45,504 nt of DNA from an uncultured Prevotellaceae bacterium (GTDB lineage: Bacteria > Bacteroidota > Bacteroidia > Bacteroidales > Muribaculaceae), in assembly GCA_947167995.1 (NCBI GenBank), contig CAMVKS010000020.1, positions 1 to 45,504 of the forward strand, given 5' to 3'. Shown piece after piece: positions 1 through 45,504 of the stretch. Positions within the stretch are counted from its first letter, which is position 1. The number at the start of each line of letters is the position of its first letter. A model generated the notes under the pieces. It did no database searches. It saw only the letters and a list, made by a program, of their open reading frames with translations, and was not told the DNA's origin. The translations under genes were made by a program, and so were the position numbers.

Positions 1-325
1 CAAGAGTGTAGGTGTGCCCGTCGTGCGTGACATTGTCGGGGGCGGTGCCACTGGCGTCGCTGATGTAGAAGCCGGTGATAAAGCCGACATCAATGTTCTC
101 GTTGCTCGCCGCCTTGTAGAGCAGGTAGATGTAGTCGCTGCTTGAGCCGCAACCCGCGTTCAAGTCCTGGTCGATGACCGTCCAGCCCTGGTTGGTGTAA
201 GTGGTCTTCAGGGCGTTCGTCTCGGTTTTTGAGCCGCCAATTACCATCACATCGGTGATATAGTCCTCGGCCCAAACAGTGGTCGTGGCAAGTAGCGCCA
301 CAAGTAATAGTAAAATCTTTTTCAT
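1..325 (-). CDS. Secreted protein, N-terminal part (runs off left edge)
   Basis: The reading frame starts at the ATG at 325 on the minus strand and stays open to the window edge (about 108 residues), so the C-terminus is missing. Residues 1-19 form a typical Sec signal peptide (Lys-Lys followed by a Leu-rich core and a VWA-E cleavage site). The mature part begins EDYITDVMVIGG and contains a GCGSSSDYIYLLYK stretch. It resembles, from memory, a domain found at the N-terminus of large Bacteroidales surface or secreted proteins, but I cannot name the family. A TAnnTTTG box lies about 110 nt upstream, and a 7-nt repeat array lies in the presumed leader. The function is unknown. That it is a real gene is well supported by the signal peptide and promoter. 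Confidence 0.75.
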   Translation of the reverse strand, partial: MKKILLLLVALLATTTVWAEDYITDVMVIGGSKTETNALKTTYTNQGWTVIDQDLNAGCGSSSDYIYLLYKAASNENIDVGFITGFYISDASGTAPDNVTHDGHTYTL

Positions 326-339
326 AATATAGTAGTTTT

Positions 340-374
340 GGGTTGTGAGTTATGAGTTATGGGTTGTGAGTTTT
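340..374. repeat. Heptanucleotide tandem array (GGGTTGT/GAGTTAT)
   Basis: Five consecutive 7-nt units are visible: GGGTTGT, GAGTTAT, GAGTTAT, GGGTTGT, GAGTTTT. The array lies between the start codon at 325 and the -7 box at 433-440, so it would be transcribed as part of the 5' leader of the secreted protein. Confidence 0.7.
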
Positions 375-432
375 TTTGTAGTAACGAGGCCCGTCTCGTC
401 TGTTTTGTTTTTTAGCTTATTGTTCTTGATTG

Positions 433-440
433 CAAATATA
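433..440 (-). promoter_or_regulatory. Bacteroidota -7 box TATATTTG
   Basis: The minus strand reads TATATTTG, a full match to TAnnTTTG, about 110 nt upstream of the start codon at 325. It predicts a leader of roughly 100 nt that contains the heptamer array. Confidence 0.5.
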
Positions 441-566
441 AATAAAAATCTCGAGAAAAATAAATAATTGTGGCAAAATCCAAGAAAAAAGTACACATTT
501 TCCGTAATCAACTTTTGTTTGCTTGTTTTTTATTATTTCCTTTTTCCGTTGGTGGAGTATCAAAAA

Positions 567-597
567 AAGCGGTTGATTTACCGTAAACCAACCGCTT
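567..597 (-). terminator. Rho-independent terminator after the lipoprotein gene
   Basis: A strong stem (AAGCGGTTG pairing with CAACCGCTT, extended through one mismatch by TTTA/TAAA) closes on a 3-nt loop. On the minus strand it is followed by a run of T (562-568 are A on the plus strand). It lies 24 nt beyond the stop codon at 621, so it ends the lipoprotein transcript. Confidence 0.8.
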
Positions 598-620
598 AGA
601 TTTCAAAAAAACGTGAGACA

Positions 621-986
621 TCAACTGTCCACCTTGTGATAAGTTTCTCTATAACCACTAATCGTTAGTGTATTGTCTTTAATGGTGATCTCATGTGTTG
701 ATTGGGCTGAGTCGTAATTCCTGATTAGTTTCAGGGTATTCCCATTCAGCTCCCATGTGTATGATGCACGAATGATTTGGGTGTCATTCTTATAGCCAGA
801 GTGATAAAACTGGTGCTCAGAATCGAAAATGGCGATATTATGATATTTATCTCCATCTATCTCCCATGAGCTTTCCCAGCGGCCCATAAGTAGCTCCTCT
901 AATGATTTGGGTTCGTCTTTATCGTCGCCACAAGAAATGAGCACGAAAGGCAGCACTATTGCCATTAACAAAAATATCTTCTTCAT
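621..986 (-). CDS. Small lipoprotein, lipocalin-like fold probable
   Basis: The protein has 121 residues when started at the ATG at 986. The frame extends further upstream, but only the 986 start places a clean lipoprotein signal peptide at the N-terminus (MKKIFLLMAIVLPFVLISC, lipobox LISC, then GDDKDEP). The acidic residues after the Cys suit surface export in Bacteroidota. The mature part contains GRWESSWEIDG and a run of short beta strands (YTWELNGNTLKL, HEITIKDNTLTISGY), the pattern of small lipocalin-like lipoproteins of this phylum. No ligand or partner can be inferred. It is monocistronic, with its own TAnnTTTG box and terminator. Confidence 0.8.
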   Translation of the reverse strand: MKKIFLLMAIVLPFVLISCGDDKDEPKSLEELLMGRWESSWEIDGDKYHNIAIFDSEHQFYHSGYKNDTQIIRASYTWELNGNTLKLIRNYDSAQSTHEITIKDNTLTISGYRETYHKVDS

Positions 987-1018
987 AATTTTAAAAGATT
1001 TAGTGATTATTGTTTTTG

Positions 1019-1026
1019 CAAAGGTA
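1019..1026 (-). promoter_or_regulatory. Bacteroidota -7 box TACCTTTG
   Basis: The minus strand reads TACCTTTG, 32 nt upstream of the chosen start at 986. This placement supports 986 rather than a longer N-terminus. Confidence 0.6.
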
Positions 1027-1154
1027 GTCATTTCTTCTCTTTCCACCCTCATTTTTCAGCATTTTATTATGTGTCAAGCGTGATAATTGTTGTGCACCTG
1101 CTTGCCACTGCCGCAAAAAATCACTTCAGGGTGTGACGGCATTTATTTTTTTAC

Positions 1155-1162
1155 TACTTTTG
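1155..1162 (+). promoter_or_regulatory. Bacteroidota -7 box TACTTTTG
   Basis: TACTTTTG lies 32 nt upstream of the PIG-L start codon at 1195. No clear -33 TTTG was found at the usual distance. Confidence 0.5.
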
Positions 1163-1194
1163 TGGAGAAAACCATTTAATACCTTCTCAAAAAA

Positions 1195-1944
1195 ATGAAT
1201 CGACGAGACATGATAAAGACTGTGGGCTCGGCGGCTTTAGGGGCTACAGTGCTGGGAATACCAATGGCAGCAGAGGCTGCAAGTGGAGACAACTCAAAGC
1301 GACGCCGCAAGATACTGGTTATTGGGGCGCATCCCGATGACCCTGAGACGGGGTGTGGAGGCACAATGTGTCTGCTCGCCGATGCCGGGCATGAGGTGGT
1401 GTGTGTCTACCTCACCCGCGGTGAGGCAGGCATCGCCGGCAAGAGCCACGACGAAGCAGCCGCCATACGCGTGGTGGAGAGTGAGAACGCCTGCAAAATC
1501 ACCGGTGCTCGTCACATTTTCATGAACCAGATTGACGGCAATACCGAGGTGAACCTGGAGCGGTATAAAGAGATGCGCGAGCTCATCGACCGCGAGAACC
1601 CCGACGTGGTGCTCACCCACTGGCCCATCGACTCTCACCGCGACCATGCCGTGTGCGGCACCCTTGTGCTCGATGCCTGGCGGAGACTCGACCGCAGGTT
1701 CCAACTCTTCTACTTCGAGGTGATGACAGGAGATCAGACCCAGATGTTCCACCCTACCCACTGGGTGAACATCGAAGCTGTGCTTGAGCGCAAGCACGAG
1801 GCTTGCAACTGCCACGTGAGCCAAGGCATGAAAGAGCTTTACGACGGCTGGCACACCACAATGGAACGCTTCCGCGGCATCGAGAGCCGTTGCCTGGCAG
1901 CCGAGGCCTTTGCACTGCACAGCGATTCATTGGCGACTATTTAA
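1195..1944 (+). CDS. PIG-L family zinc-dependent deacetylase, Tat-type signal
   Basis: This is a member of the PIG-L/LmbE family, which removes N-acetyl groups from GlcNAc-containing or related substrates using one divalent metal. The metal-binding motif AHPDDPE is at residues 45-51 and the second motif HRDH at 148-151, so the three expected ligands (His46, Asp49, His151) are all present. The N-terminus MNRRDMIK followed by a hydrophobic, Ala-rich segment ending AAEAA looks like a twin-arginine signal, implying export of a folded, metal-loaded enzyme. The length of 249 residues is normal for the family. The gene appears monocistronic. The substrate is unknown; cell-surface or dietary glycans are the natural guess for an exported member. 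Confidence 0.9.
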   Translation: MNRRDMIKTVGSAALGATVLGIPMAAEAASGDNSKRRRKILVIGAHPDDPETGCGGTMCLLADAGHEVVCVYLTRGEAGIAGKSHDEAAAIRVVESENACKITGARHIFMNQIDGNTEVNLERYKEMRELIDRENPDVVLTHWPIDSHRDHAVCGTLVLDAWRRLDRRFQLFYFEVMTGDQTQMFHPTHWVNIEAVLERKHEACNCHVSQGMKELYDGWHTTMERFRGIESRCLAAEAFALHSDSLATI

Positions 1945-2070
1945 ACCCTAATAGAAATTGACAGAAAGAGCGAAGCAGTTCGCAAACCGATTGACCCCGT
2001 GCTGATGTTCAAAGACATGTTCCTACAGCACCTGTGCGGCTTGGGCTGGAATGTTAAGATAACTGCTTGA
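1945..2070 (+). pseudogene. Transposase N-terminal remnant (IS4/IS5 superfamily type)
   Basis: A 41-codon frame directly after the PIG-L stop encodes RKPIDPVLMFKDMFLQHLCG, which matches the N-terminal pattern of IS5-type transposases (about G-R-P-x-I-D-P-V-x-M-F-K, then a Leu-rich helix). There is no start codon, no catalytic DDE region and no recognisable terminal repeats, so this is a relic. It lies at the left border of the AT-rich acyltransferase segment. Confidence 0.6.
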
Positions 2071-2127
2071 CTCTAAGTTAATATAAGTTAAAACCGAGAA
2101 GGTAATCGAAAATTGAATCAAAAACAG

Positions 2128-2135
2128 TAACTTTG
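2128..2135 (+). promoter_or_regulatory. Bacteroidota -7 box TAACTTTG
   Basis: TAACTTTG is a full match to TAnnTTTG. It predicts a transcription start near 2142, seven nt before the hairpin at 2149-2193, giving an acyltransferase leader of about 88 nt. Confidence 0.6.
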
Positions 2136-2148
2136 CAGTTTAGAAAGC

Positions 2149-2193
2149 GAGCCACGCCTGTGGGTCAAACCGGGTTCTAACCCAAGGCGGCTC
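2149..2193 (+). promoter_or_regulatory. Structured 5' leader hairpin before the acyltransferase
   Basis: Three stacked helices can be drawn: GAGCC (2149-2153) with GGCTC (2189-2193), GCCT (2156-2159) with AGGC (2185-2188), and TGGGT (2161-2165) with ACCCA (2180-2184). They close on a 14-nt loop. Only short 5' bulges interrupt them. The GC-rich hairpin stands out in AT-rich surroundings and sits at the predicted 5' end of the mRNA. It lacks a T-run, so it is not a terminator. It could stabilise the mRNA or regulate translation; no known riboswitch was recognised. Confidence 0.5.
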
Positions 2194-2229
2194 ATAAAAC
2201 TAATTTATAGAACACATCATATAATATTA

Positions 2230-3237
2230 ATGATTTCTAAATCTCAAAGTCTTGAATTAAAAGGGTTGGCGGTCTTGTTTATGGTGGTATATCATTTAGC
2301 AGATATGGTCATCGACAAGAATACGTCGTCTTTAATAACGATTGGACAAGAGCCACTTTATTCTTTTATCCATAATGCCACTTATCCTGTTTTTTATTTC
2401 TTGATATTAAGTGGCTATGGATTGGCGCACAATTATCATAACGGGAAAAAAGGGTTCGGTTATAATTTCACAAGAATAGCAAAACTGTATTTGCTGTACT
2501 GGTCCGTTTTGATAGTGTTTCCTATTATTTTAGGTCAGATTTTCGCAAAGGGACACTTTGATTTCTCCGTAACACAGATAATAGCGAATTTCACAGGTTG
2601 GTTTTGGACTTGGAATAATCACACTTGGTTCCTTTTCCCTTATGTGCTTATTTCTTTCTTGTCGATATTTATATTTAAACTTAACGAGCGTTTTAAACCT
2701 GAGTATATCGCCACCGCTATTTTAGTGTTATCGTTATTGTGCTCCTTTTTCAGGAGCAGGTACGGTAATATAGTTGACAAATATTATGTTATCTATCATT
2801 TTATACTATTTGTTAAATGCCTGTTCTCGTTCCAACTCGGCGTTGTTTTATACGTCCGACGGGATTTTTTTAGACGAATGTTGGCGAAGATGACAAGCAT
2901 GCAATCTCTATTGGCAATATGCGCGTTGTTTTTGATTAAATCCATTTTCGACAATCAAACGTTAAATTCATTCTATTCACTCATTTTTATAGTTCTTTTC
3001 TTGAATATTAAGCTGGGCATCATGGCTAAAAAGTTTTTAGCGACCTTCGGCAAGTATTCAACAGGTATTTGGTTTATTCATGGTTATATCGGAGTCCAGA
3101 TTTTTAAAAATGAGGTGAATCAATTACACTATTATTTCTTGATTTTTCTTTTTGTCGCAATCGTGTCTTTGTTGTGCTCTGTGGTACTGACATATTGCAT
3201 GGGGTTTGTCAATAACAAATTGTTCCCCAAGCATTGA
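2230..3237 (+). CDS. Acyltransferase 3 family membrane protein
   Basis: This 335-residue polytopic membrane protein starts with the family signature ELKGLAVLFMVVYHLADM, in which His22 is the conserved histidine of the acyltransferase-3 (OafA/YrhL) family, followed by a second helix with YPVFYFLILSGYGL. About ten hydrophobic segments follow, the usual number. Such enzymes O-acetylate or otherwise acylate surface sugars at the inner membrane. The substrate cannot be read from the sequence. The gene is much more AT-rich than its neighbours, stands alone with its own promoter and leader, and has a transposase relic on its left side, which together suggest recent acquisition. Confidence 0.85.
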   Translation: MISKSQSLELKGLAVLFMVVYHLADMVIDKNTSSLITIGQEPLYSFIHNATYPVFYFLILSGYGLAHNYHNGKKGFGYNFTRIAKLYLLYWSVLIVFPIILGQIFAKGHFDFSVTQIIANFTGWFWTWNNHTWFLFPYVLISFLSIFIFKLNERFKPEYIATAILVLSLLCSFFRSRYGNIVDKYYVIYHFILFVKCLFSFQLGVVLYVRRDFFRRMLAKMTSMQSLLAICALFLIKSIFDNQTLNSFYSLIFIVLFLNIKLGIMAKKFLATFGKYSTGIWFIHGYIGVQIFKNEVNQLHYYFLIFLFVAIVSLLCSVVLTYCMGFVNNKLFPKH

Positions 3238-3490
3238 CTTTCGTTTGACGTTAACCGCGACAAATATGGTCACCTTGCGGTAATCTCGCGCAGGGAGTTA
3301 AAACGCTTGAGGTGACCAACAACATCTATACTATCATTTATACTATCACCTATACTCTGCCCGAGAGCAAAGAAGAACGCACCATCGTTCAGAGGATGTC
3401 AAAAGACCAGCAAATACTTGTCAAAATCGCCAAAAAGTGATTTGTGGAGCTCATTGCGAGAAACAGGAAAGAGCAATAAAAGCAATAAAA

Positions 3491-3514
3491 GACAAGCTGT
3501 TTGTCGATTTTTTT
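3491..3514 (+). terminator. Weak terminator-like hairpin
   Basis: GACAA (3491-3495) pairs with TTGTC (3501-3505) over a 5-nt loop and is followed by seven T. The stem is short and the site is 250 nt past the acyltransferase stop, so the assignment is uncertain. Confidence 0.35.
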
Positions 3515-3557
3515 ATCTATCTTATTGAAAATATGGCATTAATTACATTTTTTTTCA

Positions 3558-3565
3558 TATATTTG
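3558..3565 (+). promoter_or_regulatory. Bacteroidota -7 box TATATTTG
   Basis: TATATTTG predicts transcription from about 3572. A GTG at 3580 would then have almost no leader, whereas the ATG at 3601 would have about 29 nt. This favours the ATG. Confidence 0.5.
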
Positions 3566-3600
3566 TCAGCTCAAATCACGTGAAACAAAAAGACACTGCC

Positions 3601-4347
3601 ATGCAACAGCTACTCAACACATTATCGCCCATTGGCCTCGACGAGATGAAATCGGTGAGGCTCATGAATCGTGTTGACACCAAGTTTGTGACCAGCATGC
3701 CACGACTGATGAGGCTGCTGGAGATGGCAGGGAACCAGTATTATGTTCAAGAGATTGATGGTGTTCGCAACAGTGCCTACACCACGCTCTACTATGACAC
3801 ACCCGGGCTTGACATGTACATCATGCATCACAACGGATGCCTGGGACGTCAAAAGGTGCGAGTGCGGGAGTATGTGGGCAGCAACCTCATGTTCCTGGAA
3901 GTGAAAAACAAGAACAATCACCGCCGCACTCGCAAGAAACGCATCCCCATCACCGAGTTCAACATCGATGGCGAGCACAAGCATGAGTTCCTCAAGGGCC
4001 TGTGCTGGTGGGATGTAGACACACTGGAGCCTGCGCTGCGCAACTGGTTCAACCGCGTCACTCTCGTCAACAAGGAGAAGACTGAGCGCGTGACCATCGA
4101 TACCGGCCTGCGTTTTCACAACTACCGCTCGGGATTAGACAAAAGCCTTGACCAGGCCGTTATCATCGAGCTCAAGCGCGACGGCAACCAACCCTCGCCA
4201 CTGTTGTCGATGCTACGCGATCTTCACATCCACCCTCATGGCTTCAGCAAGTACTGCATGGGCACAGCTTTGAGCAACCCCACAGTGAAGCAAAACCGCC
4301 TCAAGGAGAAGCTTCGTTATGTCGACAAACTTATATCAGATATATGA
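3601..4347 (+). CDS. VTC-domain protein (polyphosphate polymerase family)
   Basis: The protein (248 residues from the ATG at 3601; an in-frame GTG at 3580 would add seven) has the VTC tunnel-fold pattern. Visible landmarks are MNRVDTKFV near the N-terminus, KVRVREY, FLEVKNK, ERVTIDTGLRF, VIIELKRDG and the C-terminal SKYCMG. The paired Arg and Lys residues and the two Glu match the phosphate- and metal-binding residues of the yeast Vtc4 catalytic domain. Family knowledge suggests polyphosphate synthesis or a related CYTH-like phosphotransfer. It is the first gene of a cluster with DUF4956 and DUF2490 proteins. No SPX domain is present. It lacks a signal peptide, so the catalytic part is probably cytoplasmic. 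The family call is secure; the reaction is inferred. Confidence 0.85.
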   Translation: MQQLLNTLSPIGLDEMKSVRLMNRVDTKFVTSMPRLMRLLEMAGNQYYVQEIDGVRNSAYTTLYYDTPGLDMYIMHHNGCLGRQKVRVREYVGSNLMFLEVKNKNNHRRTRKKRIPITEFNIDGEHKHEFLKGLCWWDVDTLEPALRNWFNRVTLVNKEKTERVTIDTGLRFHNYRSGLDKSLDQAVIIELKRDGNQPSPLLSMLRDLHIHPHGFSKYCMGTALSNPTVKQNRLKEKLRYVDKLISDI

Positions 4348-4382
4348 CATCAGATTTGAGATATGAGAATTGAGATTACAGA
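4348..4382. repeat. Heptanucleotide tandem array (TTTGAGA type)
   Basis: Five 7-nt units follow the VTC stop codon directly: CATCAGA, TTTGAGA, TATGAGA, ATTGAGA, TTACAGA. The units are degenerate but share the 7-nt phase and a final AGA. Confidence 0.6.
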
Positions 4383-4464
4383 CGAGAAAAGAATCACTTC
4401 TTGCCCCCTCTTGTTCTGGAGTAACAATTAACTACATTAGAAACTTGAAAAAACCATATAGATT

Positions 4465-5130
4465 ATGTTAGACAATATTTTCAAAGGAATTACCGAGGAC
4501 TATTTCGCAATGCTGATAAGATTCTTCATCAGCGTTTTGGTGAGCTGGATTATCATTGATCGTCTTTATTATCGCAAGAGCAAGCGACGCGACTTCTATT
4601 TCACATTCATGCTCATCAGCATTGCCATCTTCTTCCTTGTGTTCTTCATGATTTTCGTGCTTGAGGACATGAAAGGCAAGGCAGGAATAGGATTGGGAAT
4701 AGGCCTGTTTGGTATTTTCAGTATCATGCGCTACCGCACCGACACCATGCCAGTGCGCGAGATGACCTATCTCTTTGTCATCATTTCGCTGGCTGTTGTC
4801 AACGCCTTAGCCTCGACAATGCCGCTTATAGAGCTTATTATCACCAATGTGCTGGTAATCATCGCCATTATAGTGTGCGAGTGGCGACTCAAGACCGAGA
4901 ACGTGAAGCTCATCCAGTATGACAAGATAGAGCTCATCATTCCCGAGCGTCGCGAGGAGCTTATCGATGACCTGAAGCAGCGCACGGGCCTCGACATCAC
5001 CAAGGTGGAGGTGGGTGCCATCGACATGCTGCGCGACATGACCATGCTGCGCGTGCACTACCGCAGCAAGGATGCCGGCAGCAACAGCGTTGACAAGATG
5101 ACAAAACTCACAAGACAAGACTTACAATGA
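4465..5130 (+). CDS. DUF4956 family membrane protein
   Basis: This 221-residue protein has about five hydrophobic helices in its first 150 residues (for example FFISVLVSWIIID, then LISIAIFFLVFFMIFVLED), followed by a soluble C-terminal tail. The stretch GLGIGLFGIFSIMRYRTDTM is the DUF4956 hallmark. The family has no assigned reaction. Its genes often lie beside VTC-domain genes, as here (117 nt downstream of one), so it may be the membrane partner that moves or anchors the VTC product. The stop overlaps the start of the DUF2490 gene by four nt (ATGA), which indicates translational coupling. Confidence 0.85.
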   Translation: MLDNIFKGITEDYFAMLIRFFISVLVSWIIIDRLYYRKSKRRDFYFTFMLISIAIFFLVFFMIFVLEDMKGKAGIGLGIGLFGIFSIMRYRTDTMPVREMTYLFVIISLAVVNALASTMPLIELIITNVLVIIAIIVCEWRLKTENVKLIQYDKIELIIPERREELIDDLKQRTGLDITKVEVGAIDMLRDMTMLRVHYRSKDAGSNSVDKMTKLTRQDLQ

Positions 5131-5894
5131 AACGGATAATGAAGATTGCCATGGCACTGGCTTTATGTGCCGCAGTGGCATTGCCGGCAAGAGCACAGTT
5201 TGACGGCAAGGAAGGCAACGACTTTGGGTTGTGGATGAGCGCAGGCGTTGAGAAGAAAATCAACAAGAAATGGAGCGTCGGCGCCGAGTTTGAATATCGA
5301 CTCAAGGACAATATCGAGCCTGGCAAGGGCTGGGGAGCGCCCAGCCGCTGGAACATTGCCGTGGGTGCCGAGTTCAAGGTACTGCCCACGTTGAAATTAG
5401 ATGCCGGCTATAAGTTCATGCGCGACTACTCCTTGTTTGAGTGGAATGAGGCTCAGCAAGAGGAGACCGAGGCATTCTGGGGCACCAAGCACCGCCTCTA
5501 CGCCTCGTTCACAGCGACATTCAAGGCTGGCGACTTCAAGATTGCGTTGCGCGAGCGCTGGCAGTATACCTACCGCCCCGAGGTTCCCGATGTGACCTAC
5601 GACTGGAATAAAGACCGCCTCGAGCCCGTGAAGGGCAAAGGCAAGAACGTGGTGCGTTCACGGCTGCAAGTCTCTTATGACAAGAAGAAGACATGGTACG
5701 AGCCCTATGCCTCGGCCGAGGTCTATATCGCCGACGGTCTCGACAAGATGCGCTACACCGCTGGCTGCGAGTTCAAGCTGGGCAAGCACAACTCGGTCGA
5801 TGTGTTCTATCGTTATCAAGACATCTACGAGGACGACAACTACAACAACCGCGACTCGCACATAGTGGGCGTGGGCTATAAGTTCAAGTTTTAA
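5127..5894 (+). CDS. DUF2490 family outer-membrane beta-barrel-like protein
   Basis: This 255-residue protein has a Sec signal peptide (MKRIMKIAMALALCAAVALPARAQ). The mature part is built of alternating amphipathic strands (WSVGAEFEYRLKD, WNIAVGAEFKV, LKLDAGYKFM) and ends in an aromatic strand, GVGYKFKF, with a terminal Phe as in outer-membrane barrels. This fits DUF2490. It is the last gene of the VTC/DUF4956 operon, so the operon spans cytoplasm, inner membrane and outer membrane. The function is unknown. A small hairpin (5894-5908) and a strong terminator follow. Confidence 0.85.
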   Translation: MKRIMKIAMALALCAAVALPARAQFDGKEGNDFGLWMSAGVEKKINKKWSVGAEFEYRLKDNIEPGKGWGAPSRWNIAVGAEFKVLPTLKLDAGYKFMRDYSLFEWNEAQQEETEAFWGTKHRLYASFTATFKAGDFKIALRERWQYTYRPEVPDVTYDWNKDRLEPVKGKGKNVVRSRLQVSYDKKKTWYEPYASAEVYIADGLDKMRYTAGCEFKLGKHNSVDVFYRYQDIYEDDNYNNRDSHIVGVGYKFKF

Positions 5895-5936
5895 ACCCGA
5901 ATCGGGTTAAAAAGACCGTCCTTCATAAGAACAAAA

Positions 5937-5967
5937 AATCGCAACAGTGTTGTTGCGATTTTTTTTT
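5937..5967. terminator. Bidirectional terminator between convergent genes
   Basis: A perfect 10-bp stem (5937-5946 with 5951-5960) and a GTGT loop carry a T-run on the right and an A-run on the left. It can therefore stop both the plus-strand VTC operon and the minus-strand pyrG-to-secreted-protein operon, which ends at 5978. Confidence 0.85.
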
Positions 5968-5977
5968 ATCATTAGTG

Positions 5978-6577
5978 TCAGCACTCGACGGCATTCTCGA
6001 GCTCTTGCGCTTTTCTCAACTCCTCTTCTTGCCGCTCGGCGTCTTTCTTGTCCTGCACCTTCTGCTTGGGCTTCTCCCGCTCGTTGGGTTTCTGGTTGTT
6101 GTTTTCCGAAAAGCTCTTTATCATGTCTTCCACCACCTCACGATTGCCGAGCAGGTAGTTGACTATCACCTCAAGCACCGTGGTAGTCTTGTCGCTGACG
6201 AGATAGCTGATGATGCATCGTGAGCCATCGGGCATGGTGCCTTCGAGAGAGTAACACTTGAAACCTTTCACCTTGATGGTGAAGAGCTTGGTGTCATACA
6301 TGTTGAATCCCAAAGCTCGGCTTTTCAGAGTCTCATTGAGGTTATCTTTGGTGGTGTTCTCGTTTTTGACATAATGCTGCAATGTCATGAGCATGTCTTC
6401 CCATTCCACCTGAGCCGAATTGGGGTCTTGGAAGAAGACGAAAGGGACGAAGCCGTCGTCAGGACCCTCAAACGCTATGTCAAACCTGTCCCACGTGTAG
6501 ACGCGCGCCCACATCGAGCTGGCGGCAGTCACCGTCAGCATGGCCAAGAGCAGTAGAAGTCGTTTATAGTTCATCAT
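5978..6577 (-). CDS. Secreted or periplasmic protein of unknown family
   Basis: The protein has about 200 residues starting at the ATG at 6577 (a second ATG follows at 6574). This start overlaps the end of the GH25 gene by 14 nt, so translation is probably coupled. The N-terminus MMNYKRLLLLLAMLTVTAASSMWA is a signal peptide. The mature protein has a globular part of about 130 residues (with VYTWDRFDIAFEGPDDGF) and a highly charged, probably coiled C-terminal tail of Lys/Glu/Gln. I do not recognise a family. As the last gene of the operon with the GH25 enzyme it may act in the envelope, but no function can be claimed. Confidence 0.75.
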   Translation of the reverse strand: MMNYKRLLLLLAMLTVTAASSMWARVYTWDRFDIAFEGPDDGFVPFVFFQDPNSAQVEWEDMLMTLQHYVKNENTTKDNLNETLKSRALGFNMYDTKLFTIKVKGFKCYSLEGTMPDGSRCIISYLVSDKTTTVLEVIVNYLLGNREVVEDMIKSFSENNNQKPNEREKPKQKVQDKKDAERQEEELRKAQELENAVEC

Positions 6578-7442
6578 GTATGATAAAGATGTCTTGATCG
6601 TTAATGTTAACTGAGTCGCCATTAGATATAGTGGTAGTGTCGGCAGGTTGCATGGGCGAGAGGTTCTCAAGCCACATCTCCCACTGTTTCACATTTCCGT
6701 TGAAGACATTGAGGTCGACATCGCCCCAAATGCCCTTCACCCTACCCCAGTGGCTGTACTGCTGCAGCTGGTGCGGGATGTGCTTGAGCTTGTCGGGCTG
6801 ACGGAAGGAGCATAGCCACAGGTTGATGTTGATTTGCCCGTTCTTGATATATTTCTTGTATCCGTCACCGTTGGTATAAATCATCACCTTGTGCCCTCGC
6901 GAGCGCAGGTTGTCGAGCATGGCGTCGAGGTGCTGCTGGGTGCGCTCGTCCTTGATTTGCTCGTCGTTGCTCCAGTCCTCCACGTCCACCACGAGAGGCA
7001 AGTCGAGATTTCGTCCAGCCACCATCTCGAGGAAGTTTTTCGCCTGATTCAGTCCGTCGGTTTTCTTGCGGAAGAAATGATAGGCCCCCACCTTGAGACC
7101 TGCCTTGCGGGCGTTTTCATAGTTGGTCAAGAACTTGGAATCGTGATAGTCCTCACCCTCGCTGGCTTTGATAAACACAAAGGTGTAACCATCGGCTTTG
7201 ACCTTGTTGAAATCGATATCTCCATTATGAGCCGAGACGTCAATTCCCAAAATGGGGTATTTGTTCCTGTCCACAACAATCTCTCCCCTCCACCAGTGCT
7301 GGATGTCGACACGGTTTCTATAGGCCCAGAAAGTCGCTGCCCCAACGCCCACAAGCAACACCGCCAGGCCTGTGAGGACCAGCTTCATCTTCTTGCTCAT
7401 TGCTGGGCGAGATTCAGTGTTGCGTGTGTCTTTTTTCTTCAT
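6564..7442 (-). CDS. Membrane-anchored GH25 lysozyme (muramidase)
   Basis: Residues 20-40 form one transmembrane helix, and the GH25 domain fills about residues 62-265. Its landmarks are LGIDVSAHNGDIDF (Asp68) and LPLVVDVEDW, which holds the catalytic pair Asp153 and Glu155 of the family. GH25 enzymes cut the MurNAc-GlcNAc bond of peptidoglycan. An uncleaved N-terminal anchor would place this one in the periplasm, as a remodelling enzyme rather than a secreted weapon. It lies 24 nt downstream of the TM2 gene and overlaps the next gene. A short tail of about 30 residues after the domain has no known match. The length of 292 residues is usual. Confidence 0.93.
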   Translation of the reverse strand: MKKKDTRNTESRPAMSKKMKLVLTGLAVLLVGVGAATFWAYRNRVDIQHWWRGEIVVDRNKYPILGIDVSAHNGDIDFNKVKADGYTFVFIKASEGEDYHDSKFLTNYENARKAGLKVGAYHFFRKKTDGLNQAKNFLEMVAGRNLDLPLVVDVEDWSNDEQIKDERTQQHLDAMLDNLRSRGHKVMIYTNGDGYKKYIKNGQININLWLCSFRQPDKLKHIPHQLQQYSHWGRVKGIWGDVDLNVFNGNVKQWEMWLENLSPMQPADTTTISNGDSVNINDQDIFIIHDEL

Positions 7443-7466
7443 GGTTAAGGGAGATGTGTATTCTAT

Positions 7467-8015
7467 TTAGAATAACGGGAAATCGTTGGTTGTATACACA
7501 TATTTACGCTCAAATTCTTCTTGCGACATTGTCATCATCAAGATGCCTTGAACGAGAGTCAAAACGGCTACGATTCCGGCAACAGAGCCGCAGGTTAATC
7601 CACCTCCCAAGAGTGAGACAAGCAAGCACACAATGCCGGGAGTCGTCTTGTTCAAATAAAAGTAGTGAATACCCAAACATCCAACGAAGATTGCCAGCAG
7701 TCCAGCTATTCCACGACTTTTTCCCGAGGGGCCGTTGGCAAAGATATCGTTGCTGGCTGGAGGATAGGGTTGTTGATAACCAGGCTGCTGATAGCCTTGT
7801 TGTGGAGGCTGTTGGTAGCCAGGTTGCTGATAGCCTTGTTGTGGAGGCTGCTGAGGAGGAGGCTGTGCCTGCCCTTGGTCACCACGGAACACTGGTGGCT
7901 GCTTATTAGACGCGGCATCAAACTCCACACCGCAATAAGGACAATGAATGCTTATCACGTCCTGTTCTATTGTGATAGTGTTGCCGCAATGCGGACATTT
8001 ATAAACTATAGCCAT
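7467..8015 (-). CDS. Zinc-ribbon TM2-domain membrane protein
   Basis: The protein has three visible parts. Residues 5-30 are a zinc ribbon with two Cys pairs (C7xxC10 and C25xxC28). Residues 50-88 are a Gln/Pro/Tyr-rich linker made of tandem GYQQP units. Residues 99-165 are a TM2 domain with two helices (KSRGIAGLLAIFVGCLGIHYFYL, here split around the usual Gly-x-His-x-Phe-Tyr motif). TM2 proteins are widespread and have no settled role in bacteria. The gene lies 41 nt downstream of yidC and 24 nt upstream of GH25, so it belongs to the same minus-strand operon. Confidence 0.85.
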   Translation of the reverse strand: MAIVYKCPHCGNTITIEQDVISIHCPYCGVEFDAASNKQPPVFRGDQGQAQPPPQQPPQQGYQQPGYQQPPQQGYQQPGYQQPYPPASNDIFANGPSGKSRGIAGLLAIFVGCLGIHYFYLNKTTPGIVCLLVSLLGGGLTCGSVAGIVAVLTLVQGILMMTMSQEEFERKYVYTTNDFPLF

Positions 8016-8056
8016 AACTCTATAAATTTATTAAATGAATCAATTTATCATCATTA

Positions 8057-10138
8057 TTAGCGACGGCGGCTCTTGTTGCCCTTTGCAGCGCGCTTCTGCT
8101 GCTCGAGCTGCTGGCGCTGAGCCTCTTCAAGTCGAGCCATGAAACCACTCTTTTTCTTGGGCTTCTTGGCATTCTCGGCCATGATTGCTCTCACTTTGTC
8201 TTCCTTGACCGTCATGCGTGTGAGATAGGTCTGGATGATGGTGATGAGCAGCGACACGAAGTAGTAGTAGCTAAGGCCAGCGGCATAGGTGTTGAAGAAC
8301 ACGAGGAACATCAATGGCATCAAGTACATCATCCACTTCATGCCGGGCATTTGGCTCGACGACTGCGACTGCATGTTGATGTAGGTGTAGCCAATGTTGG
8401 TGATAGTCATGAGCAAGCAGAAGATGCTCAAGTGGTCACCCAGGAACGGAATGCTGAATGGCAGCGAGATGATGGCATCTGGGGCACTCAAGTCGGGAGC
8501 CCACAAGAAGCTCTGGCCTCGGAGGTCGATGCTTGACGGGAAGAACCAGAACATGGCAATCAGGAAAGGCATCTGCAAGAGCATGGGCAAGCAACCTCCC
8601 ATGGGGTTGGCACCAGCCTGCTTGTAGAGTTCCATAGTCTTCTGCTGCTTCTTCATGGCATCGTCGGGGTTGGGATACTTCTCGTTGATGGCCTGGATGT
8701 CGGGTTGCAGAATCTTCATCTTAGCCTGCGAGAGGTAGCTCTTGTAGGTCAAAGGCCAGAGAACAAGCTTGAGCAGGATGGTAAGTACCAGAATCACAAG
8801 ACCCAGGCTCCAGTTAAACGTGCACAGCCAGTTGAACACCGGCATCACAATGCCCGAGTTGATCCAGCGGAACAATGTCCAGCCCAGCGACACGAGGCGA
8901 GTGAGATGCAAGTCCTCTTTGGGAGAGAACTTGTCGTAGCTCGAGAGCAACGCATAGCGGTTGGGACCAAAATAGAAGTAGAACGATGCCGGAGCGGGAT
9001 TGCTTGACTGATATTCAACTTGAGAGTTGACTTTTATGTCCTTCAAGTAGGTGTCATACTCCTTGGGGTCCTTTTCTTTTTCAAAGGCCTTGCTTTCAAG
9101 ACTTGCCCCGTTGAAAGCCTTGTTTGCTATGAGAACTGTAGAGAAGAACTGACTCTTGCCCGATATCCACTTGATATTAGGCTCCACTTTCTCCTCCTTG
9201 CTGCCGTTCTCGCTCAAGTTGTCGACATCGTCGTCATCGCCCTGAATCTTCCAGTAAAGCGCACTGTTGCGCTCCTCAAACTGCTTGCCGGCTTCTTGAC
9301 GCTTGATTTTCTGCTCCCATGCGAAGCCCATGTTGCTGATGCTTGTGGGTATCACTTTTTCCATGCCGTTCTGCAGCACTTCCATGCGCACCATGTAGGT
9401 GCCTGGCACGAGGGTGTATCGCAGGCTCCACTTGGCGCCTCCGTCTACATTCATGGTCATGGTTACCGAGCTGTCGGTCTTGGCCTCCTCGGTGAAGAAG
9501 AAATTGCGAGTGTCGAAACGTTGAGTATCTGAATTGAGAATAAAGCCATAGCTGTTGTTGTCGGGGGTGATAATCTCGACAGGAACACTCTGGTGCTTTT
9601 TATAATCCTCCTGAGTGCGATAGGCTCTGTAGCCCTTGAGTGTGGCACGTGAAATCATCGCACCCTTAGTGCTGATTTCTATCTTAATAGAGTCATTCTC
9701 AAGCGCGATGGTTTTGTTCTCTCCCGACAGATTGGCACTGAACTGCGATGCCTTGACATATTTCTCCAGCACTTTCCTCACTGCGATCACTGCCAGGTTC
9801 TGAGACTTGGGGTCATCGCTCTTGGCGACACTGAGGGAAATGAGGTCGATAGTCTTGTTGTCAACTTTTATTGTTCCTGTTGCTTTGCCTTCCTGATTTG
9901 TGAGCAGAACGCCTCCCATTGCTATTTCGCCATATTTGGCGGTGATAGAGTCAAGTTTCACGAACTCTTCGGTAGCGAGAGTGTCGACACTGGCGTTGCT
10001 TGCCGACTGACTGACAGCCTGCTCGGTAGACGCAGCTTGTTGCTTGTCTTTTGGTGCCTCGTTTTTGGGCTGGAAATACATGAACCCAAAAATCACTGCA
10101 CACATGAGCAACATGCCTATGACCGTGTTTTTATCCAT
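8057..10138 (-). CDS. yidC: YidC membrane protein insertase
   Basis: The length of 693 residues is usual for the Bacteroidota form. Residues 4-20 are the first membrane helix (VIGMLLMCAVIFGFMYF), followed by a large periplasmic beta domain (about 40-420). The conserved YidC/Oxa1 core of five helices lies about 430-640, with LKLVLWPLTYKSYLSQAKM and a GGCLPMLLQMPFLIAMFWFF hairpin. The tail is strongly basic (KKPKKKSGF to KGNKSRRR), which fits ribosome contact. The protein inserts and folds inner-membrane proteins, with or without SecYEG. It lies 61 nt downstream of pyrG, an order common in Bacteroidales. Confidence 0.98.
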   Translation of the reverse strand: MDKNTVIGMLLMCAVIFGFMYFQPKNEAPKDKQQAASTEQAVSQSASNASVDTLATEEFVKLDSITAKYGEIAMGGVLLTNQEGKATGTIKVDNKTIDLISLSVAKSDDPKSQNLAVIAVRKVLEKYVKASQFSANLSGENKTIALENDSIKIEISTKGAMISRATLKGYRAYRTQEDYKKHQSVPVEIITPDNNSYGFILNSDTQRFDTRNFFFTEEAKTDSSVTMTMNVDGGAKWSLRYTLVPGTYMVRMEVLQNGMEKVIPTSISNMGFAWEQKIKRQEAGKQFEERNSALYWKIQGDDDDVDNLSENGSKEEKVEPNIKWISGKSQFFSTVLIANKAFNGASLESKAFEKEKDPKEYDTYLKDIKVNSQVEYQSSNPAPASFYFYFGPNRYALLSSYDKFSPKEDLHLTRLVSLGWTLFRWINSGIVMPVFNWLCTFNWSLGLVILVLTILLKLVLWPLTYKSYLSQAKMKILQPDIQAINEKYPNPDDAMKKQQKTMELYKQAGANPMGGCLPMLLQMPFLIAMFWFFPSSIDLRGQSFLWAPDLSAPDAIISLPFSIPFLGDHLSIFCLLMTITNIGYTYINMQSQSSSQMPGMKWMMYLMPLMFLVFFNTYAAGLSYYYFVSLLITIIQTYLTRMTVKEDKVRAIMAENAKKPKKKSGFMARLEEAQRQQLEQQKRAAKGNKSRRR

Positions 10139-10199
10139 AATTTATATTTCTTTCTTTTTTTGTTTTTCTTGTTGATGTGGCCTGAAGACCACTGTACTA

Positions 10200-11822
<1,623 letters not shown>

Positions 11823-11848
11823 TTATATACAACTTTATTTACAAACTG

Positions 11849-11856
11849 CAAAGATA
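11849..11856 (-). promoter_or_regulatory. Bacteroidota -7 box TATCTTTG before pyrG
   Basis: The minus strand reads TATCTTTG followed by CAG, 42 nt upstream of the pyrG start. It fits as the operon promoter. Confidence 0.65.
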
Positions 11857-11952
11857 AGCATTTTATTCCAATTCTTTGCCCCTTGCCTCAAAACAATTTT
11901 CCCAAACGGTAAAAATTACGTGCCTCAACAAGTTCCAGCAACCATTATCCAC

Positions 11953-11995
11953 AAAAAAATCGAACAAAAAGAACCGTCCCTTTTGTTCGATTTTT
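11953..11995. repeat. REP-like palindrome, copy A
   Basis: A 14-nt arm (AAAATCGAACAAAA) pairs perfectly with TTTTGTTCGATTTT around an 11-nt centre, AGAACCGTCCC. The 43 nt are identical, in the same orientation, to copy B at 12898-12940. The two copies bracket the Y1 transposase gene. With A and T runs at its ends it may also act as a bidirectional terminator. Confidence 0.8.
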
Positions 11996-12018
11996 CACTT
12001 TTCTTAACTTTTCGAGGT

Positions 12019-12834
12019 TTATTTCACAGTTCTTATGCGTTTTGTTTTTCCTCTATACAACGAGTATTTTGTCACTCCCACCAAGTTTACCAGTTGGCTC
12101 TTAGTTATCCCATTGGCCTGTGCTTTGGACGAAAGGGCCAATTTCACCACCTTTGGCAAATCTTTCAAATTGTAGTCGCTAAATTCTTCAGGTACAAGTG
12201 ATTTCAAAATTTCTTCGGCATCAGCATTATCAACTCTTTCCTTATCGACAGGCGAGACAAACGACTTGAGATCTTCAACATTTAACACTATGTCTCGGAC
12301 TTCCGATCTGGTCAAGTTTTTGAATGGGATCGTTTGGTCACAAAAGCCTCTTTCATAGGCTTCTTCGGTCAGTTCATATTCGCGCATGCTGCTCCACTTA
12401 TACCATCCTGGTTTTATTGTCATACCAGCTTTGACTGGATTGTTGTGAATATAATGAAGCAATGTAATGAAATATTCTGAGCCATCGACTGGCTCACTTC
12501 TGAAGCGTCCTTCGAATAGTGGTCCCGTTCTTTTTCGGCGCTTGTTATAGTAACTAACATAAGCGACACCTAAACGTTTAACAATGGTGCCTATCGGCTC
12601 TTCTATTTCCGCAATAAGCAGATGTATGTGGTTTGTCATCAGGCAGTAAGCATAGATTTTACAAAGTGGCTTTTGGGGATTCCCTTTTTTGTCAACAGGC
12701 TTGGCCATGGAGCGCAAGATTTTCTCCATTTTCATAAAGTCGATTTCATCATGAAAAATATCAGAACGATTAATACCACGCAACATCACGTGATAAATTC
12801 CTGTGGGACTGGGTACTCTTTGTGTTCGAGGCAT
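12019..12834 (-). CDS. REP-associated tyrosine transposase (RAYT, Y1/HUH family)
   Basis: The start is taken at the ATG at 12834, giving 271 residues beginning MPRTQRVPSPTGIYHVMLRG, the standard RAYT opening. The HUH metal motif is His69-Ile-His71 in MTNHIHLLI. The catalytic tyrosine is Tyr128 in LLHYIHNNPVKAG. A C-terminal extension of about 100 residues ends in a helix-turn-helix-like stretch (ITKSQLVNLVGVTKYSLYRG) that could read DNA. RAYTs nick and join single-stranded hairpin DNA and are tied to REP palindromes. Here identical 43-nt palindromes stand on both sides of the gene. All catalytic residues are intact, so the protein could be active. A TATCTTTG box precedes it by 34 nt. Confidence 0.92.
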   Translation of the reverse strand: MPRTQRVPSPTGIYHVMLRGINRSDIFHDEIDFMKMEKILRSMAKPVDKKGNPQKPLCKIYAYCLMTNHIHLLIAEIEEPIGTIVKRLGVAYVSYYNKRRKRTGPLFEGRFRSEPVDGSEYFITLLHYIHNNPVKAGMTIKPGWYKWSSMREYELTEEAYERGFCDQTIPFKNLTRSEVRDIVLNVEDLKSFVSPVDKERVDNADAEEILKSLVPEEFSDYNLKDLPKVVKLALSSKAQANGITKSQLVNLVGVTKYSLYRGKTKRIRTVK

Positions 12835-12868
12835 AATGATGAGGGATTTAATAAAAAACTCATGTTTG

Positions 12869-12876
12869 CAAAGATA
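12869..12876 (-). promoter_or_regulatory. Bacteroidota -7 box TATCTTTG before the RAYT
   Basis: The minus strand reads TATCTTTG, 34 nt upstream of the ATG at 12834. It sits inside the palindrome pair, so the gene carries its own promoter as a unit. Confidence 0.6.
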
Positions 12877-12897
12877 GAACAAAATATTAAAAAATCA

Positions 12898-12940
12898 AAA
12901 AAAATCGAACAAAAAGAACCGTCCCTTTTGTTCGATTTTT
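12898..12940. repeat. REP-like palindrome, copy B
   Basis: The 43 nt are identical to copy A (11953-11995), 945 nt away and in the same orientation, just upstream of the RAYT promoter. Confidence 0.8.
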
Positions 12941-12953
12941 GTCAAAAAAGGAA

Positions 12954-12978
12954 CCCGCTACGATTCACATCGTGCGGG
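12954..12978. other. GC-rich hairpin in the gene-free stretch 12941-13295
   Basis: CCCGC (12954-12958) pairs with GCGGG (12974-12978), and CGAT with ATCG inside it. It is followed by a T-rich but not continuous stretch. It resembles a terminator whose gene is gone. The rest of 12941-13295 holds no gene that I can support, only the promoter at 13243. Confidence 0.4.
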
Positions 12979-13242
12979 GCCTTTATTGTTTACTTAACTA
13001 CTTTTAATTCTTTGAAGTCTATGTTTTATATGTTTTATAGATCAACTAATAACTAATTCACTTTAAAATTTCATATAAAATGCTCATGCTCGGCAATGTC
13101 CAAGCAAGCTTGTCGCTGCTCTCACTTAATCGCATTTTTCACGTTGCAAAGTTAGAGGTATTCACAACGGTGGGCAATCGCTACGAATGGGTATTTTTAG
13201 TTAAAGTTGTCATTATAATTTGTGGTTTTGTCTTAAAAATGC

Positions 13243-13250
13243 TATTTTTG
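13243..13250 (+). promoter_or_regulatory. Bacteroidota -7 box TATTTTTG
   Basis: TATTTTTG lies 45 nt upstream of the TraB/GumN start, with a TTTG 12 nt further upstream (closer than the usual -33 spacing). Confidence 0.55.
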
Positions 13251-13295
13251 TGGACAAAATAAACCATTTTAACGTATTCAAACGAACATACAACC

Positions 13296-14186
13296 ATGAG
13301 AAAGATTTTGTTTTTACTCACTGTTTTACTGTTTGCGTCAAGTTCAAATGGCCAGTTACTGTGGAAGGTAAGCGGCAAAGATTGTCACAAGCCATCCTAT
13401 CTGTTTGGAACACTTCATCTCGAAACATCTAAGTTTATAGACAGTATACCAGGATTATCGTCGGTGATAAACGAGGTAGACGCCATCTATGGCGAAGTTC
13501 TAAACGAAAATCTACTGAGTGATGACGCATTAATGAGCATTTTCAAAGAGAGTGCCGCTCCTCAGGACAGCACCATCGACAAGCTTATGAGCCCCGAGGA
13601 GTACCAGCTCGTTGACTCGGTGGTGAGAAGCTATATTGGCTTTGCAGGAATCGATGTTTTGAAGGGTCTCAAGCCAGCAATGATCACAACTCAGCTTGGC
13701 GTGTTGCAAATGCAGAAGTTTTTCCCTGATTGTGTAGATGTCAGCAACCTTATAGATGTCGCAATCCAAAAGCGTGGTTTAGAGCTTGGAAAGCATGTAG
13801 ACGGATTGGAAACAATCGAGTCGCAGACCAATGCTCTCTTTGGCGCACCTTTAACGGAGCAGGCTCAAGAACTTGTAGAGTTCTGTCGCAAGGACAAGGA
13901 TTTTGCTCTCAAGAGCAAGCAGTTGTGTGATGCCTACCATGCCCAAGACCTTGAGGCAATAGAGCAGATTGTTTTTGACCCTGAGATGGGCATGGAAGAC
14001 GAGGAATTTGAGAGATTGGGCTATAAGAGAAACCGAGCCTGGATGGACAAAATCACCATGACACTTCCCGTGCAAAGCGTTCTTGTTGCGGTGGGAGCAG
14101 CCCACTTGATAGGAGAACAGGGTCTCATAAAATTGCTGTGCGACCTGGGATACACAGTGGAACCTGTGGTTCTGGACCAAAAGTGA
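13296..14186 (+). CDS. TraB/GumN family secreted protein
   Basis: This 296-residue protein has a Sec signal peptide (MRKILFLLTVLLFASSSNGQ). The family landmarks are the N-terminal SYLFGTLHLE (Gly-Thr-x-His at 38-41) and the C-terminal VAVGAAHLIGEQGLIKLL, where a second conserved His sits. These paired His motifs define the TraB/GumN superfamily, which is related to Tiki-type metalloproteases. The bacterial members are thought to be periplasmic and mostly lack a proven substrate. The gene has its own promoter and is followed by an AT-rich 8-bp inverted repeat at 14190-14211, so it is probably separate from the efflux operon downstream. Confidence 0.88.
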   Translation: MRKILFLLTVLLFASSSNGQLLWKVSGKDCHKPSYLFGTLHLETSKFIDSIPGLSSVINEVDAIYGEVLNENLLSDDALMSIFKESAAPQDSTIDKLMSPEEYQLVDSVVRSYIGFAGIDVLKGLKPAMITTQLGVLQMQKFFPDCVDVSNLIDVAIQKRGLELGKHVDGLETIESQTNALFGAPLTEQAQELVEFCRKDKDFALKSKQLCDAYHAQDLEAIEQIVFDPEMGMEDEEFERLGYKRNRAWMDKITMTLPVQSVLVAVGAAHLIGEQGLIKLLCDLGYTVEPVVLDQK

Positions 14187-14189
14187 TAG

Positions 14190-14211
14190 ATTATTGACGT
14201 CATTCAATAAT
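14190..14211. terminator. AT-rich inverted repeat after the TraB gene
   Basis: ATTATTGA (14190-14197) pairs with TCAATAAT (14204-14211) over a CGTCAT loop, four nt past the stop codon. There is no T-run, so as a terminator it would be weak. Confidence 0.35.
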
Positions 14212-14320
14212 AGTCTTAACTTTATCATTATACCATCAAAAATAGTATTCACAATAGATGAACAATTGTTCCAAAAAAGATTTTTCTGAAATTATTATTA
14301 ATTATAATTCAATAAAATAT

Positions 14321-14328
14321 TATTTTTG
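14321..14328 (+). promoter_or_regulatory. Bacteroidota -7 box TATTTTTG before the efflux operon
   Basis: TATTTTTG followed by CAG lies 29 nt upstream of the TolC-family start codon, so the operon probably starts here. Confidence 0.6.
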
Positions 14329-14357
14329 CAGTTTGTAAAACAAAAATTGCTTGAAAA

Positions 14358-15776
14358 ATGAAAAGGATATTTTCCCTGTTGCTGATTTGTACCTTAACGC
14401 TCTCGATGAGTTCTCAGGTCACGTTAGATTCATGCCGTCACATGGCGTTGCGCAACAACAAGCAGATGACAGTTGAGCAGCTCAAGATAGAGCAGGCTGG
14501 TTATCAGCGCAATCAGGCCCAGGCTGCCTACAAGCCTTCGATTGACTTTGTGGGCACCTATCTGCACATGGGGCGCGAAGTGTCGCTTGTCGACATCAAT
14601 GACATCACCCCCACGCAGTTTTTCAATCCAGCAACCGGGAACTATGATTTCGTGATTGATGCCGCTACAGGCATTGGCATCTCGGTTGACGGAAGTCACG
14701 TTTCGGCAGTGACCCAAAAGGTCAAAGACGCTCTCACATTCGACACACACAACATCTTTGCCGCAGGTATCCTTGTCACACAACCCATCTATATGGGTGG
14801 GAAAATCAAAGCACTGAATCAAATCACCAAGTATGCCGAACAAATCGCCCAGCTTCTTCACGACCGCAAAGCCGAAGAAGTGATTTGTGATGTGGACCAA
14901 GCCTACTGGCTTGTTGTCTCGCTGAAGTCGAAGGAACGGCTTGCCGAGAGTTACCTTGAGCTGGTCACCAATCTTGACAACGATGTGAAGAAGATGCTCG
15001 AACAAGGAGTCACCACACAATCGACTCTTCTCAGTGTTGATGTCAAAGTCAATGAGGCCAATATAGCCCTCACCAAGGTGAGAAATGGCCTTGTGCTGGC
15101 GAGAATGGCCCTTGCACAACTGTGCGGTGAGCCACTTGACGAGCCCATGGTTCTTGCCGACGAGGACCGTTCCGACCTTGAAGTGGCACTGCATCCCACA
15201 GTAGTCGACATGAGTCAAGTCTATGACCGCCGCAACGACTACAATGCCCTTGAGCTTGGGGTAAGGATATTTGACGAGAAAGCCAAGGTGGCTCGAAGCG
15301 AGATGCTGCCCACTATAGCCGCCGTGGGCAGCGTTTTCACCTCCAATCCTCATGTTTACAATGGTTTCAAGAATGAATTCGGCTTCAACTATGCCATTGG
15401 CGCTGTGGTGAGGATTCCACTATGGCACTGGGGTGGCTTGAGCAACAAATACAAAGCGGCTCTCGTTGACTCCAAAATCAAGCACTTAGAGATGGAGCAG
15501 ACCAGAGAGCTGATTGAACTGCAAGTCACACAAGCCAATTTCAAGTACCAAGAAGCCTACAAAACCTATGAGATGACCAAGGCCAACCTGACCAAAGCCG
15601 ACGAAAATCTGCGAGTTGCCCAATTGGGTTTCCGTGAGGGCATGGCGACAAGCGATGACGTTCTTGCCGCTCAAACAGCATGGCTGATGGCTCACAGTGA
15701 GAAAATCGACGCCGAAATCGAGGTGATGATGTGTCATGTATATCTCTCGAAGGTCACCGGAAATTTGAATTATTGA
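14358..15776 (+). CDS. TolC family outer-membrane efflux protein
   Basis: This 472-residue protein has a signal peptide (MKRIFSLLLICTLTLSMSSQ) followed by the duplicated TolC pattern: LDSCRHMALRNNKQM at the start of the first half and a second long helical region ending with LRVAQLGFREGMATSDDVLAAQT, the standard second-repeat signature. It would form the trimeric outer-membrane channel of a tripartite exporter. The next genes supply the adaptor (HlyD family, 20 nt downstream) and two ABC-2 permeases, so the operon encodes an envelope-spanning exporter. The substrate is unknown. Confidence 0.93.
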   Translation: MKRIFSLLLICTLTLSMSSQVTLDSCRHMALRNNKQMTVEQLKIEQAGYQRNQAQAAYKPSIDFVGTYLHMGREVSLVDINDITPTQFFNPATGNYDFVIDAATGIGISVDGSHVSAVTQKVKDALTFDTHNIFAAGILVTQPIYMGGKIKALNQITKYAEQIAQLLHDRKAEEVICDVDQAYWLVVSLKSKERLAESYLELVTNLDNDVKKMLEQGVTTQSTLLSVDVKVNEANIALTKVRNGLVLARMALAQLCGEPLDEPMVLADEDRSDLEVALHPTVVDMSQVYDRRNDYNALELGVRIFDEKAKVARSEMLPTIAAVGSVFTSNPHVYNGFKNEFGFNYAIGAVVRIPLWHWGGLSNKYKAALVDSKIKHLEMEQTRELIELQVTQANFKYQEAYKTYEMTKANLTKADENLRVAQLGFREGMATSDDVLAAQTAWLMAHSEKIDAEIEVMMCHVYLSKVTGNLNY

Positions 15777-15796
15777 TTTAAAACATCATTTAAGTC

Positions 15797-17011
15797 ATGA
15801 AAGAAGAAAAGAATAAAGGACAGCAAGACAATGAGTTCAAAAAACAGGCCGAGATGATTCAGCCCATTGATGAACAAACCGAGCAAAGCAACATTGTCGA
15901 GCGTCAAGAAAACGATGATGTGAAAGAAAAAAACACTTGGACCAAACCCACTAGCAAAGAGGAAGAGAAGGCCAAGCGGTTGAAGATAAGGCAGAAGAAA
16001 CGCCTGGCGCTCATCGGAGCCATGCTCATTCTCGTGGCAACAGTTGCGGGAATGGCTATTTGGGGAATATTGCATCTGAAGCCTGCCGATGCCACAATCC
16101 AGGGACAGGCCGATTGTGAAGTGGTGCGAATCAGCGGCAAGCTTGCAGGACGACTGGTGGAACTCTATGTCAAGGAAGGAGATTTTGTTCGCAAGGGCCA
16201 ACGATTGGCAAAGATTTACTCATCGACCACCGATGCCACCCTCTCGAAGGCCAAGGAAATGAAAAATGTCGCCGCCAGCCAAAATCAGAAGGTTGAGCGT
16301 GGAACAAGATATGAGATTATCAATTCGGCTCAAAAATTAGTTGACCAGGCCAAGTCGGCCAAGCAACAGGCTCTCGCTGCCGAGGAAATTTGTCGCAAGA
16401 CCTATGAGCGTCTCAACAATCTCTTCAATGAGGGTGTCGTGAGTGAGCAGAAACGAGACGAGGCCAAGGCGGCACTCGATGCTGCCACGGCAACTGTGAA
16501 CACCGCCAATGCCGCAATGGAAGCTGCCGAGTCTCAACTGGAGATGGCCCGAAACGGTGCCCAGGCCGAGGACAAGGCTGCTTCAAAAGGCATGGAGAAT
16601 GTGGCCCAAGCCACAGTGCGTGAAGTAGAAGCGCTGCTTGAGGACGAGTACCTCATCGCTCCTTGCGACGGCGAGATAGAAAGCATCTACCCTCATCTGG
16701 GCGAACTTGTTATAATGGGTTCTCCCATCATGACCATTTCTCTGCTTGATGATATGTGGGTGGCGTTCAACGTGCGTGAGGAAAAACTCAACGACCTTGC
16801 CATGGGAAAGGAAGTTAATGTTATGATTCCTGCCCTGAACAACAAAGAGACCAAGATGAAAATCTTCTATGTTCACGACATGGGAAGCTATGCCACATGG
16901 GGTGCGACAAAGGCCTATGGCGACTATGACAGCAAGACCTTCGAGGTCAAAGCGCGACCAGTTGGCAAGATAGAAAACTTCAGGCCGGGCATGTCGGTAA
17001 TACTTAAATGA
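15797..17011 (+). CDS. HlyD/EmrA-type membrane fusion protein
   Basis: The first 70 residues are unusually long, charged and cytoplasmic, followed by one transmembrane helix (LALIGAMLILVATVAGMAIWG). A biotinyl-lipoyl half-motif comes next (ISGKLAGRLVELYVKEGDFVRKGQ), then a coiled-coil hairpin of about 150 residues rich in Ala/Glu/Lys, then the second half of the lipoyl domain (LIAPCDGEIESIYPHLGELV) and a beta-barrel. The protein bridges the inner-membrane pump and the TolC channel. The stop codon TGA lies inside the first unit of a heptamer repeat, so the repeat reaches into the gene end. Confidence 0.93.
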   Translation: MKEEKNKGQQDNEFKKQAEMIQPIDEQTEQSNIVERQENDDVKEKNTWTKPTSKEEEKAKRLKIRQKKRLALIGAMLILVATVAGMAIWGILHLKPADATIQGQADCEVVRISGKLAGRLVELYVKEGDFVRKGQRLAKIYSSTTDATLSKAKEMKNVAASQNQKVERGTRYEIINSAQKLVDQAKSAKQQALAAEEICRKTYERLNNLFNEGVVSEQKRDEAKAALDAATATVNTANAAMEAAESQLEMARNGAQAEDKAASKGMENVAQATVREVEALLEDEYLIAPCDGEIESIYPHLGELVIMGSPIMTISLLDDMWVAFNVREEKLNDLAMGKEVNVMIPALNNKETKMKIFYVHDMGSYATWGATKAYGDYDSKTFEVKARPVGKIENFRPGMSVILK

Positions 17012-17077
17012 GTTATGAGTTATGAGTTATGAGTTATGAGTCATGAGTTGTGAGTTGTGAGTAGTGAGTAGTTAGTG
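17008..17077. repeat. Heptanucleotide tandem array (ATGAGTT), about ten units
   Basis: Units in order: ATGAGTT four times, ATGAGTC, ATGAGTT, GTGAGTT, GTGAGTA, GTGAGTA, GTTAGTG. The first unit contains the HlyD stop codon. The array fills almost the whole gap before the ABC permease. The perfect units are at the left, with decay to the right. Confidence 0.85.
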
Positions 17078-17099
17078 TTAGTTTTTAAATTTTGACGCT

Positions 17100-18263
17100 T
17101 TGCTTCGAATAATTGTCAACTCGATAATACGTGGCTGGAAGCAGATGGCGCGCCGTCCCATCTACATCTGCATGATGGTTATAGTGCCGCTTCTGAGCGC
17201 GTGGTTCTTCTTCGACTTGATGAAGGACGGTGTGGTCATGCGCACACCGGTGGGACTTGTCGATCTTGACAAGAGCGACCTCTCTCGCAAGCTCACCCGC
17301 AACTTGAGCGCTTTTCCTCAAGTGAGCATCAAGAAGACCTATGGCTCTTATCAAGAAGCTATCGATGCAGTTCAAAGCGGTGAAATTTATGGCTTCTTCT
17401 ATATCCCGAGCGATTTCTCCACCAAGGCTTTAGGAAACAAGAAACCCACTCTCAGCTACTATATCAATTATTCCTACTATGCCCCAGCGTCGATGCAGCT
17501 CAAGGGTTTCAAGACCTTGAGCGTGCTTGCCAACGGAGGCATAGTGAAGAATGTTCTCACCACCCTTGGAATGCCCGACGAGATGGTGGGTGCAACGTTG
17601 CAGCCTGTTGTCACCCATGTTCATCCGTTGAAGAACCCCTGGCTCAGTTATAACTACTACCTCAGCAGCTCGTTTGTACCGTGCCTGCTGGCTCTTATTG
17701 TAATGCTCATCACAGTGTTCAGCATTGGTATGGAGTGGCATGCCGGAACCAGCCGCAACTGGTTGCGCACTGCCGACAACTCGATAACTCTCGCAACGTT
17801 CACCAAGCTTTTTCCACACACATTCATCTTCTTGTGTGTGGGATTGTGGATTCAGTACATGATGTATGTCAAGTATGGTTTCCCTCTCAACTGTAACCCA
17901 TGGAACATGATTGCCGCCATGGCATTGCTGGTTGTGGCATGTCAAGGGTTTGCACTCTTCATCTGCTGCTTGGTGCCCAACTTCCGCTATGCCTCAACCA
18001 TCTGCACCTTGTTGGGAATGCTCTCGTTCTCCTTCTGCGGATTCTCGCTGCCAGATGAGGCTATGTATTCCTGGATTTCTCCCCTGGGATATCTCATGCC
18101 CATCAAGTACTATTTCTTGATAAGTATCGACCAGGCACTGAATGGCATCGACTTGTCCTATTCACGCATGTACTATGTGATTCTCATCGTCTATTGTCTG
18201 ATACCATTCCCCATGCTCTGGAAGCTCAGGAAGAACTGTCTTGACCCATTCTATATACCCTAA
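17100..18263 (+). CDS. ABC-2 type permease (first of pair)
   Basis: This 387-residue protein starts with TTG at 17100; the later ATG at 17145 would remove the conserved entry helix (LRIIVNSIIRGWKQMARRP), and an in-frame stop at 17079 rules out anything longer. It has one N-terminal helix (VIVPLLSAWFFFDLM), a large extracytoplasmic domain of about 150 residues, then five or six helices, the layout of YhiP/YbhR-type ABC-2 permeases. It is third in the TolC/HlyD operon and nine nt upstream of a second permease of the same type. No ATP-binding subunit is encoded in the operon. Confidence 0.9.
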   Translation: MLRIIVNSIIRGWKQMARRPIYICMMVIVPLLSAWFFFDLMKDGVVMRTPVGLVDLDKSDLSRKLTRNLSAFPQVSIKKTYGSYQEAIDAVQSGEIYGFFYIPSDFSTKALGNKKPTLSYYINYSYYAPASMQLKGFKTLSVLANGGIVKNVLTTLGMPDEMVGATLQPVVTHVHPLKNPWLSYNYYLSSSFVPCLLALIVMLITVFSIGMEWHAGTSRNWLRTADNSITLATFTKLFPHTFIFLCVGLWIQYMMYVKYGFPLNCNPWNMIAAMALLVVACQGFALFICCLVPNFRYASTICTLLGMLSFSFCGFSLPDEAMYSWISPLGYLMPIKYYFLISIDQALNGIDLSYSRMYYVILIVYCLIPFPMLWKLRKNCLDPFYIP

Positions 18264-18271
18264 AGTTAATC

Positions 18272-19561
18272 ATGATCACAAGAAAACATATCATAGGGTG
18301 GCTTCACAGCATTGTGATGTCGATGAAACAGGAGGTCAAGCTCATCTTTCGCGACGAGGCAGTGATCATCTTTTTTGTTGTGCTGGCAATAGTCTATCCG
18401 CCGCTTTACTCGCTCATCTACAATCCCGAGGTCGTGCGCGATGAGGCCGTGGTTGTGGTTGATGACGACCGCTCACCGCTGAGCAGGGAGTTCACACGAG
18501 CACTTGACGCGAGCCCCGATGTGTGGATCAAGGAATATGCGGGCAACATGGACCAGGCGCGAGACCTGATGGCACGCAAGGAGTGCTATGGAATAGTCTA
18601 TTTCCCTGCCGGCTTTGAGAGCACCGTGGAACATGGCGGCCAAGGTCATGTGTCGCTCTACTGCGACATGGGCGTGATGATGCGCTACAAAGCCATGCTC
18701 ACGGCTATAACCAATGTCCAGATGGAAATAAGCTCCCGCCTGCAGAGCGAGAAGGCCAAGGGCATCATCAGCCTTGACGGAGGCCTTGTTCAGAGCAAGC
18801 AGGTACCACTTGGAAACACTGCTATGGGTATAGCCTCGGCTGTGTTGCCGTTCATTCTTGTCTATGTCCTGCAGCAGGGAATGCTTATGGGCATTGCCAT
18901 GCTTCATGCAGGAAGCATGGGTCGTCGCCGCCGCAATAAGGGTGTGGATCGTCTCGACGAGGTTCAGGCAACACCTGGCGCCATGCTCATTGGAAAAGCA
19001 ATGGTACACTTGGTTTACTATCTCTTTCCCGCTATTTTTGCCTTGCACATCATACCCATCATCTTCAAGTTCCCCATGAACGGCAGTTTCATTCAAATCA
19101 CGCTGCTCATGTTCCCCTTCCTGCTTGCATGCTCATTCTTGGGTCAGGTGATAAAAGTCTTTGTCAACAACCGCGAAGGCGTGTTCCTGATAATGGCTTT
19201 CACTTCACTCATCTTTGTGTTCCTCACGGGTGTGTCATGGCCACACTACCAAATGGCACCCTACTGGGATGTGATCAGCAGGATGATTCCAGGTTACTGG
19301 GCATCCACAGCCTATGTTCAGATGCAGGTTGGCGGTGCAACCCTGTCGCAAGTGGGACACATGTATGTTGCCTTGTGGGTGCTTGTGGGAATATTCTTTG
19401 TGATGGCCTATCTTGTGGAGGTTCTTGTACTGCGTCCCCGTTATCGTGCCATGCAGCTCGAATCGGAGCTTGACCCCGAAGCCCTCCAAAAACGCATTCT
19501 TTTCCAGCAGGGCGACGACGACATGCTCAATCCCGAGATTCTTGAGGAAGAGGAAGATTAA
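18272..19561 (+). CDS. ABC-2 type permease (second of pair)
   Basis: This 429-residue protein has the same layout as the preceding permease: entry helix and LIFRDEAVIIFFVVLAIVYPPLY, an extracytoplasmic domain with VVVVDDDRSPLSREFTRALD, and five C-terminal helices. The stretch after the helices is acidic (ILEEEED). It probably forms a heterodimer with its neighbour. It is the last gene of the exporter operon, and its stop overlaps that of the convergent rsmD by four nt, so no terminator separates them. Confidence 0.9.
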   Translation: MITRKHIIGWLHSIVMSMKQEVKLIFRDEAVIIFFVVLAIVYPPLYSLIYNPEVVRDEAVVVVDDDRSPLSREFTRALDASPDVWIKEYAGNMDQARDLMARKECYGIVYFPAGFESTVEHGGQGHVSLYCDMGVMMRYKAMLTAITNVQMEISSRLQSEKAKGIISLDGGLVQSKQVPLGNTAMGIASAVLPFILVYVLQQGMLMGIAMLHAGSMGRRRRNKGVDRLDEVQATPGAMLIGKAMVHLVYYLFPAIFALHIIPIIFKFPMNGSFIQITLLMFPFLLACSFLGQVIKVFVNNREGVFLIMAFTSLIFVFLTGVSWPHYQMAPYWDVISRMIPGYWASTAYVQMQVGGATLSQVGHMYVALWVLVGIFFVMAYLVEVLVLRPRYRAMQLESELDPEALQKRILFQQGDDDMLNPEILEEEED

Positions 19562-20094
19562 GACACCTCAAAGAAAGAGAAGTGCACCTTTCCGTACACT
19601 CTTTGCTGTGTGAATTGCGGTAGGTGGCTGAAATCGTTGGCGCGTGAATGTTCCACTACAACGAGGGTGCCAGGTTTTACCATCGCACTGTTCAAAATGA
19701 GCTCAGGCAACTGCGGCAATTGTGGCAGGTCGTAAGGAGGATCGGCAAAGATAAGGTCGAACTTGCGCGTACAAGAGCCAATGAACTTGAAAACATCGCC
19801 CTTGATCTGCATCAAGTTTTCTTCTTTCAGCTGTTCTTTCACTTTTCGGATGAAATTATACTGTGTGGATGCTTTTTCCACGCTGGTGACACTTGCGCAT
19901 CCTCGTGAGAGCAGCTCAAAACTTATGGCACCTGTTCCCGAGAAAAGGTCGAGTGCCGTCATGCCCTCGAAATCCACTATATTGTTGAGCACGTTGAACA
20001 AGTTCTCTCGAGCCATGTCGGTAGTGGGTCGAGCAGTGATATTCTTGGGCACATCAAATCGCCGACGGCCATATTTTCCGCTAATAATTCTCAT
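19558..20094 (-). CDS. rsmD: 16S rRNA (guanine-N2)-methyltransferase RsmD
   Basis: This 178-residue protein begins MRIISGKYGRRRFDVP and continues with RPTTDMARENLFNVL, the standard RsmD opening. The S-adenosylmethionine motif is ALDLFSGTGAISFELLSRG (about 47-65) and the catalytic motif is Asp-Pro-Pro-Tyr at 118-121. The enzyme methylates G966 of 16S rRNA in E. coli numbering. Its start overlaps the end of the DUF3822 gene by 14 nt, the usual pairing in Bacteroidota. Confidence 0.95.
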   Translation of the reverse strand: MRIISGKYGRRRFDVPKNITARPTTDMARENLFNVLNNIVDFEGMTALDLFSGTGAISFELLSRGCASVTSVEKASTQYNFIRKVKEQLKEENLMQIKGDVFKFIGSCTRKFDLIFADPPYDLPQLPQLPELILNSAMVKPGTLVVVEHSRANDFSHLPQFTQQRVYGKVHFSFFEVS

Positions 20095-20887
20095 AAAGTG
20101 CTGTAGCTATGAGGTTGAATGGTAAAGAAAAAATGTCACGCCCCAGGTGCAGGGCTTGGGCAGGCATCACTTCGGGCATGACGCATGCAATCCACTCTCG
20201 CAGTTTTGTGGCAAGCGTTGACCGCAGGTTGTTGTCGCCAGTGAGCATGAGCTTATCGCGATGGCTGTCGAGGCCGCAAGTTTTCCACACATTGAGAACG
20301 AAATATATCACATCGTCGGGAGTGCGGTGATGATAGGTGTTGGCCATCAGCAACTTGCCCTGTCGCACCACCACAATGTGAGCCTCCTTGCCATCGACGC
20401 ACACATGAAGGCAAGCATTATCCTCTTTGTAGGCATTAACACAATAGGCACACAACGGCGCCAGATGATGAAGGATGCAAGCCCCCGGAAATGTACGCCT
20501 CAAGAAGCCCACAACGCCATCTTCCACATCGCAGGCAATGCCGGCATCGGTTCCAGCGACAGAACAAGTGAGCACCTCGCCTTGCAGTTTAGAGAACGAA
20601 GCCTCCATCACTTTATTAGTCAAACCAGCATCAATAAGCTCTTGGGGGAGAAGCTGAAAATGCTGCGAATGCAGTGCTATGGCGGTGCTGCGGTAAGGCT
20701 CTAACAGGAACGCATTGTCATAGACGGCGTTCTCCAGAGCCTTGCGGTATTCTCCCGTGTGGGTATCAAGCTTTATCTTTCCGCTCGCAATGGCCTCACC
20801 GTTACCATGTGTGAGATAGCCGATGTTCTCGCTCGTGATATCAAGCACAAGAGCACGTGGTTGTGAAATATTTTGTGTAGAATCCAT
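20081..20887 (-). CDS. DUF3822 family protein
   Basis: This 268-residue cytoplasmic protein matches DUF3822 by its position directly before rsmD and by its general pattern: an N-terminal PRALVLDITSENIGYLTHG, a central LQGEVLTCSVAGTDAGIACD, and VCVDGKEAHIVVVRQGKLLMANTY with the look of an actin/ASKHA-type nucleotide fold. No function is known for the family. A TATTTTTG box lies only 10 nt before the start codon, so the transcript would be almost leaderless. Confidence 0.85.
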   Translation of the reverse strand: MDSTQNISQPRALVLDITSENIGYLTHGNGEAIASGKIKLDTHTGEYRKALENAVYDNAFLLEPYRSTAIALHSQHFQLLPQELIDAGLTNKVMEASFSKLQGEVLTCSVAGTDAGIACDVEDGVVGFLRRTFPGACILHHLAPLCAYCVNAYKEDNACLHVCVDGKEAHIVVVRQGKLLMANTYHHRTPDDVIYFVLNVWKTCGLDSHRDKLMLTGDNNLRSTLATKLREWIACVMPEVMPAQALHLGRDIFSLPFNLIATALYENY

Positions 20888-20897
20888 AAATCAAGTG

Positions 20898-20905
20898 CAA
20901 AAATA
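20898..20905 (-). promoter_or_regulatory. Bacteroidota -7 box TATTTTTG before DUF3822-rsmD
   Basis: The minus strand reads TATTTTTG followed by CAC, 10 nt upstream of the DUF3822 ATG. Confidence 0.5.
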
Positions 20906-21012
20906 GCAAATTCCCACCAATCCACAAAAAACATGAGTTCGCTAAAAAGCAAAAGTCCCCAAAAACGCCAGATTTTTGAGGACCTGTTTTGATATATCAT
21001 GCCCATCAAGAG

Positions 21013-21330
21013 CTACTCACTCCTGAAAAGTGCCACCAATGGCGAGACAGCGAGTATTGCCGTCACTATGCCAGCGATGAAAAAATAGAGAATGTCGCGC
21101 ACTGTGATGACGGTGTTGTCATTGAAGAACAGCATCCACACCCAGTAACCTGCACACAGCAAGGCAGCTGCGATGTAGAAAAACCATGCCACATGCAGTG
21201 CCGAGTTGTCTTTCTTGGCTGGCAGCTTGTTGAGGACGCGATGTGTGAACCACTGGTTGGGAGCGGCGTCATAGGCCTCCTGCTTGAGAAGGTTGCCAAG
21301 TTCAATATCCTTTTTATCTCGTTTGCTCAT
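21013..21330 (-). CDS. Small membrane protein after ECF sigma factor (possible anti-sigma)
   Basis: This 105-residue protein has a hydrophilic N-terminal part of about 48 residues with DIELGNLLKQEAYDAAPNQWFTHRVLNKLP, then two membrane helices (VAWFFYIAAALLCAGYWVWML and ILYFFIAGIVTAILAVSPLVALF). It starts two nt after the stop of the sigma factor gene, so they are coupled. That layout is typical of small anti-sigma-like proteins in Bacteroidota, with the N-terminal part able to bind the sigma factor. No zinc motif (HxxxCxxC) is present. The role is inferred from context only. Confidence 0.75.
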   Translation of the reverse strand: MSKRDKKDIELGNLLKQEAYDAAPNQWFTHRVLNKLPAKKDNSALHVAWFFYIAAALLCAGYWVWMLFFNDNTVITVRDILYFFIAGIVTAILAVSPLVALFRSE

Positions 21331-21332
21331 GA

Positions 21333-21860
21333 TTATTCAGTTTTTAGTGTTTTTGCCATTTTTTCTTTAGCTCGATGCAGATGCGATCGTAATGTGTTTT
21401 GATTCATTCCTGTGATAGCAGCAATCTGCTTTATGGGTAGGTCGTCGATGTAGAATAGCGTCACAACCGTTCGTTCTTGCTCGTTGAGCATCGCCATAGC
21501 GGCTTTCACGTCGAGTGAGGCATCGGTGGCGTCGCTTGTTGACTCGGCCGGTTCGACAATCCCCTCTAAATTAGAAGTCGCGTGCTCTCGACGCTTGTAA
21601 GTGTAGAACTCGTTGTAGGCAATGCGGAATAGCCACGTGCTGAATCGTGCCAGCCCCCTGAAGCTACGCAGCTCAATGTAAGCCTTGACAAACGTCTCTT
21701 GCGCCAAATCATCGCTAAGATATTCATCGCCCAAGGTGAGATTCAAGAAGAACCGCCGCAGTCTTGGCTGATAGGCCTCGACAAGCATCCCGAAGGCGTG
21801 CCTGTCGTCGGCAAGCACGCATCGGGAAATCAGTTTCAGTTCTTCTACTCTCGAAAGCAC
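21333..21860 (-). CDS. ECF-type sigma-70 family RNA polymerase sigma factor
   Basis: This 175-residue protein starts with GTG at 21860. Region 2 is visible with YLSDDLAQETFVKAYIELRSF and FSTWLFRIAYNEFYTYKRR, and region 4 with LNEQERTVVTLFYIDDLPIKQIAAITGMNQNTLRSHLHRAKEKM (split here by its helix-turn-helix). A Ser/Asp/Glu-rich linker separates them, as in ECF sigmas without region 3. It lies 29 nt after the DUF6249-like gene and just before the small membrane protein; all three probably form one regulatory operon. Confidence 0.93.
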   Translation of the reverse strand: MLSRVEELKLISRCVLADDRHAFGMLVEAYQPRLRRFFLNLTLGDEYLSDDLAQETFVKAYIELRSFRGLARFSTWLFRIAYNEFYTYKRREHATSNLEGIVEPAESTSDATDASLDVKAAMAMLNEQERTVVTLFYIDDLPIKQIAAITGMNQNTLRSHLHRAKEKMAKTLKTE

Positions 21861-21865
21861 CTTTG

Positions 21866-21886
21866 TTAAGTGTTAAGTTTCAAGTA
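21866..21886. repeat. Heptanucleotide tandem array (TTAAGTG), three units
   Basis: TTAAGTG, TTAAGTT and TCAAGTA lie directly upstream of the sigma factor start codon, in the 29-nt gap, where they could influence translation initiation. The reverse complement is CACTTAA, the unit of the array at 27489. Confidence 0.55.
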
Positions 21887-21889
21887 ATA

Positions 21890-22960
21890 TTATTGATTAT
21901 CAGCCTGGTTGTGGAACTCGGGTGGGGTCTCGGGCAGAGGAGGCATGTTAGCGTCGGACTGCTGAGGCTGACCCCATTGCTGCCATTGCTGCTGCTGAGG
22001 TTGTTGAGGCTGTTGAGGCTGTTGTGCCTGTTGAGGTTGTTGAGGCTGCATTGGAGTTTGATTCCACTGCTGTTGCTGCCAGTAATTTTTGAGGCTCTGC
22101 TGCTCCTGGTAGGTGGTGAAGAGTTTACCCAGCCCTATGAAGACAACTATCAGCATGAGAGCAGCCAGTGGCTCGGCACCAAGAATCCAGAAGAAGAACA
22201 ACAACCCTAATCCTACAGCAGTAGTTGTTATGCCACTCTTGAAGGGAGTCCAGTCGGTGATATTCTTGAGAGGATTGCTACTCTGTCCATAACCAGGCAT
22301 CCCGGCAGCAGCCTGAGGTTCTTGGGCAGCATTAGGATTGGCTGCTGGTGGTGTCACCTGAGTGACATAGACGTTGGTGGGCTGCTTCGACATTCTCTGT
22401 GAGCGCTTACTATAGAACTCGTCGGGCAGAGGGTATCCATTTTGAATGGCATGATCCACAGTTTTATATTTGCGACGACGATGCAGGTAGTAGAACAGAA
22501 GAGAGAAGAACACGATGAATACTATGGCTGTGGCAAAATATTTCGTTATATCACGAGCAAGCCTCATACCATCTTGCGCGAGGTTGTAAGGCCCACTGCC
22601 CACTTCCATCTTCTCGACATGCTCATCATCCACGTCAACGGTTAACCCCTCGTCGTTGAGTATCGTGTCGTCAAGATGCTCGCTGATGATGCGGTTCATA
22701 TCGTTGAAATTCACCTCAACATCTTTCCCATCTTTCTTGATGATAACACCATTCTTAGTGAAGCTCACCTTGCCGGTAGCCTTGTCTCCATCATTTTCAT
22801 CGGCAGCCTCTTGAGGCTGCTCATCATTTTGCTGTTCTACGGCTTTTTCGGCACTTTTCTCGGTAGTGGGCTTCTTGGGCTCACTCTTACTTTCGTGCTT
22901 AGCCTGTGCGGTGGCGACTATTGTCATGGCCACAAGCAATGTAAAAATAATCTTTTTCAT
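21890..22960 (-). CDS. DUF6249-like membrane protein with Gln/Pro-rich tail
   Basis: The start is taken at the ATG at 22960 (356 residues), where a signal peptide begins (MKKIIFTLLVAMTIVATAQA); the frame is open further upstream. An acidic and Lys-rich exported part of about 120 residues contains DVEVNFNDMNRIISEHLDD. A transmembrane helix (YFATAIVFIVFFSLLFYYL) and a basic stretch, HRRRKYK, follow, then two more helices near 245-290, and finally a tail of PQQ repeats. The helix-HRRRKYK arrangement recalls DUF6249 proteins next to ECF sigma genes. It is upstream of the sigma factor and may be its sensor or target. The family call is from memory. Confidence 0.7.
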   Translation of the reverse strand: MKKIIFTLLVAMTIVATAQAKHESKSEPKKPTTEKSAEKAVEQQNDEQPQEAADENDGDKATGKVSFTKNGVIIKKDGKDVEVNFNDMNRIISEHLDDTILNDEGLTVDVDDEHVEKMEVGSGPYNLAQDGMRLARDITKYFATAIVFIVFFSLLFYYLHRRRKYKTVDHAIQNGYPLPDEFYSKRSQRMSKQPTNVYVTQVTPPAANPNAAQEPQAAAGMPGYGQSSNPLKNITDWTPFKSGITTTAVGLGLLFFFWILGAEPLAALMLIVVFIGLGKLFTTYQEQQSLKNYWQQQQWNQTPMQPQQPQQAQQPQQPQQPQQQQWQQWGQPQQSDANMPPLPETPPEFHNQADNQ

Positions 22961-23034
22961 ATTGTATTCAGTGTTTTTTGTTTCTTGAACGTTGGTTTTT
23001 ATTAACGTCACTAATAATCGTTTTTCATGCATTA

Positions 23035-23064
23035 GATGCAGCGACATTATCAAAATGTTGCATC
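23035..23064. promoter_or_regulatory. Imperfect dyad upstream of the DUF6249-like gene
   Basis: GATGCA (23035-23040) pairs with TGCATC (23059-23064), and ACATT with AATGT inside, with a 3-nt GCG bulge on the left and a 5-nt centre. It lies about 75-105 nt before the start codon. No TAnnTTTG box was found for this gene. It may be an operator or an RNA hairpin in the leader; I see nothing else in 22961-23150. Confidence 0.35.
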
Positions 23065-23150
23065 AAGTACACATTTTTTTCGAAAAAAATTAGGCTGCCC
23101 TCAAAAAACTATATATAGAGAATAATGTATTAAGCTCTTTATTCTTTACA

Positions 23151-23191
23151 CAATGTGCCTGCCCATTTAACACCTCAGGGCAGGCACATTG
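23151..23191. terminator. Perfect 14-bp hairpin after the pyrE/SRPBCC pair
   Basis: CAATGTGCCTGCCC (23151-23164) pairs exactly with 23178-23191 around a 13-nt loop. It lies 27 nt past the SRPBCC stop codon on the minus strand. There is no T-run on either side, so it may be a 3'-end stabiliser rather than a classic terminator. Confidence 0.5.
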
Positions 23192-23217
23192 TCATATCAT
23201 TGTTTCGCTTTTATTTA

Positions 23218-23655
23218 CTACAAGTCACCGTAAGGTAGCTTGGCAATCATCTCGCCCATCTTTTGAGCTCCCTCGGAGAGTTTATTGCCCACCATCGCCT
23301 TGAGCATGAACGGCAACTCGATGTTCAGTTCGGTGACTGCTTGAGTGTGAGTGTCGTCGACAGCCTCTAAATTGATGGTCACAGCAAATGGCACAGGCGA
23401 AGACTGGGCGACATATTTCACCATTGATGGTGCCACGCTGTCGCTCACACTCAGCTTGAGAGTTCCCATGGGCGACTCCACGCTGATGCCGTCGTCCTCA
23501 AATTTCACATTCTTCAAGTGCTCACGAGCTTCATCGGGCAGGCGGTCAATGTTCTCGTCGATGTGTGCCTTAAACACTCGAGGGTCGCTTAACTTGCTGT
23601 AAACAACCTCGATGTTATAATCTATTATTTTGTTTTCGCTTTTATAGGTTTCCAT
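23218..23655 (-). CDS. SRPBCC (START-like) domain protein
   Basis: This 145-residue single-domain protein has the helix-grip pattern of the SRPBCC superfamily: a first strand EN-KIIDYNIEVVYSKLSDPRVF, a central sheet (ISVESPMGTLKLSVS, PFAVTINLEAVDDTHTQ) and a long C-terminal helix (MLKAMVGNKLSEGAQKMGEM). The fold binds small hydrophobic ligands, but no ligand is known here. It starts 48 nt after pyrE, an adjacency common in Bacteroidota, and the two are co-transcribed. Confidence 0.85.
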   Translation of the reverse strand: METYKSENKIIDYNIEVVYSKLSDPRVFKAHIDENIDRLPDEAREHLKNVKFEDDGISVESPMGTLKLSVSDSVAPSMVKYVAQSSPVPFAVTINLEAVDDTHTQAVTELNIELPFMLKAMVGNKLSEGAQKMGEMIAKLPYGDL

Positions 23656-23703
23656 TTGATTCTGTTTAGTTTGTTTATTCTTTATGTTACTCTTTATTGG
23701 TTG

Positions 23704-24354
23704 TCAGTCCATTCCGAGCGATACCGGAGTCCAACTCTCGGGAGCATCGTGCCACAGCTCGAAGTTGTCGATATCTTCGTTTTTCAGATGCCCGTCCTCG
23801 AGTGCGGCTTCGATCATCGCGTTATAGTTGGTGAGGGTGATAAGGTCAAGTCCTTCCTCCCTGAAAGAGTCAAGAGCCTGCTGGAACTCATAGGTGAACA
23901 TCGCCACCATGCCAAGCACTTCGCCCCCAGCAAGCCGCATCTCATGCAAGGCTTTGATGGCATTTTGACCGGTTGACACCAAGTCCTCAATGAGCACCAC
24001 GTGCTGTCCAGGTTCAAAATTGCCTTCTATCAGATTTTCGAGACCATGGTCTTTGGGCACATCTCTCACATAGACGAAAGGCAGTCCTAAGGTGTCGGCA
24101 ACGAGAGCACCCATCGCTATCGAGCCCATGGCAACGCTCGCCACCACCTCCACGTCGGGAAAGTTCTCCAAGATGAGCCGGGAAAGCTCCACCTTAACAA
24201 AACGCCTCACATCGGGGTAAGAAAGGGTGATTTTGTTATCGTTATATATTGGAGCATTCCATCCATTGCCCCACAGGAACGGTCGGTCTGGTTGAAGCAT
24301 GATTGCGTTTATCTTCAACAGTTTTTTTGCTAATGTCAGGTCCAAGCGATTCAT
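23704..24354 (-). CDS. pyrE: Orotate phosphoribosyltransferase
   Basis: This 216-residue enzyme joins orotate to PRPP to form OMP in pyrimidine synthesis. The PRPP-binding signature is VVLIEDLVSTGQNAIKAL, with the paired acidic residues followed by Ser-Thr-Gly. The N-terminal part has MLQPDRPFLWGNGWNAPIY, the usual substrate-loop opening of this subfamily, and FVYVRDVPKDHG holds the flexible Lys/His loop. A TAATTTTG box lies 36 nt upstream. Together with pyrG at 10-12 kb it gives the window two pyrimidine steps in separate operons. Confidence 0.95.
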   Translation of the reverse strand: MNRLDLTLAKKLLKINAIMLQPDRPFLWGNGWNAPIYNDNKITLSYPDVRRFVKVELSRLILENFPDVEVVASVAMGSIAMGALVADTLGLPFVYVRDVPKDHGLENLIEGNFEPGQHVVLIEDLVSTGQNAIKALHEMRLAGGEVLGMVAMFTYEFQQALDSFREEGLDLITLTNYNAMIEAALEDGHLKNEDIDNFELWHDAPESWTPVSLGMD

Positions 24355-24390
24355 CTCTCAAGAATTAAGCATGCAAGTGAAAAATTTGTG

Positions 24391-24398
24391 CAAAATTA
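24391..24398 (-). promoter_or_regulatory. Bacteroidota -7 box TAATTTTG before pyrE
   Basis: The minus strand reads TAATTTTG followed by CAC, 36 nt upstream of the pyrE start. Confidence 0.55.
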
Positions 24399-24461
24399 AC
24401 AAAAAACACTCCAAACTCTAAAAAAAATGATTACAAATTATCGGTTTTTTGCCATTTTTTG

Positions 24462-24469
24462 TAATTTTG
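24462..24469 (+). promoter_or_regulatory. Bacteroidota -7 box TAATTTTG before DUF5715
   Basis: TAATTTTG followed by CAG ends only four nt before the ATG at 24474. Transcription would begin at about the start codon, giving a leaderless or nearly leaderless mRNA. Confidence 0.55.
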
Positions 24470-24473
24470 CAGT

Positions 24474-25184
24474 ATGAAGTCACAAAAGCACAACATCAAC
24501 ATATCACGATTGATAGTAGCATTTGTTGCGTTGGCAGTAGCTGTAACCATGGTTTTCGGTTATGCTTATCCCAATGAGACCACTTCACAGGCTCGCCCTG
24601 TTGTCAAAGTGAGAGGTGGCAGTGCCAATATCAGGCAAGTCTATCGTTTCGCAGATGTCAACGACACGCAGATTGTTGCCGCACAATATTTTGGCATAGA
24701 GCCCCTGAAGTCGAGAGCCGACCTCGACAGCTCGCTCATCAGCCAGCTATGGAAGGTGGAAACGTCCAACATACTCAAGGTCGACAGCCTCACTCATTCG
24801 GTGCCATATCTCACCCACAGCGCGGGTGTGCTGCTCTATACCATAGCCACCAATTTCCAGGCGAGGCTGCGTGCTAAAGGTTTAGCACAATACCGTTTTA
24901 TAGTAACCTCGATGCTTCGCACCGAGGATGATGTGCGACGGCTCATGCGTGTGAACCGCAACGCTGTGAAGAAGAGTTGCCACATGTATGCCACAACGTT
25001 TGACATCGCCTACAACTGCTTCGAGAAGGTCGACAGCCTTCCCGACTTTGTGGGAAACGATGCCAGCCACAAGGACTTGGTCAACGCCTTGGGAGAGACG
25101 CTCAAGCAGCTGCGAGACTCCAACGAGTGCTACGTGAAATTTGAGCGGGGCCAACCGTGTTTCCACATCACTACAAGGAAATAA
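24474..25184 (+). CDS. DUF5715 protein with M15-type (VanY-like) peptidase motif
   Basis: This 236-residue protein has an N-terminal signal or anchor helix (11-33) and a DUF5715 body. Residues 168-177 read SCHMYATTFD, which fits the zinc motif SxHxxGxAxD of M15 D,D-carboxypeptidases with Gly and Ala replaced by Ala and Thr. Before it TSMLRT matches the usual T-S-x-x-R-T/S, and near the C-terminus His231 in CFHITTRK sits where the third zinc ligand of the family is expected. A periplasmic peptidoglycan peptidase is a reasonable inference. It precedes aqpZ by 37 nt, probably in one transcript. Confidence 0.8.
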   Translation: MKSQKHNINISRLIVAFVALAVAVTMVFGYAYPNETTSQARPVVKVRGGSANIRQVYRFADVNDTQIVAAQYFGIEPLKSRADLDSSLISQLWKVETSNILKVDSLTHSVPYLTHSAGVLLYTIATNFQARLRAKGLAQYRFIVTSMLRTEDDVRRLMRVNRNAVKKSCHMYATTFDIAYNCFEKVDSLPDFVGNDASHKDLVNALGETLKQLRDSNECYVKFERGQPCFHITTRK

Positions 25185-25221
25185 ATATTCACAATTATAT
25201 TAACTTTAAACTATAAGAAAA

Positions 25222-25935
25222 ATGAAAAAGTATTTAGCCGAAATGGTGGGCACAATGGTGCTCGTGTTGATGGGCTGCGGCGTTGCCGTGAGCCTGGGTT
25301 GTGATCCCGTAGGAAACATACCAGCAGTGGTGGGTACTGCATTTGCCTTTGGCCTTGCTGTAGTTGCCATGGCCTACACTATTGGTGGCATCAGCGGTTG
25401 CCACATCAATCCTGCCATCACCTTAGGTTGCCTCTTGGCAAAACGCATCGGTGCGAAGGATGCATGCATGTACATGCTGTTCCAAGTGATAGGAGCTTTC
25501 ATTGGCTCTGCCCTGCTGTTCTTGCTCGTGGGCAACGTTGACGGCATGGAAGGCACTGGCGCCAACAATCTTCAAGATGGCGTGAGCGTGGTGGGTGGTC
25601 TCCTCGCCGAGATTATCTTCACCTGTGTATTTGTGCTCGTAGTTCTTGGTGCTACAGCTAAAACCAACGGCGCAACCAACAACTTTGCCGGTCTCGCCAT
25701 TGGCCTCTCGCTCGTGCTTGTTCACCTGGTGTGCATCCGCTACACTGGCACCAGCGTAAACCCTGCCCGCTCTATCGCACCTGCAGTGTTTGAAGGTGGT
25801 GAAGCATTGCAAAACCTGTGGATTTTCATCGTTGGCCCCTTTGTAGGAGCTATCCTTGCCGCTCTTGTATGGCAAATCATTGATCCCACATGCTGCTGCA
25901 AAAAAGAGTCTAAAGAGGCCGAAAAAGAGGCTTGA
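25222..25935 (+). CDS. aqpZ: Aquaporin Z
   Basis: This 237-residue MIP-family channel has six helices and two half-helices with the NPA motifs at 63-65 (HINPAITLG) and 180-182 (SVNPARS). The selectivity filter residues of water channels are all in place: Phe43 in AFAFGLAVV, His168 in LVLVHLV and Arg183 after the second NPA. This points to water rather than glycerol. The C-terminal tail carries a run of Cys and Lys (CCCKKES). It is followed by a strong terminator. Confidence 0.95.
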   Translation: MKKYLAEMVGTMVLVLMGCGVAVSLGCDPVGNIPAVVGTAFAFGLAVVAMAYTIGGISGCHINPAITLGCLLAKRIGAKDACMYMLFQVIGAFIGSALLFLLVGNVDGMEGTGANNLQDGVSVVGGLLAEIIFTCVFVLVVLGATAKTNGATNNFAGLAIGLSLVLVHLVCIRYTGTSVNPARSIAPAVFEGGEALQNLWIFIVGPFVGAILAALVWQIIDPTCCCKKESKEAEKEA

Positions 25936-25970
25936 CAACACCACTTTTTTGTCAGTGAAAGACTAAAAAG

Positions 25971-25998
25971 AATCCCTCAAGTGTGAGGGATTTTTTTT
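25971..25998 (+). terminator. Rho-independent terminator after aqpZ
   Basis: AATCCCTCA (25971-25979) pairs with TGAGGGATT (25984-25992) over a 4-nt loop and runs into eight T. Confidence 0.9.
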
Positions 25999-26019
25999 GC
26001 AAATTTCAAAAGGTGTTAC

Positions 26020-26027
26020 TAAATTTG
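26020..26027 (+). promoter_or_regulatory. Bacteroidota -7 box TAAATTTG
   Basis: TAAATTTG followed by CAC, 27 nt upstream of the lipoprotein start at 26055. It probably serves the lipoprotein and prenyl synthase genes. Confidence 0.6.
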
Positions 26028-26054
26028 CACCATTATTCCACATCACAAAAAACT

Positions 26055-26438
26055 ATGATAAAAAATCTCACTTCAATATTAGTGCTCATGCTTGCAGTGA
26101 CATTAGCAGTCTCATGTTCGTCCAGTAAAGACAAGCAACCCTCGCCGCTGGTAAAGAAGGCCACCAAGGTTGCTACCGAGATGGCTCAACAACTGGTAGC
26201 TACCGACCACAGCGACACCTTAGCACTGCAGAACTGCATCCTCGAAGCCAAAGCACAGCAAGCCGAGTTTCAAGTTGCGCGCGACACTGCCGCCATCAAC
26301 AGCTACAACCGTGCTTTCAAGAAATATCTTCAAGAGAACGACCCAGCGCTTGCGCAGGAGATTTTCATCCAGCGCCCTCAGGACTTGCCCGACGATGAAC
26401 CCTGGGACGAGTTTGAACAATTCATAGAAGACAATTAA
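26055..26438 (+). CDS. Small lipoprotein of unknown function
   Basis: The ATG at 26055 gives 127 residues with a lipoprotein signal peptide (MIKNLTSILVLMLAVTLAVSC, lipobox AVSC). The upstream extension of the frame reads into the terminator and is rejected. The mature part is mostly helical and Gln/Ala-rich (MAQQLVATDHSDTLALQNC) and ends in an acidic tail (DEPWDEFEQFIEDN). No family was recognised. It lies 17 nt upstream of the polyprenyl synthase gene and shares its promoter. Confidence 0.8.
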   Translation: MIKNLTSILVLMLAVTLAVSCSSSKDKQPSPLVKKATKVATEMAQQLVATDHSDTLALQNCILEAKAQQAEFQVARDTAAINSYNRAFKKYLQENDPALAQEIFIQRPQDLPDDEPWDEFEQFIEDN

Positions 26439-26455
26439 CCCCTTTTTGACTCATC

Positions 26456-27433
26456 ATGCACGACTACTATCATTATCTGAACCTCGCCAACGAGGCTATC
26501 GAAAACATATATTATCCTTCCGAGCCTTCCAGGCTCTACGAGCCCATTGCCTATACCATGGACCTTGGCGGCAAGCGCATCAGGCCTGTGCTCACCCTCA
26601 TGACATGCGAGGCCATGGGTGGCGATATCGACCAGGCGTTGAATGCAGCCCTGGGCATTGAGTTGTTTCACAATTTCACATTATTGCATGACGACGTGAT
26701 GGATCGTGCCGACGTCAGACGCGGCAAGCCCACAGTTCATTGCAAGTGGAACGACAATGTGGCAATCCTGAGTGGAGATGCCATGCTCACCATGGCAACT
26801 CAGGCCATCTCCCGAGTTGGCGACGACATCTTGAGGCCCATGCTCACCTTGTTCAACACCACCGCCATCGAGATTTATGAAGGCCAGCAATATGACATGG
26901 ATTTCGAGCAGCGCGACGATGTCACCGTCGACGAATACATCAAGATGATTCGCCTCAAGACCTCGGTATTGCTGGGATGTGCATGCAAGGCAGGAGCAAT
27001 AATTTCACATGCTCCCGACGAGGCCGCCAATGCCATCTATGACATGGCGGTGAATATGGGGCTTGCCTTCCAGCTGCAAGACGACTATCTTGACGTGTGG
27101 GGCGACCCTGCCACCTTTGGCAAGGAAATTGGTGGCGACATTCTCAACAACAAGAAGACCTTCCTGCTAATCAACGCCATGAACCTCGCCCGCGGCAACG
27201 ATGCCATCGAGCTCAACCAGTGGCTCAACGACAACACCTCGCGCAAGAAAGAGAAAATACAAGCTGTGACAGCAATTTATGAGAAGCTTGGTCTCAAGCA
27301 ACTATCACGCGACACCATAGCTCAATATTCACATAAAGCCCTTGACTCGCTTCACACCATCAACAACATTGACCAAGAAGCGATGACAGAGTTTGAAAAC
27401 CTCATCAACCGCCTCACCAACAGAGACAGGTAA
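26456..27433 (+). CDS. Polyprenyl (isoprenyl) diphosphate synthase
   Basis: This 325-residue enzyme of the trans-prenyltransferase family condenses IPP with allylic diphosphates. Visible motifs are GGKRIRP (38-44), the first Asp-rich motif HDDVMDRADVRRGKP (DDxxD at 79-83) and the second, FQLQDDYLDVWGDP. The residues before the first motif (ELFHNFTLL) control chain length. An aromatic residue at the fifth position before the motif would favour short products, but I cannot assign farnesyl versus longer chains safely. The gene is downstream of a lipoprotein and upstream of tatD. Confidence 0.93.
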   Translation: MHDYYHYLNLANEAIENIYYPSEPSRLYEPIAYTMDLGGKRIRPVLTLMTCEAMGGDIDQALNAALGIELFHNFTLLHDDVMDRADVRRGKPTVHCKWNDNVAILSGDAMLTMATQAISRVGDDILRPMLTLFNTTAIEIYEGQQYDMDFEQRDDVTVDEYIKMIRLKTSVLLGCACKAGAIISHAPDEAANAIYDMAVNMGLAFQLQDDYLDVWGDPATFGKEIGGDILNNKKTFLLINAMNLARGNDAIELNQWLNDNTSRKKEKIQAVTAIYEKLGLKQLSRDTIAQYSHKALDSLHTINNIDQEAMTEFENLINRLTNRDR

Positions 27434-27488
27434 ATTAATGCACCATTGCCTTTGACACTCATGGGGGGGGCAGCCGCCATAGCGGCTT

Positions 27489-27516
27489 CACTTAACACTT
27501 ACTACTTAACACTTAA
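27489..27516. repeat. Heptanucleotide tandem array (CACTTAA), four units
   Basis: CACTTAA, CACTTAC, TACTTAA, CACTTAA lie just before the tatD start codon at 27520. A 6-bp hairpin (AGCCGC/GCGGCT, 27472-27487) precedes the array. Confidence 0.7.
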
Positions 27517-27519
27517 TCA

Positions 27520-28290
27520 ATGATTGACTCACACAGCCACATCTACTGTGAAGATTTCGACTCCGACCGCGACTTGGTGATAGCAAGGGCACAAGAGGTT
27601 GGAGTGAGGCACATTGTGCTGCCCAACGAGAACCTTGAGAGCATCGAGAGGGTGTTAAGCCTGAAAAACGCCTATCCGAGCTATATCTCCATTGCTTTAG
27701 GACTTCATCCCGAGGATGTTGACGGTGACTACGAGCGCCAACTCACAGCAATGCGGCCACTGCTCGACGAGCATCGGCCTGTGGCGGTGGGCGAGATTGG
27801 CATCGACCTCTACTGGGATGCCACATGGCGGCAGCAGCAGATGGCGGCACTCGACACACAGCTGCACTGGTGCAAAGAGTTGAACATTCCTTTCATTATG
27901 CACTGCCGCAACGCTCTTGACGAGATACTGTGGGTGCTCGACAACTTTGGCGAACCGTTGCCACAAGGAGTGTTCCACAGCTTCACCGGCACCCCCCAGG
28001 AGGTGGAACAGGTGCGGAAACGCGGCGACTTCTACTTTGGGGTGAATGGCATCGTCACTTTCAAGAAAAGCAATGTCAAGGACATTCTTCCTGTTGTGGG
28101 GCTTGACCGATTGCTGCTCGAGACCGACTCCCCCTATCTTGCCCCTGTGCCCAATCGTGGCAAGCGCAACGAGAGTGCCAACATTGCCCACATCGCCCGC
28201 TTTGTGTCTCAAGAATTAGGCGTGGACCTTGAAGATGTGTCACAAGCCACCGACCGCAACGCCATCACCCTTTTCAAACTTGCATTATAA
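27520..28290 (+). CDS. TatD family metal-dependent hydrolase
   Basis: This 256-residue protein has the TatD pattern: MIDSHSHIY with two metal-binding His (5 and 7), AVGEIGIDLYW with the bridging Glu, FIMHCRNA with a His, FHSFTG, and LLETDSPYLAP with the final Asp. TatD proteins are 3'-5' deoxyribonucleases or related phosphoesterases in the cytoplasm. The start codon lies at the end of a heptamer array. The CotH gene follows 14 nt downstream. Confidence 0.93.
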   Translation: MIDSHSHIYCEDFDSDRDLVIARAQEVGVRHIVLPNENLESIERVLSLKNAYPSYISIALGLHPEDVDGDYERQLTAMRPLLDEHRPVAVGEIGIDLYWDATWRQQQMAALDTQLHWCKELNIPFIMHCRNALDEILWVLDNFGEPLPQGVFHSFTGTPQEVEQVRKRGDFYFGVNGIVTFKKSNVKDILPVVGLDRLLLETDSPYLAPVPNRGKRNESANIAHIARFVSQELGVDLEDVSQATDRNAITLFKLAL

Positions 28291-28304
28291 CACTCTATCG
28301 CACA

Positions 28305-30398
28305 ATGAAAAACACACTCACTTCACTGCTAATACTCCTGCTGGGCGTTTTCTCGGCTGCAGCTCTTGACATACCCCAGGGAACTTTCTACTTCGACAAC
28401 TCGCTCACTAAATATTCTGTGGTGAAATTCGTCTTCGGCAGCTATTCCAACCCCGAGAGCTATGTGATGACGATGACCGACGAGGGCGACGACCTGTGGA
28501 GCATCACCATCCCCGAGACGGTGACGGGAATGTACCGGTATTGCTTTTCCGAGACATCCATCGAAGACGGGATGCTGGCTGAGACATTCCCCGACCTGAA
28601 AGACCGCATCACCTCACGCAACGAGATGCGCACCACCACCTGCGAACTCACAATACCCGTGGGCTGGACGTTCACACCCACCAGCGGCAACAACTGGGCA
28701 TCGGGAGCATGGCAAAAAACCGGCGATGAGACTTCCTATTCGGGCACACTGCCTGTGATGTTTATCAACACCGAGAATTCACAACCCATTACCTCCAAGG
28801 AAGAATATGTCTTTGCCTACTACTATATCGACAACATGGGCATCGAGGGCATCGACAATGTGGGTGCCGAAGATGCTCCACAACCCATGGAGATTAGGGG
28901 CCGAGGCAACTACACCTGGTCGGCCTTCGACAAAAAGCCCTATCGTCTGAAACTCGACACCAAGACGTCGCTGCTGGGCATGAAGCGCAACAAGCACTGG
29001 GCATTGATGGCCAATGCCGACGACAACTTGGCGGGCCTGCGCAACACCGTGGGATATGAGCTGAGTCGCCGCTTGGGACTGGCATGGACGCCATCACAGC
29101 AACCTGTGGAGGTTGTGCTCAACGGCGATTACATAGGGCTATACATGCTCACCGAGATCATCCGTGTGGAGCCCGACCGGGTGAATGTCACCCAGCAACC
29201 CGACTATGCGACCAGTCCGTTTGTAGTGAGCGGTGGATGGCTCGTGGAAATCGACAATTACCAGGAAGAAGAGCAGGTGCGCACCGTCGAGGGTAACGGA
29301 CAGAGCATATTCTCTACCTACAAGTCGCCCGAACACCTGAGCGACGAGCAACGCAGCTATCTCACGGGGCTCATCAATTCCACCAACGCTGCCATCTATG
29401 TCAACGACAAGAGCGACAACAGCTGGGAGAACTATATCGACCCCGACACGCTCGCGTGCTTCTACTTGGTGCAGGAGCTGCTCGACGACACCGAGTCGTT
29501 CCATGGCAGCTGCTTCTGGCACAAGGAGAACGGCAACAACGCAAAAATCATGTTCGGGCCAGTGTGGGACTTCGGCAACGCCTACCACCGCACCCCAAAC
29601 CGGTTCATCTATGACCGCCCCGCTTTCACGCAGACGTGGATTGGCGAGATTGCCAAATTCCCGCATTTCCAGGAAATCGTGCTCAAGCACTGGAACAGGT
29701 TTGTGCTCATTCACTACGACGAGATGGACGGCTTTATCGACCGCTTCATCGACCAAATCTATCACGCTGCATTGTGCGATGCCGCAAGGTGGCCTCAGTA
29801 TGGCAACCCCGACATCATGAATGACCGCGAAACTTTCAAGAACTACTTCCACAACAAGTACACATGGCTCGTTAGCCAGTGGGGTGAGCCCGAAAAGGTG
29901 CTTGGCGACGTGAACCTCGACGGCGCGGTTACTGCCGCCGACATCACATTGCTCTATGACATCATGCTGGGCAACATTTCGCCCGACGACCAGCTGACGT
30001 CTCTTGCCGACGTGAACAAAGACGGCGCGACGACTGCCGCCGACATCACTCTGGTTTATGACATTCTCCTCGGCTCCTATCAGCCCGAGACGGGCATAGT
30101 GATAAATGTGCAGTGCGACACCGCCCCCTATCTCTATTCATGGACTTATGTCAACGGGCACAACAACGTGCTCAACGGCAACTGGCCAGGAACCCTGATG
30201 ACCGAGACCAGGACAACAAGCGACGGCACAGTGTGGTGGACACATCGCTTCGATGTTGATTATGACACCATCAACATCATCTTCAATGCCGGCAACAGCC
30301 AGCATCAAACTCCCAATATCGAGGAACTCACACCAGGCAATCACTACTTCATCTACGACGGCGACAAGACCTACCAGGACGTAACCAATCAGCAATAG
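28305..30398 (+). CDS. Secreted CotH-kinase protein with dockerin-like repeat and starch-binding module
   Basis: This 697-residue protein has a signal peptide (1-20), an N-terminal beta module (about 22-135), a CotH-kinase domain (about 140-520), a dockerin-like repeat pair (about 537-590) and a C-terminal CBM26-like module (about 600-697). In the kinase part GRGNYTWSAFDKKPYRLKL and FGPVWDFGNAY carry the Lys and the Asp of an atypical kinase. The two dockerin repeats are GDVNLDGAVTAADITLLYDI and ADVNKDGATTAADITLVYDI, classic calcium loops. The final module has Tyr-x-Trp, NWPG and FNAGNSQHQTP, like starch-binding module 26. CotH kinases phosphorylate secreted proteins; a starch-anchored one is unusual. 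It lies 14 nt after tatD. Confidence 0.85.
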   Translation: MKNTLTSLLILLLGVFSAAALDIPQGTFYFDNSLTKYSVVKFVFGSYSNPESYVMTMTDEGDDLWSITIPETVTGMYRYCFSETSIEDGMLAETFPDLKDRITSRNEMRTTTCELTIPVGWTFTPTSGNNWASGAWQKTGDETSYSGTLPVMFINTENSQPITSKEEYVFAYYYIDNMGIEGIDNVGAEDAPQPMEIRGRGNYTWSAFDKKPYRLKLDTKTSLLGMKRNKHWALMANADDNLAGLRNTVGYELSRRLGLAWTPSQQPVEVVLNGDYIGLYMLTEIIRVEPDRVNVTQQPDYATSPFVVSGGWLVEIDNYQEEEQVRTVEGNGQSIFSTYKSPEHLSDEQRSYLTGLINSTNAAIYVNDKSDNSWENYIDPDTLACFYLVQELLDDTESFHGSCFWHKENGNNAKIMFGPVWDFGNAYHRTPNRFIYDRPAFTQTWIGEIAKFPHFQEIVLKHWNRFVLIHYDEMDGFIDRFIDQIYHAALCDAARWPQYGNPDIMNDRETFKNYFHNKYTWLVSQWGEPEKVLGDVNLDGAVTAADITLLYDIMLGNISPDDQLTSLADVNKDGATTAADITLVYDILLGSYQPETGIVINVQCDTAPYLYSWTYVNGHNNVLNGNWPGTLMTETRTTSDGTVWWTHRFDVDYDTINIIFNAGNSQHQTPNIEELTPGNHYFIYDGDKTYQDVTNQQ

Positions 30399-30417
30399 TT
30401 AACGTGAGGGCAAGTGG

Positions 30418-31620
30418 CTACTGTCTCTTAATCACCAGCTTCTGCCCTATTTTGATTTGGTCGTTTTTGATGGAGGGGTTAGCTGCGCGAATGTCACTGA
30501 TTTTCACACCAAATTGCTTTGCTATTTTTGTTAGATTGTCACCCGGCTTAACCACATAGGTGATGGGAGCATCGGTGGCAGCGGGCTTGTTCTCGGGCTC
30601 TTGCTGTGGTGCCGCTTGCGCCGCTGGGGCTGGTTGCTCCACCACTACTTCTTGCTGCTGAGGTGCGACTTCTTGTTGGGGCTGAGGCACTGCTTCCTGC
30701 TGGGGCTGAGGCACTGCTTCTTGTTGAGGCTGAGGAGGTTGACTTTGAGCCAACATTTCATTTTCTATCTGTTCATATTCTTCGGGCACTATGAGCAAAG
30801 TGCCAATCTCATTACCTTTGGTGTCAACATAATGATATCGCAAGCTCTTGCGTTCGCGGGTTATACTGGCAAGAAGAAGGTTGAATCTGAGTGCCTCGTG
30901 AGCCTGCTTGAGCCAGGCATCGCGCTTGGTCATTACAAAAGCTGGCACATTGACGTTTTCCTTAGTGATATAGGGCACTGTGACCTTGAGAGTCACAGTA
31001 GTGGAATCGGGGCTCATCTCCACACCGCTCAGGTGCTCGTTGTTGCCTATGGGCAGATGATGCCGCTTCACCAACTTGCTTGCCGCATCGACATACTCGC
31101 CCGACGTGGTCAACTGTTTAGTATCCACTTTGAAAGTCATCGCATCGACCAGGCGCCCCACAAGACTGGGATTGCCTGCACGATGAGCCATCAGCACCAG
31201 CACGGTGCCATAACCCACGTTGAAGGCATAAGCCTCGCAGTCGTAGCTGTAGTTGTGGGATGTCTTCTTGAACTGCACACATTGAGCATCAAATCCCGCC
31301 ATGCGAGTTTGATAGACTTCGGTAAATCCACTTGCCGAGCGGCAGAACACATCCTTCTTGCCCACCACCTGCATATTGATATACATGAGCGGGTCGAAAG
31401 CGCCTTCCATGTAGTCGACCCTTGCAAGTTCGAGCGTGGCACCCTGGGCATCCATTCGCGCTATGTCGACTCTCGCACCTATGGGTCTCAAGGCGTCGTC
31501 ATTGGTAAGAAACCAACTATCGTCGAGGGTAGTGATTTTGAAATATTCGTTCTCGACGGTTGCCGCCACGGCATTGAGTCCTATCACCGCCAGTGCCATT
31601 ATCAATAGTATTCGTTTCAT
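30418..31620 (-). CDS. Secreted LysM-domain protein with Gln/Pro linker
   Basis: The start is placed at the ATG at 31620 (400 residues), where a signal peptide begins (MKRILLIMALAVIGLNAVAA); the frame is open 45 codons further upstream but would lose it. The mature part holds a beta-rich domain of about 270 residues with no recognised family, then a linker of PQPQQEAV repeats, and a C-terminal LysM domain (YVVKPGDNLTKIAKQFGV, ending IGQKLVIK) that binds peptidoglycan. It would sit in the periplasm. It faces the CotH gene with only 20 nt between the two stops. A TATTTTTG box precedes it. Confidence 0.85.
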   Translation of the reverse strand: MKRILLIMALAVIGLNAVAATVENEYFKITTLDDSWFLTNDDALRPIGARVDIARMDAQGATLELARVDYMEGAFDPLMYINMQVVGKKDVFCRSASGFTEVYQTRMAGFDAQCVQFKKTSHNYSYDCEAYAFNVGYGTVLVLMAHRAGNPSLVGRLVDAMTFKVDTKQLTTSGEYVDAASKLVKRHHLPIGNNEHLSGVEMSPDSTTVTLKVTVPYITKENVNVPAFVMTKRDAWLKQAHEALRFNLLLASITRERKSLRYHYVDTKGNEIGTLLIVPEEYEQIENEMLAQSQPPQPQQEAVPQPQQEAVPQPQQEVAPQQQEVVVEQPAPAAQAAPQQEPENKPAATDAPITYVVKPGDNLTKIAKQFGVKISDIRAANPSIKNDQIKIGQKLVIKRQ

Positions 31621-31687
31621 TGCTTTGTGAAAATTTGATTGATGCGTTAACGAGTTCATTTTTTCTGCCTCACAAAAAATGAGAGTG

Positions 31688-31695
31688 CAAAAATA
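31688..31695 (-). promoter_or_regulatory. Bacteroidota -7 box TATTTTTG before the LysM gene
   Basis: The minus strand reads TATTTTTG followed by CAC, about 67 nt upstream of the start codon at 31620. Confidence 0.55.
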
Positions 31696-31759
31696 CTCGG
31701 TTACAAAAGTAGTGGTTTTTAGGAAAAAAACCAAGAAACAGGAATAAGTTTTCATTAGT

Positions 31760-32110
31760 GCCAGCGGGGGTGCTAAATTCTCGAGGGGCGCGCGGCGCGC
31801 TTAAAATTTAATGAAAATTTAATGAATAATTGCCACCGAGCGACTATGGATTTTTAAAATATTTTTTAAGCGAAGCGCCCATCCCTGCGCAGTCGCCTGA
31901 CGGCGCAGACATCTATCAAATCTTTCCAAATTTAACAAAAAAAGCATTTGTCAAGGGCACCATGAGGCGAGAATAATCTCACAAAGCTGCACCTTCGGTG
32001 TCAAAAAGCCTGCTTACGCAGGATTTTGGTTTTGGGCGCTTAATTCTTGGAGGGCCATCACGCATCAACCGCGGCTGGTGAGGTTGACTAACCTGACTCA
32101 GCCACCATGC
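31760..32110. other. Gene-free stretch rich in nested hairpins
   Basis: No gene is supported. The stretch contains a GC-rich near-palindrome at 31788-31800, CTGCGC/GCGCAG (31885-31890 with 31903-31908), CCTGC/GCAGG (32009-32013 with 32018-32022, followed by T-rich sequence) and a two-tier hairpin, GGCTG/CAGCC around AGGTT/AACCT (32073-32103). A direct repeat, AAAATTTAATG, occurs at 31804-31826. It may be a multi-copy intergenic element or a structured RNA. Confidence 0.4.
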
Positions 32111-32176
32111 AATCGTTTGCGCAAAAACATTTTTTGAAAATATTATATTATTATAAATAATTATAATAATTTTCAT

Positions 32177-32184
32177 TAATTTTG
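32177..32184 (+). promoter_or_regulatory. Bacteroidota -7 box TAATTTTG before the amylase gene
   Basis: TAATTTTG lies 69 nt upstream of the amylase start at 32254, within a very AT-rich stretch. Confidence 0.55.
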
Positions 32185-32253
32185 TGGATTAATAATTACA
32201 TTTCATTACTAAACTTATTATACCATATTAAACCAGTTAAAATTAAAGTAATT

Positions 32254-35200
32254 ATGAGAAAAATCTACCTTATTCTTGCAATGGCGTTGCTCCTGCCGTT
32301 GACCACCCTTGCCCAGGGATGGCCAGCCAACTATGGCGGAGTGATGCTGCAGGGTTTCTTTTGGGACAGTTACAAGGAAACCCCCGACTGTAGCCCCTTT
32401 GGTCCGGCGCAATACCAACAGTCCAACGACGCTACTGTCACGCACCAGTCCGGTTACACCTGGGCTACCATCTATGGTGCCGGCTGGAGTAGCGGTGAGG
32501 AATGGCAGGTGCCAGTGACCACCTGGAGCAGCCTGCTCGCCCACAAGGACGAGATCACCCCATTCATCGACCTGCTGTGGCTACCTCAGAGCGGCTCTAC
32601 AGTTGCCGACTCAACAATGGTGTATTACACCAGCAACGACAACAGTGGCCGTGGCGGTGTGCGCCCCTGGCGCAACGGCCAGACCTGGGGTTACAGCGAT
32701 GGATCCATCATCACCAATCCCGACTGCATGGGCTTTGTGCCAGTGTTCTATTTCCATCACGGACTGTCTTACAATCCTGATGGCACACCCTGGACCTACA
32801 CCGACAGCGAGGGCCGCACCTGGACTCCAATGTCCTACTTCGGCACCGAGGCCGAGCTGCGTGAGCTGATTTCAACCTACAAGAGAGAAGGCACCGGTGC
32901 CATCGAAGACGTGGTGGCAAACCACCGCGGCGGCTTGGGCACCTGGGCTGGCGACAAGTACTCCATTGAGTTCCCAACAGAGTGGTACCAAGGCACCTTC
33001 AGCCCCGACGGCGAGTACATCCAGTGGACCAGCGATGACGTGTGCAGCGACGATGAGAGTGGACGCGGCACTGGTAACGCCGACTGCGGCGGCAAGGGTG
33101 AATGGGCTCGCGACATCGACCACCACAGCCCTGCCACACAGCAGAAGGTGCTCAAGTTCCTCGACTTCCTGAAGAATGACCTGGGCTATGTGGGCTACCG
33201 CTACGACTACGCTATGGGATTCGAGGAGAAGCACTTTGCCGAGTACAACACCACCCTGCGCCCCACCTTCAGCGTGGGTGAATACTGGGGATCGAAGAAC
33301 GATATCTCTAACTGGATTCATAAGACCTACATGGAAGGCACCTACCAGAGCGCTGCCTTCGACTTCCCATTGCAGAGCGATATTCGTGAGGCATTCAACT
33401 ACGGCAACTACCGCTACCTGGACAACTCGGGTCTCATCAGCGACCCCGTGCTCAAGCGCTATGCCGTGACGTTCCTCGACAACCACGACACCTTCAAGGA
33501 CCTGCCCACCGACGGCTCTAACTACAACTGGGAGTCGGGCAAGCCCTACAACCACCGCGTGGAGAAGAACATCGTTGAGGCCAACGCCTTCATCCTGGCG
33601 ATGCCTGGCACCCCATGCTTGTTCTATCCTCACTTCATGCACCCACAATGGCACGACATTCTGTGCTTGCTCATCAAGGCTCGCCGCACCGCCGGCATCA
33701 CCAACGAGAGTGAGCGCTCGGCTGCCACCCTTGTGGGCGACAACGGTATCCAATGGGTAGTTACCGGCGCTAATGGTCAGGTATGCTACCAGTTGGGCGA
33801 CGCTACCGACGCTGGTGTACCCGAGGGTTTCACCACAGTGTGGGAGAGCACTCCCGACGAGAATGGCAAACAAGTGGCACGCTACAGCATCACAAGCAAT
33901 CTTTATAACAGGATTCAGTACAACCAAAAACAGAACCTCATCAACGGTTATCCTGTTATCGACCGCAACAGCTGCACTTTCAATGGCTCAATGACCGTTA
34001 ACGTAAAACCTTCAACCGAAGGCTGCAAACTGGTTTACACCACCAACGGCAAGATACCTACTCCCAACGACTCTACAATCACTGAGAGCACCGACCTCAC
34101 CTTCACCGAAAACACCACACTCAAGGTGGGCGTACTCGTTAACTACTCTGTGCCCACCTCATCGGTAGTTACACGCCAGTATGTGAAGACATCAACTGTC
34201 AGCGACAAAATCAACTTCTATGTGAAGGACGACAATGCTCCTTACATCTACACTTACTACACCGACAACGAAGGCAACAAGGTTGAGCCATTTGGCTCTT
34301 GGCGCGGTTACCTGGCATATGAGAAGGTTACTGTGGGCGGCATCGAATGGTGGCGCGTTCAGATGGACAAACCTGAATACCCAGTCAACCTGATTATAAA
34401 CTGGGAAGGCAGCCAAACTCCCGACATCGATGGCATCACAAGCGATGTATTCTACACCGTGCAAAATGGTCAGCCTAACGACGTGACCAACATCTACATG
34501 CCAATGATAGAAGACCCCAACTTGTCAATCGACAAGCTTACTGGCAGTTATGAGGGCGGAGTATCGGCTATGATTACCTCTTCTTACAGTGGTGCTACTA
34601 TCGTCTATACTACCGACGGCACCGAGCCTACTATCAGCAGCCCAACCATCGCCAGCGGTAGCACCGTATCTTTCAACGAGACCGGCAACCACTACCTGCG
34701 TGCCGGACTCGTCAAGGACGGCCAGGTTGTCAAGCAACTGGCTCGCAGTTACTATGTAACTAACGGCACAGGCAGTGTCAGTGGCGTGAACATCTATGTG
34801 AAGAACATGACCACCAACGATGTGCCTCACATCTATGCTTGGGATACCAACGAGCAGGCTGTCACTCCATCATTTAACGATGGTGGCGAGAAGCTCAGCG
34901 AGACCGAGACCAATTGTGGCCAGACCTGGTACAAGAAGCACTTTGACGAGGTTCCCGCTGGCATGCTCTTCATGCTCACAGGCTCTAAGGACCAAAGTGC
35001 TAACGTCACTTATCTCGAGTCTGGACATGACTACTACTTCTACTACTATCCAGGTGCACACTTCGGCGACAACGCCTTCCAACCTGGCTACATTGATGTG
35101 ACTGCCGACAGCAAGCACACCACCGACGTGAAGGCAATCACCGTGTTCATGTACGACAACGGCAACTCCGATTGGTCTAACGGCATCAAGCTCTATCCTT

Positions 35201-37287
35201 ATGCCAACAATGCCGACATCTTCTGGAGCTATCCAAACGCTTGGGCTGAGAGTGCATTCCCAACCACTACCATTGGCGACCAGAGCTGGTTCTATTGCAC
35301 ATTCATGGGCAAAGATCAAATTGGTGCTATCCTTTACAACTACAACAACCAAAGCGAGCGCTTCGAAGTGCCTGGCGTCGACTATGACATCTTCATGAAG
35401 TTCCCGATTGCCAACGACAACTGGAGCACAGGCGAGAACGTAACCGATACCTATGCTCAATACCTACCCGAAATTGAGAAACCTGAGGAGGGCGAAGTAA
35501 CTCCCGAACCTAAGCCCACCATCCCAGCGTGTGCTACCTCCTTGACGGGTGGCCAACTGTACTGCTACTTCGAGAACGACAGTTTTGGCTCGCCTTACGC
35601 ATGGGTTTACAGTAGCACCAAGACCTTTGGTGAGCACGGCTGGCCCGGAGAGGCGTTGGTAGAAGTTGTGGGCACTGCCCCAAGCGGCAACCTCATTTAC
35701 CGCTGGACCTATAGCAACTCTTACAACATGCCAAGCTACGTCATCTTCAGCAACAATGGTCAGAATCAGACCGAAGCATTCAAATTCGAAAACGGCGGTT
35801 ACTACACCACCAATGGCTTGGTTGGCATTACCGACAACAACGTCTTGGCACTGAGCGATATTATGATGGGATGGCAAGATAAAGAATATGTCATCAGCAA
35901 TGACATCACCGCCGTGGTCACCGTCAACTCCGGTGATTCAAGGCATGTCTTCGTAAAGGATGACAACGGAACGACTCCAACGGAGAACTGGGAAAATATG
36001 CCAGTGCCCGACCCATTGCAAGGCTTGACCTATGATGAGAGCAACTGGTTAGAACTCATTATGCCCGAAGGCAGCGATATCAACCTTGACGGCAAGAACT
36101 TAGTTGGCGGCACTGTAATTGGCAAACTCTCGGGAAGCGAAAATCCAGTTTTGGAATTGGTGGCATTACCATTGACAAGTGAGGACATAGAATACACTCC
36201 CAACCAATACCTTGTTGCCAACTACGACTACACCAGTAACGACTACTTCTTAGTGCGTCCAAAACGTCAGGAGTACAACACCATTAAGTATGCTATCTAC
36301 CGCGATGGCAAACTCACAATGGCCAGCCAACCCGGTGACAACCCATGGGACATGATGATTGATGGCAAGGCGATGCTCACTGATGAGCAGCCTTACTTCT
36401 CGGGCGTCCTTGAGGAGAATGGCGTATATGATTTACAGGTAATATGCAAGTACCATGCAAGGAATACGAAAGTGGCAATAGTCAACGCCACTAAGATTGG
36501 CGATTTCCAAGAAATGGAGGCCACTACTCTTGCCGACGTGCTCGAGAATGGCGAGAACGGTAAAATGTACCGCATCGCCGACGCTCTCGCTGTGGTTGAC
36601 GTGCCACAGAACTATGAGCCGTTTGCCTTCCTCTCCGACGGCAAGGGCAACTGGATTAAGGTAGTATACCCCTACGAATTATACGAAATATTCCAAAAGG
36701 ACCTCTTCGTCGACGCAGGCACCCTCAAGGGCGTCTTGCACGACAAGGAGCTCAACCCATATCTTGTTGTCTCGGCTGCCGAGTTTGGCTACCCACTCGA
36801 CGACGATGTAGTGGTTGAGAATGTAGACCTCGGTCACTCATTCACCCTCAAGCCCAACCAGGTTATCGACGTCACCGGCTACTGGAACGAAAGCGACGGT
36901 GCCCTGCGCGCCTACGCTCCAGGAAATGGCCTTCAAGGTCAGAGCCTCACCCTCACAACCGATTGGGCAGGCTGGGGCATAACCCTCATTGACGGCACTC
37001 GCTACACAGTGCGTGCCGCCATCACTCTCAAGGAGCCTTGGCAAACCACCGACGGCGCACACCTGAACGACTATGACTACCCATTCCAGAACTACATTGC
37101 CAACGCACTCTATGAGCCAGAGACCAACATCCCAACAGGTGTTGAGAACCTCAAGATGGACAATGTAAAGAGCGTGCGCTACTACAATGCAGCTGGTATC
37201 GAGAGCGAGACTCCATTCCAGGGTGTGAACATCATGGTTATAGAGATGACCGATGGCTCGCAGAAGATCATGAAAGTGATTAAGTAA
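32254..37287 (+). CDS. Multimodular secreted GH13 alpha-amylase with starch-binding modules
   Basis: The ATG at 32254 gives 1677 residues with a signal peptide (MRKIYLILAMALLLPLTTLAQ). The GH13 domain (about 22-570) has DVVANH (219-224), the nucleophile Asp318 in GYRYDYAMGF, the acid Glu343 in FSVGEYWG and Asp412 in FLDNHDTF, so it should be active on alpha-1,4-glucans. After it alternate chitobiase-type C-terminal repeats (KLVYTTNGKIPTPND; TIVYTTDGTEPT) and four starch-binding-26-like modules (each with a Tyr-Trp or Tyr-Ala-Trp, Trp-Pro and Asn-Gln pattern). A further part (about 1220-1600) and the last 45 residues, with YYNAAGIESETPFQGVNI, are shared with the protein at 38477. The tail may be an export or sorting signal. 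It is transcribed alone. Confidence 0.92.
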   Translation: MRKIYLILAMALLLPLTTLAQGWPANYGGVMLQGFFWDSYKETPDCSPFGPAQYQQSNDATVTHQSGYTWATIYGAGWSSGEEWQVPVTTWSSLLAHKDEITPFIDLLWLPQSGSTVADSTMVYYTSNDNSGRGGVRPWRNGQTWGYSDGSIITNPDCMGFVPVFYFHHGLSYNPDGTPWTYTDSEGRTWTPMSYFGTEAELRELISTYKREGTGAIEDVVANHRGGLGTWAGDKYSIEFPTEWYQGTFSPDGEYIQWTSDDVCSDDESGRGTGNADCGGKGEWARDIDHHSPATQQKVLKFLDFLKNDLGYVGYRYDYAMGFEEKHFAEYNTTLRPTFSVGEYWGSKNDISNWIHKTYMEGTYQSAAFDFPLQSDIREAFNYGNYRYLDNSGLISDPVLKRYAVTFLDNHDTFKDLPTDGSNYNWESGKPYNHRVEKNIVEANAFILAMPGTPCLFYPHFMHPQWHDILCLLIKARRTAGITNESERSAATLVGDNGIQWVVTGANGQVCYQLGDATDAGVPEGFTTVWESTPDENGKQVARYSITSNLYNRIQYNQKQNLINGYPVIDRNSCTFNGSMTVNVKPSTEGCKLVYTTNGKIPTPNDSTITESTDLTFTENTTLKVGVLVNYSVPTSSVVTRQYVKTSTVSDKINFYVKDDNAPYIYTYYTDNEGNKVEPFGSWRGYLAYEKVTVGGIEWWRVQMDKPEYPVNLIINWEGSQTPDIDGITSDVFYTVQNGQPNDVTNIYMPMIEDPNLSIDKLTGSYEGGVSAMITSSYSGATIVYTTDGTEPTISSPTIASGSTVSFNETGNHYLRAGLVKDGQVVKQLARSYYVTNGTGSVSGVNIYVKNMTTNDVPHIYAWDTNEQAVTPSFNDGGEKLSETETNCGQTWYKKHFDEVPAGMLFMLTGSKDQSANVTYLESGHDYYFYYYPGAHFGDNAFQPGYIDVTADSKHTTDVKAITVFMYDNGNSDWSNGIKLYPYANNADIFWSYPNAWAESAFPTTTIGDQSWFYCTFMGKDQIGAILYNYNNQSERFEVPGVDYDIFMKFPIANDNWSTGENVTDTYAQYLPEIEKPEEGEVTPEPKPTIPACATSLTGGQLYCYFENDSFGSPYAWVYSSTKTFGEHGWPGEALVEVVGTAPSGNLIYRWTYSNSYNMPSYVIFSNNGQNQTEAFKFENGGYYTTNGLVGITDNNVLALSDIMMGWQDKEYVISNDITAVVTVNSGDSRHVFVKDDNGTTPTENWENMPVPDPLQGLTYDESNWLELIMPEGSDINLDGKNLVGGTVIGKLSGSENPVLELVALPLTSEDIEYTPNQYLVANYDYTSNDYFLVRPKRQEYNTIKYAIYRDGKLTMASQPGDNPWDMMIDGKAMLTDEQPYFSGVLEENGVYDLQVICKYHARNTKVAIVNATKIGDFQEMEATTLADVLENGENGKMYRIADALAVVDVPQNYEPFAFLSDGKGNWIKVVYPYELYEIFQKDLFVDAGTLKGVLHDKELNPYLVVSAAEFGYPLDDDVVVENVDLGHSFTLKPNQVIDVTGYWNESDGALRAYAPGNGLQGQSLTLTTDWAGWGITLIDGTRYTVRAAITLKEPWQTTDGAHLNDYDYPFQNYIANALYEPETNIPTGVENLKMDNVKSVRYYNAAGIESETPFQGVNIMVIEMTDGSQKIMKVIK

Positions 37288-37293
37288 CGATTG

Positions 37294-37349
37294 CTCAATG
37301 CTTGATTCATAATGCTTAATTTAATGCATAATGCATGATGCATGATGCA
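37294..37349. repeat. Heptanucleotide tandem array (TGATGCA type), eight units
   Basis: Units in order: CTCAATG, CTTGATT, CATAATG, CTTAATT, TAATGCA, TAATGCA, TGATGCA, TGATGCA. They lie between the amylase stop codon and its terminator, in the 3' untranslated region. Confidence 0.65.
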
Positions 37350-37357
37350 CAATTTTA

Positions 37358-37393
37358 AAATGCTTGGCGCAGCAATGTGCCAAGCATTTTTTT
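37358..37393 (+). terminator. Rho-independent terminator after the amylase gene
   Basis: AAATGCTTGGC (37358-37368) pairs with GCCAAGCATTT (37379-37389) over a 10-nt loop, followed by a T-run to 37393. Confidence 0.85.
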
Positions 37394-37571
37394 CCCTCAT
37401 CCCCCCCCTTGAAAGCCACAACTGCAGCGACAAAAGCGCATAGTTGACTCATAAGCCCTTTAGCCGATACAATACCGCCATTTGTGGTAGAATTTATCTC
37501 GTTAACATTTTTTGAACTTAGCACTAAAAAATACTCCTTCTTTTTATAATAGGTATTACAAAATTTATTTA

Positions 37572-37579
37572 TACCTTTG
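37572..37579 (+). promoter_or_regulatory. Bacteroidota -7 box TACCTTTG
   Basis: TACCTTTG followed by CAC, with no coding frame directly after it. It predicts transcription from about 37586 into a structured region that ends with a T-run. Confidence 0.5.
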
Positions 37580-37585
37580 CACCGT

Positions 37586-37693
37586 GGTAATGAAATAAGG
37601 CGACAAAATGTACAATAACAACCACAAGCACAGTATGTTAGAGTGCCCTACAACCCAACAAAGGAGCACTGTGATATATTGTGCGTTTTTTTT
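37586..37693 (+). ncRNA. Candidate small RNA of about 108 nt
   Basis: From the predicted start near 37586 the region has no convincing gene and ends in a two-part hairpin: GCACAGTA (37628-37635) with TATTGTGC (37677-37684, one G-T pair), and inside it GTGCCCT (37643-37649) with AGGAGCAC (37662-37669, one bulged A). Eight T follow (37686-37693). A promoter, a structured body and a terminator without a gene are the marks of an sRNA or an attenuator. A 37-codon frame starting at 37608 overlaps it but runs through the terminator, so I do not favour it. Confidence 0.45.
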
Positions 37694-37705
37694 AAGGACA
37701 TTTTT

Positions 37706-37766
37706 AGACATACAATGACATAAAGACAAAATAAGTGTCAGTCTGTTTTTGTTTGTCTGAATGGCA
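37706..37766. repeat. GxxExxY-flanking 61-nt repeat, copy 1
   Basis: A 61-nt sequence beginning AGACATACAATGACATAAAG and ending with TGGCA lies just upstream of the GxxExxY start codon. Nearly identical copies are at 38225-38285 and 38366-38426. Inside it AGACAAA and TTTGTCT form an inverted pair. Confidence 0.8.
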
Positions 37767-37782
37767 GAAAATAACATTGATA

Positions 37783-38205
37783 ATGAGTAAAAATGACTTC
37801 TTAGATATCGAAGAGATAATAACCACAGTCATGGACTGTGCCGCAATAGTGCGGAAGCATCTCCATGCTGGATATCTCGAGAAAATATATGAGAAAGCAC
37901 TCATGATCGAGCTAAAAGAGGCTGGACTTACCGCCGAAAGCCAAGTGGATCTTAATGTTAGTTACAAAGGTGAGATCCTTGGCGCTTTTACTGTTGATAT
38001 TCTCGTGGAGAAAAGATTGGTTGTTGAATTGAAAGCAACTAAAGACATTTCTCCTATTCATGAGATGCAAGTTGTGAATTACCTCACTACTACTGGCATT
38101 GATGATGGACTGATTATCAACTTTGGCAATGAGAAATCAATACAATTCAGAAGAAAATACAGAATTTATCGTCCTAAAAGGACACAAAAAACAATAGCTC
38201 TTTGA
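37783..38205 (+). CDS. GxxExxY family protein (PD-(D/E)xK nuclease-like)
   Basis: The start is taken at the ATG at 37783 (140 residues); an upstream extension would run through the flanking repeat. The name-giving motif is Gly30-Tyr-Leu-Glu33-Lys-Ile-Tyr36. FTVDILVEKRLVVELKATKD carries Asp72 and Glu82-Leu-Lys84, and Gln96 follows in HEMQVVNYL. Together these match a PD-(D/E)xK nuclease core, though no activity has been shown for the family as far as I know. The gene is more AT-rich than the core genes nearby. It is bounded by 61-nt repeats and followed by a deleted copy of itself, so it behaves like a mobile or duplicating unit. Confidence 0.88.
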   Translation: MSKNDFLDIEEIITTVMDCAAIVRKHLHAGYLEKIYEKALMIELKEAGLTAESQVDLNVSYKGEILGAFTVDILVEKRLVVELKATKDISPIHEMQVVNYLTTTGIDDGLIINFGNEKSIQFRRKYRIYRPKRTQKTIAL

Positions 38206-38224
38206 AACTTTTTCTTTAACATAC

Positions 38225-38285
38225 AGACATACAACGACACAAAGACAAAATAAGTGTCAGTCTGTTTTTGTTTGTCTGTCTGGCA
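38225..38285. repeat. GxxExxY-flanking 61-nt repeat, copy 2
   Basis: The copy differs from copy 1 at only a few positions (AACGACAC for AATGACAT, GTCTGG for GAATGG). It follows the GxxExxY gene by 19 nt. Confidence 0.8.
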
Positions 38286-38292
38286 AATAATT

Positions 38293-38365
38293 GCAATAGT
38301 GCGGAAGCATCTCATGCTGGATATCTCAAAAACAATAGCTCTTTGAAACTTTTTCTTTAACATAC
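38293..38365 (+). pseudogene. Internally deleted GxxExxY copy
   Basis: Bases 38293-38327 repeat the gene interior 37843-37878 (one base missing), and 38328-38365 repeat the gene end and its downstream flank (AACAATAGCTCTTTGAAAC). The roughly 300 bases between these parts of the gene are absent. It lies between repeat copies 2 and 3, so a whole element was duplicated and then lost its coding core. Confidence 0.75.
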
Positions 38366-38426
38366 AGACATACAACGACATAAAGACAAAACAAGTGTCA
38401 GTCTGTTTTTGTTTGTCTGTCTGGCA
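38366..38426. repeat. GxxExxY-flanking 61-nt repeat, copy 3
   Basis: Near-identical to copy 2, 141 nt downstream of it. It ends 50 nt before the start of the large secreted protein, so it may now form part of that gene's leader. Confidence 0.8.
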
Positions 38427-38476
38427 AAAAAATTATTTTTTTAATAAACTATATATTACTAACTACTAAACATTTC

Positions 38477-41400
38477 ATGCGTATGAAAAAATTACTAACA
38501 TTTTTAACGCTGCTCACACTGTTCTTCACGACGGGATGGGCGGAAACTGAGACATTTGATTTTGCTTTTTCCAACATAGGAACGACTGGATGGAGCAATA
38601 GTTATGCATCACATGTAGTAAATGGCCAAATTTTTACTATTGATCTCGCCAATTGCAGCAAGCAAACTACAACTATTACCGATTACCCCGTTTCTAAAGG
38701 AGGTAACATTACTGCAGAATTCATTAATAACAATAACAATTATTCTATTACTGGTGTTGAATTACAACTAATTCAATGGGGCTCAAAAGCTCAAACAGTT
38801 ACTCTAAAGACAAGTAATGATGGTACAAATTGGACAACAACCAATAATTCCTCAAACAATTTCAGTCTAACCGCAACTGATTTATCATGTAAAAAAATTA
38901 GGTTTGTTTTTTCTTCTACAAGCAACCAAGTAGGATTAAAATCACTTAAAATAACCTATACTACTGGCGGCTCAACTGTCGAGACCGTAGCAACACCTAC
39001 ATTCAACCCTGCCGCTGGAACATATTATGATCCATTGAGCGTTGTTATCAACTGTATTACAAATGGCTCTACTATCCGTTACACTCTTGACGGCACTGAC
39101 CCAACAGCTACAACAGGCACTGTTTACACAAGTCCTATTAGTGTGACTTCAACCACTACTATTAAGGCTATCGCAACAGCTACAGGCTATGACCCAAGTT
39201 CAGTAGCAAGTGCTACTTATACAATCGTCACACCTGAGACTGTAACAATTCCTTATGAGGAATCCTTTGCAGGAACTTTTGGAGATTTCTACAAAAAAGA
39301 TGTCACAGGGACAAACATTTGGGTTACTAACTCTGGTTACGCCAAGGCATCTGGTTATATAAGTGGATCAAACACAGTATCTGAAAGCTGGCTTATTTCA
39401 CCTTATATCAACTTAACTGGCGCTTCTAATCCAGAGCTCTCATTCTCTCATGCTGGAAACTATTTCAATGGCAATATGCAGTCAGATGTGGTGGTAAAGG
39501 TAAAGAAGCAAGGAGATGCCACTTGGTCTGATTTGACTGTTAACACTTGGCCAAATGGAACAAGTTGGACATTTGTTGAGAACACAACCTCATTAGTAGA
39601 TTATGCAGGAGAAACTATTCAGATAGCTTTTGTGTACACTTCTTCCGCAAGTCGTGCTGGAACTTGGGAGATCAAGAATTTAGCGGTTGTTGACACTTCA
39701 ACTCCCGACTATTATCTTTATGGTACGTTCAATAACTGGAATACTCAGGATGCAAACTACAAGTTCAATTTAAACAATGGCACTTATAGCATCACAGGAG
39801 TAGACCTTCCTGACGGTGTCCGTTTCAAGATTGCCAAAGTTGTAAACGGTCAAGTTACAGAAATTGGCGCGAGCAATGGAGGTAACGATTATGGAATCAA
39901 TAGTGGATGGCACAATAACCTTCCTATGAATGGTGCTGATGCTTACACTATTGAATCCGGTGCTCTTACCAACATCACCCTCAACACCACAAACATGACA
40001 TTTGATGTCAGCAGGGACGCTCAATTCTTTATCAAGGGTGACATGAACAGTTGGACAAGAGAGGCTTTGACTCTCGGTGCTGATGGTTGGACCATCAATA
40101 AGGATTTCTCCGCAGGGCAACAGTTCGGTTTCGTTAACGAGTGGGGTTCCTGGTATGGTGGCAACAATTATTGGATTTACCAGGCAAACGACATGGGCAA
40201 TCCACTCACCATCTACAGCAATGACAACTTCAAAATGGTTGATGCAGGCAATTACAATCTTACTGTAAACTCAGCACTCACCACTCTTACTGTCACTTCT
40301 ACCGCAGGCGACACTTACACCCTTGTTACCAGTGCAAGTGAACTCAACGAGAACGACTCTTATATCATCGTATCGAAAGACTACGAGTCTGCAATGGGTG
40401 AGCAAGGAAGTAATAACCGTCGCGGAGCAGAGGTCACTATTAATGGCAACAATGCAATTGCTACCGATGCTGTTGAGGTGTTCTCTCTCGAAGGAAACGC
40501 TACTGACGGTTGGTATTTCAAAGCAACCAAAATCAATACTGGTTATCTTTATGCAGCATCTAATAGTTCTAACCATCTGAAGACAGAGGCTGAACCAGAT
40601 GCTAATGGTAATGCAAAAGCCAGCATTTCTATTGACGCATCTTCAGGCGTAGCCAGCGTTGTTTTCCAAGGCACTAACAGTCACAAAGTGATGCAATATA
40701 ATAGTGGCAGTGATCTTTTCGCTTGCTATAGCGAAGCATCACAAAAAGCTGTTTACCTCTACAAGAAAGGTTCCACCACACCTCCAAGTGACCAGGTAGC
40801 CACTCCATCCATCACTCCTGGATCAAATGATGCTACTGACCCATACGTTGTATATGGTGGAAAGCAACAAATCACTATCAACTGTGCTACCAGTGGAGCC
40901 ACCATCTATTACACTACCGATGGCACTACTCCAACCACCAGTTCAAATCAGTATAGCGAGCCATTCGACTTGACAAGCACTGGCGGTAACGTTACAATTA
41001 AGGCTATCGCTGTTAAGGCAGACATGGATGACAGTGAGATTGCAACATCTTACTACAGATTCACCAGTCCTAAAGCTCCTACATTCGATCCAGCCACCGG
41101 TGCTGTTCGCACAGAAGCATTCGATGTTACTATCAGTAGCGAGTATGATGATGCTGAAATCTACTACATGTTAGACCCAGCAAGTGCTCCAACAGCTGCT
41201 ATAATGTCAACCAACGGCACCCTCTATGAGAACCCTGTAAATGTCAGTGGAGAAGGTTCTCACACCATTTACGCTATGGTTGTAAGAAATGGCATCAAGA
41301 GCTCTGTTGTAAATGCCACCTACACAATCAAATCTGGCACACAGCCTTCAGGTGACGGTGATTATGTAAAGGTTACTAATACAGCCGACCTCACTGATGG

Positions 41401-43615
41401 TGAATACTTAATCGTTTATGAGGGTGATGATGGTCCATTCGCTTTCAATGGCGCATTATCAAACCTTGATGCAACCCCGAACACTATTGATGTAGAAATC
41501 AACGACTTTACAATTCCATCAACTCCAACTGTTGATGCAGCTGTATTCACCTTTGATGCTACTGCAGGTACCTTCATGAACGCAAGTGGCGTTTATATTG
41601 GACGCACAAGCGATGCAAACGGTTTAGAAAGTGGAACAACCGCTTTAACCAACACCGTATCAATTGATAATGAAGGAAATGCTGTAATTATCTCAGAAGG
41701 TGGAGCCTATCTGCGTTACAATGCTAATAGTGGTCAAGATAAATTCCGCTATTTCAAATCAAGCACTTATTCAGCACAACAACCTGTAGCTCTCTACAAG
41801 AAAGTTGACAACAACACTGTCAAGACTCCAGTCATCACTCCTGGAAGCATGAGAATGACTGAGGAGTTTGATGCAACCATCACTTGCGCTACTGAAGGTG
41901 CAACCATTTATTACACATTAGATGGTACTACTCCAACCACCAACAGTGCTGTTTACAATGGTCCTATCCATATTGAAAGACCTACTGTTACCCTCAGTGC
42001 TATCGCTGTACTTGATGGCGAGCAAAGTACTGTTGCCACCGCTGTTTACTCAGGTGTTTGGGTTTACAACCTTGCCGAGTATAATGCACTTGCTAAAGGC
42101 ACTGAGAACATCCTCTTCAAGAACCCAGTAATTGTTCAGTACCACTACATCAGTTCAAGTGGCAAGAGCTATATCTATGTTAAGGACGACACAGGTTGCG
42201 CTTACTTCCACCAGCCAGGTGGATCTATTGCTCAGCTTGAGAACGGTGATGTTATTGGCGCTGGTTTCTCTGGAAACAAAGTAGCTGATGAGATGGTAAG
42301 TGATGAAGAGTCCAACTTCTTCATGCTCACAAACCTTGCAAACTTTGCCGCCAATGGCGACAAGGGTCTTGCAGACCCAGAGCATGAGACAGTAGCTCGC
42401 ATTGCAGATGCCACAACAGGTGTTGCTCTCAACAACCACTACATCACCATCAAGAAAGTTAAGTTGTCAGCTCTCTATCAACCATCTACTATCACCTATG
42501 GCGGTGCTAAGTACTTTGACATTGACAACGAAGCACATATTGGTTACAATAAGTTCAACATTGACTGGAGTGTAGTAGATGATCTCGATGCATATTACAA
42601 CATCACTGGTATCCAGACTGCTTACAACAATGTTATGGAGTTCCATCCAACTGAGATTGTTAAGTGGGAGGAATCGGTAGTCACTTTACGTCAGCTCTGT
42701 GATGAGGGTGTTACCACCGAAGGCGAGAACGAGTACACTATCAGCAACAACCTGATGTGTGTCTTTGCCAAGGACAATAGCATCTGGGTTAAGGATGACA
42801 CCGGTCAATCAATTTGGATGACTTCTCCAGCCGATGGAGACTTGAACTTCGAGGTTTATACCGAGGCAGCCGAAGGCATTCCTGCCAACACACGTCTCAA
42901 CCAGGCATACTACGACCAGAGTAACTGGTGCGAGATAAAGCTTGCCGATGGCGTTGATGCAAGCCAATTTGAAGGACAGATTATCAAGGGCGGTACTATC
43001 CACGGTGAATTTACCGACAAGCTGAATCCAACCCTTGAGAACGTCACTTTGACCAGTGCCGCTATTTCAAGTGAAGGTGATTATGCTCCTAACTACTACA
43101 TGCCAGCAAACTTCTTAGGTCGTCAGGCTTGTCAGAACAGTAGCCACAGCACTGACTTTGGTCAATTCTACTTCTACATGACTCCCAAGCCACAAGAGTA
43201 TGCTCAGATTGTTTGGGCTGTATGGGACGACGAATCCAAGAAGTTCATCATGTCAACCAGTGATAACGACAACGGTCACAGATTCCAAGGTGAGTTCAGC
43301 ATTGACTTGAGCCTAAACACTGGAGTCACAGCTACAGGCGCAATACAACCAGGCTATGGTTATAATTTCAAGGCTATTATTAAGAAAACCGAGTCAAAGG
43401 ATGCTGGTTATATGGTTTATCCATTAGACCTTGACGAGGGTATTGATCCAGCTACAGCAATTGAAAGCGTTGTTGCTGGCAACGGCGAGGTTAAGAGCGT
43501 GAAGTTCTACAACGTAGCTGGTATTGAGAGCGCAACTCCATTCCAGGGCATCAACATCGTGGTTACCGAGTACACCGACGGCACTCGCACCACTACTAAG
43601 ATGCTGTGCAGATAA
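38477..43615 (+). CDS. Giant multimodular secreted protein
   Basis: This 1712-residue protein has a signal peptide (start at 38477 or at the ATG two codons later; MKKLLTFLTLLTLFFTTGWA). Visible parts, in order: a beta domain (25-165), a chitobiase-type repeat (IRYTLDGTDPTATTGTVY), a choice-of-anchor-J-like domain (about 258-415, ESWLISPYINLTG), two glycan-binding-like modules (YLYGTFNNWN; FFIKGDMNSWT), two copies of a domain ending AVYLYKKG and PVALYKKV, more chitobiase-type repeats (TIYYTTDGTTPTTSS; TIYYTLDGTTPTTNS), OB-like domains with YIYVKDDTG and IWVKDDTG, and a tail with FYNVAGIESATPFQGINI. No catalytic domain was seen, so adhesion or glycan binding is likely. The tail and penultimate domain are shared with the amylase. 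No TAnnTTTG box was found. Confidence 0.85.
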   Translation: MRMKKLLTFLTLLTLFFTTGWAETETFDFAFSNIGTTGWSNSYASHVVNGQIFTIDLANCSKQTTTITDYPVSKGGNITAEFINNNNNYSITGVELQLIQWGSKAQTVTLKTSNDGTNWTTTNNSSNNFSLTATDLSCKKIRFVFSSTSNQVGLKSLKITYTTGGSTVETVATPTFNPAAGTYYDPLSVVINCITNGSTIRYTLDGTDPTATTGTVYTSPISVTSTTTIKAIATATGYDPSSVASATYTIVTPETVTIPYEESFAGTFGDFYKKDVTGTNIWVTNSGYAKASGYISGSNTVSESWLISPYINLTGASNPELSFSHAGNYFNGNMQSDVVVKVKKQGDATWSDLTVNTWPNGTSWTFVENTTSLVDYAGETIQIAFVYTSSASRAGTWEIKNLAVVDTSTPDYYLYGTFNNWNTQDANYKFNLNNGTYSITGVDLPDGVRFKIAKVVNGQVTEIGASNGGNDYGINSGWHNNLPMNGADAYTIESGALTNITLNTTNMTFDVSRDAQFFIKGDMNSWTREALTLGADGWTINKDFSAGQQFGFVNEWGSWYGGNNYWIYQANDMGNPLTIYSNDNFKMVDAGNYNLTVNSALTTLTVTSTAGDTYTLVTSASELNENDSYIIVSKDYESAMGEQGSNNRRGAEVTINGNNAIATDAVEVFSLEGNATDGWYFKATKINTGYLYAASNSSNHLKTEAEPDANGNAKASISIDASSGVASVVFQGTNSHKVMQYNSGSDLFACYSEASQKAVYLYKKGSTTPPSDQVATPSITPGSNDATDPYVVYGGKQQITINCATSGATIYYTTDGTTPTTSSNQYSEPFDLTSTGGNVTIKAIAVKADMDDSEIATSYYRFTSPKAPTFDPATGAVRTEAFDVTISSEYDDAEIYYMLDPASAPTAAIMSTNGTLYENPVNVSGEGSHTIYAMVVRNGIKSSVVNATYTIKSGTQPSGDGDYVKVTNTADLTDGEYLIVYEGDDGPFAFNGALSNLDATPNTIDVEINDFTIPSTPTVDAAVFTFDATAGTFMNASGVYIGRTSDANGLESGTTALTNTVSIDNEGNAVIISEGGAYLRYNANSGQDKFRYFKSSTYSAQQPVALYKKVDNNTVKTPVITPGSMRMTEEFDATITCATEGATIYYTLDGTTPTTNSAVYNGPIHIERPTVTLSAIAVLDGEQSTVATAVYSGVWVYNLAEYNALAKGTENILFKNPVIVQYHYISSSGKSYIYVKDDTGCAYFHQPGGSIAQLENGDVIGAGFSGNKVADEMVSDEESNFFMLTNLANFAANGDKGLADPEHETVARIADATTGVALNNHYITIKKVKLSALYQPSTITYGGAKYFDIDNEAHIGYNKFNIDWSVVDDLDAYYNITGIQTAYNNVMEFHPTEIVKWEESVVTLRQLCDEGVTTEGENEYTISNNLMCVFAKDNSIWVKDDTGQSIWMTSPADGDLNFEVYTEAAEGIPANTRLNQAYYDQSNWCEIKLADGVDASQFEGQIIKGGTIHGEFTDKLNPTLENVTLTSAAISSEGDYAPNYYMPANFLGRQACQNSSHSTDFGQFYFYMTPKPQEYAQIVWAVWDDESKKFIMSTSDNDNGHRFQGEFSIDLSLNTGVTATGAIQPGYGYNFKAIIKKTESKDAGYMVYPLDLDEGIDPATAIESVVAGNGEVKSVKFYNVAGIESATPFQGINIVVTEYTDGTRTTTKMLCR

Positions 43616-43655
43616 TCAGGGTTGTAGATTTTAAAACTTCCTTATATTAAAAAGG

Positions 43656-43688
43656 TGCCTGCCACAATGAGTGGCGGGCATCTTTTTT
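43656..43688 (+). terminator. Rho-independent terminator after the giant protein
   Basis: TGCCTGCCAC (43656-43665) pairs with GTGGCGGGCA (43671-43680, one G-T pair) over AATGA and is followed by six T. Confidence 0.85.
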
Positions 43689-43709
43689 AGCGCCCTTGCC
43701 ACTATTTTT

Positions 43710-44134
43710 ACGCCGCGCGTGCGGCGCAATACTTGACCACCACCAGGATTTTTCTCTCGCAACTTGCCGATTGACTCTTATCCTCTCGACTGCAACTTTT
43801 ACGCCGCGCATGCGGCGCAATACTTGACCACCACCGGGATTCTTCTCTCGCAACCTGCCGCTAGGATTCTTTTCTCGCAACCTGCCGCTCGACTCTTATC
43901 CTCTTGACTGCAACTTTTACGCCGCGCATGCGGCGCAATACTTGACCACCACCAGGATTCTTTTCTCGCAACCTGCCGCTCGACTCTTATCCTCTCGACT
44001 GCAACTTTTACGCCGCGCTTGCGGCGCAATACTTGACCACCACCAGGATTCTTTTCTCGCAACCTGCCGATTGACTCTTATCCTCTTGACTGCAACTTTT
44101 ACGCCGCGCGTGCGGCGCAATACTTGACCACCAC
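43710..44134. repeat. Tandem array of five REP-like hairpin units, period 91 nt
   Basis: Units begin at 43710, 43801, 43919, 44010 and 44101, so the step is 91, 118, 91, 91. Each starts ACGCCGCGC[NT]GCGGCGC-like: CGCCGC pairs with GCGGCG around a loop GCGT, GCAT, GCAT, GCTT, GCGT. Then come AATACTTGACCACCAC and a conserved stretch with TCTCGCAACCTGCCG and GACTCTTATCCTCT. The 118-nt step is due to a 27-nt internal duplication (43863-43889). The last unit is cut after about 34 nt. The intervals are conserved, so this is not CRISPR. Minus-strand open frames here are by-products of the repeat. Confidence 0.9.
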
Positions 44135-44192
44135 TCTTCTCTAACTCTCGCCTCATCACTCGCCTCTCGTGTTGTTAATGGTTTGTGTATTG

Positions 44193-44208
44193 CGAGGCAA
44201 GCGCCTCG
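44193..44208. other. Short GC-rich hairpin between array and transposase
   Basis: CGAGGC (44193-44198) pairs with GCCTCG (44203-44208) around AAGC. It differs from the array hairpin in sequence but has a similar size and GC content. Otherwise 44135-44288 contains nothing recognised. Confidence 0.4.
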
Positions 44209-44288
44209 TTCATGTCGCAGTTATTGTGGCAATTCTCGCTCTTGAGATAAAAACACCTTCATTCTTTGGTAAAAATGTGAAAAACCAC

Positions 44289-44296
44289 TATTTTTG
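44289..44296 (+). promoter_or_regulatory. Bacteroidota -7 box TATTTTTG
   Basis: TATTTTTG followed by CAC ends five nt before the ATG at 44302, again predicting an almost leaderless transcript. Confidence 0.5.
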
Positions 44297-44301
44297 CACT
44301 T

Positions 44302-45273
44302 ATGGATGATTATCGCAATGAACAACGGCGGCAGTGGTGGCAGCGCAATGCCGGGAAATACCAGAAGAAGCCTTCAATGTCGCGCCGCATGGCTGGTCAT
44401 GACTATTATGGGCGCTGCATCTACATGATAACGATTGTTGTTGCCGGCCGCCGCAAGCTGCTGGGCACTCTATGTGGTCCTGACGAGAGCCACATGGCAT
44501 GGGTTAAGGCTTCGGCTTTGGGCGATGCCGTGAAACGCTACTGGCACGAGATTCCATTGCATCACCCTCATGTAAAAGTGCTTAGAGGCCAGCTTATGCC
44601 CGACCATTTCCACGGCATCCTTTTTGTGACCGAGAAGACCAGCGTGCCTCTTGGCACAATTATTAATAGTTTCAAGAAGGCGTGCACCTTCGCGGCTCGC
44701 GAGTTGAATATTGCCACGCCGTTGTGGGAGAGCGATTACCATGACCTTATCCTAAGCTCAAGAGGCCAATTGAGCAGCATGATAAACTATGTTGACGACA
44801 ACCCGCGGCGGCTGTGGGTGAAAAGAAACAACAGCGATTTCTTCAAAGTGAGAAAAATGGTTGAGGCAGGCGGGCAGCAGGTGGAAGCCCTCGGGAACCT
44901 GTTCCTGCTCGACTTTCCTGTGATAACCGCCGTGCAATGCACTCGTAAGCTGACAAAAGAACAGATTCAAGCGCAAGTGGAGCATTTTCTTGCACTGGCA
45001 CAACGCGGCGTGGTGCTCGTGTCACCAGCCATCAGTCCAGGCGAAAAAGAGGTGATTAAAGCGGCACAAGCCGCCCACTGCAAGGTGATAAAGATTGTGG
45101 ACAACGGTTTCACGTCGCTTTCCAAGCCTTCGGGCGAGGACTTTGATGCCTGCTCCCGTGGCGACCTGCTGCTCATTTCACCTTTTAAGCACCAGAACCA
45201 TCGCACAGGCCTCACCGAGCAGATTTGCTACCACCTCAATGCCCTTGCCGCCGCCATAGCCACCACCTCATAA
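44302..45273 (+). CDS. Y1/HUH transposase (RAYT-like) fused to Rossmann/SLOG-like domain
   Basis: This 323-residue protein has two parts. Residues about 35-175 are a Y1 transposase domain with the HUH motif His102-Phe-His104 in MPDHFHGILFV and the candidate nucleophile Tyr163 in INYVDDNPRRLW. Residues about 205-320 look like a Rossmann-type fold of the DprA/SLOG kind: VVLVSPAISPGEKEVIKAA, then KVIKIVDNGF, then FDACSRGDLLLISPF and a C-terminal helix. A typical RAYT ends soon after the Tyr helix, so the second domain is an extra. The gene lies between five upstream and two downstream copies of the same GC-rich hairpin, all in one orientation. The catalytic residues look intact. The SLOG assignment is by eye only. 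Confidence 0.85.
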   Translation: MDDYRNEQRRQWWQRNAGKYQKKPSMSRRMAGHDYYGRCIYMITIVVAGRRKLLGTLCGPDESHMAWVKASALGDAVKRYWHEIPLHHPHVKVLRGQLMPDHFHGILFVTEKTSVPLGTIINSFKKACTFAARELNIATPLWESDYHDLILSSRGQLSSMINYVDDNPRRLWVKRNNSDFFKVRKMVEAGGQQVEALGNLFLLDFPVITAVQCTRKLTKEQIQAQVEHFLALAQRGVVLVSPAISPGEKEVIKAAQAAHCKVIKIVDNGFTSLSKPSGEDFDACSRGDLLLISPFKHQNHRTGLTEQICYHLNALAAAIATTS

Positions 45274-45306
45274 CGGATGAGATGCAAATCGCTTTACTGC
45301 TCTTGA

Positions 45307-45338
45307 ACGCCGCGCTTGCGGCTCAATACTCGACAACC
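45307..45338. repeat. REP-like hairpin, right flank copy 1
   Basis: ACGCCGCGCTTGCGGCTCAA followed by TACTCGACAACC matches the array units with a few changes; the stem is GCCGC/GCGGC with a GCTT loop core. Confidence 0.8.
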
Positions 45339-45376
45339 TCGCCGCTCTCCCCTCGCGCCACAATGCTGCTTCTTGA

Positions 45377-45410
45377 ACGCCGCGCTTGCGGCGCAATACT
45401 CGACCACCAC
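45377..45410. repeat. REP-like hairpin, right flank copy 2
   Basis: ACGCCGCGCTTGCGGCGCAA followed by TACTCGACCACCAC is nearly identical to the array units (TACTCGACC for TACTTGACC). It is 70 nt after right copy 1; both are preceded by CTTGA. Confidence 0.85.
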
Positions 45411-45421
45411 TCCTCCCTCTA

Positions 45422-45504
45422 CACCTCTCCACTCTCGTCTCTCCACTCTCACCTCTCCACTCTCACCTCTCCACTCTCACCTCTCCACTCCACCTCTCCA
45501 CTCC
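45422..45504. repeat. Tandem array of 14-nt units (CACCTCTCCACTCT) running off right edge
   Basis: Six units are visible: three perfect copies of CACCTCTCCACTCT, one with CGT at its start, and two ending ACTCC. The unit is two related heptamers (CACCTCT, CCACTCT), so the period again is a multiple of seven. The strand is purely pyrimidine plus A with hardly any G. It continues past the window. Confidence 0.85.

What the first reader, a model, noticed from the sequence alone, without database searches (positions are those of the whole stretch)
43710..45410. Y1-Rossmann fusion transposase embedded in a seven-copy hairpin system
Five tandem REP-like units (period 91 nt) precede and two follow a gene whose product joins an HUH/Tyr transposase domain to a Rossmann fold resembling DprA/SLOG. 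All hairpins share the same stem, orientation and flank (AATACTnGACCACCAC), while one loop base varies (GCGT, GCAT, GCTT). Known RAYTs have REP partners, but a nucleotide- or ssDNA-sensing type second domain and a long-unit tandem array are unusual. Possible readings are a REP-expansion machine, a regulated ssDNA system, or a defence-type sensor-effector pair. The sequence facts are direct; the function is inferred.
Basis: partly seen in the sequence, partly recalled or inferred. Interest (0 to 1): 0.85.

Follow-up and report, generated by a model that had tools for sequence, protein, structure and literature searches.

The report
REP transposase with DprA-like domain
A bacterium related to rumen Bacteroidales carries a REP-type transposase fused to a DprA-like, possibly DNA-gripping, domain; it belongs to a large family, some of whose members have their own kind of short hairpin repeat around the gene.

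The parts
44302..45273 (+). Y1-DprA fusion gene, 323 aa: HUH H102/H104, catalytic Tyr163, C-terminal DprA-like domain about 180-322
43711..43732 (-). REP copy 1: hairpin 43711-43726 plus foot (CAATAC on +; GTATTG 5' of the stem on -)
43802..43823 (-). REP copy 2
43920..43941 (-). REP copy 3 (118 nt after copy 2; the spacer before it carries a 27-nt internal duplication, seen in the sequence)
44011..44032 (-). REP copy 4
44102..44123 (-). REP copy 5
44187..44208 (+). inverted REP: GTATTG foot 44187-44192 and hairpin 44193-44208 with compensated stem CGAGGC/GCCTCG; with copy 5 it forms a REPIN-like inverted pair
45308..45329 (-). REP copy 6, degenerate (one stem mismatch)
45378..45399 (-). REP copy 7
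45408..45504 (.). CT-rich low-complexity tract (14-nt register) at which the contig ends; a like tract begins contig C31

Best explanation
This is a REPtron: a vertically inherited REP-associated Y1 transposase (RAYT/TnpA_REP type) with its cognate REPs. SHOWN by sequence and predicted fold: intact catalytic residues, a DprA-like C-terminal domain under purifying selection, hairpins with a conserved 5' GTAT(T) foot in direct and inverted orientation, stem covariation, and copy number that differs between species at one fixed chromosomal site. INFERRED: the Y1 domain binds the GTATTG-hairpin on exposed single strand (for example the lagging-strand template), nicks near it and forms a 5'-phosphotyrosine link; the DprA-like domain holds the adjoining single strand, helping strand transfer or annealing so that REP-plus-spacer units are duplicated locally and occasionally moved elsewhere. 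The inverted REP about 100 nt before the start codon, kept in all five orthologues, may also let the protein limit its own expression.
Against: No biochemical evidence. In the own genome all 8 REPs sit at this one site (C31 counted as its neighbour), so movement away is not seen there. Tandem units could come from slippage or recombination without the enzyme; the spacers are duplicated too. The foot is GTAT, not canonical GT[AG]G, and the GCCGTGG-stem clade of 13 rows shows no uniform foot. The DprA link at sequence level is weak for the window protein itself: no Pfam DprA hit at E<=1, hhalign probability 5.4% (E 0.0072), PDB profile E 0.24. A related 38-row clade keeps both domains but has recurring hairpins in 1 row. 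The orthologue in G011 has no REP downstream.
Confidence: 0.62

Rival explanations
1. The hairpins are the ends of a complete IS200/IS605-type single-strand transposon: gene plus flanking hairpins move as one unit.
Against: Orthologues sit between the same neighbours in 5 of 5 genomes. Paralogues in the own genome are only 45-48% identical, plus a 39% fragment, not recent copies. The number of scanned hairpins varies from 2 to 25 around an unmoved gene.
Confidence: 0.12
2. Defence or toxin-antitoxin component: the DprA-like domain (ShosA/PsyrA-like) senses phage or foreign ssDNA and the Y1 domain is the effector.
Against: The window protein has no PADLOC hit. No shared neighbour across the family: with up to two ORFs a side, the largest cluster covers 7 of 80 loci. 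The window gene lies beside a gene for a large CHB_HEX_C_1/Fn3_assoc protein and, in orthologues, before a Big_5-domain gene; nothing there looks like a defence cluster.
Confidence: 0.1
3. The hairpins are passive: terminator- or regulator-like repeats spread by replication slippage in CT-rich DNA; the neighbouring transposase is incidental.
For: The spacers are duplicated along with the hairpins and the tract is CT-rich and repetitive. In the own genome all copies are local.
Against: Stem type, and in two clades the foot, go with the transposase clade. REPs are dispersed in 2 of 5 genomes and nearly absent from ten genomes without the clade. Stems covary. Hairpins recur beside 37 of 129 family genes against 1 of 81 distal controls.
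Confidence: 0.16

Closest known systems
RAYT / TnpA_REP and REPtrons (PMC6006769, PMC8266576)
   Same: HUH plus single Tyr with YxxNP motif; gene flanked by direct and inverted hairpins with a conserved 5' tetranucleotide; fixed location and no near-identical copies; REP type going with transposase clade.
   Different: Extra C-terminal DprA-like domain of about 140 aa; foot GTAT rather than GT[AG]G; motifs fit none of the published subclass motif sets as read; own genome has REPs at one site only; up to 25 scanned copies at the gene in a relative.
DprA / ShosA / PsyrA (DprA-SLOG Rossmann family)
   Same: Predicted fold of residues 180-322; a profile of the domain finds these families; the conserved arginine of the DprA GTR/GSR motif is retained.
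   Different: Covers only about two thirds of the DprA Rossmann domain (to residue 153 of HpDprA, 218 of SpDprA), no Pfam DprA hit for the window protein, no further domain after it, and not the region of the RecA-contacting EDE triad (E235/D243/E265 of SpDprA).
IS200/IS605 (IS608, ISDra2)
   Same: Same catalytic fold; hairpins with a foot 5' of the stem.
   Different: No near-identical copies in the genome, no simple left-end/right-end pair in the window, fixed location across species.

Membership tests
RAYT / TnpA_REP | HUH motif and one catalytic Tyr in a Y1 fold | tested here: met
RAYT / TnpA_REP | class-2 YxxNP tyrosine motif | tested here: met
   YVDDNP in the window; Y163, N167, P168 invariant
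RAYT / TnpA_REP | gene flanked by REPs, hairpins with a conserved tetranucleotide 5' of the stem | tested here: met
   7 direct copies plus 1 inverted copy in the window, all with GTATT
RAYT subclasses 2.2, 2.4, 2.5, 2.7, 2.8 (canonical REP) | tetranucleotide GT[AG]G | tested here: not met
   GTAT in the window; GTGG(G) does occur in the CCGRGG clade
any of the published TnpA_Y1 subclasses | subclass HuH/W/Y motif sets of Table 1 in PMC6006769 | tested here: not met
   the combination DHFH, WE, YxxDNP is not in the table as read in a passage (compared by eye, no profile run)
RAYT / TnpA_REP | no near-identical copies; vertical inheritance | tested here: met
   same neighbours in 5 of 5 orthologues; paralogues 45-48% identical
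RAYT / TnpA_REP | REPs dispersed genome-wide | tested here: inconclusive
   own genome 0 of 8 away from the locus; G061 2 of 20, G062 16 of 22, G063 11 of 14 away
NCBIfam NF047646 REP_Tyr_transpos | score over curated cut-off 80 | tested here: not met
   31.7 bits
DprA | DprA-type Rossmann fold | tested here: met
DprA | Pfam PF02481 over cut-off | tested here: not met
   no hit for the window protein; 3 of 64 members, best E 0.071
DprA | ssDNA-binding Arg (HpDprA R52 / SpDprA R115) | tested here: inconclusive
   R215 aligns with it and is 90% or more conserved, but alignment E 0.24-0.28; K137 and R143 equivalents not checked
DprA | RecA-contacting EDE triad | tested here: not met
   aligned part of SpDprA ends at residue 218, the triad is at 235-265
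IS200/IS605 element | near-identical copies in one genome | tested here: not met
   best paralogue 48%
ShosTA / PsyrTA defence | adjacent toxin/effector gene conserved across homologues | tested here: not met
   largest neighbour cluster 7 of 80 loci, up to two ORFs of 120 aa or more a side

The most novel reading that the evidence does not exclude
A natural fusion couples REP cleavage to a DprA-derived single-strand module, so REPs spread by capture and annealing (recombination-like copying) of excised single strands rather than by simple transposition. This would give a direct mechanism for the unexplained dissemination and tandem growth of REPs, in a large, apparently undescribed RAYT subclass of gut and rumen Bacteroidales.
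Probability: 0.3. Interest if true: 0.75.

Novelty: new variant of a known kind. Interest (0 to 1): 0.55.

Why it matters
The RAYT literature states that the mechanism by which REPs spread remains to be elucidated (PMC8266576, introduction). A RAYT carrying a DprA-like domain points to single-strand handling as a possible missing step, and the five orthologous loci with 2 to 25 scanned copies are a natural series in which to test it. The family is large (1963 proteins at E<=0.001) and, in the 80 named loci I saw, comes from Bacteroidales assemblies, many from ruminants. My paper searches listed no paper whose title or abstract start describes such a fusion; most listed papers were not opened.

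Tried and rejected
Pfam and NCBIfam alone do not name the C-domain. hhalign of 13 C-domains against 9 DprA-type sequences was weak (probability 5.4%, E 0.0072). A search for short proteins made of the C-domain alone gave 3 hits (lengths 92-189 aa, longest contigs 576-1150 bases), which look like fragments. Defence was tested with PADLOC and neighbour clustering and set aside. A mobile IS200-like unit was tested by synteny and set aside. The repeated-22-mer test (75 of 121 loci against 10 of 81 controls) also counts plain tandem repeats, so the stricter recurring-hairpin test (37 of 129 against 1 of 81) is preferred; that test is strict enough to label only 3 of the 5 own-clade loci. Simple hairpin counts were positive but less sharp (31 of 78 upstream and 28 of 79 downstream flanks against 12 of 73 and 8 of 72 distal; shuffled flanks 69 of 785), and words of 15 or more shared between upstream and downstream flanks were seen in 14 of 74 loci against 0 of 63 distal and 2 of 74 mismatched pairs. 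Stand-alone literature searches returned RAYT papers and much noise.

The 5S matches in L185, L187 and L189 are cut by contig ends; L188 was judged from its sequence only, as Rfam did not report it. secDF, the lipoprotein nature of the Big_5 protein, and the homology of the upstream secreted proteins were judged by eye and by the clusters.

Papers: PMC6006769 (abstract, outline, passages, sections 11 and 12), PMC3733652 (passages), PMC8266576 (abstract, outline, introduction, first part of the discussion), PMC4489622, PMC4066776 and PMC9122126 (passages); all others search listings only. That RUG assemblies are rumen genomes, and what REPIN means, is recalled.

Full report
WHAT IS THERE. The window is contig C20 of a 2.9-Mb, 121-contig genome. 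At 44302-45273 lies a 323-codon gene. Upstream are five copies and downstream two copies of a hairpin CGCCGC-GC(G/A/T)T-GCGGCG followed by CAATACTnGACCACCAC; copy 6 departs from this. Spacing is 91, 118, 91, 91, then 70. An additional hairpin at 44193-44208 (CGAGGC-AAGC-GCCTCG) is preceded by GTATTG, the reverse complement of the foot of the others, so it reads as an inverted copy with two compensated stem pairs. Read on the minus strand the seven direct copies are 5'-GTATTG-hairpin. Five of the eight elements were folded and beat most dinucleotide shuffles (z -2.0 to -3.2). In the whole genome the 34-nt core with up to three mismatches occurs 8 times and its reversed control 0 times; seven are in the window and the eighth is at base 94 of contig C31.

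THE CONTIG END. C31 opens with a CT-rich repeat like that which ends C20, then one REP, then a Big_5-domain (lipoprotein-like) gene and a secDF-like gene (secDF named by eye). In genome G011 the orthologous gene (88% identical) lies between a gene whose C-terminus resembles that of the window's upstream protein and the same Big_5-type and secDF-like genes. So C31 most likely follows C20.

WHAT THE SECOND DOMAIN CAN AND CANNOT BE. The HMMER alignment puts Arg215 on the first arginine of the HpDprA GTRR motif and on residue 115 of the SpDprA chain (E 0.24-0.28). The literature names this residue (HpDprA R52, SpDprA R115) as important for ssDNA binding (passages). The aligned part of SpDprA stops at residue 218, before the RecA-contacting E235/D243/E265. 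So an ssDNA-holding role is plausible; RecA loading by the known contact is not. Between five orthologues dN/dS (NG86) is 0.06-0.15 over the whole gene and 0.05-0.13 over the C-domain (10 pairs; dS is high in most pairs and one N-domain value could not be computed), so the domain is maintained.

ORTHOLOGUES AS A NATURAL SERIES. Scanned for a 32-nt core with up to nine mismatches, the loci carry 7 (window), 4 (G011, one of them the inverted copy), 25 (L105), 6 (L106) and 2 (L107) copies; the inverted hairpins of the window, L105, L106 and L107 fell outside that threshold but are visible in the sequence. An inverted hairpin about 100 nt upstream of the start is present in all five; in L105 and L106 its foot reads GTGTTG, and in L106 one stem pair is broken. 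G011 has no REP downstream. L105-L107 are uncultured Bacteroidales/Prevotellaceae assemblies of the RUG series. The tandem units contain the spacer as well as the hairpin, so local duplication is the simplest account of the array.

DISPERSAL. The 22-nt pattern CGCCGCNNNTGCGGCGCAATAC with up to three mismatches gave 8 hits in G000 (all at the locus, counting C31), 5 in G011 (3 at the locus; two 3-mismatch hits look like chance), 20 in G061 (18 at the locus), 22 in G062 (6 at the locus), 14 in G063 (3 at the locus); the reversed pattern gave 0 in these five. In ten genomes without this clade it gave 8 hits in all, seven of them at 3 mismatches, against 4 for the reversed pattern. Several dispersed copies lie after 5S rRNA genes (L185, L187, L189, L190) or near a tRNA (L186). 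Over 32 distinct hairpins from the 67 kept copies, 168 of 192 stem cells pair (2000 shuffles: mean 161, maximum 167), and 8 cells are changed on both sides (mean 1.7, maximum 6). The hits were picked by similarity and are related, so this is support, not proof.

FAMILY. 1963 proteins match at E<=0.001. 38 of 61 searched genomes have a match: 30 of the 37 genomes of the own genus, often several per genome, and 8 of 24 others, mostly weak and to the Y1 part; of these only G054 matched across both domains. Among 129 distinct family loci, 37 have recurring hairpins within 450 nt, against 1 of 81 distal controls; the label is clustered on a quick tree (0 of 500 shuffles as low; near-copies help this). 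Two clades besides the own one were read for stem and foot: GTATT with GCGAGC stems, as in the own clade with CGCCGC stems, and GTGGG with CCGRGG stems; a third, with GCCGTGG stems, shows no uniform foot. In the GCGAGC clade an inverted copy sits 33-34 nt before the start in 6 of 8 loci. The hairpin GCGAGCCNNNGGCTCGC occurs 2-8 times in each of seven genomes that carry that clade and, of seven other genomes, once in one. Of 12 copies away from the gene in those seven genomes, 9 keep the foot (CAATAC after or GTATTG before the stem: L093, L094 twice, L095, L096, L097, L099, L101, L102); L098 and both copies in L100 do not. Against this, a 38-row clade that includes the own genome's C16 paralogue has recurring hairpins in 1 row; 13 further rows have repeated words without recurring hairpins.

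COMPARISON. TnpA_Y1 proteins are placed by Quentin et al. in 12 subclasses, some with extra C-terminal domains, but DprA occurs 0 times in that text and its motif table has no set with DHFH, WE and YxxDNP (passage). The REPtron layout, clade-linked REPs and fixed location fit RAYTs as described there and in PMC8266576. I therefore read it as a new RAYT-type subclass with a DprA-like domain, not as DprA, not as an IS200/IS605 element, and not as a defence system.

CERTAINTY. Hairpins, inverted partner, fusion, conserved catalytic residues and synteny are shown by sequence or confident prediction. That the enzyme acts on these REPs is inferred from co-occurrence and from characterised RAYTs. That the DprA-like domain holds single strands during REP processing is a hypothesis with modest support.

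Noticed in passing
L185, L187, L189, L190, L186 (genomes G062, G063): Dispersed REP copies lie downstream of 5S rRNA genes (four by Rfam) or near a tRNA, several near contig ends, suggesting a preference for, or copying along with, rRNA operons.
   Followed up: partly
window 45408-45504; L107 about 120-600 nt upstream of the gene; L092 1-60: Long CT-rich, strand-asymmetric low-complexity tracts lie beside the REPs in several orthologues; contigs C20 and C31 end in one.
   Followed up: no
own genome C74:6494-6841 (L005, L104): A fragment matching only the C-terminal domain of the family (39% identical), perhaps a decayed paralogue.
   Followed up: no
L063-L067 and Prevotella relatives: A clade with both domains, roughly 30 extra residues near residue 140 (from the gap between the two matches) and almost no neighbouring recurring hairpins; it may have a REP-independent role.
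   Followed up: partly
window 38477-43615: Large protein (1712 aa) with repeated CHB_HEX_C_1 and Fn3_assoc domains next to the array.
   Followed up: partly
L198, L199 (genomes G341, G333): Proteins of about 670 aa; L198 has two DprA/PsyrA-type stretches by Pfam and PADLOC, L199 looks alike by eye.
   Followed up: no
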